From positions 62,001 through 126,000 of the forward strand of contig UBQX01000001.1 of the NCBI GenBank assembly GCA_900467685.1: a DNA stretch of 64,000 nt. Direction: 5' to 3'. The notes beneath the pieces are model-generated. The model worked only from the letters and a program-made list of their open reading frames with translations. It was not told the origin of the DNA and searched no databases. Each line of letters opens with the position of its first letter. The stretch's first letter is position 1. The stretch is from Hyphomicrobiales bacterium. GTDB lineage: Bacteria; Pseudomonadota; Alphaproteobacteria; Rhizobiales; Rhizobiaceae. This document shows, piece after piece, positions 1 through 64,000 of this stretch. Both the position numbers and the translations under genes were made by a program.

Positions 1-952
1 CTTCCCAGTCCTTCTCGGCGTGGCGCTCGTCGGGATTGACCCAGGATATGACGAAGACCGTGTGGCCCTGATCCACGCACCACTTGATGAAGGATTTTTC
101 CGGATTGAGGTCGAGAACGTAGAACTTGTTGATCCAGGGCGGGCAGATGAGGAGAGGGCGCTTCAGCACCTCTTCGGTCGTCGGCTCGTACTGGATGATC
201 TGGCAGACGTCGTTTTCTGCAACGACCTTGCCGGGCGTGACCGCCATGTTCACACCAACGGCGAACTTGGACATGTCTGTCTGGCGGATGCGGAGCTCAC
301 CGTGACCGGCAGCGATGTCTTCCGCCAGCATCTTCATGCCCTTGACGAGGTTCTCGCCATTGCTGGCGATCGTCTCGCGATAGACTTGCGGGTTGGTCAG
401 CGCGAAATTGGAGGGCGACAGCGCCGCGATGATCTGGCGCATGTAGAATTCGGCCTTGTGGCGGGTGTGCGCGTCCAGTCCCTCGGTTTCCGCGACCAGT
501 CGCGAGGCCCAGTCTGAGGCAACGAGGAAGACCTGCTTGAGGAAATCGAAGAAAGGGTTCTTTTCCCAGTCCTTGTCGGCGAAGCGCTTGTCGGGTTTGG
601 CGGCAGGCTCTTGCGTCGCTTCCCCGTTGAGCTTCTGCATGGAATGCATCCAGACCGTCATCATGGAGCCCATGAGCCGCGTCTGTGCCTCGAGCGTGCG
701 CTTGGGGTCCAGCATCCAGTATTCGATGACCTTGGAGAGCGTGCGCACCATGTCGCCGACCGGTTCGACGACGTGATCGACAATCTCGCCCTTTTCGCGC
801 GGTTCCAGCCAGAGCGTGGCCGCCTTGCCGGCATTCTGCACGGCGCGCGCCAGATTGACCGTCATCGCTTCCGGGTCTTTCAGGATATAGGGCTCGAACA
901 CGGCCGGATCGATTGCGCCAAACGGCGGCTTCTCACCGTTTCCTCCCCGCAT
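1..952 (-). CDS. phaC: Class I polyhydroxyalkanoate synthase, 5' part
   Basis: PhaC polymerises (R)-3-hydroxyacyl-CoA into polyhydroxyalkanoate on the surface of storage granules. The frame is open to the left edge, so only about 317 N-terminal residues are present. It reads through the conserved N-terminal phasin-like region (DPAVFEPYILKDPEAM near residue 13) into the start of the alpha/beta hydrolase core (RPLLICPPWINKFYVLDLNP, then FVISWVNPD). The lipase-like box with the catalytic Cys is beyond the edge. The ATG at 952 has AGGAG very close to it; an in-frame TTG at 964 has a better spaced GGGAGGA and could be the true start. The family call is secure; only the start and the missing 3' end are open. 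Confidence 0.93.
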   Translation of the reverse strand, partial: MRGGNGEKPPFGAIDPAVFEPYILKDPEAMTVNLARAVQNAGKAATLWLEPREKGEIVDHVVEPVGDMVRTLSKVIEYWMLDPKRTLEAQTRLMGSMMTVWMHSMQKLNGEATQEPAAKPDKRFADKDWEKNPFFDFLKQVFLVASDWASRLVAETEGLDAHTRHKAEFYMRQIIAALSPSNFALTNPQVYRETIASNGENLVKGMKMLAEDIAAGHGELRIRQTDMSKFAVGVNMAVTPGKVVAENDVCQIIQYEPTTEEVLKRPLLICPPWINKFYVLDLNPEKSFIKWCVDQGHTVFVISWVNPDERHAEKDWE

Positions 953-1065
953 CTCCTCCGCCAATTCACGTCCTCCCGGAATTTTGTCGTTTTGATTTGG
1001 CCCATTGTGCCGTAAAAGGCTCTCAAGTTCTATACGTCAGATTGCAGATTCGAGAGGCGGCACAT

Positions 1066-1416
1066 TTGTTTTTTCTAGCGAAACGTCATGTGTCTGCTGT
1101 TGTGGCGGCGTCTCTTTCCTCTTGCGTTCTGCTGTCCGGCTGCATGTCGAGCGACATTGCCAACAACACGCCCACGCCTGCGGGCATGAACAATTCCGGC
1201 GTCTACCCTTACGTCGGTGAAAAGCGCGAAGTCGCGACAACCCAGATGAGCGACGCCGAGGCGGCATCGCAGGGCGCCAAGCTGCAGGCGCTCGCAGATC
1301 AGCGCAAGGCTGGCCAGGTTTCCGAGGCCGAATACAATCGCAAGGTCCAGGAAATGCGCAAGCTCAATGCCGAGACGCAGGCAGCGGCCAAGACCGACGC
1401 GCCAGCCTCGAACTGA
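1066..1416 (+). CDS. Small exported lipoprotein
   Basis: A small predicted lipoprotein of about 116 residues. From the TTG at 1066 the protein starts with a short basic segment (AKRH), a hydrophobic stretch and a lipobox LLSGC, as expected for signal peptidase II processing. GAGAGGCGG stands a few bases before this TTG; a GTG at 1090 is an alternative start. The mature part contains a short helical segment of the type seen in SHOCT-like domains (ALADQRKAGQVSEAEYNRKV) and ends in an Ala/Thr-rich tail. It is divergent from phaC. No function can be assigned. The reading frame itself is open much further upstream, but that part looks non-coding. Confidence 0.7.
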   Translation: MFFLAKRHVSAVVAASLSSCVLLSGCMSSDIANNTPTPAGMNNSGVYPYVGEKREVATTQMSDAEAASQGAKLQALADQRKAGQVSEAEYNRKVQEMRKLNAETQAAAKTDAPASN

Positions 1417-1583
1417 GAACGCATTCGACCGACACTTTGTCCTTGCGTTTCTGGGATTTTGGGCGATAAGCCTTCGCCTGTCCGGCTTGAGAGAGGTTCG
1501 CGCCGGACTGCGCTTCACAACAAAAAGACGAACCTTGCCAACTGCGACGGCGGGCCTGTCTCAAGGCAGCCGTCCTGGAGCCG

Positions 1584-2810
1584 ATGATGGAAGAGTTTCA
1601 CAAGGTCAGACGCCTGCCACCTTATGTTTTCGAACAGGTCAACCGTTTGAAGGCGAGCGCGCGAGCCGGTGGCGCGGATATCATCGACCTTGGCATGGGC
1701 AATCCCGACCTTCCGACCAACAAGTTCATCGTCGACAAGCTGGTGGAGACCGTGCAGCGGCCCGACACGCATGGCTATTCGTCGTCCAAGGGCATTCCCG
1801 GCCTTCGCCGCGCGCAGGCCGCCTATTATGCGCGCCGTTTCGGCGTGAAGCTGAACCCAGACACGCAGGTCGTGGCGACGCTCGGCTCCAAGGAAGGCTT
1901 TGCCAACATGGCGCAGGCGATCACTGCGCCGGGCGACGTCGTGCTTTGCCCGAACCCGTCCTATCCGATCCATGCCTTCGGCTTCCTCATGGTCGGCGGT
2001 GTGATCCGCTCGATCCCGGTCGAGCCGGATGCGGAGTTCTTCCGCGCGCTGGAACGTGCCGTCGCGCATTCGATCCCCAAGCCGATCGCGATGATCCTCT
2101 GCTATCCCTCCAACCCGACGGCGACAGTGGTCGAACTCGACTTCTACAAGGATGTCGTGGCATTCGCGAAGAAGCATGAGATCTTCGTGCTGTCGGATCT
2201 CGCCTATTCGGAAATCTATTTCGATGGCAAGCCGACGCCTTCGATCCTACAGGTGCCGGGCGCGATGGATATCGCGGTCGAGTTCACCTCGATGTCGAAG
2301 ACCTTCTCCATGGCCGGCTGGCGCATGGGCTTTGCCGTCGGTAACGACCGGCTGATTTCGGCGCTGACGCGCGTGAAGTCCTATCTCGACTACGGCGCGT
2401 TCACGCCGATCCAGGTGGCAGCGGCTGCTGCGCTCAACGATCCGGATATCGAAGAGCATATCGAGGAAGTGCGCCAGACCTACAAGCGCCGCCGCGACGT
2501 CATGGTCGAAAGCTTCGGCCGCGCCGGCTGGGATGTTCCGGCACCGGCGGCCTCGATGTTTGCCTGGGTTCCGGTGCCGGAAAAGTTCCGCCACCTCGGA
2601 TCGCTGGAATTCTCCAAGCTTCTCATCGAGAAGGCGGAAGTGGCCGTTGCTCCGGGCATCGGCTTCGGCGAGCATGGCGACGACTATGTCCGCATCGCGC
2701 TGGTCGAGAACGAACATCGTCTCCGTCAGGCCGCGCGCAACATCAAGAAGTTCCTCGGCACGGCAGACGACACGCTGCACAACGTGATCTCGCTCGAGGC
2801 GCGCCGCTGA
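1584..2810 (+). CDS. Class I/II aminotransferase (AlaC / LL-DAP aminotransferase-like)
   Basis: A fold-type I PLP-dependent aminotransferase of 408 residues. It shows the N-terminal substrate-loop motif IDLGMGNPDLPTN, the Asn/Pro motif CYPSNPT, the Asp-Tyr motif LSDLAYSEIYFDG and the Schiff-base Lys near residue 239 in SMSKTFSMAGWRMGF. The sequence pattern resembles glutamate-pyruvate transaminase AlaC and LL-diaminopimelate aminotransferase; the substrate cannot be settled from sequence alone. It lies 62 bp upstream of hom in the same direction, so a link to aspartate-family amino acid metabolism is plausible. GGAG precedes the two adjacent ATG codons at 1584 and 1587. Confidence 0.92.
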   Translation: MMEEFHKVRRLPPYVFEQVNRLKASARAGGADIIDLGMGNPDLPTNKFIVDKLVETVQRPDTHGYSSSKGIPGLRRAQAAYYARRFGVKLNPDTQVVATLGSKEGFANMAQAITAPGDVVLCPNPSYPIHAFGFLMVGGVIRSIPVEPDAEFFRALERAVAHSIPKPIAMILCYPSNPTATVVELDFYKDVVAFAKKHEIFVLSDLAYSEIYFDGKPTPSILQVPGAMDIAVEFTSMSKTFSMAGWRMGFAVGNDRLISALTRVKSYLDYGAFTPIQVAAAAALNDPDIEEHIEEVRQTYKRRRDVMVESFGRAGWDVPAPAASMFAWVPVPEKFRHLGSLEFSKLLIEKAEVAVAPGIGFGEHGDDYVRIALVENEHRLRQAARNIKKFLGTADDTLHNVISLEARR

Positions 2811-2872
2811 TCCTTTACATCTCCGTCCGCGGCGATTGTCGCGGGCTCTCCAATCAAAATCGGGAATGACGC

Positions 2873-4183
2873 ATGACTGATGCCCTGAAGATCGGCATTG
2901 CAGGTTTGGGAACCGTGGGCGCTTCGCTCGCCAGGATTCTTGCCGAACGCGACAACATGCTGGCAATTGCCTGCGGCCGCGCCATCAGGGTGACGGCGGT
3001 GACTGCCCGCGACAAGACGCGCGACCGTGGTGTCGATCTTTCGAATGCGCAATGGTTCGACAACCCGATCGAGATGGCCAAATCTGCCGATATCGACGTC
3101 TTCGTCGAACTGATGGGCGGGGCAGGCGATCCGGCCCATGCGGCGGTCGAGGCGGCGCTGACGCGCGGTCTCCATGTGGTGACCGCCAACAAGGCGCTGC
3201 TCGCAGCCCATGGCGTGAAGCTCGCGGCGCTGGCGGAAGAGAAGGGCTCGATCCTCAACTTCGAAGCCGCCGTTGCCGGCGGTATTCCGGTCATCAAGGC
3301 GCTGCGGGAATCGCTGACGGGCAACACCGTTTCGCGCGTCTACGGCATCATGAACGGCACCTGCAATTACATCTTGACCCGGATGGAGAAGGAAGGGCTT
3401 TCCTTTGCCGATTGCCTCAAGGACGCGCAGCGTCTGGGCTATGCAGAGGCCGATCCGACCTTCGACATCGAGGGCAACGACACGGCGCACAAGCTCTCGA
3501 TCCTGACGAGCCTTGCCTTCGGCACCGAGATTGCGGCTGACGACATCTATCTCGAAGGCATCAGCAATATCTCGATCGAAGATATCCGGGCGGCTGCCGA
3601 TCTCGGTTACAAGATCAAGCTGCTGGGTGTTGCCCAGAAGACCGAGAGCGGCATCGAGCAGCGCGTGCATCCGACCATGGTGCCGCGCGACAGCGTGATT
3701 GCGCAGGTCGACAGCGTGACGAATGCGGTGGCCATCGAGAGCGACGTGCTCGGCGAGTTGCTGATGGTCGGCCCCGGCGCCGGCGGCAATGCGACCGCCT
3801 CTGCTGTTATGGGTGACATTGCCGATATCGCCAAAGCGCGTCCCGGTGCGCAGGTCGCCCCCGCGCTCGGCCGCCCGGCCAAGTCGCTGGCACCCTACAA
3901 GCGGGCCGGCATGCGCTCGCATGAGGGTGGCTATTTCATTCGCCTCACGGTCGAAGATCGGGCCGGCGTGTTCGCCAGCATCGCGACCCGCATGGCCGAA
4001 AACAAGATCTCGCTGGAATCGATTGTCCAGCGCCCCAACCAGGACGATCCGGACGGGCCGAAGACAATCATTCTCGTGACGCATGAAACCATGGAGGATG
4101 CAGTGCGGACCGCTGTGGCTTCGATCAAGGGCGAGGGCTACCTCGTCGGCGAACCGCAGGTCATCCGCATCGAGCGGCCCTGA
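2873..4183 (+). CDS. hom: Homoserine dehydrogenase
   Basis: This enzyme reduces aspartate semialdehyde to homoserine with NAD(P)H, the branch point to threonine and methionine. The 436-residue protein has an N-terminal Rossmann motif (IGIAGLGTVGASLA), the family stretch VTANKALLAAHG, the catalytic-core signature GIMNGTCNYIL and YAEADPTFDIEGNDTAHKL. A C-terminal ACT domain (about residues 350-430, RLTVEDRAGVFASIA) is expected to bind threonine for feedback control. Length and domain order match monofunctional bacterial Hom. It is probably co-transcribed with the aminotransferase upstream. Confidence 0.97.
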   Translation: MTDALKIGIAGLGTVGASLARILAERDNMLAIACGRAIRVTAVTARDKTRDRGVDLSNAQWFDNPIEMAKSADIDVFVELMGGAGDPAHAAVEAALTRGLHVVTANKALLAAHGVKLAALAEEKGSILNFEAAVAGGIPVIKALRESLTGNTVSRVYGIMNGTCNYILTRMEKEGLSFADCLKDAQRLGYAEADPTFDIEGNDTAHKLSILTSLAFGTEIAADDIYLEGISNISIEDIRAAADLGYKIKLLGVAQKTESGIEQRVHPTMVPRDSVIAQVDSVTNAVAIESDVLGELLMVGPGAGGNATASAVMGDIADIAKARPGAQVAPALGRPAKSLAPYKRAGMRSHEGGYFIRLTVEDRAGVFASIATRMAENKISLESIVQRPNQDDPDGPKTIILVTHETMEDAVRTAVASIKGEGYLVGEPQVIRIERP

Positions 4184-4435
4184 TCGTGGCGCGGCTGATG
4201 TCGAGCCTCCATGGGCGCGGCATCTTTCTGCCGTGATCGGTCGATAGGTATTTCACGTTCATCCGGATATCAGGCGGGCACCTTATCCGTAAGAACAGGA
4301 CGAGTGCAGGGTATTGCCCTGGATCAAGGCTGGCAGGTGCCGTGTGGCGGCACCATATCAGCCGGGAACCGGTCGATGCGTCTGCGCGTATTCCGTCGGG
4401 TTGCCTTGCAGCCCGATGCAAATTGGAAAGAGGAC

Positions 4436-5635
4436 ATGAAAGCCCGCCTGTTATTGTCACTCGTTGTCCTCGCCCTGATCGCAGGCGGCGGATATTTCAT
4501 CTGGAAACGCAATTTCACCGTCGAGGCGCCGCGCTATATCACGGCGCCGGTTACGGTTGGCACTGTGTCGGAGAGCGTTCTAGCGACCGGCATCCTGAAG
4601 CCACGCAAGATCGTGGCGGTCGGCGCTCAGGTGTCGGGGCGCATCATTGCGCTGCACGTGAAGCCCGGGGACGAACTGAAGGAAGGCGATCTGGTTGCCG
4701 AGATCGATTCCGTGTCGCAGGCCAATGACGTGCGCAAGTCGAAGGCGGCACTTGCCGTCGTTCAGGCGCAGCTTGCCGAGAAGCAGGCCAATCTCGAGAA
4801 CGCGAAGATCGTGCTGGAGCGGCAGGAGCAGATCTATGAAAGCCGCGCCGGCTCGCGTGCCGATCTGCAGACAGCGCAAGCCAATCTGAAGGTCATCGAA
4901 GCGCAGATCGCCGCGCTGGAAGCGCAGATCATTCAGGCGCAGGTCACGGTTTCCACGGCGGAAGCCAATCTCGGCTATACGAAGATCACCGCTCCCATGG
5001 CGGGTACGGTGCTGGCGGTCGTCAATCAGGAAGGCCGGACGGTCAATGCGAACCAATCCGTGCCGACCATCGTCATCCTCGGCGATCTCGACACGATGAC
5101 CGTTCGCGCTGCCATCTCGGAAGCCGATATCGTGCGGGTGAAGGCGGGGCAGAAGCTGCGTTTCAACGTCGTCGGCGATCCCGCAAGGCAGTATGATGCG
5201 ACGCTTTCGGCCATCGAGCCCGCGCCGGAATCCATCACCGACGATACTGCCGTCTCCTCTACCGCCTCCAGTTCAGGCTCCGGCTCGTCCTCCTCGACGA
5301 CGGCCGTCTATTATGTCGGGACGTTCGATGTCGCCAACAAGGACCGGCATTTCCGCACCTACATGACGACGGAGGTGAAGATCTTCATCGATGAGGCGAA
5401 GGATGCACTGACCGTGCCGTCGACTGCCGTCAATGCCGGCAAGGACGGCAGCTTCGTGCGCGTCCAGAAGGCCGACGGCAGCGTCGAGCGGCGCAAGGTC
5501 GAAGTCGGTCTCGACAACAAGACGACGGCGGAAATCCGCTCAGGCCTTGAAAAGGGGGAGCGCGTGGTCGTCGGAGAAGGTGCGGCGCAGCGGCAATCCT
5601 CTCCCTCGTCGCGGCGCGGCGGCGGGCTGTTTTAA
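4436..5635 (+). CDS. macA: MacA-like periplasmic adaptor of an efflux system
   Basis: An HlyD/MacA-family membrane-fusion protein of 399 residues that would link the inner-membrane transporter to an outer-membrane channel. The frame is open from 4211, but the ATG at 4436 has AAAGAGGA before it and opens directly with an N-terminal anchor (KARLLLSLVVLALIAGGGYF). A lipoyl-type barrel half (VSGRIIALHVKPGDELKEGD), a long alpha-helical hairpin (about residues 95-175, repeated Gln/Ala/Glu heptads) and beta-barrel segments follow. A Ser/Thr-rich insert (SSTASSSGSGSSSSTTA) near residue 280 is unusual. It ends 11 bp before macB. Confidence 0.92.
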   Translation: MKARLLLSLVVLALIAGGGYFIWKRNFTVEAPRYITAPVTVGTVSESVLATGILKPRKIVAVGAQVSGRIIALHVKPGDELKEGDLVAEIDSVSQANDVRKSKAALAVVQAQLAEKQANLENAKIVLERQEQIYESRAGSRADLQTAQANLKVIEAQIAALEAQIIQAQVTVSTAEANLGYTKITAPMAGTVLAVVNQEGRTVNANQSVPTIVILGDLDTMTVRAAISEADIVRVKAGQKLRFNVVGDPARQYDATLSAIEPAPESITDDTAVSSTASSSGSGSSSSTTAVYYVGTFDVANKDRHFRTYMTTEVKIFIDEAKDALTVPSTAVNAGKDGSFVRVQKADGSVERRKVEVGLDNKTTAEIRSGLEKGERVVVGEGAAQRQSSPSSRRGGGLF

Positions 5636-5646
5636 GGAATGGCCGG

Positions 5647-7608
5647 ATGAGCGAACCGATCATCGAGCTGAAGCGCCTGCGCCGGGATTATCCGTCCGGC
5701 GACGGGGTGCTGACAGTCCTGAAGGATGTCGATCTGACGATCATGCGCGGCGAGATGGTTGCGATCGTCGGGCCGTCCGGCTCGGGCAAGTCGACGCTGA
5801 TGAACCTGATCGGACTGCTCGACAGTCCGAGTTCCGGTAGCTACATCGTATCCGGCCGCGAAACGAGCCAGCTCGACAGCGACGAGCGCTCGGCGCTCAG
5901 GCGTGAACATTTCGGCTTCATTTTCCAGCGCTACCACCTGCTGCCGGAACTGACCGCGCTCGGCAATGTCGAGGTGCCGGCCATCTATGCCGGCGCTGAC
6001 CGCAAGCGGCGGCAGGCGCGCGCCGGCGATTTGCTGACCCGGCTCGGCATTCCGGACCGACTGGACCATAGGCCGGGCCAGCTTTCCGGCGGGCAGCAGC
6101 AGCGTGTTTCCATTGCGCGTGCGCTGATGAATGCCGGCGACGTCATCCTGGCCGACGAGCCGACCGGCGCGCTCGATCAGGCGAGCGGCGAGGAAGTGCT
6201 GAAAATCCTCGACGAGCTGAATGCCGAGGGCAAGACGGTCATCATCGTCACGCATGACATGAACGTCGCGCGCCGCGCCGGCCGGATCATCGAGATCGCC
6301 GATGGGGTGATCGTTGCGGACCGGATCAACGAGGAGAAGGCCCCCGTCGAGACCGTGGAGCCGGAGGCCGCAAGCCCGCGAGCCAGCAAAGGCTTCAGGC
6401 TCTTCGGCATGGCAGATCGGTTCCGCGAGGCCTTCGCGATGGCGCTCCTGGCGCTGAAGGCGCATCGGCTGCGAACATTCCTGACCATGCTCGGCATTAT
6501 CATCGGTATTGCCTCCGTCGTCTGCGTCGTGGCGCTGGGCGAGGGGTCGCAGCGCAAGGTGCTGGAGAACATTTCGAGCCTTGGCACCAACACGCTCGAA
6601 ATCTTTCCCGGCACCGGGTTTGGCGACATCCGCTCCAACCGGATCACGACGCTGGTCGTGGCTGATGCGGATGCGCTGGCGGGGCTTTCCTATGTCAGCG
6701 CCGTGACGCCGACCGTTTCCAAGAATGCGACGGCCCGTTTCGGGTCAGTTGCCGCGACGGCGCTGGTAAACGGTGTGGGCCCGCAATATTTCGCGGTGCG
6801 AGGCTCGAAGCTGACCGCCGGCAAGCTCTTCGGTGACGCGGAGGTGGCCAACCTGACGCAGGATGCCGTCATCGACACCGACACGGCCAATGCGCTTTTC
6901 GGCGATAGCGGTATTGATCCGGTCGGGCAGACGGTATTCCTGGGCGATGTGCCGGTGCGCATCATCGGTATCATTGCTCCGCAGCAGGGCGGCTTCGGCG
7001 GGCGCAACAACCTGAACCTCTACATGCCCTATACGAGCGTGCAGGCCCGCTTTGACGGACGCCGCGCTCTTCGCTCCATCACGGTGCGGATCGCCGACGA
7101 TGCGGCAACCGATATCGCCGAGGCGGGCGTGACGCAGTTCCTGACCGACCGGCATGGCAAGAAGGATTTCTTCATTCTCAACACCGACGATATCCGCCAG
7201 ACAATCACCCAGACGACGCAGACGCTGACGCTTCTCGTGGCGGCCATTGCCGTCATCTCGCTGATCGTCGGCGGGATCGGGGTGATGAACATCATGCTGG
7301 TTTCGGTTTCGGAACGCATTGGCGAGATTGGCGTGCGCATGGCGGTGGGCGCGCGGCGGGCGGATATCCTGCAGCAGTTCCTCATCGAGGCCGTTCTCGT
7401 CTGTCTCATTGGCGGCGGCTTGGGGATTGCGCTGGCGCTGGGCTTTGGCTGGGCGTTCAACGCGGCGGGGCTTGGCTTCACGCTGATCTTCTCCAGCGGG
7501 GCGATCTCTGTCGCCTTCTTCTGCTCCTTCCTCATCGGCGTCGTCTTCGGCTTCCTGCCGGCGCGCAACGCATCGCGGCTCGACCCTGTGGCGGCGCTGG
7601 CGCGGTGA
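5647..7608 (+). CDS. macB: MacB-like ABC transporter, fused ATPase and permease
   Basis: A 653-residue fusion of an ABC ATPase and a MacB-type permease. The ATPase has Walker [10 protein letters not shown] (about residues 42-50), signature LSGGQQQRV and Walker [13 protein letters not shown]. After a linker there is a transmembrane helix ([20 protein letters not shown]), a large periplasmic MacB domain and three C-terminal FtsX-type helices. It forms a type VII ABC transporter with the MacA-like protein just upstream, and would drive export of a macrolide, lipopeptide or peptide substrate across the outer membrane with a TolC-like partner. No outer-membrane partner gene lies next to it. Confidence 0.95.
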
Positions 7609-7686
7609 CGCGGTGTGGAAAATCCCGCCACACCTTGACCCGCCGGGCGTTGCCATAGACAAGATGCCGCAGACGAAGGGCAGGAT

Positions 7687-9489
7687 ATGGCACAACCGAT
7701 CGATCCAGCACCGCAGACATTCCTGAATGTCGAGCGGTCGATCAGCGGACAGCGTTGGGTTTCGCGGCTGGGGCAGGCGGGCGAGAATCGCGCGCTGGCC
7801 ATGGCGCAGCTTCACGGTATCCCGGAGCTGATTGCGCGCGTTTTGGCGGGACGCGGCGTATCAGTGGATGATGCGCCGGCTTTTCTCGATCCCACCATCC
7901 GCAACCTCATGCCCGATCCCTCGACGCTGACGGATTGCGAGAAGGCCGCGGCCAGGATTGCGCAGGCTGCCTTGCGCGGCGAGCGGGTGGCGATCTTCGG
8001 CGACTATGACGTCGATGGCGCTGCGTCCTCGGCGCTGCTCTATCGGTTCCTCACGCATTTCGGCGTCGAGGCGACGATCTATATTCCCGACCGTATCTTC
8101 GAGGGCTATGGTCCGAACCCGGCGGCAATCGGCCAGCTGATCGACAATGGCGCGCAGCTGATCGTCACCGTCGACTGCGGCTCGACCAGCCACGAGTCTC
8201 TCGCCGTCGCCGCCGAGCGCGGCATCGATGTTGTGGTCATCGATCACCATCAGGTGACACACGAGCTGCCGGTGGCGCATGCGCTGGTGAACCCTAACCG
8301 TGAGGACGATCTTTCGGGGCAGGGGCATCTCTGCGCGGCGGGTGTCGTCTTTCTGGTGCTGGTGGCAACGCTGCGCGTCCTCAAGGAGGCCCGGCATCCG
8401 GCGGCAGGCTCGATTGATCTTCTCTCTTTCCTCGATCTGGTAGCGCTCGCCACGGTGTGCGATGTCGTGCCGCTGAAGGGGCTGAACCGGGCCTATGTCG
8501 TGAAGGGGCTGATTGCCGCGCGGCATCAGAAGAATGCCGGGCTTGCGGCACTGCTGAAGGTCGCCGGACTCTCCGGTCCGGTCACGCCCTATCATCTCGG
8601 CTTTCTCATCGGTCCGCGCATCAATGCCGGCGGGCGGATCAGCGATGCGGCGTTGGGGAGCCGGTTGCTGACCCTAGACGATCCGGTGGAGGCCGTAGAA
8701 ATTGCCGAGCGGCTGGACGGGTTGAACCGCGAGCGGCAGGCGATGGAGATCACCATGCTGGAACAGGCCGAAGCCGAGGTGCTGGCCGAATACGGCACGG
8801 CGGAGAAGGCCTCCATCCTCGTGACCGCCAGCAATCAGTGGCATCCGGGGATTGTCGGCCTTCTGGCGGCGCGGCTGAAGGAGAAGTTCCAGCGCCCGGC
8901 CTTTGCCATCGCCTTCGATCCCTCGGGCAAGGGGTCAGGCTCCGGCCGCTCCATTGCAGGCTTTGACCTGGGTCGCATGGTGCGCGCGGCGGTGGACGAG
9001 GGACTGCTGATCAAGGGCGGCGGCCATGCCATGGCGGCAGGCCTGACGGTCGAGCGCTCGAAGCTCGGTGCGATGCGCGCCTTCTTTGAAGAACATGCCG
9101 GCAGTGCGGTGCTCGACATTGCAGCGGGCGCCAGCCTCAAGATCGACGGGGCGCTTTCGGCGTCCGGGGCGACGCTGGAACTCATAGACCTGATAGAGCA
9201 GGCGGGCCCCTACGGCTCTGGCCATTCGCAGCCGGTCTTTGCGCTGCCCTCGCACAAGATCCTCGATGCACGGCAGGTTGGTGTGAACCACATCAAGGTC
9301 AGCATCGAGGGGCTTGACCGGACGCGGCTGGAAGCGATTGCGTTCCGCGCCATCGGGACGCCGCTCGGCGATCTGCTGCTCGCCTCGCGCGGTGCATCGC
9401 TGCATCTGGCCGGCACGCTGTCGGCCGATATGTGGCAAAGCTCGCGGCGGGTGCAGTTGCGCATCGTGGATGCAGCCAAGACCTTCTAG
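7687..9489 (+). CDS. recJ: Single-stranded-DNA-specific exonuclease RecJ
   Basis: A 5'-3' single-strand exonuclease of the DHH family, used in RecF-pathway recombination and mismatch repair. The 600-residue protein has motif I FGDYDVDGAASSALL near residue 105, the namesake DHH motif in VVVIDHHQVTHELP near residue 184 and the DHHA1 signature GGGHAMAAGLTV near residue 445. Length matches the family. The ATG follows CAGGAT. The gene is convergent with the CitE-like gene on the other strand, and their stop codons overlap by four bases at 9486-9489. Confidence 0.97.
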   Translation: MAQPIDPAPQTFLNVERSISGQRWVSRLGQAGENRALAMAQLHGIPELIARVLAGRGVSVDDAPAFLDPTIRNLMPDPSTLTDCEKAAARIAQAALRGERVAIFGDYDVDGAASSALLYRFLTHFGVEATIYIPDRIFEGYGPNPAAIGQLIDNGAQLIVTVDCGSTSHESLAVAAERGIDVVVIDHHQVTHELPVAHALVNPNREDDLSGQGHLCAAGVVFLVLVATLRVLKEARHPAAGSIDLLSFLDLVALATVCDVVPLKGLNRAYVVKGLIAARHQKNAGLAALLKVAGLSGPVTPYHLGFLIGPRINAGGRISDAALGSRLLTLDDPVEAVEIAERLDGLNRERQAMEITMLEQAEAEVLAEYGTAEKASILVTASNQWHPGIVGLLAARLKEKFQRPAFAIAFDPSGKGSGSGRSIAGFDLGRMVRAAVDEGLLIKGGGHAMAAGLTVERSKLGAMRAFFEEHAGSAVLDIAAGASLKIDGALSASGATLELIDLIEQAGPYGSGHSQPVFALPSHKILDARQVGVNHIKVSIEGLDRTRLEAIAFRAIGTPLGDLLLASRGASLHLAGTLSADMWQSSRRVQLRIVDAAKTF

Positions 9490-10037
9490 GCCTGTTTCAG
9501 GCATAGCCCGTCATAGCCGTCTCGTCTGGCTTTTGCCGACGCGTCAGGATCGCTTGTTCCGACGGTCAGCAAGGCCGCCACGCCGCAGGCTCTTGCGGCG
9601 AGAGGCAATCGCAGGCGCAGGTCCGCGACAAGGCCACTGTCTGCCGCAACCCCAGCGGCGCGGGCCAGCGCGTCGGGTTCGAAAATGAATGCTACCAGCC
9701 GTGGAATGGAGCGATCGAAGCGGTCGAGAGCAAGAGCTGCACGTGCGGTATCAAGCACTGCGATGATCGGCAGCGAACAGTCAGGCATGGCGCGATTGGC
9801 CTCGGCGACCCGCAGCAACGCGCTTGCCTTCTCGATATCCGCGGGCGCTTCAACGCCGCAGAGGCGGACGCCATCCCAATCGGTTTCTGACAGGCGCGAA
9901 ACGAAGCGCCGGTCTTCGTCAAGGCTGCGAGGCACATGGGCCTCGACGAAGCGCATACCAGCACGCAGAGGCGAGCGCTGCGTTTCGCCGACCGCCACGT
10001 TCGTGTGATCTGAATAGGCCTCCAGAAGGATCATCAT
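9486..10037 (-). CDS. CitE/HpcH-HpaI aldolase-like protein, short
   Basis: A protein of about 183 residues with the look of an HpcH/HpaI or citrate-lyase beta-type barrel: WDGVRLCGVEAPADIEKA, PIIAVLDTARAALAL and a late RDGYDGLCLKQA. It is shorter than the usual 270-300 residues. The Arg and Glu metal/substrate residues of CitE are not evident, so catalysis is doubtful. The start is uncertain: ATG codons at 10037 and 10034, or a TTG at 10061 that adds eight residues; none has a clear ribosome binding site. Family assignment is by pattern only. Confidence 0.6.
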   Translation of the reverse strand: MMILLEAYSDHTNVAVGETQRSPLRAGMRFVEAHVPRSLDEDRRFVSRLSETDWDGVRLCGVEAPADIEKASALLRVAEANRAMPDCSLPIIAVLDTARAALALDRFDRSIPRLVAFIFEPDALARAAGVAADSGLVADLRLRLPLAARACGVAALLTVGTSDPDASAKARRDGYDGLCLKQA

Positions 10038-10152
10038 TCGGTGCAAGTCATGGTTAAGCAACCGCCAATCAGCATGGTAAAGGAATCTTAAACCAATTCC
10101 GGCCTAAGCTTCCTGAACAGTAAGAGCTGAGTCAGTATTCAGGGGCAAGCGG

Positions 10153-11286
10153 TTGATTTTCGGAACTTTCCTGCGTCGGTCGGACAGGACCAAGACCCAA
10201 AACCGGATCGAACCGGTTGCTGCACCCATTTCTGATGCAAAACTGCCGGCGCTTTCCAGCGACGGACGGCGAAAACTCGACATGGCCGCAACCTTCCTTC
10301 TCGACGATGTCTCGCCCAAGGTAAGACTTTCGCTGGCCGAAACGCTTGCCGACGACGCCCATGCGCCTCGTCCCGTCATTCTGGCATTGACCGAAGACAG
10401 AGCAGACATTGCAGCCACCGTCGTCTCCCGTTCGCCCGTCCTCACCGACAATGACCTGATCGATCTCGTCGGTCGGGGCAGCCAGGAAGTCCGCGCAGCG
10501 GTCGCTGTTCGCGCGACCGTCTCCGTGCCGGTTGCCGCAGCGCTCGCGGAAATTGGCGGCAGGCTCGATATCGCGCTGCTGCTGCGCAATCCGGGCGCAC
10601 GGCTGACAGCCAATGTCATGGTGCGGCTGGCATCGCGCTGCGGCAAGGACGTGACCATCCGCGAGCTGCTTCTGGAGCGTTCGGAACTGCCGGCCACGGC
10701 AAGGCATATCCTCATAGAGAAGGTCGGCGATACGCTGGCAGATACCGGTCTTGTTGCTGCCCTCATTCCGGCGCGCAAGCGCGAGCGGATCCGGCGCGAG
10801 GCTTGCGAAGCCGCGCTCGTGCGGGTGCTGGCCGGCGCCGGCGAAGCCGAGCTTGCCGAAATGGTCGAGCATCTTCGTATCGAGGGGCGCCTCTCGACGA
10901 TGTTCCTCATCCACTCCCTTTGCGCAGGGCGCACCGCTTTTTTCGCTGAAGTGATTTCGAACCTCTCCGGTGTCGCCCGCGCGCGCGCGCGCGCCATCCT
11001 CGCCTCCGGCCGTCCGCGTGCCGTTCGGGCCTTGATCGAGGCGGCTGGCATTGCCCGCGACGTGTCCGATGTCTTCAGCGAGGCCGTGACGATCTGGCGG
11101 GAAGAGGGTGGCGACATTCCCGGCGATGCCGGCATTTTCCTGCGGCTTGCCGAGCGCTGCCGGCGCCAGCGCGATGTCTCCGAAGCCGGGCATGCCCTGG
11201 TCGATGCCGTCGAAAGACTGGCCATTGCCGAAATGCGGCAGATGGCGAAGGCCTACGTCCACGAACTGTTGCGTGACGCAGCCTGA
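10153..11286 (+). CDS. DUF2336 domain protein
   Basis: A 377-residue alpha-helical protein of the DUF2336 family, common in Alphaproteobacteria and without an assigned biochemical role. Characteristic pieces are TFLLDDVSPKVRLSLAETLA and the repeated pattern SPVLTDNDLIDLVGRGSQEV near residue 95, which suggests a HEAT-like helical repeat. It starts from a TTG at 10153 with AGGGG and GCGG upstream. No signal peptide or membrane segment is seen. It stands alone between divergent and unrelated genes. An eight-fold GC dinucleotide run at about 10978-10993 encodes an Ala-Arg stretch. Confidence 0.8.
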   Translation: MIFGTFLRRSDRTKTQNRIEPVAAPISDAKLPALSSDGRRKLDMAATFLLDDVSPKVRLSLAETLADDAHAPRPVILALTEDRADIAATVVSRSPVLTDNDLIDLVGRGSQEVRAAVAVRATVSVPVAAALAEIGGRLDIALLLRNPGARLTANVMVRLASRCGKDVTIRELLLERSELPATARHILIEKVGDTLADTGLVAALIPARKRERIRREACEAALVRVLAGAGEAELAEMVEHLRIEGRLSTMFLIHSLCAGRTAFFAEVISNLSGVARARARAILASGRPRAVRALIEAAGIARDVSDVFSEAVTIWREEGGDIPGDAGIFLRLAERCRRQRDVSEAGHALVDAVERLAIAEMRQMAKAYVHELLRDAA

Positions 11287-11429
11287 CGGCCGGAGCACGC
11301 TGTCAACGCCACCCTATTTTCTGGTTGTGCAACCACTTATCAATAGATTTTTGTTTATTCTTTTGAGCGCTCCGACATCGGCGTCAATTGTTGACGCATG
11401 GTTTTTCGTGTCGCGGGCAGGGGGACTTT

Positions 11430-12185
11430 ATGAAGAGACGTGATTTGATCCGCGGTTTTATTGCGCTGGGTTCGTGCGCCGCATGTGCGGGCCTGGCACG
11501 CGCATCCGAAGGTGTGCATTGGGAATACAAGGGCGAGCATGGCCCGGACCATTGGGGCGATCTGGATAAAGCCAACACCGTCTGTTCAGTGGGAACACAG
11601 CAGTCGCCGATCAACATCACATCGGCCATCAGGGCTGAGGTGGATCCGATTACCGTGTCGTGGAAGAAGACGTCGGCCAAGATCGTCAATAACGGCCACA
11701 CGATCCAGGTCAATATGCCGGAAGGCTCATCGATCAGCCGCGACGGGAAGGTCTATGATCTTCTGCAGTTCCATTTCCATGCCCCCAGCGAGCATCTTGT
11801 CGATGGCATGACTCATCCGATGGAAGTGCATTTCGTGCACAAGAACAAGAAGGATGGCGATCTTGTCGTGCTTGGCGTGTTCATCATGCCCGAGCAGAAG
11901 CATGACGCCTTTTCCATGCTGGCCAAGTATTTCCCGCAGACGGAGGGAGCGGAAGGCAAGGTCGAGACTTTCACGCCGAGCGATCTGCTGCCCCAGGGTC
12001 TGGAATACTGGACCTACGAGGGCTCCCTGACCACACCGCCCTGCAGCGAAATCGTCACCTGGATGGTCGCGCGCGAGCCGCTGAAGGTTGAGCAAGTGTC
12101 CATCCAGGCATTCACCTCGATCTATTCGAGCAACGCGCGGCCGCCCCTGCCGATCAACCGGCGTCTTGTCCTGATGTCGCAGTAA
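11430..12185 (+). CDS. cah: Exported alpha-class carbonic anhydrase
   Basis: This enzyme interconverts CO2 and bicarbonate in the periplasm. The 251-residue precursor carries KRRDLIRGF followed by a hydrophobic segment and ASEG, which looks like a Tat (or Sec) signal. The mature protein has the alpha-class features: WGD near the start, QQSPINI, zinc ligands in LQFHFHAPSEH (near residue 114) and MEVHFVHKN, and SLTTPPCSE near the C terminus. The frame is open from 11388, but the ATG at 11430 follows GGGGGA and begins the signal peptide. A clear terminator lies downstream at 12219. Confidence 0.95.
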   Translation: MKRRDLIRGFIALGSCAACAGLARASEGVHWEYKGEHGPDHWGDLDKANTVCSVGTQQSPINITSAIRAEVDPITVSWKKTSAKIVNNGHTIQVNMPEGSSISRDGKVYDLLQFHFHAPSEHLVDGMTHPMEVHFVHKNKKDGDLVVLGVFIMPEQKHDAFSMLAKYFPQTEGAEGKVETFTPSDLLPQGLEYWTYEGSLTTPPCSEIVTWMVAREPLKVEQVSIQAFTSIYSSNARPPLPINRRLVLMSQ

Positions 12186-12218
12186 GCGCCCAGGACGAGC
12201 AGCGATCCCCATTATCCA

Positions 12219-12253
12219 TCAAGCCGGCTGTCGTCAGTCCGGCTTGATTTTTC
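12219..12253 (+). terminator. Rho-independent terminator of the carbonic anhydrase gene
   Basis: A perfect 9-bp stem (TCAAGCCGG and CCGGCTTGA) with an 11-nt loop is followed directly by TTTTTC on the plus strand. The stop codon of the convergent minus-strand gene lies in the loop, and there is no T-run on that side, so the terminator serves the carbonic anhydrase transcript. Confidence 0.85.
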
Positions 12254-12677
12254 GCACGACCCAACTGTAGCCGTCAGCGATCACGTGGACTGGTTTCACC
12301 ACAGCCGATTTGACGCCCTCTGTCGTCGGAATCGCTTCCTTGATCACGCCAAAGGTCCGCTGCAGAAGATTTGGCTTCTCGGGGTTTTTGGGTGCCGTCT
12401 CTGCGGTTGGAGGGGGTGCCGCCGGGCCCTGCTGCTGCTGCTGGTGCGCCGTATTGTCCTGCATCGCCTCGGCCTTGGTGACCTCCGGTGACTGGCAGAT
12501 GGCGATGACCATCGGATATTTGACGTTGGAATAGCGCGCCAGTTCCTGTTCGGAATCCTTGTCGCAGGCAGCGACCGTTTCCCATCTCGGCTCACTGAGT
12601 GAAAGCTGCGTGCATTTCGTCGCGCTGTCGTCGCAGCCCATGATCGCCATGACGATCATCGCACCCTTGACCTGCAT
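12234..12677 (-). CDS. Hypothetical lipoprotein-like protein
   Basis: A protein of 147 residues that I do not recognise. Near the start is MIVMAIMGCDD, a short hydrophobic run ending in a possible lipobox (AIMGC), with three further Cys in the next 65 residues. The middle has a Gln run and an Ala/Pro-rich segment (about residues 75-95); the C-terminal third is basic and helical. GGGAAGAG precedes the ATG at 12677. The hydrophobic segment is short for a signal peptide, so lipidation is only a possibility. It is convergent with the carbonic anhydrase gene. Confidence 0.6.
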   Translation of the reverse strand: MQVKGAMIVMAIMGCDDSATKCTQLSLSEPRWETVAACDKDSEQELARYSNVKYPMVIAICQSPEVTKAEAMQDNTAHQQQQQGPAAPPPTAETAPKNPEKPNLLQRTFGVIKEAIPTTEGVKSAVVKPVHVIADGYSWVVRKIKPD

Positions 12678-12809
12678 CTCTTCCCGTCCATCCTCTGTCG
12701 CATGGCTTTAGCCATGTCGATACACCCGCCGATCCCGTTATAAGCCGGAATATCACCGAACTGTGGCAGTCGTTCAACGTGACGAACGCACGGCGGCGTG
12801 CAAACCCCG

Positions 12810-14897
12810 TCAGATGTCGAGGTTTTCGGCGAAGGCGGCGCGGTCCTGGATGAAGCGGAAGCGGGCTTCCGGCTTCGTTCCCATGAGCGCATCGACCGAA
12901 TCGCGCGTACCTTCCGGGTCTTCGCGGTCGACATCGACACGCAGCAACGTGCGCGTCTTCGGGTTCATCGTCGTTTCCTTCAGCTGGTCGGATGACATTT
13001 CACCGAGACCTTTGAAGCGGCTGACTTCGACCTTGCCGCGACCGGTGAATTCCTTCGCCATCAGTTCGGCGCGGTGGCCGTCGTCGCGGGCATAGAGCGT
13101 CTTGCCGCCCTGTGTCAGCTTGTAGAGCGGCGGCACGGCGAGGAAGAGATGGCCTTCGCGGATCAGTTCCGGCATTTCCTGATAGAAGAAGGTGATCAGG
13201 AGCGAGGCGATATGCGCGCCGTCGACGTCGGCGTCGGTCATGATGATGATGCGGTCGTAGCGGAGGTCTTCCTCACGATACTTCGTGCGCGTGCCGCAGC
13301 CGAGCGCCTGGATGAGATCGGAAATCTGCTGGTTGGCACCGAGCTTTTCGCGGCCGGCGCTGGCGACGTTGAGGATCTTGCCGCGCAAGGGAAGGATCGC
13401 CTGATTGGCGCGGTTGCGCGCCTGTTTGGCAGAGCCACCGGCCGAATCGCCTTCCACGATGAAGAGTTCGGCACCGTCTGCGGTGTTCTGGGCGCAGTCG
13501 GCCAGCTTGCCGGGCAGGCGCAGCTTGCGCACGGCCGTCTTGCGGTTGACTTCCTTCTCCTTGCGGCGGCGCATGCGCTCTTCGGAGCGCTCGATCACCC
13601 ATTCGAGAAGCTTGTCGGCTTCCTGAGGGTTGCCGGTCAGGAAGTGGTCGAAGGGGTCGCGCAGTGCGTTTTCGACGATGCGCTGGGCCTCGACGGTCGC
13701 CAGCTTGTCCTTGGTCTGGCCGACAAATTCGGGCTCGCGGATGAAGACGGAGAGCATGCCATAGGCCGAGATCATCACGTCGTCCGTGGTTATGTTGGCG
13801 GCGCGCTTGTTCTGGGTCAGTTCGGCGTAGTTCTTGAGGCCCTTGGTGAGCGCGATGCGCAGGCCCGCTTCATGCGTGCCGCCTTCGGGCGTCGGGATCG
13901 TGTTGCAATAGGAATTGAGGATCGCGTCGCCGCCATACCAGGTGATGGCCCATTCGAGCGCGCCATGGCCGCCGGTCTTCTCCGTCTTGCCGGCGAAGAT
14001 TTCGCGGGTGACGGTGAAGTCCTTGCCGAGCGAAGCCTGCAGATAGTCCTTCAGGCCGCCGGGGAAGTGGAAGACGGCCTTTTCCGGGATCTCGCCGCTT
14101 TCCGGCAGGATGGACGGATCGCAGCTCCAGCGGATTTCGACGCCGCCGAAGAGATAGGCCTTGGAGCGGGCCATGCGGAAGATGCGGGCGGGGACGAATT
14201 TCGCAGCCGCGCCGAAAATCTGCGGATCGGGATGGAAGCGCGTGCGTGTGCCGCGACGATTGTGGACGTCGCCCAATTCCTCCAGCGGCCCCTGCGGGAT
14301 GCCGCGGGAGAAACGCTGGCGATAGAGCTTCTTGTTACGCGCAACCTCGACTTCGAGAACGTCGGAGAGCGCGTTGACGACCGAAATACCGACGCCGTGC
14401 AGACCGCCGGAGGTCTCGTAGGCCTTGCCGTCGAACTTGCCGCCGGCGTGCAGCTTGGTCATGATGACTTCGAGCGTCGATTTACCGGGTGCCTGCGGAT
14501 GTTCCTCGACCGGAATACCACGGCCGTTATCCGTCACGGTCAGGAAGCCCTCGGCGTCGAGGCTCACTTCGATGAAATTGGCATGACCGGCAACGGCTTC
14601 GTCCATCGAGTTGTCGATGACTTCGGCAAAGAGGTGGTGCAGCGCCTTTTCGTCCGTGCCACCGATGTACATGCCGGGGCGCATGCGGACGGGCTCAAGA
14701 CCTTCCAGAACGCGGATCGAAGACGCGCCATAGTCATCACCGGACGACTTCGGCGGGGCGGGCGGAGCAGGGACGGCGGACAGGACCGGGGCAGCGGCGG
14801 CGCGCGCGGGTGCTGCGGCGGGGACCTCCGTCTTGCGTTCCGCGCCGTCGGCAGCCTTGGGGGCCATGCTCGCAAAAAGGTCGTTCGAATTATCCAT
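12810..14897 (-). CDS. parE: DNA topoisomerase IV subunit B
   Basis: ParE is the ATPase subunit of topoisomerase IV, which unlinks daughter chromosomes. The 695-residue protein has an extra Ala/Pro-rich N-terminal stretch of about 50 residues, then the GHKL ATPase (EVIDNSMDEAVAGHANF, VTDNGRGIPVEEHPQ, GLHGVGISVVNALS), the transducer domain, and the TOPRIM motifs EGDSAGGSAKQARNR and TDADVDGAHI. It ends with the family C-terminal stretch FKGLGEMSSDQLKETTMNP. ParC is not in the window. The N-terminal extension makes the start slightly uncertain. Confidence 0.97.
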   Translation of the reverse strand: MDNSNDLFASMAPKAADGAERKTEVPAAAPARAAAAPVLSAVPAPPAPPKSSGDDYGASSIRVLEGLEPVRMRPGMYIGGTDEKALHHLFAEVIDNSMDEAVAGHANFIEVSLDAEGFLTVTDNGRGIPVEEHPQAPGKSTLEVIMTKLHAGGKFDGKAYETSGGLHGVGISVVNALSDVLEVEVARNKKLYRQRFSRGIPQGPLEELGDVHNRRGTRTRFHPDPQIFGAAAKFVPARIFRMARSKAYLFGGVEIRWSCDPSILPESGEIPEKAVFHFPGGLKDYLQASLGKDFTVTREIFAGKTEKTGGHGALEWAITWYGGDAILNSYCNTIPTPEGGTHEAGLRIALTKGLKNYAELTQNKRAANITTDDVMISAYGMLSVFIREPEFVGQTKDKLATVEAQRIVENALRDPFDHFLTGNPQEADKLLEWVIERSEERMRRRKEKEVNRKTAVRKLRLPGKLADCAQNTADGAELFIVEGDSAGGSAKQARNRANQAILPLRGKILNVASAGREKLGANQQISDLIQALGCGTRTKYREEDLRYDRIIIMTDADVDGAHIASLLITFFYQEMPELIREGHLFLAVPPLYKLTQGGKTLYARDDGHRAELMAKEFTGRGKVEVSRFKGLGEMSSDQLKETTMNPKTRTLLRVDVDREDPEGTRDSVDALMGTKPEARFRFIQDRAAFAENLDI

Positions 14898-15103
14898 CTT
14901 GCCGTATCTGGTCTTCGTGTCTGGTTTTCGTATCTGGTGCTCGCGGGCCGCTTGGGTTCACATAGACCCCGGCGCGAATCGTTTCCCAAATGTTCTCTTG
15001 CCTTGTAGCGCAGGCGACGACACCGGGAAACCGTGAAAGCTGGCCCCGAAATTGCGTATCACCCGCCATGTTGGCAAGATGAGGCGGGTCAGGGAGTTCT
15101 CCT

Positions 15104-15997
15104 ATGGGACATGTGTCCACAGTTCATTTGCGTTTGCGATCGCTCGTTTGCCTCGCGGCGGCCCTGCTTGTGCCATCGCTGGCCTCTGCGCTGGAGCTGA
15201 AGCCGTTCAAGGACGATCTCTTTGCCTATCCGGGAATCCTGGAAAGCAAGGACAATGGCGACTGGATCAAGGTGGATTATCGCAAGGAGCGCGACATCTA
15301 TCAGCGGGACGACGAGCCGGAGCGGAAGGTCAAGTGGCAATATGTGTCCATGGGCGTCACATGGCACCAGTCCTTCGACACGGTCGACATGGGAGGAGGG
15401 CGCAAGCTTGAAATCTTTACCGCCGGCAAGATTGGCAAGCAGAAGTTCAGCGTCGTCTTCATTCATGGCCGTGGCGTGGACCGGAAGCTGGGAGCGAGCG
15501 ACGAGCGGTTCGGCGGCAATTTCAACAGGCTCAAGAACCTCGCGGTCGACAATGGCGGTGTCTATGTCGCGCCCACGGTGAAGAGCTTCGATGCGGCCGG
15601 CGCTGTCGATGTCTCAAAGCTCATACAGAACCTTTCCCGGACTTCAGGCGGCAATCCGGTCATCATCGCCTGTGCTTCGATGGGCACGCTCATCTGTCGC
15701 GAGATCGCCCGCGATCCGCAAGCGGTTTCCGTGCTTTCGGGCATGATCCTGATGAGCGGGGTGCTCGACAGCCAGTTCGACACGACACCGTTCTATACCG
15801 CTCATCTGCCGCTGTTCTTCGCCCATGGGACCGATGACACGGTTTACAAATGGCAGGACCAGGACGGGCTCTATCGCAAGCTCCACGACAAGGGCTATCC
15901 GACGCGCTTCGTGCTGTTCAACACGGGCTCACACGGGATTCCGCTGAGGATGCTCGACTGGCGGGACACGCTGAACTGGTTCTTCCGGCGCTCGTGA
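15104..15997 (+). CDS. Exported alpha/beta hydrolase
   Basis: A 297-residue protein with an N-terminal signal peptide (LRLRSLVCLAAALLVPSLASA). The alpha/beta hydrolase fold is indicated by FSVVFIHGRGVD (oxyanion region), a nucleophile elbow of the form CASMGTL in place of GxSxG, PLFFAHGTDDTVYKW carrying the expected acid, and SHGIPL with the expected His. A role as periplasmic esterase or peptidase-like hydrolase is possible, but the substrate is unknown. GGGAG precedes the start at a short distance. It is divergent from parE. Confidence 0.8.
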   Translation: MGHVSTVHLRLRSLVCLAAALLVPSLASALELKPFKDDLFAYPGILESKDNGDWIKVDYRKERDIYQRDDEPERKVKWQYVSMGVTWHQSFDTVDMGGGRKLEIFTAGKIGKQKFSVVFIHGRGVDRKLGASDERFGGNFNRLKNLAVDNGGVYVAPTVKSFDAAGAVDVSKLIQNLSRTSGGNPVIIACASMGTLICREIARDPQAVSVLSGMILMSGVLDSQFDTTPFYTAHLPLFFAHGTDDTVYKWQDQDGLYRKLHDKGYPTRFVLFNTGSHGIPLRMLDWRDTLNWFFRRS

Positions 15998-16052
15998 CGC
16001 TTATGTCCTGCAACTCCGGAGGAAACGGGTTCCCACTTCTCCTGGAATTGCT

Positions 16053-16727
16053 CTACAGCGACCGCAGCAGAACCTTTGTCGAGCCGACGGCTACGGAAAT
16101 CGACTGGTAGTGCGCCAGCCGCGCGGTGGAATTTTCCGAGGAGCGCAGCAGCTGGGTCGCAGCTTCCTGCACGACCTGTGCCGCTTCCGCCATGGCGTGG
16201 CGGACCTTGTCGCGGCGCACGGCCTTGTAGCTTCGATTCCGAAGGAAACGCGGGTTGGCGCCGGCAGGCGGTGTCAGGCGAGGCGCCTTCGGATCGGCAT
16301 ATTTTTCGACGATGCCGCCGAGCTTGCCGGCAGCGTTCGTCAGGATGCGCTTGACCCGTCCATAGTCTCCATCATCCGGGAGTGATTGTGCGATGCGCTG
16401 CATGTTCTGGCGCAGGCAATCGATGCGGTAGACGTCGTCATAACGACCGCATTCCGTGACCGCGGCGTTGAAGTCCTTTGATATCCTGTTGGTGATAAGC
16501 CAGTTGAGATTGGTGTAGATGATGGTCGGGCCGTTGCCGGTTCCATTGGATGCCGTCGAGGTTCCGGGATCAGACGGCGCGGCCGACGGTGCGGGGCCGG
16601 GAGCGGCACCCTGGCCGCCGCCGGGTGCCCCCACGCCGGGACCGGCCGCTTGCGGGAAGGCAATTTCGGGCAGCGCAAGCCCAAGAGATACTATGACCAC
16701 CAAAGTCGCATTTGCTTTTGCCCGCAT
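16053..16727 (-). CDS. Hypothetical secreted protein
   Basis: A 224-residue protein with a Sec-type signal peptide (RAKANATLVVIVSLGLAL, cleavage near AFPQA) and a Gly/Pro/Ala-rich linker to about residue 60. The remaining part is helical, with paired Cys in AVTECGRYDDVYRIDCLR near residues 90-105. The C-terminal half is rich in Ala, Gln and Ser. It lies 45 bp downstream of the caspase-like gene on the same strand, so the two may be co-expressed. Function unknown. Confidence 0.7.
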   Translation of the reverse strand: MRAKANATLVVIVSLGLALPEIAFPQAAGPGVGAPGGGQGAAPGPAPSAAPSDPGTSTASNGTGNGPTIIYTNLNWLITNRISKDFNAAVTECGRYDDVYRIDCLRQNMQRIAQSLPDDGDYGRVKRILTNAAGKLGGIVEKYADPKAPRLTPPAGANPRFLRNRSYKAVRRDKVRHAMAEAAQVVQEAATQLLRSSENSTARLAHYQSISVAVGSTKVLLRSL

Positions 16728-16772
16728 GCCGATCGCCCCATATCAGCCTATTTGCCCTGATCACACCAGTCG

Positions 16773-18287
16773 CTATTCCCCATAAGCGAGCTGCAGACCC
16801 CGGACGGTCCCCTTGCCGAAGCCGCCGTCGACGGTTCCCTTGTAGAAACCGTTCTCGACCAGCAGTTTCTGCAGCGCCTTGCGGGTCGGAAGCTTGAACT
16901 GCTCGGGCCGCTCCGTCAATTGCGCCAGCACGTCCTTCACCCCTGAGCGCAGCGCCGCATAGAGATAGCGGGCCGCATCGTCCGGCGTCTTCCCCTTGAC
17001 GACGCCGTCGTCGATCAGCGAGGCGACGTTATACATGGCCTGCGGGTGTTTAAGGTCAGCGGCCTTGATGAAGAGCGCGACGGCCTTTTCCGGATCGCGC
17101 TTCATGCCTTGCGCACCCTGATAGTAGAAGAAGCCGAGATCGTTGATTGCGTCGGCAAAGCCGAGATCGGCGGACTTCCCGTAGAGCTCCAGCGCCTTGC
17201 CGAAATCCTGGTTCGTGCCGATGCCTTTCTCGTAAAGCTTGGCGAGTTCGAACATGGCTTCCGGATCGCCTTTATCTGACGCGTCCGAGAAATAGCGGAA
17301 TGCCCTTTGCGGATCGAAACGGTCCTTTCCCGGAGCCAGCGACATATATCCGAGGCCGATCAGCGCACGGACATTGCCGCCTTCCGCCAGGGAGGCCAAC
17401 TGGACGCGCTGGCTGTCGCCGAGCGAGCCCCAGGCGGTGCGGCGATCGGCAAGCGACGCGACGGCAGCGTCGCCGCCTGCGAGGAAATAGGGAATGCCCG
17501 GCAGGGAGCCGTAAAAATGCGGCTCCTGCCGGTTCTGCGTCTCGGACATGACTTCGTCGCGGACCTTGCGGAACATCATGCCGATTTCGGTGTCCCTGTC
17601 GGGCAGGCGATCGATCAGGGCGCGGGCAAACGGGCTGTGGCCGCCTTCGCCATCGAGCGCCACATCGCCGGCCTTCGCGGCATAGACGACGAGCGTTCCC
17701 TGTTCCGGTGCGGGTGCGGCGAGCCGTCCCTCGCGCACATCGTCTGCAGCCGTCATGACGATGCCGGGCGTGGCGGGTTTCTCATTGAATTTCGAGGCTT
17801 CGGCAAACGGATTGTTGCGGCAGGAATCGAGGATCACGACACGTAATTTGCGCGCCCCGCCCACCGCGGAGAGCAGGCTGTTGAGGGGCAGGGCCTGCTG
17901 GCCTATTTCCTCGAGTCTCTGCAGGGTGACGTCGACCGGGATCAGGAAGTTCTCGCCGCCAACCTCGACGCCGTGTCCGGCATAATAGACCAGCGAGATA
18001 TCGGCGGTTTCCGAACGGAAGGAGAAGTCGTTGATCGTCCTGATCAGGCCACCGAGCGGCTGGTCGATTGCCTCGGTGACGTCGAATCCGATGGACTTCA
18101 GCGTCGCTGCGACGCCCTTCGCATCATTCCCGGCATTATCCAGCGGCACGACATTGCGATAGGCCGACATGCCGATGACCAGCGCCACGCGACCGGCTGC
18201 TTCAGCGGGAATGCCAGCGGCGAGCACGAGGACGAAGAAGACGCCCCAGATCGCCCGATTGAAAATCCGAACCGCAGACATGCCCAA
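16773..18287 (-). CDS. Caspase-like peptidase with Sel1 repeats and a peptidoglycan-binding tail
   Basis: A 504-residue exported protein. A signal peptide (about residues 1-31) is followed by a peptidase C14 (caspase/metacaspase) domain with the catalytic His in LVYYAGHGVEVGG and the catalytic Cys in VVILDSCRNNPF. Residues about 300-440 hold Sel1-type repeats (for example AMFELAKLYEKGIGTNQDFG and AINDLGFFYYQGAQGMKRD). The final 40 residues look like a PG_binding_1 fold (LQKLLVENGFYKGTVDGGFG). This suggests a periplasmic protease held at the cell wall. The target is unknown; the small secreted protein downstream is a candidate partner. Confidence 0.9.
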   Translation of the reverse strand: MGMSAVRIFNRAIWGVFFVLVLAAGIPAEAAGRVALVIGMSAYRNVVPLDNAGNDAKGVAATLKSIGFDVTEAIDQPLGGLIRTINDFSFRSETADISLVYYAGHGVEVGGENFLIPVDVTLQRLEEIGQQALPLNSLLSAVGGARKLRVVILDSCRNNPFAEASKFNEKPATPGIVMTAADDVREGRLAAPAPEQGTLVVYAAKAGDVALDGEGGHSPFARALIDRLPDRDTEIGMMFRKVRDEVMSETQNRQEPHFYGSLPGIPYFLAGGDAAVASLADRRTAWGSLGDSQRVQLASLAEGGNVRALIGLGYMSLAPGKDRFDPQRAFRYFSDASDKGDPEAMFELAKLYEKGIGTNQDFGKALELYGKSADLGFADAINDLGFFYYQGAQGMKRDPEKAVALFIKAADLKHPQAMYNVASLIDDGVVKGKTPDDAARYLYAALRSGVKDVLAQLTERPEQFKLPTRKALQKLLVENGFYKGTVDGGFGKGTVRGLQLAYGE

Positions 18288-18441
18288 ATCCCGCCCCCGA
18301 TGGCTATAGAAGATCGCCAGATATCAACGGTCAATGGCAATCTTTTATTCGACGATGGATGGTGCCTGAAAACATTGCATCCCGCACACTTCGACGCTAT
18401 TGGCATGTTCGACCCGAAGTCGATGAGGAGAGGTTTTCGAG

Positions 18442-19209
18442 ATGACGCCTGATGTCCGCCCGCTGGTTGCCGGCAATTGGAAAATGAACGGTACGCGGTC
18501 TTCGCTGGATGAAATCAAGGCGATGGCGGCAGGCGTCGGCGCGCTGAAATGCAACATCTCGACGCTGATCTGCCCGCCGGTCACGCTTCTCTATGTGGCA
18601 ACCGCGCTTGCCACCGACAGCGCGCTCGAAATCGGCGCTCAAGACTGCCATGCGAAGGTCTCCGGCGCGCATACGGGCGATATCTCTGCCGAAATGATCG
18701 CCGACTGCTTCGGCACGCATGTCATCCTCGGTCATTCGGAGCGCCGCACGGATCACAAGGAAACCGACGCTGAAGTTCGTGCCAAGGCGGAAGCCGCGTG
18801 GGCAGCCGGGCTTGTCGCCATCGTCTGCATCGGCGAGACGGAAGCCGAGCGCAAGGGTGGCAAGACGCTGGAAGTCTTGAAGACGCAGCTTGCCGGCTCG
18901 CTTCCCGACGGTGCGACGGCTGAAAACACCGTGATTGCCTACGAACCCGTCTGGGCGATAGGCACCGGTCTGACGCCGTCTACCGGCGACGTTGAAGACG
19001 CGCATGCCTTCATGCGCACCGAACTCAAGGGCCGCTTTGCAGGCGAGGGCGCCAAGATGCGCATTCTCTATGGTGGGTCGGTCAAGCCGAACAATGCGGT
19101 CGAACTGATGGGCGTCGCCAATGTCGATGGCGCGCTCGTCGGCGGTGCCTCCTTGAAATCCGCCGATTTCCTCGCCATCTGCAAGGCCTACGAGGCGCTT
19201 CAGGCGTAA
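18442..19209 (+). CDS. tpiA: Triosephosphate isomerase
   Basis: This enzyme interconverts dihydroxyacetone phosphate and glyceraldehyde 3-phosphate. The 255-residue protein has the substrate-binding Asn/Lys in AGNWKMNGT, the catalytic His in ILGHSERR, the catalytic Glu in the signature [11 protein letters not shown] and the phosphate loop [18 protein letters not shown] lies a few bases before the ATG. It is followed by secG, an order found in many proteobacteria. Confidence 0.98.
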
Positions 19210-19328
19210 CTTTATTTCCTCGGGCGCAAATTGAACCGACGGGACTTGGAATAACGGGACGGCTCGTGTAAAGAGCCGCCAACTTCTATTATTTTGCCGC
19301 GTTTTCGCGCGGCATGGGACATGCCACA

Positions 19329-19823
19329 ATGCAAACTGTTCTCATCGTCATTCATCTCATGATCGTGCTGGCGCTTGTCGGCCTGGTGCTGATCCAGCGT
19401 TCGGAAGGCGGCGGTCTCGGCATCGGCGGCGGCTCGGGCTTCATGTCCGCACGCGGCACGGCCAATGCGCTGACCCGCACGACGGCCATCCTGGCGACGC
19501 TGTTCTTCATCACCTCGCTGGCGCTCGGCATCCTCGCCCGCTACCAGGCGAAGCCGACCGACATTCTCGACCGGATCCCGATCACGCAGCAGGGCCAGCA
19601 GAACGGCATTCTGGACCAGCTTGGCGGGACCGCGCCGGCTGCGCCGAAGCCTGCCGTTCCGGATAATGGCGTACCGTCTGCCGGTGCCCCGGCTGCGAAT
19701 GCGCCTGCTGCTCAGGCTCCTGCGGCGCAGACGCCCGCCGCTCCGGCAACGGGCACGGCTCCCGCCACGCAGGCCCCGGCAGCGCCTCAGGCGGATCCGA
19801 ACAAGGTTCCGTCCGCCCAGTAA
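19329..19823 (+). CDS. secG: Preprotein translocase subunit SecG
   Basis: SecG is a small subunit of the SecYEG channel in the inner membrane. Two transmembrane helices flank the conserved loop (VIHLMIVLALVGLVLIQRSE then GGGLGIGGGSGFMSARG, then TTAILATLFFITSLALGILA). The C-terminal half is a long Ala/Pro/Gln-rich tail typical of alphaproteobacterial SecG, giving 164 residues in total. An ATG at 19314 is also in frame, but the ATG at 19329 starts exactly at the first helix with GGGAC upstream. Confidence 0.95.
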   Translation: MQTVLIVIHLMIVLALVGLVLIQRSEGGGLGIGGGSGFMSARGTANALTRTTAILATLFFITSLALGILARYQAKPTDILDRIPITQQGQQNGILDQLGGTAPAAPKPAVPDNGVPSAGAPAANAPAAQAPAAQTPAAPATGTAPATQAPAAPQADPNKVPSAQ

Positions 19824-19846
19824 GGCAGACAGGTTGAAACAATCCT

Positions 19847-19881
19847 CCGGCAGCCAGCCAACTGGCTGCCGGTTTTCTTTT
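19847..19881 (+). terminator. Rho-independent terminator after secG
   Basis: A perfect 11-bp GC-rich stem (CCGGCAGCCAG and CTGGCTGCCGG) with a 4-nt loop is followed by TTTTCTTTT. It separates the tpiA-secG transcript from pyrG. Confidence 0.93.
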
Positions 19882-19956
19882 GGCTAGAATCGGTTCTTCA
19901 TCCACCGAAATTTCGGGGCAACCTGAATTTTGCGGGTAGCGGAATCGTTTGATTAA

Positions 19957-21603
<1,647 letters not shown>

Positions 21604-21612
21604 GCCGTCGGG

Positions 21613-21887
21613 CTAGCCGACTGGCGGCCATTTCTGCGCCCCGTGAAGGAGGCGCAGAATTTCGACGCAATCCGATAGACGATGACGAAGGGTGTGCGCG
21701 GAACGACGAGTTCTCGCGTCCCCTGTCTTCGTCCATGTCTCCCCATATCCGGATATTCTGAGAGATGGGAAATGTGTTGGAAAACACGATCGCCGATCTC
21801 CACCGCAATGCGTGGTTTATCAGTTGCAATATAGGTGAGTTGGCTTTCCAGGTCGGTAATCGCTCGCGGCAGCCAAACGAGCTTCAA
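21613..21887 (-). pseudogene. ParE/RelE-type toxin gene with a frameshift
   Basis: The 5' part encodes a RelE/ParE-type toxin: KLVWLPRAITDLESQLTYI, then YPDMGRHGRRQGTRELVV and FVIVYRI. At about 21673-21678 the frame is lost. The ending expected for this family (VEILRLLHGAQKWPPVG, stop at 21613) continues in another frame, consistent with one missing base or two extra bases. The unshifted frame would run into the pyrG 3' end with unrelated sequence. The start ATG overlaps the stop of the antitoxin gene (ATGA). Either the toxin is inactivated or the read contains an indel. Confidence 0.8.
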
Positions 21888-22108
21888 GCGGTTTTGCCCT
21901 GCTTTGCGATACGTTCATGGAGACCGGCACGCCTGTTTTCCCATTCCTGGCGCACCTCGTTGTGCTCGACCCAGGCGGTATCAGGATCGTCGGCCTCTTT
22001 CAGCGCCAGATCGACCTGATCAGCGAACCACTTGTCGTGATCCTTGTCAGCTTGGGTCTTTGGCAGCGGCGTCACGGCATCACCATGGTTTCGTAGGAGA
22101 CTTAGCAA
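21884..22108 (-). CDS. Antitoxin of a ParE-type module
   Basis: A small acidic protein of up to 74 residues (KTQADKDHDKWFADQVDLAL, then a Trp/Glu-rich stretch and a basic end), located directly upstream of the ParE-like toxin with an ATGA overlap. Size, charge and position fit a ParD/StbD-like antitoxin, which would bind the toxin and repress the operon. The TTG at 22108 and a GTG at 22075 are both possible starts; neither has a strong ribosome binding site. Confidence 0.7.
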   Translation of the reverse strand: MLSLLRNHGDAVTPLPKTQADKDHDKWFADQVDLALKEADDPDTAWVEHNEVRQEWENRRAGLHERIAKQGKTA

Positions 22109-22149
22109 GCTACTCTACGCCAACCGCCCCGCAGCGCAAGCCCACCGCA

Positions 22150-22665
22150 TCACCCCTTGTAATTCGGGTCGATCACCGCGAGCTTCAGCATCATCTCCAG
22201 CGCCGTCTTCACCGTCGCAAAGCGCACCGCCGCGCGGCCGATGTCGCCGTAGTGCATGTCGCGGTGAAGGAGCGTGCCGTTATAGTGCTTGGCGGCGATA
22301 TGCACGAGGCCAACGGGTTTTTCTGCTGTACCGCCATCGGGGCCAGCAATGCCGGTGCAGGCGATGGAGAGGCCGGCTTCCGAGCGGGCGAGTGCGCCAT
22401 GGGCCATTTCCATGGCGGTTTCCTTGGAGACCGCGCCATATTGCTTGATCGTGATCGGGAAGATGCCGAGCATCTCGATCTTGGATGTGTTCGAATAGGT
22501 GACGAAGCCGCGGTCGAAGACGGAGGACGAGCCGGGGATTTCCGTGAGCGTCGTGGCGATCAGGCCGCCTGTGCAGGATTCTGCGGCTGCGATCATGATG
22601 TTGCGGACGCGGCAGGCATCGATCACCTGACGGGCCAGCTCGATATTCTCAGCATGGGCGGTCAT
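22150..22665 (-). CDS. pncC: CinA C-terminal domain amidase (nicotinamide-nucleotide amidohydrolase)
   Basis: A stand-alone CinA C-terminal domain of 171 residues, which hydrolyses NMN to nicotinate mononucleotide in pyridine nucleotide salvage. Family motifs are [24 protein letters not shown]-like [13 protein letters not shown] and [13 protein letters not shown], followed by KPVGLVHIA. Its start overlaps the ispDF stop (ATGA at 22662-22665), so translation is probably coupled. This stand-alone form after ispDF is common in rhizobia. Confidence 0.93.
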
Positions 22666-23876
22666 GACCGGCCTCCTTCATAGATAACTGTCGCGGTCGC
22701 GATGGCCGCTATGCCTTCCTCGCGGCCGACAAAGCCGATTTTCTCGTTCGTCGTCGCCTTGACCGAGCACCGGTCGACCGTGATGCCGAGGATGGCGGCC
22801 ATGTTGGCGCGCATGGCATCCCGATGCGGCCCGACCTTCGGGCGCTCGGCGATGATGGAGACATCGGCATTGGTGATCGTGCCGCCACGCTCGCGGACGA
22901 TCGAGGCCGCCTTTTCCAGGAAGATGCGCGAGGGCGCTCCCTTCCACTGGGGGTCGGAGGGCGGGAAATGGTCGCCGATGTCGCCGGCGCCGCAGGTGGC
23001 CAGCAGTGCGTCCGTCAACGCATGCAGCGCAACGTCGGCATCCGAATGGCCGGACAGCGCCTTCTCATGGGGAATGAAGACGCCGCAAAGCGTTACCCCG
23101 TCGCCGGGGACAAGCTGATGGACATCATAGCCGTTTCCGCAACGGACGTCGGCGATCATGGTGCGTCTGAGCCTTTCATCGGCGAGGTCGATATCGCGCT
23201 TCACCGTCAGTTTGACATTGCCCGCCAAACCTTCCGCGAGGCTGACGTCATGGCCCGCCCATTCAGCGATGGCCGCGTCGTCGGTGAAGGAGAAGTCGCC
23301 GGCGGAGGCTGCCTTCTGATGAGCATCGAGGATAGACGCATAATCAAAGGCTTGCGGGGTCTGTGCGGCATAGAGGCCGGCACGATCGACGGTGGCCGTG
23401 ATCCGTCCATCTTCTGCGCGCTTCAGCGTATCCGGGACGGCGAGCGCGGGGAGGGCGGCCTTTGCGCCGGAGTCGAGTAAAGCAGCGATTCCATCCATGA
23501 AGGCCGAAGTTACGAAGGGACGCACGGCATCGTGAATGAAGGCATAGCGCGGCGCAGCGGGAATCAGCGCCTCCAGCCCATAGAGAACGGAATGCTGCCG
23601 GGTGGGGCCGCCATGGACGATGGTCAGGCGCTCGGCGCCGGACATACCCGCTACCGCGTTCACCAGCAGGGCCTCGTCGTCCGGATGGATGACCACGACG
23701 ATGGTTCCGCTTCTCGGCCAGGCCAGGATGGCTTCGAGCGCATGGCGGATCACGGCCTTGCCGCCAATGGGGCGGTATTGCTTCGGACCCTCATGCGGCG
23801 CGCCGGCCCGCTCGCCGCGACCCGCGGCGACGACAACGAAAGCGCAGTCTCCGGCCTGTTCCGCCATGTCATTCAT
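22662..23876 (-). CDS. ispDF: Bifunctional IspD/IspF isoprenoid enzyme
   Basis: A 404-residue fusion for two steps of the MEP pathway. The N-terminal IspD part (about residues 1-230) is MEP cytidylyltransferase with the nucleotide loop [24 protein letters not shown] and HDAVRPFV. The C-terminal IspF part makes the 2,4-cyclodiphosphate and shows [12 protein letters not shown], the metal-site stretch [30 protein letters not shown] and [17 protein letters not shown]. The fusion is typical of Alphaproteobacteria. It is divergent from dusB. Confidence 0.97.
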
Positions 23877-23951
23877 GTCTCAAAATCCAAGCTGTTGTCT
23901 TGTGTCCGTCAAAAACGTCCCGTATGGCACGCCGCGACGACTTTTGGCATT

Positions 23952-23994
23952 GCACTTCAAAAGTCCTTGCCAGAGCCTGGGCCTTTTGAAGTGC
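23952..23994. repeat. 12-bp inverted repeat in the ispDF-dusB intergenic region
   Basis: GCACTTCAAAAG (23952-23963) and CTTTTGAAGTGC (23983-23994) are perfect inverted copies with a 19-nt spacer. They lie in the 252-bp gap between the divergent ispDF and dusB genes, so they could act as an operator or a leader hairpin for dusB-ntrBC. There is no T-run directly after the right arm. Confidence 0.75.
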
Positions 23995-24128
23995 CAAGGG
24001 CTTACAAGTGTAAGAGTATTTTTTCCAGTCCAAAGCTTTTTTGAGACCTTTGCTCCAGCCCCCTTGGCAAGAGCGGCCTGAATGTCTAAAAAAGGTGCAA
24101 AATAAATTGATGCACGAAAGATAATCAT

Positions 24129-25136
24129 TTGCATCGCGTAAGTCTCTCATCCGCGTTTTCTGTCGGTGCGGCGGAAATTCGCAACCGCGTGATCCTCGCG
24201 CCCATGTCGGGCGTGACCGATCTGCCGTTCCGTAAACTCGCCTGGCGGTATGGCGCAGGCCTGACCGTGACCGAGATGCTGGCGAGCGGCGAACTCGTGC
24301 GAGACATGCGCGAATCGCGCCAGCGTCTGAAGGGAACCGGCGCGCGTCCGCACATGGTGCAGTTGGCCGGTCGCGAGGCGCGCTGGATGGCGGAGGCGGC
24401 GAAGATCGCCGAAGGCGAGGGCGCGGATATCATCGACATCAACATGGGCTGCCCGGCCAAGAAGGTCATCGGCGGCTATTCGGGCTCGGCGCTGATGCGC
24501 GACCCGGATCTGGCATTGTCGCTGGTCGAAGCGACCGTGGCCGCCGTTTCCGTGCCGGTGACCGTCAAGATGCGGCTCGGCTGGGACCACACGTCGCTCA
24601 ATGCGCCCGAGATTGCGAAACGCTGCGAAGAGGCCGGCGTCAAGATGATCACGGTGCATGGCCGCACCCGCATGCAGTTCTATGAAGGCAAGGCTGACTG
24701 GGATGCGATCCGCGCCGTGCGGGATGCGATCGGCCTTCCTCTCGTTGCCAATGGCGACGTTGCCTCAGCCTCCGATGCGGAAGAAATCCTGCGCCGTTCG
24801 GGCGCGGACGCAGTGATGGTCGGTCGCGCGAGCCAGGGCCAGCCCTGGCTGTGCGGGAAGATTGCCGGTGCCTGCGAAACGCCTGCCATTTCAGAGATCG
24901 CAGACATTGCCGAAGAGAACTATCGCGACATGCTGTCCTTCTATGGCGTCGAGGGCGGGTTGCGCCATGCGCGCAAGCATGTCGGCTGGTATCTCGACCG
25001 GCACGCCAAGGGAATGGAGCCGTCCATGCGTGCGTCGATCATGACCTCGCAGGATCCGGAAATGGTCGTGAAGGGGCTTCGCGAAGCTCTCCTGGCCGCC
25101 GAAACGTCGGGCACAGAACTCGGAGAGGCCGCATGA
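24129..25136 (+). CDS. dusB: tRNA-dihydrouridine synthase (NifR3 family)
   Basis: An FMN-dependent enzyme that reduces uridines in the D-loop of tRNA. The 335-residue protein has [17 protein letters not shown], the Dus signature [11 protein letters not shown] with the catalytic Cys, [14 protein letters not shown] and [13 protein letters not shown]. Length is normal. The start is a TTG at 24129 without a strong ribosome binding site; no ATG is available in frame until well inside the domain. Its stop overlaps the ntrB start (ATGA). This order is the classical nifR3-ntrB-ntrC operon of rhizobia. Confidence 0.95.
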
Positions 25137-26275
25137 CCCCCAAGCCCCCCGCCATGTCGCCGGAATCGATGGAAGCGCTGGCGCTGCCGGTTCTGAACGC
25201 CATCCAGAACCCCGTGATCATGGTCAATGCCGACGGCTATGTCGTCTTCGCCAACTGGGAGGCTGAGGCCTTCTTTGGCGCAAGCGCGGCGCATCTGTCG
25301 CGTTATGTGATCGAGGCACTCATCCCCTTCGGCAGCCCGCTGCTCGCGCTGATCGAACAGGTTCGCGAACGCCGTGCGCCGGTCAACGAATATCGCGTCG
25401 ATCTGTCCTCGCCACGCCTCGGCTCCGACAAGCTCGTCGATATCTATGTCGCGCCGGTTCTGACGACGCCGGGCTCGGTTGTCGTGGTGTTCCAGGAACG
25501 CTCCATGGCAGACAAGATCGACCGGCAGCTGACGCACCGCGCCGCCGCCCGCTCCGTCAGCGGTCTCGCCTCCATGCTCGCGCATGAGATCAAGAACCCG
25601 CTGTCCGGCATTCGTGGTGCAGCGCAGCTGCTTGAAACCTCAGTGGGTGAGGAAGATCGGTCGCTCACACAGCTCATCTGCGACGAGACGGACCGGATCG
25701 TCTCGCTGGTCGATCGCATGGAGGTGTTTTCCGACGAGCGCCCGGTGGATCGCATGCCGATCAACATCCACGTGGTCCTTGACCGCGTGAAGGCGATCGC
25801 ACAGGCCGGCTTTGCCCGCGACATCAAGTTTGTCGAAAATTACGACCCCTCGCTGCCGCCGGTCTATGCCAATCGCGACCAGCTGGTGCAGGTCTTCCTG
25901 AACCTCGTGAAGAACGCCGCGGAGGCCATCGGCAACAAGCCGGATGGCGAGATCGTGCTGTCCACGGCCTATCGCCCGGGCATCCGCCTTTCCGTTGCCG
26001 GCACGCGTGAGAAGATTTCGCTGCCGCTGGAATTCTGCGTGCATGACAATGGTCCCGGCGTTCCGCAGGACCTCGTGCCGCATCTCTTCGACCCCTTCAT
26101 CACCACCAAGACCAACGGTTCCGGTCTCGGCCTTGCCCTTGTCGCCAAGATCATTGGCGCCCATGGCGGCATCGTCGAATGCGACAGCCAGACCAACCGC
26201 ACCACGTTCCGCGTTCTGATGCCCGTTTCCACGGACACAGCCGACAACGCGCGCAATGACGAACAGGCAGGATAA
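25133..26275 (+). CDS. ntrB: Nitrogen regulation sensor kinase NtrB
   Basis: NtrB (GlnL) is a soluble PII-controlled histidine kinase that phosphorylates NtrC under nitrogen limitation. The 380-residue protein has a PAS domain (about residues 15-125), the phospho-acceptor H-box [16 protein letters not shown] near residue 150, the N-box [11 protein letters not shown] and the G boxes VHDNGPGVP and [12 protein letters not shown]. No membrane segment is present. The frame is open from 24851, but the ATG at 25133 overlaps the dusB stop codon and starts the conserved sequence. Confidence 0.97.
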
Positions 26276-26279
26276 GCCC

Positions 26280-27734
<1,455 letters not shown>

Positions 27735-27780
27735 TACCCCTTGCCAAGCGTTGCAATTTCGCCACAATATGTTGCTTGAA

Positions 27781-27825
27781 AGTCACGAATTCCCGCGTGA
27801 CTCGGCGGATTCGCATTGCCGAATC
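27781..27825. repeat. Two short inverted repeats upstream of ntrY
   Basis: AGTCACG (27781-27787) pairs with CGTGACT (27796-27802), and GATTCG (27808-27813) pairs with CGAATC (27820-27825). Both lie in the 148-bp ntrC-ntrY gap. They could be operator sites or weak hairpins; no T-run follows either one, so terminator function is unlikely. Confidence 0.6.
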
Positions 27826-27882
27826 TCAGTTTGAGCGACCGGCGCCCCGACATTGTGAGGGGCAGGCCTGGAGATTGTGTTG

Positions 27883-30153
27883 ATGGCAGGCAGCATCGCT
27901 GCATCGGAAGACGACAGCGCGACGGGCTACGGCGCGCAGGATCGGCGCGCCTATTTCGCGCTGCCCGGTCTGATCCTGGCGGGTGGGGCGCTGACCTCGT
28001 CCGTCATTACACTCTTCGTTCTTCTCGGCCTGACGCCGATTGCGCCGGAAACGGATGTCGTCATCGCATCCGCCGTGATCAACGGGCTCTTCGTCTTCGG
28101 CCTCATGTACCTTATCGGTCGCGAGGTCCTGCGGCTGATCAAGGCGCGTCGGCGCGGACGTGCGGCAGCCCGGCTTCATGTCCGCATCGTTTCGCTGTTC
28201 TCGATGGTGGCGATCCTGCCGGCGGTTCTGGTGGCGATCTTCGCCCTGTTTACGCTGCAGGCAGGTCTCGACCGCTGGTTCTCGATCCGCACGCAATCGA
28301 TCGTCAATTCGTCCATTAACGTCGCTCAGGCCTATGTGCTGGAGAACGCGAGCTATCTGCAGGGCCAGACGGCCTCGATGGCGAACGACCTTGACCGCAA
28401 CCGGGCGCTCTACAGTCTGGACCGCACCGGCTTCATCGATCTGATGACCCGGCAGGCGCGCGGGCGCGGGATGCTGGGCGCCTTTCTCGTACGCGCAGAC
28501 GGCAGCGTGATCGTGCAGGCTGAAATCGAAACCGAGAAGCCGCTTCCGGCGATCCCGAAGGATGCGCTGGACAGTTCCGTCGCCGGCCAGCCGACGCTGA
28601 TCCCGCCGGGCGTGACGAACCTTGTCGGCGCGGTGATCAAGCTGGACGAAATCCCCGGCTCCTTCCTCTATACGATCCGGGCCGTTGACCCGAACGTCAT
28701 GTCCGCCCTGCGGCTGATGGAAGAGAATACGCAGGAATACCGGGCGATGGAGGCAGGGCGCATGTCTCTGCAGGTCGCCTTCGGCATTCTCTATCTCGGC
28801 TTTGCGCTGATCGTGCTGCTCGCCGCCATCTGGACCGCCATTGCCATTGCCGACCGTCTGGTACGACCAATCCGACTGCTGATCAGTGCCGCAGACAGCG
28901 TGGCCACCGGCAACATGAATGTGATCGTACCGGTGCGGGCCGCCGATGGCGATGTCGGCAACCTGTCGCGCACCTTCAACAAGATGATCGCGGAAATTCG
29001 CTCGCAGCGCGACGAGGTTCTGGCCGCCAAGGACGAGGTGGACGATCGCCGACGCTTTATCGAGGCCGTGCTTTCGGGCGTCAACGCCGCCGTGATCGGC
29101 GTCGAGGAAGATGGCCGCATCACCGTCGCCAATCCGTCGACCGAAGTGTTTGTCGGACGTCCGGCGGACGACATTGTCGGCCATACGCTGGGCGAACTTT
29201 CGCCGGAGGTGGACGAGGTCTTTGCCGAAGCGGTGGCGCGCGGCCGCGCCAGCTATCGCCGGCAGATCAACCTGCGCATCAATGGGCGCGAGCGGACACT
29301 GAACGTTCAGATGACGCGGGAGGAATCCGACGACGCCAAAAGCTCGTGGGTTCTGACGATCGACGACATCACCGATCTCGTCATCGCACAGCGCTCCACC
29401 GCTTGGGCGGATGTGGCGCGGCGCATTGCGCATGAGATCAAGAACCCGCTGACGCCGATCCAGCTTTCGGCCGAACGCATTCGTCGTCGTTACGGAAAGC
29501 AGATCAACCAGGATGACCGCGAGGTGTTTGACCAGTGCACGGACACGATTGTCCGACAGGTTGGCGATATCGGGCGCATGGTGGATGAGTTCTCCTCCTT
29601 CGCCCGGATGCCGAAGCCGACCAAGGCGGCCTGCGACCTGCGCGATATCCTGAAAGACGCGGTGTTCCTGCGCGAGATGGGCAACACGCATGTGCGCTTT
29701 GAAAAGGATCTTGGCGATGTCGCGCTCGACGGCGTTTTTGACTCCCGGATGCTCGGCCAGGCCTTCGGCAATCTGGTGAAGAATGCGGTTGAGGCAATCG
29801 AGGCCGTCCCCGCAGACGCGGCGCGCGAGGAAAACCGCATCATGGTGCGGGCGCGCGAGGACGCCTCTGGCGAGCGTTTCGTCGTCGACATCATCGACAA
29901 CGGCAAGGGGTTGCCGACCGAGAACCGCAACAGCATTCTTGAGCCCTACATCACCATGCGCGAGAAGGGCACCGGCCTCGGTCTCGCCATCGTCAAGAAG
30001 ATCATTGAAGAACACGGCGGCGAGCTGGAATTGCACGATGCGCCGGAAGATTTCGACCACGGACGCGGCGCGATGATCCGGGTGTATCTGCCCCGGACCG
30101 AAGCCGTCCCGCATGTCGACATGGAAATGAAGGAAGCAGTCAATGGCGTCTGA
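27883..30153 (+). CDS. ntrY: Membrane sensor kinase NtrY
   Basis: NtrY is the membrane-bound partner of NtrX, linked in alphaproteobacteria to nitrogen, redox and envelope control. The 756-residue protein has four transmembrane helices (about residues 24-50, 58-85, 105-130 and 290-320), a HAMP domain (ADRLVRPIRLLISAADSVAT), a PAS domain, the H-box [20 protein letters not shown] near residue 516, and the ATPase motifs FGNLVKNAVEAIEA, DIIDNGKGLP and GTGLGLAIVKKI. GTG (27877) and TTG (27880) starts are in frame just before the ATG at 27883; GGAG is best spaced for the latter two. Confidence 0.96.
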   Translation: MAGSIAASEDDSATGYGAQDRRAYFALPGLILAGGALTSSVITLFVLLGLTPIAPETDVVIASAVINGLFVFGLMYLIGREVLRLIKARRRGRAAARLHVRIVSLFSMVAILPAVLVAIFALFTLQAGLDRWFSIRTQSIVNSSINVAQAYVLENASYLQGQTASMANDLDRNRALYSLDRTGFIDLMTRQARGRGMLGAFLVRADGSVIVQAEIETEKPLPAIPKDALDSSVAGQPTLIPPGVTNLVGAVIKLDEIPGSFLYTIRAVDPNVMSALRLMEENTQEYRAMEAGRMSLQVAFGILYLGFALIVLLAAIWTAIAIADRLVRPIRLLISAADSVATGNMNVIVPVRAADGDVGNLSRTFNKMIAEIRSQRDEVLAAKDEVDDRRRFIEAVLSGVNAAVIGVEEDGRITVANPSTEVFVGRPADDIVGHTLGELSPEVDEVFAEAVARGRASYRRQINLRINGRERTLNVQMTREESDDAKSSWVLTIDDITDLVIAQRSTAWADVARRIAHEIKNPLTPIQLSAERIRRRYGKQINQDDREVFDQCTDTIVRQVGDIGRMVDEFSSFARMPKPTKAACDLRDILKDAVFLREMGNTHVRFEKDLGDVALDGVFDSRMLGQAFGNLVKNAVEAIEAVPADAAREENRIMVRAREDASGERFVVDIIDNGKGLPTENRNSILEPYITMREKGTGLGLAIVKKIIEEHGGELELHDAPEDFDHGRGAMIRVYLPRTEAVPHVDMEMKEAVNGV

Positions 30154-31507
30154 TATTCTTATCGTGGACGACGAGCAGGACATCCGCGAAGTGGTGTCCG
30201 GGATTCTCTCTGACGAGGGGCATGAAACGCGCACGGCGCATGACAGCGACAGCGCGCTCGCGGCAATCAGCGATCGCGTGCCGCGGCTGATCTTCCTCGA
30301 TATCTGGATGCAGGGCAGCAAGCTCGACGGTCTGGCGCTGCTGGATGAGATCAAGGCCCGTCACCCCGACATTCCAGTCGTCATGATTTCGGGCCACGGC
30401 AATATCGAAACGGCCGTATCGGCCATTCATCGCGGCGCCTATGACTTCATCGAAAAGCCGTTCAAGGCCGACCGGCTGATCCTGGTGGCCGAGCGTGCGC
30501 TGGAGAACTCGCAGCTGCGCAAGGAAGTGAGCGAGCTGAAGAAGCGCTCTGGTGATCCTGTCGAACTGATCGGCACGTCCGTCGCCGTCTCGCAGCTTCG
30601 CCAGACCATCGAAAAGATTTCGCCGACCAACAGCCGCATCATGATCCTCGGGCCTTCGGGTTCCGGGAAGGAACTGGTTGCGCGGATGATCCACAAGAAG
30701 TCGTCGCGCGCCGACGGCCCGTTCGTGGCGCTGAATGCGGCCACGATCACGCCCGAGCGGATGGAAATGGCGCTTTTCGGCACCGAGGGCCAGCCGGGGC
30801 AGGCGCGCCGCACGGGCGCGCTGGAAGAAGCGCATCGCGGCACGCTCTATCTCGACGAAGTCGGCGAAATGCCGCGCGAGACGCAGAACAAGATCCTGCG
30901 CGTGCTGGTCGACCAGCAGTTCGAGCGCGTTGGCGGCTCGAAGCGCGTGAAGGTGGATGTGCGCATCATTTCCTCGACCGCCTACAATCTGGAAAGCCAG
31001 ATCGGCGAGGGGCGTTTCCGCGAGGATCTCTATCACCGCCTTGCCGTCGTTCCGATCAAGGTGCCGGCGCTGGCCGAGCGGCGCGAGGATATTCCCTTCC
31101 TCGTCGATCTCTTCATGCGACAGATCAGCGAACAGGCCGGCATGAAGGCGCGGCGCATCGCCGACGATGCGCTGGCCGTTCTGCAGGCCCATGACTGGCC
31201 GGGCAATATCCGCCAGCTGCGCAACGTCATCGAGCGCGTCCTGATCCTCACCCGCCCCGATGGCGGCGACACCACGATCAGCGCCGATCACCTGCCGCCG
31301 GACGTCGTCGACATGATGCCGAAGATTTCCGCGCAGGGCGACCAGCACATCATGACGCTGCCGCTTCGGGAAGCGCGTGAACTCTTCGAGCGCGACTATC
31401 TGATGGCGCAGATCAACCGCTTTGGCGGCAATATCTCTCGGACCGCGGAGTTTGTCGGCATGGAGCGTTCGGCGCTGCACCGGAAGCTGAAGTCTCTCGG
31501 CGTTTAA
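30143..31507 (+). CDS. ntrX: Response regulator NtrX, without a GAFTGA loop
   Basis: NtrX is the response regulator paired with NtrY; its start overlaps the ntrY 3' end by 11 bp. The 454-residue protein has a receiver domain (ILIVDDEQDIREV, phospho-acceptor Asp near 53 in LIFLDIWMQG), a AAA+ domain with Walker A GPSGSGKELVA and Walker B GGTLYLDEVGEMP-like HRGTLYLDEVGEMP, and a Fis-type HTH (FGGNISRTAEFVGMERSAL). Where NtrC has GAFTGA this protein reads ALFGTEGQPGQARRTGALEE, so contact with sigma-54 is not expected. This loss is known for alphaproteobacterial NtrX. Confidence 0.96.
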   Translation: MASDILIVDDEQDIREVVSGILSDEGHETRTAHDSDSALAAISDRVPRLIFLDIWMQGSKLDGLALLDEIKARHPDIPVVMISGHGNIETAVSAIHRGAYDFIEKPFKADRLILVAERALENSQLRKEVSELKKRSGDPVELIGTSVAVSQLRQTIEKISPTNSRIMILGPSGSGKELVARMIHKKSSRADGPFVALNAATITPERMEMALFGTEGQPGQARRTGALEEAHRGTLYLDEVGEMPRETQNKILRVLVDQQFERVGGSKRVKVDVRIISSTAYNLESQIGEGRFREDLYHRLAVVPIKVPALAERREDIPFLVDLFMRQISEQAGMKARRIADDALAVLQAHDWPGNIRQLRNVIERVLILTRPDGGDTTISADHLPPDVVDMMPKISAQGDQHIMTLPLREARELFERDYLMAQINRFGGNISRTAEFVGMERSALHRKLKSLGV

Positions 31508-31547
31508 ATCAAAGCGGCCTTATTCTTTCATTCTGCGGAATTTACCA

Positions 31548-32411
31548 ATGTCCAGAATTGCCTATGTCAACGGCCGTTATGTCCAGCACGCTGACGCCGC
31601 CGTTCATATCGAGGATCGCGGCTATCAGTTTGCCGATGGGGTCTATGAAGTTTGCGAAGTGCGCCACGGGATGATCGTGGACCTGACGCGGCATCTGGAT
31701 CGCCTTGGCCGCTCGCTATCGGAATTGTCTATCGATTGGCCCATGGAGCGGCGGGCGCTCACGCTCGTCATCCGGCAGGTGTTGCGCAAGAATGGCGTGA
31801 CCAACGGCATGTTCTACATGCAGGTCACGCGCGGCGTCGCGAAACGCGACCACGTTTATCCCGCGGACACCGTGAAGCCTTCCATCGTCATCACCGCCAA
31901 GAACACCGACCGCAAGGTGATCGACAAGAAGAATGCCGATGGTATTCGGGCGATCACGCTTGCAGACAATCGCTGGGACCGCGTGGACATCAAGACCGTC
32001 GGCCTTCTTCCCAACGCCATGGCGCGCCAGAAGGCGAAGGAAGCCGGCGCGCAGGAAGCGATCTATGTCGATGCGGAAGGCTTTGTGACCGAGGGTGCGG
32101 CGACCAATGTCTGGATGGTGGGTGCGGATGGAATCGTCCGGACGCGCCCCGCAGAGCATGGCATCCTGCGCGGGATCACGCGTACGACGCTGCTCGATGT
32201 CGCGGCAAAGGAAGGGATCGATATCCGCGAAGAGCGCTTCACGGTCGAGGACATGCTGAACGCGCGCGAGGTTTTCATCACCGCTGCGACAAGTATCTGT
32301 TTTCCCGTCGTTTCCATCGACGGAAAGACGATCGGGAACGGTCATCCGGGACTTGTTTCAAAGCAGATCAGAGAAGCCTTTTTCGACATTGCGGAAAAGA
32401 CATTGATTTGA
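31548..32411 (+). CDS. dat: D-amino-acid aminotransferase
   Basis: A fold-type IV PLP aminotransferase of 287 residues, most like D-alanine transaminase, which makes D-glutamate or D-alanine for the cell wall. Visible features are YVNGRYVQHADAAVHIEDRG and FADGVYEVCEV near the N terminus, the Schiff-base Lys near residue 148 in VDIKTVGLLPNAMA, and the cofactor-binding stretch FVTEGAATNVWMV. Branched-chain or 4-amino-4-deoxychorismate enzymes share the fold, but the N-terminal pattern favours DAAT. It lies between ntrX and hfq as in other rhizobia. Confidence 0.92.
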   Translation: MSRIAYVNGRYVQHADAAVHIEDRGYQFADGVYEVCEVRHGMIVDLTRHLDRLGRSLSELSIDWPMERRALTLVIRQVLRKNGVTNGMFYMQVTRGVAKRDHVYPADTVKPSIVITAKNTDRKVIDKKNADGIRAITLADNRWDRVDIKTVGLLPNAMARQKAKEAGAQEAIYVDAEGFVTEGAATNVWMVGADGIVRTRPAEHGILRGITRTTLLDVAAKEGIDIREERFTVEDMLNAREVFITAATSICFPVVSIDGKTIGNGHPGLVSKQIREAFFDIAEKTLI

Positions 32412-32510
32412 TACGAGTCTCCTATTGCCGCAAAAGTGAGGGTTTGCGGGGACATCATTTCATTCCAAGCGGCGTCCCGAACGCCGGCACATAAGAAAGT
32501 AGCGGCGCAT

Positions 32511-32750
32511 ATGGCGGAACGTTCTCAGAACCTCCAGGACCTGTTTCTCAATACCGTCAGAAAGCAGAAGATTTCGCTGACGATCTTCCTGATCAACGGC
32601 GTTAAACTGACGGGCGTTGTGACGTCCTTCGACAATTTCTGCGTCCTTCTGCGCAGGGATGGTCATTCCCAGCTGGTTTACAAGCACGCGATCTCGACTA
32701 TCATGCCCGGACAGCCGGTGCAGATGTTCGAAGGTGAAGACGCGAGCTGA
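32511..32750 (+). CDS. hfq: RNA chaperone Hfq
   Basis: Hfq is a hexameric Sm-like protein that pairs small RNAs with mRNAs. The 79-residue protein contains the Sm1 core ([37 protein letters not shown]) and Sm2 motif with VYKHAISTI. The frame is open upstream from 32436, but the ATG at 32511 starts the family sequence AERSQNLQD. The short length without a C-terminal tail is usual in rhizobia. The next gene is hflX. Confidence 0.98.
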
Positions 32751-32825
32751 CGGATAAAAGCCATTACAGACGAATTTGACACGACAGACGCTGCCGGCGC
32801 GGAGCACGATGTTCCGCGTGACGAC

Positions 32826-34142
32826 ATGCGTGCGCTTGTCGTCGTGCCGGTGCTGAAACAGCCGCAGCCGAAAGGCGACACAGCCACCACCGCACCCCGC
32901 AGCAACGAAGCCAAGCTGGAAGAGGCGACCGGGCTTGCCCGCGCCATCGATCTCGAAATCGCCGGCGGCGTGATCGTGACGGTCTCGCAGCCGCGCCCGG
33001 CGACGCTCATGGGCACCGGCAAGGTCGAAGAGATCGGCGAGATGGCGAAGGCCGAGAACGCGGGTCTGATCATCGTTGATCATCCGCTGACGCCAGTGCA
33101 GCAGCGCAATCTCGAACGCGAATGGAAGGCCAAGGTCATTGACCGCACGGGCCTCATCCTCGAAATCTTCGGCCGCCGCGCCTCCACCAAGGAAGGCACG
33201 CTACAGGTCGAACTCGCGCATCTCAACTACCAGAAGGGCCGGCTCGTGCGCAGCTGGACTCACCTGGAACGCCAGCGCGGTGGCGCGGGCTTCATGGGTG
33301 GTCCCGGCGAAACACAGATCGAGGCCGACCGCCGCATCCTGCAGGACAAGATCGTCAAGCTGGAACGGGAACTCGAACAGGTGCGCCGCACCCGCCAGCT
33401 GCACCGCGCCAAGCGCAAGAAGGTGCCGCATCCGATCGTAGCGCTGGTCGGTTATACGAACGCCGGCAAGTCGACGCTGTTCAACCGCATCACCGGGGCC
33501 GGTGTTCTCGCCGAGGACATGCTGTTTGCGACTCTCGATCCGACGCTGCGCCGCATGAAGCTGCCGCAGGGCCGCACGGTGATCCTCTCCGACACTGTGG
33601 GCTTCATCTCCGACCTGCCAACCCACCTCGTCGCCGCCTTCCGTGCGACGCTGGAAGAGGTGCTGGAAGCCGATCTCATCCTGCATGTGCGCGACATGTC
33701 CGATCCGGACAATGCCGCGCAGGCCGGCGACGTCATGCGCATCCTGACCGATCTCGGCATCGAGGGACAGGAGGCGGACGACCGTATCCTGGAAGTCTGG
33801 AACAAGATCGACCGGCTGGAGCCGGAGGCACACGAGGCGATTGCCGACAAGGCCGCCGCAACCGCCAATGTCCGTGCCATTTCGGCCGTGACGGGCGAGG
33901 GTGTCGATGCGCTGCTGGAAGAAGTCAGCCGCCGCATCTCCGGCGTGATGACCATGACGACCATCGACATCGCACCCGAAAACCTGTCGCTTCTCCCCTG
34001 GCTCTACGCCAACGCTATCGTGGACGAGCGGCACGACCAGGAGGACGGATCCGTGAGCCTCGATATCCGGATTTCGGAAGCGGGGGCTTCTGAGCTGGAG
34101 CGGAAGCTCGGAACGGTGAAGTCGAAGAAGGATGAGTGGTAG
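32826..34142 (+). CDS. hflX: Ribosome-associated GTPase HflX
   Basis: HflX is a GTPase that splits stalled ribosomes. The 438-residue protein has the N-terminal HflX domain ([34 protein letters not shown]), the P-loop [14 protein letters not shown] near residue 208, switch [12 protein letters not shown] and the G4 motif VWNKID. The first ATG in frame is at 32826, but the frame upstream to 32751 reads like protein ([19 protein letters not shown]) without a standard start codon, so the true start may be an unusual codon further left. Confidence 0.95.
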
Positions 34143-34166
34143 GATTGCCGCCGTTCACAGTGCGCT

Positions 34167-34211
34167 TTGATCGCACTGGCTCCTGTGCTATTTTCGGCTT
34201 GAACAGGAGCC
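34167..34211 (+). promoter_or_regulatory. Probable promoter and operator of the parDE module
   Basis: TTGATC (34167-34172) and TATTTT (34189-34194) with a 16-bp spacer form a plausible sigma-70 promoter. A perfect 9-bp inverted repeat, GGCTCCTGT (34178-34186) and ACAGGAGCC (34203-34211), brackets the -10 box just ahead of the antitoxin gene. That is the layout expected for autorepression by a ribbon-helix-helix ParD. A separate 7-bp hairpin (CAGTGCG, 34158-34164; CGCACTG, 34172-34178) overlaps the -35 side. Confidence 0.6.
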
Positions 34212-34217
34212 TCATCC

Positions 34218-34520
34218 ATGTCTGGAACACGCGCGCTCACAATCGAATTGCCTGAAGAGATGGCAGATATGATCGCAGAGAAGGTGCGCTCGGGCGAGTA
34301 TCAGAGTGAGAGTGCCGTCGTTGTCGATGGGCTACTGTCGCTGGGTCTCGAAGACGGGGCGCACGACGCGGAGATCGATCGCTGGATTGAGACCGAGATG
34401 GTTCCAATGCTGGAAGCCATTGATGCCAATCCTTCCTTGCTCATCCCGATTGACGAAGCGTGGGAACAGATCGAAGCTCATATGGATCGAGCCACGAAGA
34501 ATTCAGGCGATCGTGGATGA
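34218..34520 (+). CDS. parD: ParD-family antitoxin
   Basis: A 100-residue protein with an N-terminal ribbon-helix-helix segment (RALTIELPEEMADMIAEKV, then SGEYQSESAVVVDGL), which binds DNA as a dimer, and an acidic C-terminal half that would neutralise the toxin. It sits upstream of a ParE-like toxin with an ATGA overlap at 34517-34520. The inverted repeat over its promoter suggests autoregulation. Confidence 0.9.
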   Translation: MSGTRALTIELPEEMADMIAEKVRSGEYQSESAVVVDGLLSLGLEDGAHDAEIDRWIETEMVPMLEAIDANPSLLIPIDEAWEQIEAHMDRATKNSGDRG

Positions 34521-34804
34521 AACACCGCGTCGTTCTCTCCTCGTCTGCGGTCTCTGATATCAATGAACTTTTTGATTACATCCTGGCTGAAGCGGGCGAG
34601 CGGATTGCGCGAGACTATGTCGGCAAGTTGCGAGACTTCCTGCACCGTTTCGACGTATTTCCAAATCGAGGGACCTTGATCAACAGCGAAAGCAATACGA
34701 GACGTATCGGCTACGAGCGTCGCGCAACAGTGATTTTCAGGGTCGAAGATGATCAGGTAACGATCCTGCGTGTCTACCATAGAGGCCGCGATATCGAGCT
34801 TTGA
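34517..34804 (+). CDS. parE-tox: ParE/RelE-family toxin
   Basis: A 95-residue toxin of the ParE/RelE superfamily: KHRVVLSSSAVSDINELFDY at the N terminus, a central FPNRGTL and the C-terminal strand pattern RIGYERRATVIFRV followed by VTILRVYHRGRD. ParE toxins usually poison DNA gyrase; RelE relatives cut mRNA, and the sequence does not decide between them. Unlike the module at 21.6 kb, this frame is intact. The symbol here only distinguishes it from the topoisomerase gene. Confidence 0.9.
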   Translation: MKHRVVLSSSAVSDINELFDYILAEAGERIARDYVGKLRDFLHRFDVFPNRGTLINSESNTRRIGYERRATVIFRVEDDQVTILRVYHRGRDIEL

Positions 34805-34836
34805 AAGCTGACCCTGCGGCTGTCCGCACGCAACGA

Positions 34837-35325
34837 TCACGAACTTCTGTGATTTCCTCGCAACAGCATCAATGCTCCTATGACGCCGAAGAAGCCGCAC
34901 AGCGCGAGCGAGACACATGCTCCCAGAAAGGCAAGCGCCAATTTTAGGGGAGCAGTTCCTGAAGCGGAGCAGACGATCAGGCTATCAGTCCCCGCAAATG
35001 CAAAATTGCCCGGCAGCGCCATTTTGTAGAAAAAGTAAATGGTAGCCAAGTGTATGATCAAACTAGCGGACAACGGCTTCCAACCTTTTGACAATGTCGC
35101 GACGCACGCAACAAGTGCCAGCAGCAACAACAGCGCGAACACAATATGGAGCATGGCAGCTACAGCTCCGAGGACTAACTTTAGGCCCTCGCTGCAATCT
35201 TGAAATCTTATGCTAGTTGTTGCCCAAGCGCCGAGACCGCTTAAATAAAACACCGCGAATATGAGAATTGGAGCGAGCGCTGACGCCAGGAAAATCTTGG
35301 TGCTCGTCATCTTATCGAGCTTCAT
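34837..35325 (-). CDS. Hypothetical membrane protein with four helices
   Basis: A 162-residue protein with four predicted membrane segments (about residues 10-33, 50-75, 83-103 and 125-150). I do not recognise the family. Its base composition is more AT-rich than the flanks. The start ATG at 35325 follows GGGGAAAG and overlaps the mazG 3' end by 14 bp; an ATG at 35310 is the alternative. Position after mazG suggests co-transcription, with no functional clue. Confidence 0.65.
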   Translation of the reverse strand: MKLDKMTSTKIFLASALAPILIFAVFYLSGLGAWATTSIRFQDCSEGLKLVLGAVAAMLHIVFALLLLLALVACVATLSKGWKPLSASLIIHLATIYFFYKMALPGNFAFAGTDSLIVCSASGTAPLKLALAFLGACVSLALCGFFGVIGALMLLRGNHRSS

Positions 35326-36151
35326 GTCTTTCCCCGTTCAACCACTTCGCCTCAACCCATAACGCCTCCATCCGCTCCAGCGAAGCCGCGACAATATCCT
35401 CTCCTGACGCTTCAAGAGACGTCTCTATATATCTGAATCGCTTGCGAAACTTCGTGTTTGTTCCGCGCAGCGCCATCTCCGGATCCGCGCCCACATGCCG
35501 CCCGATGTTGACGGTGGCGAAGATGAGGTCGCCGAGTTCGTCGGCGACAGCGGCCTGGTTTCCTTCCGCCAGAGCCTCGCGGAGTTCGCCGATTTCCTCC
35601 TCAATCTTGTCGAGAATGGGGGCGGCCTCCTGCCAGTCGAAGCCGACCTTGGCGGCCTTTTCCTGGATCTTCAGAGCCTCGGTCAGCGCCGGGAAGGAGC
35701 GCTGGACGGAGCCGAGGAGACCCTGGTTTGGCTCGACATAGCCGGCCTTGGCGCGGCGTTCGGCGCGTTCGCGCTTTTCTTCCTGCTTGATCTCATCCCA
35801 CTGCGCCTTCACGGCGCCAGGCGTATCGGCGTCGGAGACGGCGAAGACATGCGGGTGGCGGCGGATCATCTTGCGGGTGATGGCTTCCACGACGTCGCCG
35901 AAAGAGAATAACCCTTTTTCTTCAGCCATTTGGGCGTGGAAGACCACCTGCAGCAGGAGGTCGCCGAGCTCCTCGCAGAGGTCGCCCATGTCCTTGCGCT
36001 CGATGGCGTCGGCGACTTCGTAGGCCTCTTCGATCGTATAGGGCTTGATGGTCTCGAAATTCTGTTCGAGGTCCCAGGGGCAGCCGGTCACGGGGGTGCG
36101 GAGCGCCGACATGATTTCGAGGAGGCGGGAGATGTCGCGCGAGGGTTCCAT
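35312..36151 (-). CDS. mazG: Nucleoside triphosphate pyrophosphohydrolase MazG
   Basis: MazG hydrolyses NTPs to NMPs and pyrophosphate, cleaning the nucleotide pool. The 279-residue protein has the two-domain arrangement: CPWDLEQNFETIKPYTIEEA with EVADAIERKDMGDLCEELGD near the N terminus (metal-binding ExxE...ExxD), and a second domain with EIGELREALAEGN and VADELGDLIFATVNIGRH. The frame extends to a GTG at 36166, but the ATG at 36151 follows TGGAA at good spacing. Confidence 0.95.
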   Translation of the reverse strand: MEPSRDISRLLEIMSALRTPVTGCPWDLEQNFETIKPYTIEEAYEVADAIERKDMGDLCEELGDLLLQVVFHAQMAEEKGLFSFGDVVEAITRKMIRRHPHVFAVSDADTPGAVKAQWDEIKQEEKRERAERRAKAGYVEPNQGLLGSVQRSFPALTEALKIQEKAAKVGFDWQEAAPILDKIEEEIGELREALAEGNQAAVADELGDLIFATVNIGRHVGADPEMALRGTNTKFRKRFRYIETSLEASGEDIVAASLERMEALWVEAKWLNGERHEAR

Positions 36152-36172
36152 GGAGTTTCCAGTCACGGGGGA

Positions 36173-36766
36173 TCAGTTCAGCGGAATGGCGTTGGCGGAC
36201 TTGCTCGCCTGGTAGACATTAGACAGCCGGTCATATTCCGTCTTGATGCGCGCTGTCTGCTCCTGAAGGGCTGCGCGCTTTGCTTCCGGCGAGGCGGCGA
36301 CGAGATCGCCGAGATAGAAGCTCTTCCAGAAGGCGTTCTGGCGGTGATAACCGCCGGCGTCGAGGCCGTAAAGTTCCTTCATGATCTTCAGGTCATGCGG
36401 AATGGCGAAGGCGTCGCGGCTGTCTTCGTGGCTGTAGAAATAATAGTAGTTGTCGAAGCCGGCCCAGGTGATCGCGGACATGCACATGGTGCAGGGCTCG
36501 TGGGTCGAGAAGAAGATCAGGTCCTTGGTGTTCTTCTCGCCCGGGCGTTCGTAGAACTGTTTCAGCGTGTGGACTTCGCCGTGCCAGAGCGGGTTTTCGA
36601 TCTCGTTATTGGTGCCGGCAATCACCAGCGAGAGGTCGGATTTCTTCAGGATTGCCGCGCCGAAAACCTTGGCTCCGCTGTTGACGCCCTTGTGGGTGAG
36701 CGGCAGCACATCCTTCTCCATGACATCGAGCAGGCGAGCGGCAATGACCTCGGGCGCGTAATCCAT
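36173..36766 (-). CDS. Nucleoside/cytidine deaminase-family protein
   Basis: A 197-residue zinc-dependent deaminase of the CDA/dCMP superfamily. The catalytic HxE motif is LWHGEVHTL near residue 63, and the two zinc-binding Cys are in STHEPCTMCMSAITW near residue 90. The C-terminal half differs from the short guanine/tRNA adenosine deaminases, so the substrate is open. An AAGGA precedes the ATG at 36766. It lies just upstream of mazG on the same strand, which suggests a shared role in nucleotide-pool quality. Confidence 0.87.
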   Translation of the reverse strand: MDYAPEVIAARLLDVMEKDVLPLTHKGVNSGAKVFGAAILKKSDLSLVIAGTNNEIENPLWHGEVHTLKQFYERPGEKNTKDLIFFSTHEPCTMCMSAITWAGFDNYYYFYSHEDSRDAFAIPHDLKIMKELYGLDAGGYHRQNAFWKSFYLGDLVAASPEAKRAALQEQTARIKTEYDRLSNVYQASKSANAIPLN

Positions 36767-36977
36767 CAAGCAGTCCTTTCATGGTTTGGAAGTGACTCGA
36801 CGTTATTGAGCCATATGCTCGCTGTAAATCGTGCGGAGGCCGGACCGGGCGGATTTGCTCAGAAAGCTTTTGTTCGGGGCAAAGAAATATCCTCTCCGCG
36901 CCGCATCCGCATTTCTGTTCCTTCCGGTTTTCCCTTTGAAAAGAGAAAATTCTGCCAAAGTCGAAACAGGCGCATTC

Positions 36978-38414
36978 ATGACTGCAAGAGAAGACCAGCT
37001 TTCGGTGTTTCCGGCCTTCTTCCTCGTGGCGGGCAAGGTGGCGCTCGTCTATGGCGAGGGCGACGAGGCCTATGCAAAGGCGCGGCTGCTCGCCAATACG
37101 CAGGTTGAGATCGTTGTGGCGGCTGACGCGCCTGAAAAGGCATTTGCGGATTTCATCGCTACCCATTCACTGCGCTGCGTTTCGCCTGCTGAAGCCGATG
37201 CGCTGATGCATCAGGCCGTTCTGGTATTCGCCGCGACGGGCAACGAGGCGGAAGATCGCGGGATTGTCGACCGCGCACGCGCCTTGAAAATTCCTGCCAA
37301 TGCGGTCGACCAGCCCGACTATTGCGATTTCTTCACACCCGCGCTGGTGAACCGCGCGCCGCTGGCTGTCGCCATTGGCACCGAAGGGGCGGGGCCGGTC
37401 CTAGCGCAGATGGTGCGCGCCGCCGTCGACCAGATGCTCTCGCCCTCGCTCGGGCGCCTTGCGCGTCTCGCCATAAATTATCGCGAGCGCGTGGAACAAA
37501 AGATCCCCAAGGGCGTTTCACGTCGCGTGTTCTGGCGCCGGTTCTTTTCCGGCGCGGTTGCTGATGCCGTGGCTAACGGCAACGCAACGCTCGCCACGGC
37601 CGAGGCGGATCGTCTCCTGAGCGCCTCGGCCGGTTTGCCCGGCCATGTCTGGCTTGTGGGTGCCGGTCCCGGTGCCGAAGATCTCCTCACGCTGCGCGCC
37701 CAGCGCGTCATGATGGAAGCCGATGCGATCGTTTACGATGCGCTGGTTCCGCAGGCTGTGGTCGATATGGGCCGGCGCGATGCCGAGCGCATACCGGTCG
37801 GCAAGCGCAAGGGCTGCCACTCGAAGTCTCAGAACGAAATCAACGATCTGCTGGTCGAACTTGGCAAAGCAGGTAAACGCGTCGTTCGGCTCAAGTCCGG
37901 CGATCCGCTAATCTTCGGCCGTGCTGCTGAAGAGATGGCGGCGCTGCGCGAAGCGGGCGTGACCTACGAGATCGTCCCCGGCATCACCTCGGCCTTTGCC
38001 GCAGCTGCCGATTTCGAACTGCCACTGACGTTGCGCGGCGTTGCCTCATCGCTCGTCTTCACCACCGGCCACGACATGACCGGCGACGTGCTGCCCGACT
38101 GGGCGCGGCTCGCCGTATCCGGCGCGACCATTGCGGTCTATATGGGCCGCACGGTTGCCGCCTCCGTCGCCGAGCGGTTGATTGCCGGCGGCATGCCGCG
38201 CGAGACGACGGTTGCCGTCATCGAGAATGCGAGCCGGCGCGAGGCGCGGCTTTTCCACGGCACGATTGCCGATCTGCCGAGCCTGCAGCATTTCGACGAG
38301 CTGACCGGCCCGGTCATGGTCGTCATCGGCGAGGCCGTCGCCGGAGCCAATTTCGAGAAATCCACGCCGCTTGCCTTCGCAGCCCAGCGGCAGCCTGTCT
38401 CCATGGGAGTTTGA
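36978..38414 (+). CDS. cysG: Siroheme synthase CysG
   Basis: CysG makes siroheme for sulfite reductase. The 478-residue protein has an N-terminal precorrin-2 dehydrogenase/ferrochelatase part (FPAFFLVAGKVALVYGEGDE, NAVDQPDYCDFFTPALVN) and a C-terminal uroporphyrinogen III methyltransferase domain from about residue 222 (VWLVGAGPGAEDLLTLRA, VRLKSGDPLIFGRAAEE, ITSAFAAAADFELPLT). The frame is open from 36831, but conserved sequence begins at the ATG at 36978. It opens the sulfite-reduction operon and ends directly before the DUF2849 gene. Confidence 0.96.
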   Translation: MTAREDQLSVFPAFFLVAGKVALVYGEGDEAYAKARLLANTQVEIVVAADAPEKAFADFIATHSLRCVSPAEADALMHQAVLVFAATGNEAEDRGIVDRARALKIPANAVDQPDYCDFFTPALVNRAPLAVAIGTEGAGPVLAQMVRAAVDQMLSPSLGRLARLAINYRERVEQKIPKGVSRRVFWRRFFSGAVADAVANGNATLATAEADRLLSASAGLPGHVWLVGAGPGAEDLLTLRAQRVMMEADAIVYDALVPQAVVDMGRRDAERIPVGKRKGCHSKSQNEINDLLVELGKAGKRVVRLKSGDPLIFGRAAEEMAALREAGVTYEIVPGITSAFAAAADFELPLTLRGVASSLVFTTGHDMTGDVLPDWARLAVSGATIAVYMGRTVAASVAERLIAGGMPRETTVAVIENASRREARLFHGTIADLPSLQHFDELTGPVMVVIGEAVAGANFEKSTPLAFAAQRQPVSMGV

Positions 38415-38415
38415 C

Positions 38416-38721
38416 ATGATCTACAAGGTTCTCACCGCCAACCGCCTCGGCGACGGCATTGCCGTCTGGCTGAATGCCAATGGCGAGTGGACGACCTCGC
38501 TGCAGGGCGCGCTTGTCGCCCGTCACGCGGAAGCCGAAGCCTCGCTGGAAGCGATCGGCAAGCGCGACTTTGCCGCCAACAAGGTTCTTGACGTCAACCT
38601 CGTGGAAGTGGAAGAGGACGGCGAAACCATCCGCCCCATTCGCCTGCGCGAGCGCATCCGCGCCGAAGGCCCGACGGTTGGTTATGGCGAGAACGCCTAC
38701 GCCCCGACGCGCGCCGCATAA
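38416..38721 (+). CDS. DUF2849 protein of the sulfite-reduction operon
   Basis: A 101-residue protein of the DUF2849 family (YKVLTANRLGDGIAVWLNAN, then LDVNLVEVEEDG and ENAYAPTRAA at the end). It begins one base after the cysG stop codon and precedes cysI, the context in which this family is regularly found. Biochemical role unknown; a small accessory for siroheme or sulfite reductase assembly is an inference from position only. Confidence 0.9.
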   Translation: MIYKVLTANRLGDGIAVWLNANGEWTTSLQGALVARHAEAEASLEAIGKRDFAANKVLDVNLVEVEEDGETIRPIRLRERIRAEGPTVGYGENAYAPTRAA

Positions 38722-38732
38722 GACATTTTTAC

Positions 38733-38775
38733 GCAATTCCGGACGGAAAACCCCTTACACTTTCCCCGGAATTGC
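38733..38775. repeat. 10-bp inverted repeat directly before cysI
   Basis: GCAATTCCGG (38733-38742) and CCGGAATTGC (38766-38775) are perfect inverted copies with a 23-nt spacer. The right arm ends five bases before the GAGGAG ribosome binding site of cysI. It could be an intercistronic mRNA hairpin or a regulator site within the operon. Confidence 0.8.
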
Positions 38776-38788
38776 TTGAGGAGACACC

Positions 38789-40459
38789 ATGTACCGTTAC
38801 GATGAATTCGACCACGCCTTCGTTTCCGCGCGCGTCGCGCAGTTTCGCGACCAGGTGGAGCGGCGTCTGTCCGGCGAGATCGCCGAGGATGCGTTCCGCC
38901 CGCTGCGCCTTATGAATGGCGTCTATCTCCAGCTTCACGCCTACATGCTGCGCGTTGCCATCCCCTATGGCACGCTGAATTCCAAGCAGATGCGGATGCT
39001 GGCGCATGTCGCGCGCAAGTATGACCGCGGCTACGGCCATTTCACCACGCGCCAGAACATCCAGTATAACTGGCCGAAGCTCTCCGACACGCCGGATATC
39101 CTGACGGACCTCGCCTCCGTCGAGATGCATGCGATCCAGACCTCGGGCAATTGCATTCGCAACGTCACGGCCGACCATTTCGCCGGCGCCGCCGCCGACG
39201 AGGCTGCCGATCCGCGGCCTTACGCGGAAATCCTGCGCCAGTGGTCGTCGGTCCATCCGGAATTCTCCTTCCTGCCGCGCAAGTTCAAGATCGCCGTCAC
39301 CGGCGCCGAGCACGACCGTGCAGCCATCCAGGTCCACGACATTGGTCTGCAGCTGAAGAAGAACGACGAGGGCGAGCTCGGATTTGCGGTGTGGGTCGGC
39401 GGCGGGCAGGGGCGTACGCCGCTGCTGGCCAAGAAGATCCGCGACTTCCTGCCGGAAGAAGACCTGCTCTCCTACACGACCGCCATCGTGCGCGTTTACA
39501 ATCTCCATGGCCGCCGCGACAACAAGTACAAGGCGCGCATCAAGATCCTCGTCCATGAAACGGGCGTCGAGGAACTGACGCGCCAGATCGAGGCCGAATT
39601 CGTGCATCTGAAGGATGGCGAGCTGAAGCTGCCCGATCAGGATATCGCGGCCATCACCGACTATTTCGCACCGCCGGCTCTGCCGGAACGTGCCGAGGGC
39701 TGGGCCAGCCTTGCCGCCTGGAAGAAGGCGGACGAGGGCTTTGCGCGCTGGGTTCAGCAGAACGTGCATCCGCACAAGAACCCCGACTATGCCTCCGTCA
39801 CCATCTCGCTGAAGCCGATCGGCGGCATTCCGGGCGATGCGACGGATAGTCAGATGGATCTGGTGGCCGATCTCGCGGAAGAATATGCCTTCGACGAGAT
39901 CCGCATCAGCCACGAGCAGAACATCATTTTCCCGCATGTGGCGATTGCCGATCTGGAGCCGCTTTACCGGGCGCTGCAGCCGGCCGGTCTCGGTACGGCC
40001 AATGCCGGCCTGATCACCGACATCATTGCCTGTCCGGGGCTCGACTATTGCGCGCTGGCCAATGCCCGGTCGATTCCGGTCGCGCAGGAGCTTTCGACGC
40101 GCTTCGGTTCGGCCGAGCGTCAGGCGGAAATCGGCGAACTCAAGATCAAGATTTCCGGCTGCATCAATGCCTGCGGCCACCACCATGTCGGCCATATCGG
40201 CCTGCTGGGTGTTGAGAAGAAGGGCGCGGAACTCTACCAGATCACGCTGGGCGGTTCGGCGGACGAGAACTCGTCGATCGGTGAGATCATCGGTCGCGGC
40301 TTCGAGCCGGAGAAGGTGACGGATGCGGTCGAGACCGTCGTCAACACCTATCTCGCCATCCGCACCAACGCCTCCGAGCGCTTCATTGACACCTATCGCC
40401 GGGTTGGCCCGCAGCCGTTCAAGGACGCGCTATACGGTCCTTCCTCCAAGGCCGCCTGA
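38789..40459 (+). CDS. cysI: Sulfite (or nitrite) reductase hemoprotein subunit
   Basis: A siroheme and [4Fe-4S] reductase of 556 residues that reduces sulfite to sulfide in cysteine synthesis. N-terminal conserved parts are YGHFTTRQNIQYNWPKL and IQTSGNCIRNVTADHFAG. The cluster and siroheme ligands are two Cys in IACPGLDYCALANARS and two in KISGCINACGHHHVGHIG. Ferredoxin-type nitrite reductases share these motifs, but the siroheme synthase upstream and the ferredoxin reductase downstream favour sulfite. TTGAGGAGACACC precedes the ATG. Confidence 0.94.
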   Translation: MYRYDEFDHAFVSARVAQFRDQVERRLSGEIAEDAFRPLRLMNGVYLQLHAYMLRVAIPYGTLNSKQMRMLAHVARKYDRGYGHFTTRQNIQYNWPKLSDTPDILTDLASVEMHAIQTSGNCIRNVTADHFAGAAADEAADPRPYAEILRQWSSVHPEFSFLPRKFKIAVTGAEHDRAAIQVHDIGLQLKKNDEGELGFAVWVGGGQGRTPLLAKKIRDFLPEEDLLSYTTAIVRVYNLHGRRDNKYKARIKILVHETGVEELTRQIEAEFVHLKDGELKLPDQDIAAITDYFAPPALPERAEGWASLAAWKKADEGFARWVQQNVHPHKNPDYASVTISLKPIGGIPGDATDSQMDLVADLAEEYAFDEIRISHEQNIIFPHVAIADLEPLYRALQPAGLGTANAGLITDIIACPGLDYCALANARSIPVAQELSTRFGSAERQAEIGELKIKISGCINACGHHHVGHIGLLGVEKKGAELYQITLGGSADENSSIGEIIGRGFEPEKVTDAVETVVNTYLAIRTNASERFIDTYRRVGPQPFKDALYGPSSKAA

Positions 40460-40471
40460 GAAAGATCTGAC

Positions 40472-40975
40472 ATGACGAAAATCTGGAAAGAAACCGGCTT
40501 TGTCGAGAACGACGCCTGGGCGCTGCCCGTCGAGGGCGAAGCTCTGCCGGAGGGTACGCGGCCGATCCTGGCGCTGGGCGAATTCCTGGAGCAGATGGAC
40601 GCCAGCAACGAAGGCGGTTTCGGCGTTCTGATTGCCCCGGCCGATGACGTGACGGCGCTAGCACCGCATCTGGAACGCATTGCGCTTGTGGCGCTGGCGT
40701 TTCCCGCATTCAACGACGGCCGCGCCTTCAGCCATGCCTCGCTGCTGCGCGGCCGGCTTGGCTATGACGGCGAGGTGAGGGCGGTCGGCGATGTTCTCAT
40801 CGACCAGATCCCGCTGATGATCCGTTGCGGCATCGACAGCTTCGCCGTCAAGAACCCCACCGCCCTGAAGCGTCTCGCCGAAAATCGCCTGCCGGGGATC
40901 GATCTCCACACCCAGCCGGCCTTCAAGTCAGCAGAAGGGGGCCAAGGCTATAGCTGGCGCCGCAAGGCCTCGTAA
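40472..40975 (+). CDS. DUF934 protein of the sulfite-reduction operon
   Basis: A 167-residue protein of the DUF934 family, regularly found after cysI in proteobacteria. Features are FPAFNDGRAFSHASLLRGRL and VLIDQIPLMIRCGIDSFAVK; the protein is soluble with no membrane segment. It begins 12 bp after the cysI stop, so it belongs to the same operon. Function is not established; an electron-transfer or assembly role is a guess from position. Confidence 0.9.
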   Translation: MTKIWKETGFVENDAWALPVEGEALPEGTRPILALGEFLEQMDASNEGGFGVLIAPADDVTALAPHLERIALVALAFPAFNDGRAFSHASLLRGRLGYDGEVRAVGDVLIDQIPLMIRCGIDSFAVKNPTALKRLAENRLPGIDLHTQPAFKSAEGGQGYSWRRKAS

Positions 40976-41001
40976 GTCGGCACGCTTGTCTCCCATCATT
41001 G

Positions 41002-41038
41002 ATGTATCTCAAATACGGAATGTGTATTTGAGATACAT
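41002..41038. repeat. Perfect 15-bp inverted repeat upstream of fpr
   Basis: ATGTATCTCAAATAC (41002-41016) and GTATTTGAGATACAT (41024-41038) are exact inverted copies around a 7-nt spacer. AT content is far above the surroundings. No T-run follows, so it does not look like a terminator. It lies 141 bp before fpr and 27 bp after the DUF934 gene, in a position suited to a regulator binding site. Confidence 0.92.
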
Positions 41039-41178
41039 TGATGACGCGAAGGGCAGCAAAGCATTCTCCGTCCGGCGGGAGAAATGAAACAGGAACGCTT
41101 CACCGGCGGCCGGAAATGTAATATCTGCCTCTCAAACTCAAGTTTGTCTGCGGCACGCCCACCCGGATTGGATCAAGA

Positions 41179-41991
41179 ATGAACGCACCCGTATTGAAAC
41201 AGGATGTCGCTGCTGAAATCCCGGCCGGCGTCTTCGCCGAAACCGTGACCTTCGTCCATCACTACACGGATCGTCTGTTCCGCTTCAGGATGACGCGGCC
41301 GGAAAGCTTCCGCTTCCGCTCGGGCGAGTTCGTCATGATCGGCCTGATGGTCGAGGGCAAGCCGCTCTATCGCGCCTATTCGATTGCAAGCCCTGCCTGG
41401 GCCGAAGAACTCGAGTTCTTTTCGATCAAGGCGCCGGACGGCCCGCTGACGACCGAGCTTCAGAAGATCCAGCCGGGCGACACGGTCTTCATGCGCAAGA
41501 AGTCGACCGGCACGCTGGTTCTCGACGCGCTGACGCCGGGCAGGCGGCTTTACATGTTCTCGACCGGCACGGGCATCGCGCCATTCGCCTCGCTGATCCG
41601 CGAGCCGGAAACCTACGAGAAATTCGAGGAAGTCATCCTCACCCATACCTGCCGTGAAGTCGCCGAGCTGAAATACGGCTTCGACCTCGTCGAGGAAATC
41701 AAGAACGACGAGATCCTCTCCGAGATCGTCGGCGACAAGCTGAAGCACTATGCGACGGTCACGCGCGAGGACTATCCGTTCCAGGGCCGCATCACGGACC
41801 TGATGGAAAACGGCAAGCTCTACGCCGATCTCGGCGTTCCGCCGCTGGATCCGGCCATTGATCGCGGGATGATCTGCGGTTCGGCTGCGATGCTGAAGGA
41901 TACCAAGGAACTCTTGGAGCGGGCAGGGCTCACCGAAGGGGCGAACAACAAGCCGGCGGAATTCGTCATCGAACGGGCGTTTGTGGGCTGA
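41179..41991 (+). CDS. fpr: Ferredoxin-NADP reductase
   Basis: A flavoprotein that moves electrons between NADPH and ferredoxin. The 270-residue protein has the FAD-binding motif YRAYSIASPAW, the NADP-binding loop MFSTGTGIAPFASLI, the C-terminal GSAAMLKDTKELLE and an aromatic-poor end (ERAFVG). Length fits the bacterial Fpr type. Its position after cysI suggests it may supply electrons to sulfite reductase; the separate upstream region with a palindrome suggests its own control as well. Confidence 0.95.
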   Translation: MNAPVLKQDVAAEIPAGVFAETVTFVHHYTDRLFRFRMTRPESFRFRSGEFVMIGLMVEGKPLYRAYSIASPAWAEELEFFSIKAPDGPLTTELQKIQPGDTVFMRKKSTGTLVLDALTPGRRLYMFSTGTGIAPFASLIREPETYEKFEEVILTHTCREVAELKYGFDLVEEIKNDEILSEIVGDKLKHYATVTREDYPFQGRITDLMENGKLYADLGVPPLDPAIDRGMICGSAAMLKDTKELLERAGLTEGANNKPAEFVIERAFVG

Positions 41992-42140
41992 GCGACCTTT
42001 AATAGCTAGGGGGCGTGCGACAGCCGCGCCCCTCATGCAATGCTAGCGCCGAAACCCGAAACCAGTTTTGCAGGATGAACTTTTCGTAATGCCGGGCTTG
42101 CGCCGCAGGATTGCCGCATTTCGGCTTAGAGCCTAGCTGC

Positions 42141-42329
42141 ATGCGTATACAGGTCTACATCATCTCCGCTCTTGCCAGCCTCATTGCTTGGGGACTGATT
42201 TATGACGGCAGCCGCGATGTGTATCGCAGCGCCTGGAGCTCTGGAATGATCCCCAATCTGAAGATTCACCATCGTATGCATCGTATCGTCCAACGGGAAA
42301 TCGGCTATTTTGAGCGGAACGGCACCTGA
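42141..42329 (+). CDS. Possible small single-pass membrane protein
   Basis: A 62-residue frame with one hydrophobic N-terminal segment (RIQVYIISALASLIAWGLIY) followed by a basic, His-rich tail. The ATG at 42141 has no clear ribosome binding site, and an in-frame start at 42111 would add ten residues. It stands alone between fpr and the amidohydrolase gene. It may be a real small protein, but support is limited to its composition. Confidence 0.35.
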   Translation: MRIQVYIISALASLIAWGLIYDGSRDVYRSAWSSGMIPNLKIHHRMHRIVQREIGYFERNGT

Positions 42330-42439
42330 ACGGACTTGCCTTGGCAAGACGGGCGGGATCTACGCCGCCACCGGGACGGCTTGCGAATTGCGGTCAATTC
42401 CGGTCGTCACCGGCCAAGACTGGCAACTCTGATGTAGAG

Positions 42440-42463
42440 AAAAAGGGCGCCCGTTGAGGCGCC
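42440..42463 (-). terminator. Rho-independent terminator of the amidohydrolase gene
   Basis: On the minus strand GGCGCC, a 6-nt loop and GGCGCC are followed by CTTTTTC. It lies about 40 bp downstream of the stop codon of the amidohydrolase gene. On the plus strand only a short ATTTTC follows, so the minus direction is favoured. Confidence 0.75.
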
Positions 42464-42500
42464 ATTTTCGATTGTACATAGCGGCTCGCGCAGTTGCCGG

Positions 42501-44219
42501 TCAGGCGGTGTAACCCGTGTGGCCATCGATCCAGGTCTGCAGCACCTTGATGGCGTGGATCTCCTGCGGGGGAACCTTCGTGGGGTCTCTTTCAAGCACC
42601 ACCAGATCGGCGGCCTTTCCGACTTCAAGGCTGCCGCAGACATGGTCCATATGGCATTGCCAAGCGGCATCAATGGTAACGGCCTTCAACGCCTCCATCG
42701 GGGTGATGCATTGCTCGGGCGCGAGCACCCCGCCACCTTCCTTCATATCGCGCACGACTGCATTCTCGACACAGCGCAACGGATCGATCGGCGTGACATT
42801 GAAATCGGAATGGAGGGAAATCCTCAGCCCCTGATCGAGAGCGGAACGGCAGGGATCGATGCGCTTTGCGCGTTCCGGCCCTAGAATACGATCCTGGAAT
42901 GCGCGCCCCCAGAAATGCACATGCCCGATCAGGAAAGAGGGCGACAGGCCCAACTGCTTCATCTTGAGGATCTGCTCGTCGTGCAGGATCGAGCAATGCT
43001 CGATACGGTGACGTAACTGATGTCCGCCTTCGCCATTCGTTCCGTTGGTAAGAGCCTCGATGGCAACGTCGATCGCAGCGTCACCGTTGGCATGAATGCC
43101 CACCTGCCATCCAGACTTATGGGCCTTTGTAACCACAGCTTCGATCTCGCTCTGCTGGTAGTTCAGTGAGCCGCGCGCGGTACTGCCAAGATAGGGATCG
43201 CGCTGATAGCCCGTCTGCGCCTGGTTCGAGCCATCAGCCCACGCCTTGATACCATTGAGCGTGAACCGCGGAGCACGTTCACCCGGTTTGAGGCCAAGCT
43301 TCTCCCAAAGGTCGTAATGTGTTGATACGAGATATCCGGCATAGCGCAAGGGCGGGTTGGTTTTCATGACCGCATCAATGAGCGCGAGGTCCTTGTCGGC
43401 AAAGGCTGCACCGATGCCGCAATCGTGCACAAGCGTGCAGCCCTTGGCGATGGCATCCTGAAGGTCGGCGCGGAAATAGCCAACAAGATCGGCCGCCGAA
43501 GGTTGCGGCATCACTGCAAGGAAGGGATAGAAGGCTGGCGTCTCTTCCAACCGTCCCGTCAGCGCGCCATTGGCGTCGCGGATGAAACGTGCCTGCGGCG
43601 GATTCGGCGTATCCTTCGTGACCTTGGCCGCCGCCAGTGCGAGGGAGTTCACATAGGCGACATGGCCATTCGATTCCAGTATGAAAAGCGGTACGTTGGG
43701 AGCGATAGTGTCGAGGTCGGCGAGTGTGAAGGTCGGACCGGGCATGATCGACGGATCCAGCATTTTGGCCTGTAGCCACTGGCCGCTGCCAAGTTTGCCG
43801 GCCGCCTCGCGAAGCTTCTGGCGCGCGCTGTCCATGTCCGGAACGCTGAATGGTCCGATATCGAGCCAGGGTCTAAGGCCGGTGAAAGACGAGTGCATAT
43901 GCGGTTCGACAAAGCCCGGAAAGACGACCTTGTCGCCAAAATCCACCACCCCAGTGTTCGGCCCCTTGAGCGCAAGAATATCCGCCGCCTTGCCGACCGC
44001 AACGATCTTGCCGCCCGTGACAGCGATGGCTTCGGCGTGCGGCTGCACGTCATTCATGGTGTAGATGGCGCGTCCCAGAAAGATCGTATCCGGCTTTGCA
44101 TCGGAACTGGCAGGTTGAGGCTGCTGGGCCATCGCTTTGGGAGACGCAGCCGCTACAAAAGATGCGGCAAGTCCAGCCAATACATCCCGGCGACTATGAT
44201 AAGACCGCATGAAACTCAT
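42501..44219 (-). CDS. Tat-exported amidohydrolase, YtcJ-like
   Basis: An amidohydrolase family 3 protein of about 572 residues. The N terminus has a Tat signal (YHSRRDVLAGLAASFVAA). The metal-dependent barrel is shown by VVFPGFVEPHMHSSFTGL with the first HxH, HANGDAAIDVAIEAL, RHRIEHCSIL and HSDFNVTPIDP; the C-terminal LEVGKAADLVVLERDP is the usual family ending. The substrate is unknown. ATG codons at 44219 and 44210 are both possible starts. It is the last backbone gene before the phage-like element. Confidence 0.93.
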   Translation of the reverse strand: MSFMRSYHSRRDVLAGLAASFVAAASPKAMAQQPQPASSDAKPDTIFLGRAIYTMNDVQPHAEAIAVTGGKIVAVGKAADILALKGPNTGVVDFGDKVVFPGFVEPHMHSSFTGLRPWLDIGPFSVPDMDSARQKLREAAGKLGSGQWLQAKMLDPSIMPGPTFTLADLDTIAPNVPLFILESNGHVAYVNSLALAAAKVTKDTPNPPQARFIRDANGALTGRLEETPAFYPFLAVMPQPSAADLVGYFRADLQDAIAKGCTLVHDCGIGAAFADKDLALIDAVMKTNPPLRYAGYLVSTHYDLWEKLGLKPGERAPRFTLNGIKAWADGSNQAQTGYQRDPYLGSTARGSLNYQQSEIEAVVTKAHKSGWQVGIHANGDAAIDVAIEALTNGTNGEGGHQLRHRIEHCSILHDEQILKMKQLGLSPSFLIGHVHFWGRAFQDRILGPERAKRIDPCRSALDQGLRISLHSDFNVTPIDPLRCVENAVVRDMKEGGGVLAPEQCITPMEALKAVTIDAAWQCHMDHVCGSLEVGKAADLVVLERDPTKVPPQEIHAIKVLQTWIDGHTGYTA

Positions 44220-44246
44220 CAAGCCCGGATTACAACATTCGCACAA

Positions 44247-44590
44247 AATAAGTCCCCCAAGATTAATAGATACATCGTGATGTATACGCTGATTTTGAAA
44301 ACATGATCAACGGCTGCGGTGAACCAAGAATTCGGTCCTGCTCTCTGGCGAGGCGATATGAAAACAGCTTTTCGCCAAGTTTACCGGGCCAACGTGCCTG
44401 CAAATTCGGGAAGGGGCACGATTTTGTCGGATGGCGGATGGGGTGTCCGCCATACTACCGTTCCAAGCCGTCCCACATCGCTCCATTTAGTCTATATTTT
44501 GCAGTAATTTAGCTTTTCACCCGTATCGACATGTGTCACGCTGTTCCATAGAATTGCGGTCATCTGTTAGGGTGTTTGTTGGGGTGGAAT
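44247..44590. other. Gene-free junction next to the integrase
   Basis: This 340-bp stretch holds no convincing gene and no tRNA that I can fold. Short frames at 44303-44512 lack ribosome binding sites and look accidental. It contains a perfect 8-bp inverted repeat, ATGGCGGA (44431-44438) and TCCGCCAT (44446-44453), around TGGGGTG. The left attachment site of the element should lie in or near this stretch, but its second copy is not in the window. Confidence 0.5.
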
Positions 44591-45805
44591 ATGGCTCTTT
44601 CATTGAACAAGCTGACCGCGCGCGGCGTGACCGCGATCACGAAGCCCGGCCGTCATGGCGACGGCGGCGGGCTCTATCTGGTCGTGGACAAGAGCGGCGC
44701 CAAGCGGTGGGTGTTCCTGTATCGGCGTGATGGCATATTGCGGGAGATGGGCCTCGGCGGCCTCAAATCCGTCCCGCTGGCGCGGGCTCGTGAGCTTGCC
44801 GGCCAAGCACGGGCAGACCTCCAGGCGGGCATTGATCCGATCGCTGCGAAGAACACCGCGCCGGTTGTCGTTCCCACGTTCGGGGAAGCTGCCGACGATT
44901 TCATCAACACGATGGCACCGCAGTTCAGAAACGCGAAGCACCTCGACCAATGGAAAATGACGCTGAAGGTTTACGCCGCGCCGCTCCGCTCCAAACGGGT
45001 TGACGAGATCACCACGGCCGATGTGCTGGAGGTGCTGAAACCGATATGGCTGGAAAAGCCCGAGACGTCCGCTCGCTTGCGCGGGCGTATCGAACGGGTT
45101 CTGGACGCGGCCAAGGCAAAAGGCCACCGCTCGGGCGAGAACCCGGCGCTATGGCGCGGTCATCTGGCAAACCTCCTGCCGAAGCGCAAGAAGCTGTCGC
45201 GCGGCCATCACGCGGCAATGGCCTATGAAGACGTGCCGACGTTCGTTGCCGATCTGCGTAAGCGGGAAGCGATGGCGGCGAGGGCGCTTGAATTCACGAT
45301 CCTGACGGCAGCCCGAACCGGCGAGACGTTCGGCGCGACTTGGAAGGAAATCGATCTTGAGGCGGCGTTGTGGACCGTTCCCGCTGAACGGATGAAAGCC
45401 GGCCGGGAGCATCGTGTTCCGTTGACGCCGCGGGCAGTCGAGATCCTGACCGAACTTGCCGACCTCGGCGCCGCGCCCGACGCCTATGTGTTCCCAGGCC
45501 AGAAGGAAGGGCGCCCGCTGTCGATCATGGCGATGGACATGATCCTGCGTCGGATGAAGGTCGATTTCACCGTTCACGGGTTCCGCTCGTCTTTCCGCGA
45601 TTGGAGCGGCAACGAGACGGCGTTCCCTCGGGACGTTGCAGAAGCCGCGCTGGCGCACGTCGTCGGCGATCAAACGGAGCGGGCTTACCGTCGCAGCGAC
45701 GCGCTGGAGAAGCGGCGCAAGCTCATGGTCGCATGGGCGAATTATTGCGAGCCGAAGAAGCCCGGCAATGTGCTGGAGATGCAACGCCCGAAACGGGCAT
45801 CTTGA
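44591..45805 (+). CDS. int: P4-type tyrosine integrase
   Basis: A site-specific recombinase of 404 residues that would integrate and excise the element. The N terminus has the DUF4102-type arm-binding domain (HGDGGGLYLVVDKSGAKRWV). The catalytic domain shows the active-site Arg in TAARTGE (near residue 241), HGFRSSFRDW (HxxR, near residue 330), LAHVVGD and the nucleophile Tyr in RAYRRSD (near residue 364). GGGGTGGAAT precedes the ATG. It marks the left end of the accessory region. Confidence 0.96.
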   Translation: MALSLNKLTARGVTAITKPGRHGDGGGLYLVVDKSGAKRWVFLYRRDGILREMGLGGLKSVPLARARELAGQARADLQAGIDPIAAKNTAPVVVPTFGEAADDFINTMAPQFRNAKHLDQWKMTLKVYAAPLRSKRVDEITTADVLEVLKPIWLEKPETSARLRGRIERVLDAAKAKGHRSGENPALWRGHLANLLPKRKKLSRGHHAAMAYEDVPTFVADLRKREAMAARALEFTILTAARTGETFGATWKEIDLEAALWTVPAERMKAGREHRVPLTPRAVEILTELADLGAAPDAYVFPGQKEGRPLSIMAMDMILRRMKVDFTVHGFRSSFRDWSGNETAFPRDVAEAALAHVVGDQTERAYRRSDALEKRRKLMVAWANYCEPKKPGNVLEMQRPKRAS

Positions 45806-45856
45806 CAGCGGAACAACTGCAATCTTTCATCCTTTCGACAGTGGGAGGGGCTATCG

Positions 45857-46582
45857 ATGATTGCAGTAAGTTTCAGCGCCGTGAGGCGGAAAGTTGTTCT
45901 TACCAGTAGGTTCGTCTCGCTGTGTTTCCTGAGTGGGGCCACCGCCCTTGTGGGCTGCGCATCACCGGCAACTGAACAGCGGGTGTCTCAAACCACTGCC
46001 GTATTCAACGATCTGGTGTCTTCGAAGATGGCGACCGATTTCGAGCTTCTAGACAAGCGAGGACTGAGCGGAACGGCTTTGCAGGCTGAAGAGAACAGAG
46101 TTGCTAAGGCTTTTGGTCCCGTATGCGAGAAAGGCTATGCGGATGGCCTCTTGCACGGGATGAACATGGTCAAGGTGGAGTACGAGGCCACGGGGTCGCG
46201 GCATCGAGCCTATGAGTTGCCAGCCTTCGCCCGAAATTTGGACCGGCAATTTGGCGAGTGCCTCCGTTCATTCGGCGCTAAAGGGCGGACGATCATGATC
46301 CTGAGCAATGGATCTCACATCAGCGTTCCTGACTTCATGGAAAGGCTTGTAACGGCTGCGGCTGCGAAAGGCGCGGCTGACGGGCAGGCACAATCAGAAC
46401 GACGGCAGTCCGCCGCAATCCTGGCCGTAGTAGCGCTGGGTATCGGTGCAGCAGCAAGCGGTGGTGTAAATCCAAACCAAACCTATGTCGGCAGCTACAC
46501 GCGCCGAGACGGAACGGTCGTTCAGGGGCATTGGCGAACGATGCCAAATTCTACTTGCTGGGATAACCTCTCAGGCTGCTGA
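45857..46582 (+). CDS. Hypothetical lipoprotein next to the integrase
   Basis: A 241-residue protein with a basic start (SAVRRKVVLTSR), a hydrophobic segment and a lipobox LVGC. The middle is helical, with CEKGYADGLLHG near residue 94. A hydrophobic Ala-rich segment near residue 185 and a Gly/Thr-rich C terminus (YVGSYTRRDGTVVQGHWRT) follow; the last motif recalls short repeats seen in several phage and plasmid lipoproteins. Function unknown. It is the first of a run of exported small proteins in the element. Confidence 0.75.
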   Translation: MIAVSFSAVRRKVVLTSRFVSLCFLSGATALVGCASPATEQRVSQTTAVFNDLVSSKMATDFELLDKRGLSGTALQAEENRVAKAFGPVCEKGYADGLLHGMNMVKVEYEATGSRHRAYELPAFARNLDRQFGECLRSFGAKGRTIMILSNGSHISVPDFMERLVTAAAAKGAADGQAQSERRQSAAILAVVALGIGAAASGGVNPNQTYVGSYTRRDGTVVQGHWRTMPNSTCWDNLSGC

Positions 46583-46747
46583 ATAATAGATACTGGGCTT
46601 GACGGATCGCTCCCGGCAGGCCATCTTCAGACGATCAGGCGCTTACACCCGCGAGCCACCACCGACCTAACTCGCGAACTTGCCGCCAACTCTGTCAGCT
46701 CAACGCTGCGCATCGCAACGGGTCGCTTCACAAACTGGAGCAATGCG

Positions 46748-47002
46748 ATGCATTCGAACAAGCTTATCAATGCAATCTCGTCCACCAACGCAACTGAGCG
46801 GAACCGTGAGCGGTCGGCTCGACGCCAACTGTCACGCCTTGGGTTTCGTTTGGAGAAGACCCCAGCGCGGTCGTGGCTTCGGACCGAATACGGCCCCGGC
46901 TATCAGATCATTGAGGGCAATATCGTCGTGGCTGGCTGCTTCACTCGCCAGTATGAAATGACGCTTGAAGAGGTCGAAGCCCGGCTTTTGGATAGCAACT
47001 GA
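46748..47002 (+). CDS. Hypothetical small protein
   Basis: An 84-residue basic protein of unknown function. It has a helical Arg-rich first half (ERNRERSARRQLSRLGFRLE) and a second half with beta propensity (GPGYQIIEGNIVVAG) ending in an acidic helix. GGAG lies seven bases before the ATG, which supports the start. No signal peptide. Similar small proteins are common accessory genes in rhizobial prophages. Confidence 0.6.
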   Translation: MHSNKLINAISSTNATERNRERSARRQLSRLGFRLEKTPARSWLRTEYGPGYQIIEGNIVVAGCFTRQYEMTLEEVEARLLDSN

Positions 47003-47059
47003 AACGAGACCCCGTCGCTGTTCGCCCCGGCAATCGACGCGCCGCCGGGGCGCACAAGC

Positions 47060-47536
47060 TCACGCACAGTTCCCGCTCGTGGACATGTCCTCAATGGTCC
47101 AATCCGAAGGCGTTGAACCTTTGCCGGTGAGCTTCGCTTGAACAGTCACGCGACAAACCAGTACAGTCGAGCGCGAGACGGCGGGAACAGTACCGATCGC
47201 TGAATTCAAATTGTTGGCCGCAGCCGCAAAAGACGAATTGTTGTAATAGCCTGGTGCCGGCGTGTAAGCGGGGAGCGTCGTGGTGACGATCTGTGGTGCG
47301 CTTTCGAACAGGAACATTCGTCGATCAGCGCTAACTACCTTCCCGTCGACCAAGGACAAAGCGGGGTTCAAATCCATGAACTCTTGCACAGTTCGTTGCC
47401 GCTTGGGCTGCTGAGCATTCCCGGCCGACGCAACTGCCCCAGTTCCTTCTGCACCCGGTCCCGCCGGGTCGTTTTGACAGCCGGTCAGCGCCAGCATGCC
47501 CGTTATCGCGATAATGCCTAAAAGTCGTTGCCCCAT
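47060..47536 (-). CDS. Hypothetical lipoprotein
   Basis: A 158-residue predicted lipoprotein with signal GQRLLGIIAITGMLALTGC, where the lipobox is LTGC. The mature part has a Gly/Ala linker, then VQEFMDLNPALSLVDGKVVS, a Tyr/Pro-rich stretch and a C-terminal Cys pair (VCRVTV and SGNCA). It is on the opposite strand to the neighbouring lipoprotein genes. Function unknown. Confidence 0.75.
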   Translation of the reverse strand: MGQRLLGIIAITGMLALTGCQNDPAGPGAEGTGAVASAGNAQQPKRQRTVQEFMDLNPALSLVDGKVVSADRRMFLFESAPQIVTTTLPAYTPAPGYYNNSSFAAAANNLNSAIGTVPAVSRSTVLVCRVTVQAKLTGKGSTPSDWTIEDMSTSGNCA

Positions 47537-47618
47537 GAAAGCCCCCTCAACCTCTCATTGCTATGATGCTGGTGATCGGGTCAACTTGCAATAGGGCATA
47601 CGGTTCGCCGCTGAGCCT

Positions 47619-47789
47619 TCAGCGGCTTCCTTCGTACTGAGCGCCCGCAGCGGCCGATTTCACAAAGGCGTTGCGGTTCGCGTCAATTGCCTCCTGTGCC
47701 GCGTTCGTCGGCGCCAGCGTTGCCGCCGAAATAGCTGTTGCTTCTTTAGCGTCCCTCTGGTTGTGTAAGGCGTTGGCAGGGGGAGCCGA
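47619..47789 (-). pseudogene. Possible gene remnant without a start codon
   Basis: Between a TAA (47790-47792) and a TGA (47619-47621) one minus-strand frame reads like protein (NQRDAKEATAISAATLAP, then NRNAFVKSAAAGAQYEGS) but offers no usable start codon. The plus strand of the same stretch is also open. It may be a fragment of a lost phage gene or chance. Confidence 0.25.
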
Positions 47790-47791
47790 TT

Positions 47792-48235
47792 ATGAAAAAT
47801 GTGTTTCAAGCAGCGCGCCTCGGCGCGCTTGCAATCGTTGTGTTCTCTTTGGCGTTGGCAGGATGCTCGACAACTCGGGCCCAGCTAGAGAAAAATCCAA
47901 AGGGGATCAGCACTTCATCGCTCTGCCGAACATTGCTGGAAAACCAAGACCCCATATTCCGGCAGGAGATAGCCGCGGAATTGTCGGCGAGGGGTGTGGC
48001 TTACTATGCCTGTCCGACGATCGTCCAGAAGGAAGATCAGGCCGCCGTCGCATTTGCAGCCGTTGCATTGGCCGGGGCTGCCATCGCGGTGTGCGCGAGT
48101 GGCGGTTGCCGGGGCGGCGGGTACTATAGTCCGCCGCGCTCATATCGAGGGAATTGTGAGTATGACTGGCAGTACGACGCGGCCGGCAATCGCTGCGGAC
48201 GGCGCAGCGCATGGTCTCGGCCAGGCGGTTACTAG
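47792..48235 (+). CDS. Hypothetical lipoprotein
   Basis: A 147-residue predicted lipoprotein: signal KNVFQAARLGALAIVVFSLA with lipobox LAGC. The mature part includes SLCRTLLENQDPIFRQEIAA, a hydrophobic Ala-rich segment (AAVAFAAVALAGAAIAVCA) and a Gly/Arg/Tyr-rich C terminus with Cys residues. GGGGGAG precedes the ATG. The second hydrophobic stretch could insert in a membrane. It is 10 bp from the next gene, so the two are probably co-expressed. Confidence 0.75.
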   Translation: MKNVFQAARLGALAIVVFSLALAGCSTTRAQLEKNPKGISTSSLCRTLLENQDPIFRQEIAAELSARGVAYYACPTIVQKEDQAAVAFAAVALAGAAIAVCASGGCRGGGYYSPPRSYRGNCEYDWQYDAAGNRCGRRSAWSRPGGY

Positions 48236-48245
48236 AGGGGTTGCT

Positions 48246-48521
48246 ATGAGGACATTTCTGGCAGTGGCACTTTTGATCGGGTCTTCCGCATCTGGCGCTT
48301 TGGCGTGGGATGGAGTTGACAGCTCAACCGGCAATGCGGTGGAGATCGAAAAGGGAAACCTCGTTCGTCGCGGTGAAACCATCGAGCTCTACGACTCCGC
48401 TACGGGCGACTATCGGGATGTCGACGTCCAGTCGATTCAGCGCAACGGCAATGCGGTGGATGTGGAGGTCTACGACAACGAGAGCGGCGAGTATCGCACG
48501 CTTGAGATGGACGGCGACTGA
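48246..48521 (+). CDS. DUF5334-like secreted protein
   Basis: A 91-residue protein with a signal peptide (RTFLAVALLIGSSASGALAW) and a small beta-rich mature domain (STGNAVEIEKGNLVRRGETI, ELYDSATGDYRDVDV) matching the pattern I know as DUF5334. The final repeat-like stretch VDVEVYDNESGEYRTLEMDG parallels the preceding one, suggesting an internal duplication. Function unknown. The ATG at 48246 is supported by the signal peptide. Confidence 0.7.
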   Translation: MRTFLAVALLIGSSASGALAWDGVDSSTGNAVEIEKGNLVRRGETIELYDSATGDYRDVDVQSIQRNGNAVDVEVYDNESGEYRTLEMDGD

Positions 48522-48640
48522 GGCCAGAGTTTTCGCGCATGAGCAACACCCCTGGCCCGCGTTCAAGTTTGTGATGTTCGAAAATGAAAAGGGCATCACG
48601 AGCCCCTGAGGTGGGTGGCCCATAAGCTACCCGCCCAAGG

Positions 48641-49000
48641 TTAGGGCCAATAGCTGTCATGATTGTAATTGACCGGGATCGGGTCTGATGCCTTCAGCGC
48701 CCGCTTAGCCTCGTGCAAAGCCTGCATGAAGACTTTGCCGGCGTTGACCAGATCGATAACCTGGGCTGGCGTCAGATAATGGTCGCCGTTGTCCCGGTCG
48801 GTGAGGAACAGAACGGGCAGCGACACCCTTGCTCCAGTCTTGAGGCGATAACGCGCACCGAAGACGATAACATCGCCGGTTGCAGATGAATGAGCCGCCG
48901 CCAGTGCAATGGCAGGGGCGGCGTCGTCAAAGGCGTGATCGTATCCAGGCGGTAGGAAATCTTCGAAGGGCTTTTCCACAGTGGGCCGCCCTATCTGCAC
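48641..49000 (-). CDS. Probable tail-fibre-associated protein
   Basis: A 119-residue protein whose start overlaps the tail-fibre gene 3' end by 10 bp, the usual place for a tail-fibre chaperone or adhesin. The C-terminal half (YLTPAQVIDLVNAGKVFMQA, then ending in DSYWP) resembles the DUF4376-type tail assembly region; the first half is not recognised. The call rests mainly on position. Confidence 0.55.
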   Translation of the reverse strand: MQIGRPTVEKPFEDFLPPGYDHAFDDAAPAIALAAAHSSATGDVIVFGARYRLKTGARVSLPVLFLTDRDNGDHYLTPAQVIDLVNAGKVFMQALHEAKRALKASDPIPVNYNHDSYWP

Positions 49001-50187
49001 ACGACAAAGCCGATGTTTGGCTGATCCGATGCCACGCCGGCGGTCACCACGTACATCCTGAACCCGGATGCCGTCTGGTTGCCAACGGAAACCGTCGTGT
49101 CGATTGATGACGCCCCGCCCACCGGCGCGACGACATAATCAGCGTCTGGCATGGCGGTGACGAAAACAACGTCGAACACACCTGTCGAACTTCTTGTGAT
49201 TGTAGCTACGTTCCCCGCTTGCCTGGCAGTGACAGTACCGGAGCCATTGAAATTCGCCCATGCTCGTATCGCATAAACGGGCGCCGAGCCGGAGGCGTTG
49301 AGTAGCGCCAGAACTTTTGCTTGCGCCCAGGTCCAAAGCGCAGACAGCGCCGCGCGTTTCTTTGCCCCCGAGGCCGCGCTGTCACCTAGCAGCACTTCGT
49401 CGGCGTCAACAACAGTTGCTTTGCTTGTCTGTCCGCTTACGATGTCCGTCGCCAGCTTTGCAGCCGTGACTGCGGCATCAGCGATATCGCCCGTGGCGAT
49501 TGTACCGTCAGCGATCTTTGCCGAGGTCACGAAGCCGTCCGCCATCTTGGCGCGACCTGTCGTGTCTGCGGAAAGCGCGCCATCGGCAATTTTCGCCGTC
49601 GTCATCGCTCCGTCGGCGATCTTTATTGTGTCTACAGAACCGTCAGGTAGCGCGCCCGTGGCGGCTCCTAGGGCAACTTGTGACCAATGATAGGCCGACT
49701 TGTTGACCGGATTAACACCGTCGTCAACGTCCACGCCTTCCGCCGCGGAGGCCCACTGGTAGGCGTAATCGCGGGCCGTCTGTGCCAAGCTGACGGCAGC
49801 GGCACTGTCATCGGAGAAGCTGGATGCTTCGTTGCGCGATGTCAGCGCATCGCTGGCATAACCCGAGGCAGCCGTCGCGGACCCGGAAGCGGCTGTGGCC
49901 GATGCGGCCGCGGCAACCGCGCTGTCCGATGCGGCATCCGCTGCGGCTTCAGCCGCTTCCTGCGCAGCGAGCGCGCCGGTTCCCACGCCGGCCGCTACCT
50001 CTGGGCTTAGGCTGTCAACCGTGACGATGCCGTTCTTCAGCGCGCCGTCGTCCCGACGAACATCCTTGAGCGCATCGATGGTGCCATTCACAGACTGTTC
50101 GACGTTCTCCAGCTCAATGTTGATCTGGAGGCCTGGGACACCGGGGGAAAAGTTGTAGGCACGCTGGTAGTAGATCGGCGAAGGCAT
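48991..50187 (-). CDS. Phage tail fibre protein with KIADG-type repeats
   Basis: A structural protein of about 398 residues. A short N-terminal virion-attachment part (YYQRAYNFSPGVPGLQ) is followed by an Ala/Ser-rich helical rod (about residues 75-145). A repeat region then carries the six-residue unit KIADGA or close variants about six times (IKIADGAMTTAKIADGALSA and onward). The C-terminal part is beta-rich (GSGTVTARQAGNVATITRSS) and likely forms the receptor-binding tip. GTG starts at 50199 and 50196 are also in frame; the ATG at 50187 is preferred. Confidence 0.85.
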   Translation of the reverse strand: MPSPIYYQRAYNFSPGVPGLQINIELENVEQSVNGTIDALKDVRRDDGALKNGIVTVDSLSPEVAAGVGTGALAAQEAAEAAADAASDSAVAAAASATAASGSATAASGYASDALTSRNEASSFSDDSAAAVSLAQTARDYAYQWASAAEGVDVDDGVNPVNKSAYHWSQVALGAATGALPDGSVDTIKIADGAMTTAKIADGALSADTTGRAKMADGFVTSAKIADGTIATGDIADAAVTAAKLATDIVSGQTSKATVVDADEVLLGDSAASGAKKRAALSALWTWAQAKVLALLNASGSAPVYAIRAWANFNGSGTVTARQAGNVATITRSSTGVFDVVFVTAMPDADYVVAPVGGASSIDTTVSVGNQTASGFRMYVVTAGVASDQPNIGFVVCR

Positions 50188-50481
50188 GACTTGCACCACA
50201 GAAACAACTTCGTGGAGCTCCCGTTGTGAGGCGAGGGGAGGGCGAAGGAGTTGATCTCAGCTTCAAAGAAGCGGTGGTGCGGACTGCTCGATTTTCCGCC
50301 GTTTACCAGCATGATTATCTTACGTGATTTACGTCGAATAGACAAGGAGATCGACCGCCTGTCGCCCGCAGTTCCCGAGACCATTTCTCAGCCTAAGGTA
50401 TATGTGGGAAAGCAAGACAACTCTTTCTTTCTGAGCTTCGCGCGGATAGCTTGCTCCCTGGAAACCATCCTGGGGAGCACC

Positions 50482-50814
50482 ATGAAAAAATACGTCGTCG
50501 CCGTGGCAACACTTGCCGCTCTCTCATCCTGCGCCAAGCGTCCCGATGCGATCGTACCAGTCGACATCCCGATGGCCGTGTATCAAGGCCAGAGCTGCCA
50601 GCAGCTCGGCAATGAACTGATCAAAGAGCAACAGAACCTCGCCGCGGTTTCGAAGGCTCAGAATGAGGCGGCCACCGGCGACGCAGTCGGCGTGTTCCTG
50701 ATCGGTGTACCAATGTCCTCGGCCGTCGGCGGCGACAAGGAAGGTCAGGTTGCGGTAGCGAAGGGCAAGGTTCAGGCGGTGGAGAACACCCTGAAGAGCA
50801 AGGGTTGCAAATAA
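50482..50814 (+). CDS. Hypothetical lipoprotein
   Basis: A 110-residue predicted lipoprotein (KKYVVAVATLAALSSC with lipobox LSSC). The mature domain has a helical stretch SCQQLGNELIKEQQNLAAVS, a hydrophobic segment (AVGVFLIGVPMSSAVGG) and an ending KSKGCK. GGGGAGCACC lies before the ATG at 50482; the upstream open frame to 50251 is probably not translated. The two-Cys plus hydrophobic layout resembles short phage moron lipoproteins. Function unknown. Confidence 0.75.
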   Translation: MKKYVVAVATLAALSSCAKRPDAIVPVDIPMAVYQGQSCQQLGNELIKEQQNLAAVSKAQNEAATGDAVGVFLIGVPMSSAVGGDKEGQVAVAKGKVQAVENTLKSKGCK

Positions 50815-50815
50815 A

Positions 50816-50857
50816 CCCGCCGAGATCCAACATCGTCCTCCGGCGGGAGGCCTTTTC
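50816..50857 (+). terminator. Hairpin between the lipoprotein gene and the SRAP gene
   Basis: CCCGCCG (50816-50822) pairs with CGGCGGG (50841-50847) and is followed by AGGCCTTTTC. It can end the lipoprotein transcript. It also covers GGGAGG (50845-50850), the ribosome binding site of the SRAP gene whose ATG is at 50858. Confidence 0.65.
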
Positions 50858-51565
50858 ATGTGCAATCTCTACAACATCACGACCAATCAGGAAGCCATCC
50901 GGGCGTTGACAAAGGCGTTCGACCGGCTCGGCAATCTAGAGCCGTCGCTGAACGTCTACCCGGACCAGATGGCGCCGATCGTGCGCAACAACGCCGGCGA
51001 GCGCGAGGCGGTCATGGTCAGATGGGGAATGCCATCGTCGCAAAAGGCGCTCTTCGACGCAGCATCCAAGCGTGCGGACAAGCTGCGCGAGAAGGCCAAG
51101 CCTGTCGATTTTGAGCATCTGTTGAAGCATGAGCCGGACCGCGGCACCACGAATATTCGGAACACCAACAGTTCCCACTGGAAACGGTGGCTAGGCGTCG
51201 AGAACCGCTGCGTCGTGCCGTTCACACGTTTCGCCGAGCCCGACCCTGCCTCCAAGCAGGAAGGCGGCCCAACTCCCAACGCTTGGTTTGCTGGCAACGA
51301 AAACGAGCCTCTGATGTTCTTCGCCGGCATCTGGGTTCCGCAGTGGGAGAGCGTTCGAAAGGTCAAAGAAGGGCTGATCAAGGCCGACCTTTACGGCTTT
51401 CTCACATGCGAGCCCAACGGCGTCGTCGGCCCGATCCACCCGAAGGCTATGCCTGTAATTTTGACTGAGCCGGCAGAGATCGAGGCATGGCTCACGGCGC
51501 CCTGGAGCGAGGCGAAAGCGTTGCAGCGGCCACTGCCGGATAATCGGCTGGTCAAACTGCCTTGA
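50858..51565 (+). CDS. SRAP (YedK/HMCES-type) abasic-site protein
   Basis: A SOS-response-associated peptidase family protein of 235 residues. YedK/HMCES proteins form a thiazolidine cross-link from Cys2 to abasic sites in single-stranded DNA and so protect forks. Cys2 is present (MCNLYN). Other conserved parts are MVRWGMP, TTNIRNTNSSHWKRWLGVEN, RCVVPFTRFAEPD with the active Glu, and PKAMPVILTEPAE with the active His position taken by HPKAMP. Phage copies could guard phage DNA replication. Its ribosome binding site lies in a hairpin stem. Confidence 0.93.
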   Translation: MCNLYNITTNQEAIRALTKAFDRLGNLEPSLNVYPDQMAPIVRNNAGEREAVMVRWGMPSSQKALFDAASKRADKLREKAKPVDFEHLLKHEPDRGTTNIRNTNSSHWKRWLGVENRCVVPFTRFAEPDPASKQEGGPTPNAWFAGNENEPLMFFAGIWVPQWESVRKVKEGLIKADLYGFLTCEPNGVVGPIHPKAMPVILTEPAEIEAWLTAPWSEAKALQRPLPDNRLVKLP

Positions 51566-51580
51566 CTCCTGAAAGCGGCA

Positions 51581-51621
51581 TGAAATAGGAACGTAGTCCT
51601 TGAAATATAGGAATATGGTCC
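51581..51621. repeat. Imperfect tandem repeat before a small gene
   Basis: TGAAATAGGAACGTAGTCC (51581-51599) is followed after one base by TGAAATATAGGAATATGGTCC (51601-51621; key bases TGAAAT, TAGGAA, GTCC). The two copies share most positions. They lie 25 bp before the ATG of the zinc-ribbon-like gene and could be a promoter/operator. Confidence 0.65.
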
Positions 51622-51645
51622 GATGTATTCTGGGGGCCCGTTTCA

Positions 51646-51927
51646 ATGATCCGCATCGACACGATCGGTGCCCTGATCGAATACCGATATGATCTCAGCG
51701 TTCATTGTCACGCCTGGGACTGCCGGAACGGCGGCCGCGTTGACCTGGAAGCCCTCGCGCTGCGTCTCGGCAAAGGACACGGCTGCCTTGCGAAGGATCT
51801 CAAGCGGCATTTCCGCTGCTCAAAGTGTGGCAGCAGGGACGTCGGCTTCATCCTGAGCCCCTGCACTAACAGTCTGGCCGCTATCGCCAGCGCACCGATG
51901 CAGGAACTCAGAACTGTCAAGAGATAA
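51646..51927 (+). CDS. Small zinc-ribbon-like protein
   Basis: A 93-residue protein with a likely zinc-binding arrangement: Cys and His in VHCHAWDCRNGG near residue 22, a Cys in GHGCLAKDL, and CSKCGSRDVGF near residue 60. A DNA-binding or regulatory role is possible, but no family is certain. A G-rich stretch (TGGGGGC) lies before the ATG. Small proteins of this kind are frequent in rhizobial phage regions and near SRAP genes. Confidence 0.65.
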   Translation: MIRIDTIGALIEYRYDLSVHCHAWDCRNGGRVDLEALALRLGKGHGCLAKDLKRHFRCSKCGSRDVGFILSPCTNSLAAIASAPMQELRTVKR

Positions 51928-52036
51928 CAGAGTTCATCCGCAATTAGAGAGGTTCGTCGGCAACTGTGGCGGAGAAACAGGCAGTTAAACAAATCCCACG
52001 CCATTCGCGCTTGAGGCGGTTTTTCATGCAAATTTT

Positions 52037-52561
52037 TCAATGAGCCGGAAGAGCGCCAGAATGATTCATCGGGCCACCCCCGTTACCGTCCTCGCAGTGT
52101 GCCGTCCTGACGAAATCGGTCGCAGCGGCGTCAATGGAATCTTCGCTGATGGCGTATCTCGCTACTAGTCCAATCAGAGGTGAATAAGCTGTCACGGCCA
52201 AAAACCAAGCGCCCAGCGAGTTATGGTAAACTCGCTCCAATTCTGGGCGATGGACAAAAAACTCTGTCAGGACTTTCGCTGTTGCGTTACGCGAATAGCT
52301 TGGTATGCGCCTCGTCGGGAACGACGCCAAGACCATCGCCGCCTTTCGGTTGCAAATTGTCTCGTTCATCACGGCAACCCGCAGCAACAACTCGTGAGGC
52401 GTCTCATCATCCTCGACAAGCGCCTTAACGTCAGAATAGAACGAACGGGAGTATTTCCCGAAATCCACCGCAGACTTAGCTCGCAAGGCAACATAAGCTC
52501 GAAGCGCCATTACCACAGCGACGCCTGTTATTACGATCAAGATTGACAGCAAATAGCTCAT
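52037..52561 (-). CDS. Hypothetical single-pass membrane protein
   Basis: A 174-residue protein with an N-terminal membrane helix (SYLLSILIVITGVAVVMALR) and a second, weaker hydrophobic stretch near residue 120 (SLGAWFLAVTAYSPLIGLVA). The part between is helical and charged. Its start overlaps the stop of the upstream gene (ATGA), so the two form a unit. Function unknown; exclusion or lysis-related roles cannot be tested from sequence alone. Confidence 0.65.
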   Translation of the reverse strand: MSYLLSILIVITGVAVVMALRAYVALRAKSAVDFGKYSRSFYSDVKALVEDDETPHELLLRVAVMNETICNRKAAMVLASFPTRRIPSYSRNATAKVLTEFFVHRPELERVYHNSLGAWFLAVTAYSPLIGLVARYAISEDSIDAAATDFVRTAHCEDGNGGGPMNHSGALPAH

Positions 52562-52824
52562 TTCGGCTGCCTTCTCTTTTGTCGGAGCCTCTTATCTTCA
52601 GCAGACTTGATTTGACTTGCCAGAAGCTTGCGCCGGCCCTCAACCTCAACCCTGTTCGATCTGCCTTCACGAATTGCAGTGGCCGTCGCTGTGATAATCG
52701 CCGGAAGGTTCCAGATCAAAAAGCACAACACAAGCACTACTGCTAATATATAGGGGTTGGAAATGCCTTTTACAGCAGCTTCCATCCACCCCATGTCAAT
52801 GGCCTTTGATGCACTGTGTTCCAT
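52558..52824 (-). CDS. Hypothetical small membrane protein
   Basis: An 88-residue protein with one membrane helix (NPYILAVVLVLCFLIWNLPA, about residues 23-43) and a strongly basic C terminus (DKRLRQKRRQPK). The arrangement, a short N-terminal tail, one helix and a positive end, is reminiscent of some pinholin or spanin-like proteins but is not diagnostic. It is translationally coupled to the membrane protein gene downstream. Confidence 0.6.
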   Translation of the reverse strand: MEHSASKAIDMGWMEAAVKGISNPYILAVVLVLCFLIWNLPAIITATATAIREGRSNRVEVEGRRKLLASQIKSAEDKRLRQKRRQPK

Positions 52825-53109
52825 AAATATGAAAAAATAAAGAGTTCACTGGGTTAGCGATTCATTAAATTTAGCATGCAGCACGGAAAAGCAATCGCCA
52901 AACTGAAGTTCTGCAACACTTTATCCGACAGTAGCCTTGCCGGCCACGAGCCCAGCAAATCCAATTCAAACCAGGCTTGACTGCCAGCCATTTCAGTCCA
53001 GGGATTGCCAGTGATCAGCGCGCCGGAAACCACCTATCCAAGCATCATCATCATCCCGACGAAACGCTCTCGTCAGCGCCCGATTTCGTCCTACATCATT
53101 GCGGGTGAG
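52825..53109. other. AT-richer gap without a clear gene
   Basis: This stretch is less GC-rich than its surroundings and holds no gene I can support. A plus-strand frame at 53011-53148 (GTG start, 45 residues, with four Ile in a row) and its minus-strand counterpart are both open, and neither has a convincing ribosome binding site. Confidence 0.5.
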
Positions 53110-53340
53110 TTAGCGGTGGTTGCCGAGCGCTCGATACTCTCCTGCTAGCCCTTCATCTCGTTTCAAGGAAGACATTTCGATGTGTGCGGCTTCAGGCTCC
53201 GAAAATTTCCGCGCCCGACGCGCTTCTGCCTGCTATGCGTCTTCCTTGACCTGATCGGCAAGTACGGCAGTTCCATGTTCGCGCCGGCGTTACCCCTCGC
53301 GGCCAGCGCGGTCTTCGGCTGCCCACACTGCCGACGGCCA
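53110..53340 (-). pseudogene. Decayed reading frame with internal stop codons
   Basis: One minus-strand frame reads like protein across 230 bp: AVWAAEDRAGREG, stop (TAA, 53290-53292), EHGTAVLADQVKEDA, stop (TAG, 53233-53235), ARKFSEPEAAHIEMSSLK and DEGLAGEYRALGNHR, final TAA at 53110-53112. It follows the long virion gene on the same strand. It is most simply a decayed gene; no start codon with a ribosome binding site is seen. Confidence 0.35.
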
Positions 53341-55059
53341 TCAAAAACCACCCCCGCCGTTCCGGTCGGACGCTCGGCTCTGGAAAATGGCTTCCATGAG
53401 CGCGGCAGTCGGCAGAGGCACGACCCTGCCTGGGTCGTGGAAAAGGCCGCGGCTCATCAGCGCATCCGCGACATCGGCATTTCGGCGGGCGCGTTGCTTC
53501 TCAGCCATCGTGCCGAACAGCTTGTCTGCTACACGCGAAGACGCCGTGCCGAACTTGAGGTCGAGTGCGGAACGAACCGCCCCCGGCTGAGAAGCCGGCC
53601 CGTTGATCTCGTTCTGTGCGGCGGTCAGCGCTGCTGTCTTCGATCCGGCAAGGGCCTTGTTCTCCGTCTCGGCCATGATGCGCTCATTGTTCAGGATGCT
53701 GTAGAGCGCATCGGTTTTTTCCTTGCCGAAGAGCGTCGAGAGCCGCTGATAGTTCCAGTCGCTGTTGCCTTTCAGAAGGCTGTTCAGCGCGGCCCGGTCA
53801 TTCAGGTTCGTGCCCACGATGCGGTCAATCTCAGCCCGCGCGCCTTGGCGCAGCCGGAAGGAAACCCCGGACGGGCCGGTCACAAGATCGCCAGCCGGAA
53901 GAGCGCCGGCCGCCACCTCGTCCGCCAGCTCGGGCGGGCGCGGATCGGTGCGGGCATTCCCGAGCACGGTCTGGCCTCGATCGATCGCATCGCCTTGGCG
54001 GGCCAATTCGGCATACTGCGCATCGATGGCCTTGATGCCGGGGACCTTCGCCGCCAGCAGATCGTCAACGCTCTTGCGCACGGGCGTCAAGGCGCTGATC
54101 ACGTTCCCATCGGTTTCACCGTTCAGCATTCCGTCGATCGCGCGGCGGACCTGGAACAGTGTTGCCGGGGATTGGTCTAGGCGGTCGGTGCCGGTGGCAT
54201 TGAGCATCCCGCGGACTTCCCTAAGTGTTGATTGGGCTTTCCCCCGCAGTCCTTGGCCGGCAACTTCGATCTGCGCGGCAATCGGCGACGTGTCAACCAA
54301 AGGAGCGTTGGCGAGGACTTCATCATAGCGCGGGCCGAGAATGCGCTGGCCGCTCTTGATATCGCGCTGAAGGTAGGAAGGGATTGTGGCCGGTCCCATA
54401 TTCTCGTCGATCGCAGCGGTGAGACGCTCGGGCGCCGCATTGCGCCGCGCGCTGAGTGTGTCGACGATTGTCTTCTGTCCGGCTCCGGGCGTCGTCGCAA
54501 CGGCGGCGGCCTGGTCCCGAAGATTGGCCCCGAGATCGGCCACGACCGCGCTATCGCCGATGCCAGCGACTTGGCGGCCTACTTCCTGCGGTGCGATGCC
54601 GTCTGCCTTCAAGGCCCGAATGACCGGCTTGGGTACGGGCTTGCCGGCTTCATCCACCAATGCGCCGGATGGACGTGGAACGCCATCGGGCATGATCAGG
54701 CTAGCGAGATTGAACGATCGGCCGATGACATCGGGCGTCACGTTGCCTTCTGCATCGGTGACGGGCGTCTTCCCGGTATAGACGTCACCGGGGAGCTTCA
54801 GCGCGTCCATCAGGTCCGTCAGGATCTGCGGCGTTGAGAAAGCGATCTCGCCGGTCTTCTTGTTCTTCGCCAGCGGAATAATCGTCGGATGCGTCCACTC
54901 ATCGGCGGGCGCGCTTGTCGGCGCTGCATTCATTGGGGCGGCACCAACCGACCCGGCGGCTTGGGCTGCTGCCGGGTCTTCTGTGACGGGGAGCCCGGAG
55001 AAGCGCGGCTTCGGCGCCTGGTTGTCCTGCTCGACGGGAGTTCCTGAAAATCGGGGCAT
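53341..55059 (-). CDS. Probable phage internal virion (ejection-type) protein
   Basis: A 572-residue protein, helical and Ala/Arg/Asp-rich. It opens with a duplicated motif (PRFSGTPVEQDNQ and PRFSGLPVTED). A middle region (about residues 60-140) is followed by long helices (SIL NNERIMAETENKAL-type stretches near residue 470). No catalytic motif is recognised. Size, helicity and position among phage genes suggest an ejection or internal virion protein. The frame extends to 55323, but the ATG at 55059 follows CAGGAAAC and overlaps the upstream stop by one base. Confidence 0.75.
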   Translation of the reverse strand: MPRFSGTPVEQDNQAPKPRFSGLPVTEDPAAAQAAGSVGAAPMNAAPTSAPADEWTHPTIIPLAKNKKTGEIAFSTPQILTDLMDALKLPGDVYTGKTPVTDAEGNVTPDVIGRSFNLASLIMPDGVPRPSGALVDEAGKPVPKPVIRALKADGIAPQEVGRQVAGIGDSAVVADLGANLRDQAAAVATTPGAGQKTIVDTLSARRNAAPERLTAAIDENMGPATIPSYLQRDIKSGQRILGPRYDEVLANAPLVDTSPIAAQIEVAGQGLRGKAQSTLREVRGMLNATGTDRLDQSPATLFQVRRAIDGMLNGETDGNVISALTPVRKSVDDLLAAKVPGIKAIDAQYAELARQGDAIDRGQTVLGNARTDPRPPELADEVAAGALPAGDLVTGPSGVSFRLRQGARAEIDRIVGTNLNDRAALNSLLKGNSDWNYQRLSTLFGKEKTDALYSILNNERIMAETENKALAGSKTAALTAAQNEINGPASQPGAVRSALDLKFGTASSRVADKLFGTMAEKQRARRNADVADALMSRGLFHDPGRVVPLPTAALMEAIFQSRASDRNGGGGF

Positions 55060-56333
55060 CACGGTTTCCTGTATCTCTTGCCGTCTTCGGGATCGATGTA
55101 GATCGCGCCGGACGGGAGGGCGTCGAATTCTTGCTGAGTTTCCGGGCGGGCGAGGGCGGCTTGACCCGTCTGCGCTGCATTGTCCGGCGTCGCGACGCTC
55201 GCGCCAGCGTCCGCGCTGAAGCCGGGCGGCGGACCGGACTTGGCCGCCGCATCGATCATCGCCCGCCGAGCGTCCAGCGTCATGCCGGCTTCCATCGCAT
55301 TGACCGCGACCTGTCGCAGCCATGCTTTCAGTTGCAGCGTGTCCGGCGCATCTCCGGGCCTCGGCAACAGCGTCGCCTGGTAGTGCGCGATTTCCTTGTC
55401 CGGAGTAGCGGCGCCGCTCTCATTGCGCAGAACCGACTGAACGAAACGCTCGCCGGCATTGCGCGCGGCCTGATATTTCGGCGACTGGACATAATTCCCA
55501 GGGTTCACGGTCCCGATCGTCGGCGACGCCTCGGAAAGCCCCTGTGCGGTTGATGTCAGCTCGCTACCGTCTCGGGCAAGCACTTCGTTCATGGCTTTGG
55601 CCGTGGCCGCATAGTTCGCCAATCTGCTTTGCGCTTCGGTCAACGGCTTTCCGCCCTGCTGAACGACAGTGCCATCGGGTAGCGTGATAGACATGCTTGG
55701 CGGTTGGTCTTTCGGCGCGGGCTGCTGGCCGATGGCATCAAGCCGCGTTGCGATGCGCGGGCCGTCAGGCGTCGCGACGCTCTCGACCGGCGTATTCGCA
55801 AACACGATAGCCTTCTTCTGCTCGTCCGGCAGGTTTGCGAAGATGGCCGCTTTCAGCTCGTCCTGGGTCTGCGGCTTCGGCGCCCCGGCGCGCTCCGGCA
55901 TTGCCGGCAAGTCCAAAATCTTCATGAAGTCTTCGGAAACAGCCGGGGAGACCTGGCCGGGATCGAGCGGCCCGTTCAGCCCGACTATAACCTTGGTCTG
56001 GTTATCGAGTTGGTTCGCCCGGAGCGCCCGAATATTGTCAGCGGCATTGTTTGCGCGGGAGGTGAGATTGCTCTGGTCGACGGCGTAATAGCCCTGGCTC
56101 GGCGTCCATTGGCCGGCGGCAGCGCCCATGCGGTCAAAGCGGGTCTGGTCGAAGTCTTTGGCCTGGCTGTAATCGAATAGCTGGCCGAGCCGCGCCATCT
56201 CGGCGTTCTTCGAATTTGCCGTTGCCCACCCAGCAGCGTCAGCGCCGGAAGGCGGCGCAAACAGGCCGGCGAGATTGGACGCAGCCTGCGCAAGTCCGGG
56301 GTCTTGGATGTAAGGTGACGTCCTGATGGGCAT
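55059..56333 (-). CDS. Probable phage virion protein
   Basis: A 424-residue protein without a recognised family. The N-terminal part (PYIQDPGLAQAASNLAGLFA) and repeated Ala/Gln-rich helices fit a structural or ejection protein. The C terminus has ALPSGAIYIDPEDGKRYRKP, a short beta element often seen at the end of phage ejection proteins. Its stop overlaps the next start (TGATG), so the two are translated together. No signal peptide or membrane segment is present. Confidence 0.72.
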   Translation of the reverse strand: MPIRTSPYIQDPGLAQAASNLAGLFAPPSGADAAGWATANSKNAEMARLGQLFDYSQAKDFDQTRFDRMGAAAGQWTPSQGYYAVDQSNLTSRANNAADNIRALRANQLDNQTKVIVGLNGPLDPGQVSPAVSEDFMKILDLPAMPERAGAPKPQTQDELKAAIFANLPDEQKKAIVFANTPVESVATPDGPRIATRLDAIGQQPAPKDQPPSMSITLPDGTVVQQGGKPLTEAQSRLANYAATAKAMNEVLARDGSELTSTAQGLSEASPTIGTVNPGNYVQSPKYQAARNAGERFVQSVLRNESGAATPDKEIAHYQATLLPRPGDAPDTLQLKAWLRQVAVNAMEAGMTLDARRAMIDAAAKSGPPPGFSADAGASVATPDNAAQTGQAALARPETQQEFDALPSGAIYIDPEDGKRYRKP

Positions 56334-56345
56334 TTCGAGAACTCC

Positions 56346-56786
56346 TTAATGCGCCGTCATCGGTTCGGGATGGAACACGGCGGCGAGGGGGTTGCGGCAG
56401 ATGGCATGCGCAAGATCGGGCTGATTGCAGGCCACGACGAGATCCCGAAGGTTTAGGGCGCGCAGTTCATTTTCAAGGACGCGCGCTGAGGCCAGAAGCC
56501 AGACATAGCGATCCAAATCCAGACAGGTCAGGGCGGCATTGACACAGCCGAGCGAATGAAACACGTGCTCGGGTGCGAGCCTTCCCGCCGTCTCGGCGGC
56601 GACCTGTGGAGCGGCAGCAAACAAAAGGCGCTGCGCGTCTGCACGAAGCGCCGGATCAAGCCCGCCCTGGTTGGCGGCGGCGATCAGGGTGTTAATTCCG
56701 TCGGCGCAGTTCAGAAGCGTGCTCTTGCCCTCGGCTGCGCTCTGGAGCTTGGCAATTGCGGTTTCAAGAAGCTCGGTCGCGGCCAT
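56346..56786 (-). CDS. Hypothetical phage protein
   Basis: A protein of 146 residues, mostly helical (ATELLETAIAKLQSAAEG, PEHVFHSLGCVNAALTCLDL). No family is recognised. The frame is open to 56822, but the ATG at 56786 follows GGATGAG and lies four bases after the stop of the gene upstream, which fits the packing of the cluster. It is in the same operon as the two long virion genes. Confidence 0.65.
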   Translation of the reverse strand: MAATELLETAIAKLQSAAEGKSTLLNCADGINTLIAAANQGGLDPALRADAQRLLFAAAPQVAAETAGRLAPEHVFHSLGCVNAALTCLDLDRYVWLLASARVLENELRALNLRDLVVACNQPDLAHAICRNPLAAVFHPEPMTAH

Positions 56787-56790
56787 GCGC

Positions 56791-57402
56791 TCATCCAAAG
56801 ATATCGGCTTCGTCGGCCGCATTCTCGATTATCTCATTGACGGCTTCGCGTGCGCGCTTGCGGCGTCGGTTTTCAATGTCGTCCTGGTGCTCGATGATGC
56901 GCAGCCGATGGATCAGGATCTTGACCTTCGAAACGTCGTCCTGGTGCCGATCACTGCCCAACTGGCCCTTGTCCACGTCGAATATGATGCGGGCCGCCGC
57001 GAGCATCCCGCTGATCATGTCCTCAATGCTGATCTCGTCGCTCATCGTGACGATAATCCGGCCAAGGCCCTCGTATGCTGCGGATAGAAGCTGATGGCAG
57101 GGCTTTGTGTCGGGCTGATATCCGTTGCGTGGCGACGCCAGATGAAGGACTGAACCGAGGGCCTGTTGCAGATCGAACGCCGCCGTTCCGGTGAAGATGT
57201 CGCCGGCCACCCTGAAATTCTCAGTGGCGTGCCTGGCGACCTGATTTGCCGCCTGTGCTGCGATGCCGTCCATGATGCTACCTGCTTCGACGTTGATGTT
57301 GTCGAAGTTTCGGCGCTGCGGGTCGACTGATCTACCCCTCCGTTTGCGGAGGAATACTGCGAAGGGTTCGGCGGGATCAAAAGGGCTCATGGTGCATCGC
57401 AT
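56791..57402 (-). CDS. Hypothetical phage protein
   Basis: A protein of about 203 residues starting at the ATG at 57402 or at 57390 (SPFDPAEPFAVFLRKRRGRS). A central helical part (MDGIAAQAANQVARHATEN) is followed by a charged C terminus (ENRRRKRAREAVNEI, then ADEADIFG). I do not recognise it. The open frame runs on to 57612 but that part lacks protein-like character. It is the first minus-strand gene left of the recombinase cassette. Confidence 0.6.
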   Translation of the reverse strand: MRCTMSPFDPAEPFAVFLRKRRGRSVDPQRRNFDNINVEAGSIMDGIAAQAANQVARHATENFRVAGDIFTGTAAFDLQQALGSVLHLASPRNGYQPDTKPCHQLLSAAYEGLGRIIVTMSDEISIEDMISGMLAAARIIFDVDKGQLGSDRHQDDVSKVKILIHRLRIIEHQDDIENRRRKRAREAVNEIIENAADEADIFG

Positions 57403-57726
57403 GGTCACGAACGGCGTGTCGGCGGAGTGCTGACAGGGTTTGTTCGGTTTGACTTTGCCCAAGTTGGGCGCGATGCGACTGCCCGAGTTTCGCGATTGTT
57501 CCGGCAATATCGAGAATAGCAAGAAGTGGCCTTGAAAGCCAGTGCGGCAAGCGTGTTTTGAAAGACCCGACTTCCATGAAACCGCAAATTTCTGTCGGGG
57601 TCGGCGTGCCATTCGCGGCGGCGCGTCCGAGTGTGCCGGGGGGTGATCGGGGGCTAGGGCAGGGGCCGGCCGCCGCCGCGCTGTGGCAATGCGTGGTGCG
57701 TCAATGCTGCCCTAGCCATACCATGC

Positions 57727-57854
57727 TGTCCGTACGGGCATACCCGAGCGTACGGAAGAAAAATGTAAAATTTTATGTACGCACGGGTTGACAGGTGATC
57801 AACGGACATGCTTTAGTTCGTACACCACCACAGCGTACTAAAGGAGAGCACGCC
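57727..57854 (+). promoter_or_regulatory. Promoter with repeated CGTAC sites before the recombinase cassette
   Basis: TTGACA (57788-57793) and TTTAGT (57812-57817) with an 18-bp spacer form a plausible promoter for the genes at 57855-59900. Five CGTAC or GTACG sites lie around it, at 57731, 57749, 57777, 57819 and 57834. The first two are full CGTACG palindromes; two others lie just downstream of the -10 box. The stretch 57755-57780 is very AT-rich. This looks like a regulated control region. Confidence 0.55.
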
Positions 57855-58076
57855 ATGACTACCGCCCATATCGAAATCGAAACCCGCGCACTGAACGTTC
57901 TCGCCGGAGAAGTCCGCGAGGCTCTGACAACACAGGACACCACGACCGCCCGAGACGCGCTCGGCGAGATGGAGGGCATTTGGATGCACACCGAGAGCGC
58001 CGACATTCGCGATCAGGCGGCGGCCTTCATGCGTCAGCACGCGGCGCACGGCGAATACGTCGAGTTCTTGGCTTGA
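57855..58076 (+). CDS. Small hypothetical protein of the recombinase cassette
   Basis: A 73-residue helical, acidic protein (TTAHIEIETRALNVLAGEVR, then ADIRDQAAAFMRQHAAHGEY). AAAGGAG before the ATG at 57855 is the strongest ribosome binding site of this area. It is the first gene after the CGTAC control region and lies 45 bp before the serine recombinase gene. It may be a small regulator or accessory; no domain is recognised. Confidence 0.65.
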   Translation: MTTAHIEIETRALNVLAGEVREALTTQDTTTARDALGEMEGIWMHTESADIRDQAAAFMRQHAAHGEYVEFLA

Positions 58077-58121
58077 ACCTCAAACAAGGGAGCGGCCGGC
58101 GAGAGTCGGCCGTTTATCTTT

Positions 58122-58772
58122 ATGCGAACCATATTCTATGCGCGCGTGTCGACGCGAGAGCAAACCATACAGCACCAGATAGACCAAGCCCGACAAGCGG
58201 GCTTCAAATTCGAAGACAGGGACGTCCTCACCGATGAGGGCGTTTCGGGCGTTTCAGTGCCATTGAAAGAAAGGCCGCAAGGCCGGCGCCTCTTCGATAT
58301 TCTCAGGCCTGGCGACACGCTCGTTGTGCGCTGGCTCGATCGATTGGGGCGAAACTATCAGGACGTCACAGAGGCCGTGCGCGAGCTTATTGCGCAAGGC
58401 GTCATAATCCGCACCGTGATCAATGGGCTTGTCTTTGACGGCGCGACCAAAGATCCCATGCAAAAGGCCATGCGTGACGCGATGATAGGATTTCTGGCCG
58501 CGCTCGCAGAAGCGCAAGCCGACGCACTCAAGATCGCTCAACGGGCGGGTATCGAGCACGCGAAAGCAGAAAGCGCGAAAAAGCCGCGGGTCTACAAGGG
58601 GCGAAAGCCTTCCTATGACCGCGCAACGCTCGATAGCGTCAACTTGATGATCGCGGCGAACGAAAGCGTTTCGACTATCGCGGCCAAAACAAAACTGACC
58701 CGCCAAACGGTGTTGCGCATTCGCGCCGATCCCGCTGCGGCGGATGAAGCGTTGCGGGCCTGGGGCGGATAG
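58122..58772 (+). CDS. Serine recombinase (resolvase/invertase type)
   Basis: A small serine recombinase of 216 residues. The catalytic domain has the nucleophile Ser10 in FYARVSTREQT, and the motifs GVSVPLKERPQGRRLFDILR and LVVRWLDRLGRNYQDV with the active-site Arg pair. The C-terminal part ends in a Hin-type HTH (VSTIAAKTKLTRQTVLRIRA). It could resolve dimers or invert a segment; no invertible repeats were found next to it. It is on the plus strand between two minus-strand phage modules. Confidence 0.94.
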   Translation: MRTIFYARVSTREQTIQHQIDQARQAGFKFEDRDVLTDEGVSGVSVPLKERPQGRRLFDILRPGDTLVVRWLDRLGRNYQDVTEAVRELIAQGVIIRTVINGLVFDGATKDPMQKAMRDAMIGFLAALAEAQADALKIAQRAGIEHAKAESAKKPRVYKGRKPSYDRATLDSVNLMIAANESVSTIAAKTKLTRQTVLRIRADPAAADEALRAWGG

Positions 58773-58865
58773 GACGGCCTTGCTATTTCAGGGGTGCGTT
58801 GTTTGACGGCACGCGCCCTTGAGGGCATTTTTGCAGCTACGCCACAACCTGGAAAGGCGTCAGCT

Positions 58866-59900
58866 ATGGCCAAAGTGTTCGATGATTTGGAGCCGAAAAC
58901 CAAGCCGGCCCGCCAAGCGCGTGCGGCAGATCCTGAAACCGAGCGGGCGCAACGCGAAGAGTTTTTAGCCCTCGTGACTTGCGGCATTCAAGTGATGATG
59001 CAAGACGCCTATTCCCGGCCGGGGCTCTCCGCCGAAGGAAAGGCGCGGGCGCTCAGCTACTACACACTGAGCCTGTCGGATGCGTTCGCGGCCGCGGATA
59101 AGATCCCAAAGGGACGATCTGCGTCAAGCGCCGCTCTCGACGTCCTTGATCACGTTTTTGGCTTGGAGCACTCGCTTGAACTTGACCCAGATCGGTCATG
59201 GCTGACTGAGATACGCGAAGGCAGACCACTTAAGCATCGTGCAGCGTGGGCAGGTTACGAGCCGCATAGCGTGATGAAGGAGCGTATAGCGCGGATGCGC
59301 CGGCCTTCGAAACGCATCGACGGGAGAATGCAGGTTGAGCGCCCAGAATGGCAGGGCTTGCCGTTTAACGATAGTGTTGCGCTTGAGGCGTTGAGCTGGG
59401 TGCGCTCCGAAGAGAAAATATTCGAGCGGCAACTGCACCAGCAAATGCAGAAGGTGGACGGCGACCTTCTGCGCAGCCGGTTGAAGACGCTGGAGAAAGA
59501 CGGCTGGATCAAGTCTGACAGAGAACCGGACGGAGCCATAACCTACCAATCCACGTCCAAGTTGCGGGACACAAGCTCACCCGAAACGCGGAAAGCGAGA
59601 CTCCCCAAACCAACTTTCGCAACGCCGACCGAACGCTATCACGCCAGAACGCGCGCCGCGCGAGTTGAACGAATAGCAGCCCTGCATAAAGAACCAAACG
59701 CCCGCAAGATACTGAGCGCGATCCGACGTCGAGGGCCGATGCAACTCAAGGAAATGGATTCGCTCGTCACTGGCTTCACACAGTTTGGTTTGCGGGACTT
59801 CATGATGGATCTGCGAGAAGGAGGTTGGGTCGAGTGCGTTGGACGAGGTGGCGGCGCGGCCTGGGCCGCCACCGAGAAGCTGATGAACGCAAAGATATGA
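58866..59900 (+). CDS. Hypothetical protein with a winged-helix-like C terminus
   Basis: A 344-residue protein of unknown function. The first 100 residues are helical (EEFLALVTCGIQVMMQDAYS). Two later segments resemble winged helices: SEEKIFERQLHQQMQKVDGD with LKTLEKDGWIKSDRE near residue 205, and ILSAIRRRGPMQLKEMDSLV with MDLREGGWVECVG near residue 290. The ATG at 58866 (AGCT before it) or a GTG at 58794 may be the start. A transcription-factor or plasmid/phage maintenance role is possible but unproved. Confidence 0.65.
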   Translation: MAKVFDDLEPKTKPARQARAADPETERAQREEFLALVTCGIQVMMQDAYSRPGLSAEGKARALSYYTLSLSDAFAAADKIPKGRSASSAALDVLDHVFGLEHSLELDPDRSWLTEIREGRPLKHRAAWAGYEPHSVMKERIARMRRPSKRIDGRMQVERPEWQGLPFNDSVALEALSWVRSEEKIFERQLHQQMQKVDGDLLRSRLKTLEKDGWIKSDREPDGAITYQSTSKLRDTSSPETRKARLPKPTFATPTERYHARTRAARVERIAALHKEPNARKILSAIRRRGPMQLKEMDSLVTGFTQFGLRDFMMDLREGGWVECVGRGGGAAWAATEKLMNAKI

Positions 59901-59923
59901 TAGAGGGGGCAGCAACCGCCGCC

Positions 59924-60241
59924 TCATTCAAAAACGCTGCCGTCGTCGCCTTCGGCCTCCAACTGCGCCAGCAGCGCGCGGCGGTCCCGCTCCAACTGGT
60001 CGCCCAAGGCTTTGAGCTCAGAGGCCGTTAACTCGTGCAATTGCTTCTCTGGGCCTTCCGGCCCGGCTGCAAAGAGGGAATTCGCCCGCATCAGTGACGA
60101 TGACGCCGTAGCCCGAGCATTTGCCGGCGCATTCTTGTCCTCGCAGATGCTGATTGCCGCATCCACGCAGGCCTCAAGGCCTCTGGTTCTCAGTTTATGA
60201 AGCGCCCGCATGCGGGCCGCTGCCTCTTCCTCGTTGTTCAC
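59924..60241 (-). CDS. Terminase small-subunit-like protein
   Basis: A 105-residue helical protein: ACVDAAISICEDKNAPANAR, TASSSLMRANSLFA and a C-terminal stretch LHELTASELKALGDQLERD. The pattern matches small proteins found before terminase large subunits in alphaproteobacterial prophages, so it may recognise phage DNA for packaging. It is coupled to the HGGxTG gene by an ATGA overlap. No large terminase follows in this window, which is unusual. Confidence 0.6.
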   Translation of the reverse strand: MNNEEEAAARMRALHKLRTRGLEACVDAAISICEDKNAPANARATASSSLMRANSLFAAGPEGPEKQLHELTASELKALGDQLERDRRALLAQLEAEGDDGSVFE

Positions 60242-60822
60242 GAAAACACCCCTTCGTCATCCTGTTGCTGTTCAGCCTGGGCCATCGCCCGATATCGATC
60301 GCGCTCGGTCTCCAGGAAGGCCGCTTGCGTCTGTAGCGCCTTGATCTCATCAGAGACCGGCCGCGGCTCGGCATTCTCGATCCGCTGCCGAAGCTCTTTC
60401 GCCTGTTGCCGGTCTTGCCTCTTGCGGGCTCTGACCGCTGCCGGGCCGAGCTGGTGCGTCTGGTGCCAGCGCTCGTGGGCCGCAAGCTGTTCCGGGCTCA
60501 TCTTCGCGCGGCGCTTCGCCTGGGCTTTCTTGTCCCGCTCGATCTGCTGAAGCTTGCGCTGCAATCTCGATTCAGCGTCGGGCGCATCGCCATTGGGAAA
60601 CAGATACCGGTGGTAATCCGCGCCTTTGCCTGTTCGGCCGCCGTGGAAATGGCAGCGGCCGTTTTCTTTGGCGAGCTGCTGGCAAGGCTCGCCGTCGCGC
60701 TTCCGCTTCGCCCCGCACTTAGGCAGCGTCTCACGCTTCGCGTTCCATCGCTTGATGGCCTCGCGGCTGATCATTCGCCACTGTGTCGATTGGCGCCATG
60801 CGCTCAGTCGGTCGCTCTTCAC
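60238..60822 (-). CDS. HGGxTG-motif phage protein
   Basis: A 194-residue basic protein. The defining region is CGAKRKRDGEPCQQLAKENG followed by CHFHGGRTGKG, i.e. CGAK...PCQ...C-x2-HGGxTG, near residues 36-68, which probably binds a metal. A long charged helix rich in Lys, Arg and Gln follows. Phage proteins with this motif often precede terminase genes; their role is unknown. The GTG at 60822 overlaps the stop of the frame upstream (GTGA); an ATG at 60774 is the alternative start. Confidence 0.8.
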   Translation of the reverse strand: MKSDRLSAWRQSTQWRMISREAIKRWNAKRETLPKCGAKRKRDGEPCQQLAKENGRCHFHGGRTGKGADYHRYLFPNGDAPDAESRLQRKLQQIERDKKAQAKRRAKMSPEQLAAHERWHQTHQLGPAAVRARKRQDRQQAKELRQRIENAEPRPVSDEIKALQTQAAFLETERDRYRAMAQAEQQQDDEGVFS

Positions 60823-61193
60823 AGCACATCTCCGACAAGGCCCATAGAGGTATCAAATTTGTAGCACTCCAGACCAGGGGCGCCCCGATCGCTCCAGAAG
60901 CTAAGGGAGACAGATTGTCCGGCCCCGCGACCCCAAAAGCCCAAGGGGTGGAGGCGGCAGCGCGGCTGGCGCGCAGCGCAGCCTCTCCCCCGTAGGGGTG
61001 CAATTCTGCGCAAACAATTCTGCGCACCCGCAACCCCCTGTGCAGCAAGGAGTCTTGCGCAATTCTGCGCAATTTCGCGCACTCCAATTTCGCGCAAAGC
61101 TATGCGCAATGATTTCAATGGCTTATCGGAATTTGCGCAAGATTGCGCGCAGAGTTTTGCGCAAGATCTGCGCACCTTGTTAACCCGTCTCAT
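60819..61193 (-). CDS. Doubtful 124-residue frame over the GCGCA repeats
   Basis: An open frame that starts at the ATG overlapping the primase stop (ATGA, 61190-61193) and ends in the GTGA overlap with the HGGxTG gene at 60819-60822. These two couplings argue for translation. The sequence itself does not: it is Cys/Arg/Ala-rich (RRSCAKLCAQSCANSD), has no recognised domain and is encoded by a short DNA repeat read in several phases. It may be an accidental frame over a control region. Confidence 0.3.
   Translation of the reverse strand: MRRVNKVRRSCAKLCAQSCANSDKPLKSLRIALREIGVREIAQNCARLLAAQGVAGAQNCLRRIAPLRGRGCAARQPRCRLHPLGFWGRGAGQSVSLSFWSDRGAPGLECYKFDTSMGLVGDVL
61002..61175. repeat. Array of eleven GCGCA motifs, iteron-like
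   Basis: GCGCA begins at 61008, 61022, 61057, 61067, 61077, 61092, 61104, 61135, 61147, 61159 and 61170, always in the same orientation on the plus strand. At least six copies have AATT or ATTT directly before a pyrimidine-rich or T junction, giving a core AATT-Y-Y-GCGCAA. Steps are 14, 35, 10, 10, 15, 12, 31, 12, 12 and 11 bp; the short steps are near one DNA turn. The array lies just downstream of the primase/helicase gene. An iteron origin or cooperative operator fits. Confidence 0.75.
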
Positions 61194-63910
61194 TCGAATA
61201 CTCCGGCATCTTGTGAAACCTTCGCGGACACTTTGTCGGGAATGACGATGTAGCCGTATTGCTTCTGACGTTGATCATTCTTGCCGATCGCGTCGAACCT
61301 AATCGCCCCGCGCGCCTCCAGGCGGTGCAGCGCGTTGGTGATGTCGTCCGTTGAGAACGCGGACAAGATGTCGTGGGCTCGCCGCTCAAGCACCCTCGGG
61401 GCGAAGTGGACGCTACGGGGCTTGTCCGACATGGGGACGCCGGGCATCTCAAGCAGGGCCGAAACAACCGCACTTTCTGCGGCGTCGTTCAGGCTCGGAA
61501 TGGCACCGGATGCGCTTGCATCACGAAGGACCGCAGGAGCGCTGCCGGCGAGCACGTCGAACGCGCCGCGGTTCCAGCGCAGCTTCAAGCCGGCGCCCTT
61601 CGCCCCATAGTTCAACTTCATATTCGTGAGCTGCCGGATATCGCCGCTCTTGGCCTTGCCCGGATACTGGAGATAGAGGCGGGAGCGGGAGGCGTTATTC
61701 CAGCCCGTCGAACCGGAGGTGCCATCACCTGAACTCTTGCCGGCGGCGGACGGATGGCCGAGCGCGATCACCGAGCCGCCAATCGATCGGCCCAAGCCGC
61801 CAAGGAAGCGCTTCACGAAGTCGTTGACTAGAACGCGGTCTATTTCAGAGCCCGCATAGATATCGGCGATTGTATCGAGGATCAGCACATCAGCATCGAA
61901 GGCAATCGCATCCTCGCGGATCTGGTGCCAGAATGCCGTTTTGGTGAGCGTCTGGCTTTTCCGGTCAAAGGTCGCAATGAAGTTGTCCTGAAAGTTCCTC
62001 GACACCAGGCGCAAGTTGCCGAGCTCGGAGAGGCTGACGCCGAGCGAACGGTTTATATCGAGCTGGCGACGGTGGAGCTCGGCCGCGCTGTCTTCGCAGA
62101 ATATGCACATCACACGAGCCGGGCGCGTGATCTGGCCTAGCCAACTCCGGCCCGTTGCCGCTGCCGTCGCGTACTGGTGCGCCAGCAGCGTTTTGCCGAT
62201 GCCGCCATCTCCGTAAAGCAAGGTGACTTCGCCGCGCGGTATCCAGCCCTCAACCTCCCACTCGCGGGGGAGCGGCTCGACGCCCTGCCAATCCCGGCAA
62301 GGGTCGATCCATCCCAACGGCGGCAGTTCTGCCACTGCCCTAGGCGCGCGCTCGACGGCCTGCGGCTCTGCCTGGAAGCCCTCGGCAATCAGTTCCTCGA
62401 CCTTGGCGGCAGACAGGCCGCTGTCGCTCAGAGTGGCCCATCGGTCCACAAGCTGCGTGAACGTCGCGGGATTGGAAATCCTCAGAGACGCCAGCAGCCC
62501 GCCATTTTCGCGGATGTCGTCAGCGTCCCATGATCCCGGCTCGCGCTTGCCGAAGCCTTGCCAATCGACGAATTCAAAGACGCGGGCAATCTCAAGATCG
62601 GCGGCTTTGTAGCCCATCGCCTGGGCGACCGTGAGGGACGCGCTTTTCCAATCGGCCGAGCCCGCGTAGGTCGGGAAGTTGTCGGAGCCGAGCCGGCGGC
62701 AAAGCCATGTTACGGCCTGGGCCGGAGTAGGGCGCCGGGCGCTGTCCTCCGCAACCTCGAAAACCTCACCATCTCCAGGCCGGTATTCCGGCGAGCCGCC
62801 GAAGTGAATTTCACCCTCGTCGTCAATCTCGCCAAACTCGCAAATAAGGCTCACCGGGTTATGCGCCCGGCGTGTTCCCCAGTCGTAGATGCCATCAGAG
62901 TAGATCGTGAGATCTTCCTCAAGTTCGCGGTCCAGGTGATCGGCGCCGATCCGCAATTCGCCTTCGTCGTTGCCGACGTTCAGGCCGAGCCCAAGCACAT
63001 CGGGCAGCCAATCCCTTTTGCGCTCCAGCGCCGCGCGTGTGATCGGGTCGCGCACCTTTGCCGAGGCGGCGCCGGGCTTGCGGGAAGGCTTCTTGCCAAC
63101 TGTGTAGCCGAGAGCTTCGGCCTTCTCTTTGATACGGGCGAAAATGACCGAAACGCCCTGTTCATCGACCAAGGGGAGATCGGACAGATTGTGTTCGGTG
63201 AGCGTGTTCATCTGCGGAACGCCGCTTTGGTGCATGCCGCTGACAACGACTTGCTGGCCTATTGCCAAGAACTCCAGTTGATGCCGATGGCCATCAGCCT
63301 CGAAGAACATTACGTCCTTGTAAAGTTCACCCTCGGTTCGGGCGAAATAGATGGCGCTGGTCGAGTTGGATCGCTCACGGCGCGGCATGCCATGCGGTGA
63401 CATTCCGAAGCGCTCGGCTAAGACGTTGCGGATCTCAGCGGCGAGCCGGCGCGCCTGCACATCGTGGGGCGCCGATGACGACGGGTCCACCTTGATATCG
63501 CTGTCGAAGGCGACAAGGCCGAAGCCGGTGCGAATGCCAATCCCGGTTTCGGCGGGCAAGGTCTTCCAAGTTCCGAGATCGATCGACGGGGCGTTCGTCC
63601 AGTTCCAAGCGTTGCGCCAGTTCGTGCCGTTCCACTCGCCGGGAACCTTACCATTTGCGGGGCGGGACTGCCCGCTGACATACGCGCCGCAGGGGGCGAG
63701 CGGCAGCATCAGCTTGCCATAGCCGCGGGCGTCGAGCGCTCTGGCGCGCTGATATACGGGAAGCAACTCAGGGGGCGCCGGTTCAGGCTTTGCCGTGGCT
63801 GTTGCGGGAGGCTGCTGCGGCTCGGTTTTCGGCGGTTGCGCGGCACTTCTGGCCTGAACCGCGTCCGCGAGAGAATTGCCGTTTCGGCTTCCTTGGTGTA
63901 TATTGACCAT
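61190..63910 (-). CDS. Phage primase/helicase with a RecA-like ATPase
   Basis: A replication protein of about 906 residues. The N-terminal half (about residues 40-300) resembles bifunctional primase/polymerase domains of phage and plasmid proteins: TGIGIRTGFGLVAFDSDIKV with a metal-site Asp pattern and HGMPRRERSNSTSAIYFAR. The C-terminal half (from about residue 545) is a RecA/RepA-type ATPase (AAA_25-like) with Walker A LLYGDGGIGKTLLAHQ near residue 565 and Walker B VLILDTIADIYAG. It would open and prime the element's DNA. A trailing segment near residue 870 may be a winged helix. The TTG/ATG start region at 63910 is just inside the right edge. Confidence 0.85.
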   Translation of the reverse strand: MVNIHQGSRNGNSLADAVQARSAAQPPKTEPQQPPATATAKPEPAPPELLPVYQRARALDARGYGKLMLPLAPCGAYVSGQSRPANGKVPGEWNGTNWRNAWNWTNAPSIDLGTWKTLPAETGIGIRTGFGLVAFDSDIKVDPSSSAPHDVQARRLAAEIRNVLAERFGMSPHGMPRRERSNSTSAIYFARTEGELYKDVMFFEADGHRHQLEFLAIGQQVVVSGMHQSGVPQMNTLTEHNLSDLPLVDEQGVSVIFARIKEKAEALGYTVGKKPSRKPGAASAKVRDPITRAALERKRDWLPDVLGLGLNVGNDEGELRIGADHLDRELEEDLTIYSDGIYDWGTRRAHNPVSLICEFGEIDDEGEIHFGGSPEYRPGDGEVFEVAEDSARRPTPAQAVTWLCRRLGSDNFPTYAGSADWKSASLTVAQAMGYKAADLEIARVFEFVDWQGFGKREPGSWDADDIRENGGLLASLRISNPATFTQLVDRWATLSDSGLSAAKVEELIAEGFQAEPQAVERAPRAVAELPPLGWIDPCRDWQGVEPLPREWEVEGWIPRGEVTLLYGDGGIGKTLLAHQYATAAATGRSWLGQITRPARVMCIFCEDSAAELHRRQLDINRSLGVSLSELGNLRLVSRNFQDNFIATFDRKSQTLTKTAFWHQIREDAIAFDADVLILDTIADIYAGSEIDRVLVNDFVKRFLGGLGRSIGGSVIALGHPSAAGKSSGDGTSGSTGWNNASRSRLYLQYPGKAKSGDIRQLTNMKLNYGAKGAGLKLRWNRGAFDVLAGSAPAVLRDASASGAIPSLNDAAESAVVSALLEMPGVPMSDKPRSVHFAPRVLERRAHDILSAFSTDDITNALHRLEARGAIRFDAIGKNDQRQKQYGYIVIPDKVSAKVSQDAGVFE

Positions 63911-63929
63911 ATCACTTGCTTTCGATGGA

Positions 63930-63966
63930 CCCGAGACGCCCTGCCAGGCGCTCGGGTTTGCTTTTT
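63930..63966 (+). terminator. Hairpin terminator upstream of the primase gene
   Basis: CCCGAG-a-CGCC, a 6-nt loop, GGCG-CTCGGG form a two-part 10-bp stem with one bulged base, followed by TTTGCTTTTTC on the plus strand. The T-run faces right, away from the primase gene. It could end a rightward transcript or, read from the right edge, separate the primase gene from an upstream minus-strand gene. Confidence 0.6.
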
Positions 63967-64000
63967 CGGGGCTATCCGTTGTTGATCACAAGCCGGAGCT

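Follow-up and report, generated by a model that had tools for sequence, protein, structure and literature searches.

SaPI Rep is an AAA+/MCM-like helicase. The alpha protein of phage P4 combines a primase, an AAA+ (SF3-type) helicase and an origin-binding winged helix in one protein, and the phage has a repeat-bearing origin as well as a second, distant site, crr. Iterons often double as regulatory sites, and the origin has, to our knowledge, been mapped in only a minority of temperate phages. In SaPI/PICI elements, the C-terminal domain of Rep recognises an iteron origin that is located directly downstream of the rep gene, and the origin passages of the source papers describe an A/T-rich stretch with a set of iterons on either side (PMC7581432, PMC6092414). 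The oriV of IncQ plasmids contains iterons, which are 20 bp long in IncQ-3, and short G/C palindromes, one of which is ACCCCCGGAGGGGGT (oriV passages of PMC7557826). In the open-access literature, a search of titles and the openings of abstracts returned no description of the present helicase family with a downstream array.

We analyzed a 64-kb stretch of DNA (the window) in which an array of GCGCA repeats beside a primase/helicase gene had been proposed as a candidate iteron origin. The analysis supports this proposal: arrays occupy the same place in about half of 94 relatives, usually with other units, and the sequence comparisons make it very probable that an integrated element starts its replication at this array, an origin of the iteron type that is read by the adjacent helicase. 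By analogy, our best reading is that the arrangement works like the rep-ori of SaPI/PICI elements but with a motor of the RSF1010 RepA type.

With P4 alpha and its ori/crr sites the locus shares the combination of primase, helicase and predicted winged helix in one chain and a putative origin with repeats; unlike P4 alpha, its helicase is not of the AAA+ (SF3-type) kind. The array is located directly 3' of the gene of the putative initiator and its 7 and 4 cores flank an A/T-richer centre (61107-61125), as in the SaPI/PICI rep-ori, whereas the motor is RecA-type with RSF1010 RepA as nearest relative, unlike the AAA+/MCM-like Rep. The C box and IHF-like centre presented below are absent from the origin passages of the SaPI/PICI papers (PMC7581432, PMC6092414). 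A homologous RepA-type hexameric helicase core, a primase, and iterons accompanied by a short G/C box are shared with IncQ/RSF1010. Unlike the IncQ cluster repBAC, the locus fuses the primase-like part, the helicase and the winged helix in a single 906-aa chain, no RepC-like match was present among the neighbouring ORFs scanned, and most steps between the repeats are 10-15 bp, unlike the 20-bp iterons given for IncQ-3 in PMC7557826. We therefore assign the module to neither system, because its helicase is not that of the PICIs and its gene set is not that of IncQ.

The Repeat Array and Its Position

The primase/helicase gene (61190-63910, minus strand), which encodes the 906-aa proposed initiator, matches PF13481 (AAA_25) and the PHROG families of DNA polymerase/primase and primase/helicase. 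A scan of the 64-kb window counted eleven GCGCA sites on the plus strand within 167 bp (61008-61174), in line with the eleven in about 170 bp announced beforehand, with first bases at 61008, 61022, 61057, 61067, 61077, 61092, 61104, 61135, 61147, 61159, and 61170 and steps of 14, 35, 10, 10, 15, 12, 31, 12, 12, and 11 bp. Read on the minus strand as the helicase gene, the iteron array (61007-61174) contains 11 cores, 8 of them in TGCGCA, arranged as 7 + 4 around a central spacer. It starts 16 bp behind the end of the primase/helicase ORF, which confirms the adjacency to this gene, and sits in the gap between the stop of the helicase and the ORF at 60238-60822 (minus strand), which encodes an HGGxSTG domain protein. 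Elsewhere on the plus strand of the window the maximum is 5 GCGCA per 175 bp, and the maximum in 40 simulated first-order Markov sequences of 64 kb each was 6. The three-unit pattern used to search the 5.05-Mb genome gave 10 matches, four at the array and six singles on six other contigs, and no second GCGCA-type cluster was found elsewhere in the genome with this pattern.

The original prediction also described the repeats as helically phased and all in one orientation. The phasing was not recovered: the vector strength at 10.5 bp was R 0.22, and the best period of the cores within 10-11.5 bp was 11.45 bp (R 0.76, P 0.024 under random placement with a minimum spacing of 10), a weak regularity. 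The orientation stands in so far as all 11 sites are on the plus strand, but it is mostly uninformative because 8 of the 11 are the palindrome TGCGCA. The GC skew, which had been suggested as a check, shows no clean turn at the array. The lowest-GC 60-bp step in 60400-61600 is 61060-61119 (GC 0.45). The block extends past the array as first reported, with CAATGATTTCAATGGCTTA at its centre (61107-61125) and, at 60987-60999, a CCCCCGTAGGGGT box; along the helicase coding strand, the order is iterons, CATTGAAATCATTG, iterons, and then ACCCCTACGGGGG.

Arrays Behind the Helicase Gene in Relatives

Relatives of the helicase were collected from IMG/VR, same-family genomes, class and phylum samples, GTDB contigs, and phage records. 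One IMG/VR search contributed the best 80 of 282 helicase relatives. With the own genome included each time, a relative was present in 19 of 297 same-family genomes (E 1e-20), in 5 of 385 genomes of the class sample with query A3 at 1e-60 and 9 of 385 with query A4 at 1e-40, and in 11 of 398 genomes of the phylum sample. GTDB contigs gave 10 helicase loci, and phage records gave 43 matches, three of which, all Wolbachia phages, had a query coverage of at least 80%. Duplicates (L025, L026, L029, L035, L036, L038, and L040) and weak partial matches (L003, L116, and L117) were left out. Loci with >60% of their 5-mers in common over the last 330 residues were collapsed, which removed 20 of 117 and left 97; leaving out 3 that lacked the stop or 250 bp behind it gave 94 testable loci.

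In a fixed test, the 250 bp that follow the helicase stop were scored by their best 7-mer, one mismatch being allowed, against the other windows of the same locus. The downstream 250 bp outscored every control window of its own locus in 48 of the 94 loci and was not strictly best in 46; of 4254 control windows, 758 equalled or exceeded the downstream window of their locus, nearly all in loci without a clear downstream array. Of the loci fetched early, 16 of 23 passed, as did 32 of the 71 fetched after the idea had formed and 4 of the 11 evaluable loci of the last set (12 loci, one not evaluable, near-duplicates L133 and L142-L144 left out). The expectation that related elements carry the same array beside the primase gene thus holds for the position in these 48 loci, but the units usually differ and some relatives have no array: none was adjacent to the helicase in, e.g., L041, L043, L097, and L105, and none was seen by eye in L132, L138, and L140 of the last set. 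The units found behind the stop include TGCGYCA (L001), GCGTGTCGT (L002), TTCCACC (L006, L011), TTCGAAC (L007), TTCCAACGG (L021), CAGACGCC (L022), and ACGCAAAGT (L121); by eye, the non-palindromic units of L001 and L121 read as direct repeats. In L018, L085, L104, and L106 the array overlaps the 3' end of the helicase gene, so that translation of the iterons gives the helicase a repetitive tail, and in L123 and L124 it is located further downstream, beyond an early-ending ORF.

The arrays occur in phage-sized IMG/VR contigs, in genomes, and in Wolbachia phage WO. The WO RepA is homologous to the helicase of the window, C-terminal domain included, and is followed directly by TGGCAAGA-type repeats, an IHF-like AATCAATAGCTTA site, and a CCTCCTATATAGAGG palindrome (L128, 3700-3900). 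Unlike the window, the WO locus is A/T-rich and has at least one inverted unit. Across the 12 of 15 relevant places of the WO genomics paper that were covered, "origin of replication" denotes that of the Wolbachia chromosome.

To look at selection, the window was compared with L118, L119, and L120, which are 96-97% identical in the helicase region. Loss of the repeats from close relatives that keep the primase gene had been named as evidence against an origin, and L118-L120 have all kept the array. Among these four close relatives, 1 of 68 positions varied in the iteron cores vs 27 of 96 in the spacers (P 1.5e-6), the one altered core position belonging to L118, and no position varied in the centre (0/12) or the box (0/15). 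The 75 bp directly behind the array are fairly conserved (7/75 vary), whereas the next 60 bp are not (26/60). L119 and L120 share the helicase gene and the array with the window and then diverge, behind the array, from both the window and L118, which indicates that helicase gene and array travel together.

The Central Element and the Terminal Box

The central element CAATGATTTCAATGGCTTA (61107-61125, plus strand) has one mismatch to the IHF consensus, which is WATCARNNNNTTR. A perfect IHF site is absent from the window, from L118-L120, and from L001, and is found at the central place in L121, L122, L124, L126, and L127. The terminal box ACCCCTACGGGGG (60987-60999, minus strand) does not vary among the four close relatives and seems to be the counterpart of a CCC(C/T)ATACCC box of more distant relatives, whose place is taken by CCCC-N3-GGGG in the window's own branch. 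The C box was searched on either strand in the interval that begins 60 bp ahead of the helicase stop and ends 360 bp behind it, with control stretches of equal length. Both patterns were picked after part of the data had been viewed. With descent not corrected for, the C box was found in 41 of 94 loci compared with 2 of 1253 control stretches and the IHF-like site in 19 of 94 compared with 35 of 1253. Among loci that were not used to find the C-box pattern the counts were 29 of 71 vs 2 of 1028, and in the last-fetched set the C box occurred at 4 of 11 loci and in none of 78 control stretches; for the IHF-like site, the 71 later-fetched loci gave 18 vs 30 of 1028 control stretches. As a separate observation, ACCCCTACGGGGG (60987-60999) resembles the palindrome ACCCCCGGAGGGGGT listed in the IncQ oriV passages of PMC7557826.

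Predicted Folds of the Primase/Helicase

The N-terminal primase-like part of the 906-aa protein (residues 53-291; 63038-63754, minus strand) matches phrog_1156, a DNA primase family, with E 8.8e-13. The AAA_25 core was detected with a Pfam E-value of 5.6e-28, and the Pfam scan returned nothing beyond AAA_25 above the cut-off. AlphaFold2 modelling of the last 389 residues, based on 46 sequences (mean pLDDT 85.9), gave a RecA-type core followed by a confident C-terminal domain. The RecA-type hexameric-helicase core (61544-62272, minus strand) has RSF1010 RepA as its nearest solved relative: RepA takes Foldseek ranks 1-4 for the helicase model, and a sequence profile also finds it (1g8y, E 6e-16) over positions 6-230 of 347, with the C-terminal domain not covered. 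The C-terminal domain (61241-61495, minus strand), which we propose as the reader of the iterons, is predicted as a winged helix with three main helices (290-304, 320-327, and 337-349 in the AlphaFold2 model) and a beta wing (strands 353-360 and 366-372). Modelled in isolation (118 residues), it reached a mean pLDDT of 78.1, and Foldseek returned mostly winged-helix proteins (MarR, PadR, and the DnaD N-domain) with weak E-values, the best being 0.044.

Co-variation of the Array and the C-Terminal Domain

If the C-terminal domain is the reader, array and domain should co-vary. The correlation test covered the 60 loci, of 73 aligned, whose arrays had sufficient repeated 6-mers. With descent not corrected for, the k-mer similarity of the arrays correlated with the identity of the winged helix (r 0.53) and with that of the ATPase (r 0.48). 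Shared descent explains part of this signal, since ATPase identity also correlates with the spelling of the array. The partial correlations were 0.28 for the winged helix (reached in 0 of 1000 permutations) and 0.12 for the ATPase (2 of 1000). We also contrasted loci with TTCCACC units (12 loci) and TTCCAAC units (7 loci), two small classes that were picked after the data had been seen and were not corrected for descent: the top four discriminating columns were all in the winged helix (89 columns) and none in the ATPase (240 columns), with P 1.6e-4 to 7.1e-4 compared to 6.3e-3 for the best ATPase column. Two of the discriminating columns immediately precede a conserved YAP motif (G to S and N to T). 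The spelling of the array is thus apparently matched to the DNA-binding tail of its own helicase.

These results bear on the proposal that the array is an operator, bound by a repressor or by the helicase itself and controlling transcription of the helicase gene or the next gene. The ORF at 58794-59900 may code for a regulator (phrog_2440, E 4e-4). Yet the array stands behind the helicase gene and not in front of it, and its unit changes with the C-terminal domain of the helicase. A scan of 60500-61700 gave no sigma-70-like promoter, which is weak evidence against an operator, and one terminator-like site; the scan is uninformative because shuffled sequences averaged just 0.2 promoters and 1.7 terminators. 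The cooperative repressor site that had been offered as an alternative to an origin is therefore weakened by the co-variation of the repeats with the C-terminal domain of the helicase, and we regard an operator as improbable. Autoregulation by the helicase would be compatible with an origin.

The Integrated Element

The locus is part of an integrated element of 21.4 kb in tRNA-Ser (44432-65841, the end being beyond the window), which may be a decayed prophage or a member of a satellite family. At the opposite end from the array, a tyrosine integrase gene (44576-45805, plus strand) lies beside the att core TGGCGGATGGGGTG (44432-44445, plus strand). The twin of this core is the 3' end of tRNA-Ser at window coordinate 65828, beyond the window. 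In the same-genus genome L150, the flanks of the element are about 0.2 kb apart and the element is absent. The element carries a tail-fibre-like gene, a resolvase-type serine recombinase gene, and a SRAP gene (PF02586; 50858-51565, plus strand), to which an ORF in L152 is similar by eye. Two large ORFs in overlapping frames (660 and 424 aa, the first matching phrog_5880, a family of unknown function) are present at 53341-56333 (minus strand), and by eye two large ORFs are also found at the equivalent place in L152 and L153, the latter (R. metallidurans) having a similarly compact layout. The scanned ORFs of the element (listed ORFs of at least 90 aa except 46680-46961 and 51708-52040) gave no match to a terminase, portal, or capsid family.

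Repeated terminase-binding R sites together with an IHF site make up cosB of phage lambda, and the array could in principle be a packaging site of this kind, bound by a small terminase that marks the DNA for packaging. The repeats and the IHF-like site do adjoin a gene of unknown function, and in L061 the large terminase subunit starts 1.7 kb behind the helicase stop. However, neither this next gene, the HGGxSTG gene at 60238-60822, nor the other scanned ORFs of the element matched a terminase family, the array spelling follows the C-terminal domain of the helicase, and helicase gene and array have been kept together while L119 and L120 diverge behind them. A search of the L118-L121 genomes with phrog_9, the sole terminase family sought, gave one weak match in one of the four, on a contig whose number differs from that of the L119 stretch. 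Taken together, we consider a packaging site very unlikely. It is hardly credible that the array has nothing to do with replication and is instead a transcribed RNA element or the product of neutral repeat expansion: short repeats can expand by slippage, but the cores are conserved where the spacers vary, many relatives carry different units at the same position, and the RNA candidate was rejected with the sole Rfam match among those listed scoring 15.2 against a gathering score of 38 bits.

Discussion

In the iteron origin that we favour, the C-terminal winged helix of the primase/helicase would, after excision of the element, bind the TTGCGCA iterons on both sides of the A/T-richer centre, where an IHF-type bend may help. 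Binding would lead to assembly of the RepA-type hexameric helicase on the melted strands, after which the N-terminal primase would start synthesis, perhaps at the terminal C/G box ACCCCTACGGGGG, a possible priming site by analogy. Gene and site would form one self-contained module in which the iterons and the reader domain change together, and elements would therefore differ in origin specificity.

It is about evenly poised whether the loci described here represent a large unnamed class of self-contained replicons, carried by prophages and by small integrated elements in Alphaproteobacteria and further classes of the phylum. Such a class would be defined by an RSF1010 RepA-type helicase, often fused to a primase, a winged-helix reader, and a co-evolving iteron array, giving many mutually exclusive origin-initiator pairs with the C/G box as shared priming site. 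The arrangement would allow the origin of such an element to be found by reading the DNA behind its helicase gene, and its naturally matched pairs of reader and site could be used to study how winged-helix specificity changes. The satellite-type layout of an initiator followed by iterons occurs here with another family of helicases. This is relevant to the question of whether the layout reflects common descent, as has been argued for PICIs, or convergence, and in this respect the present loci, with their different helicase, look like a counter-example.
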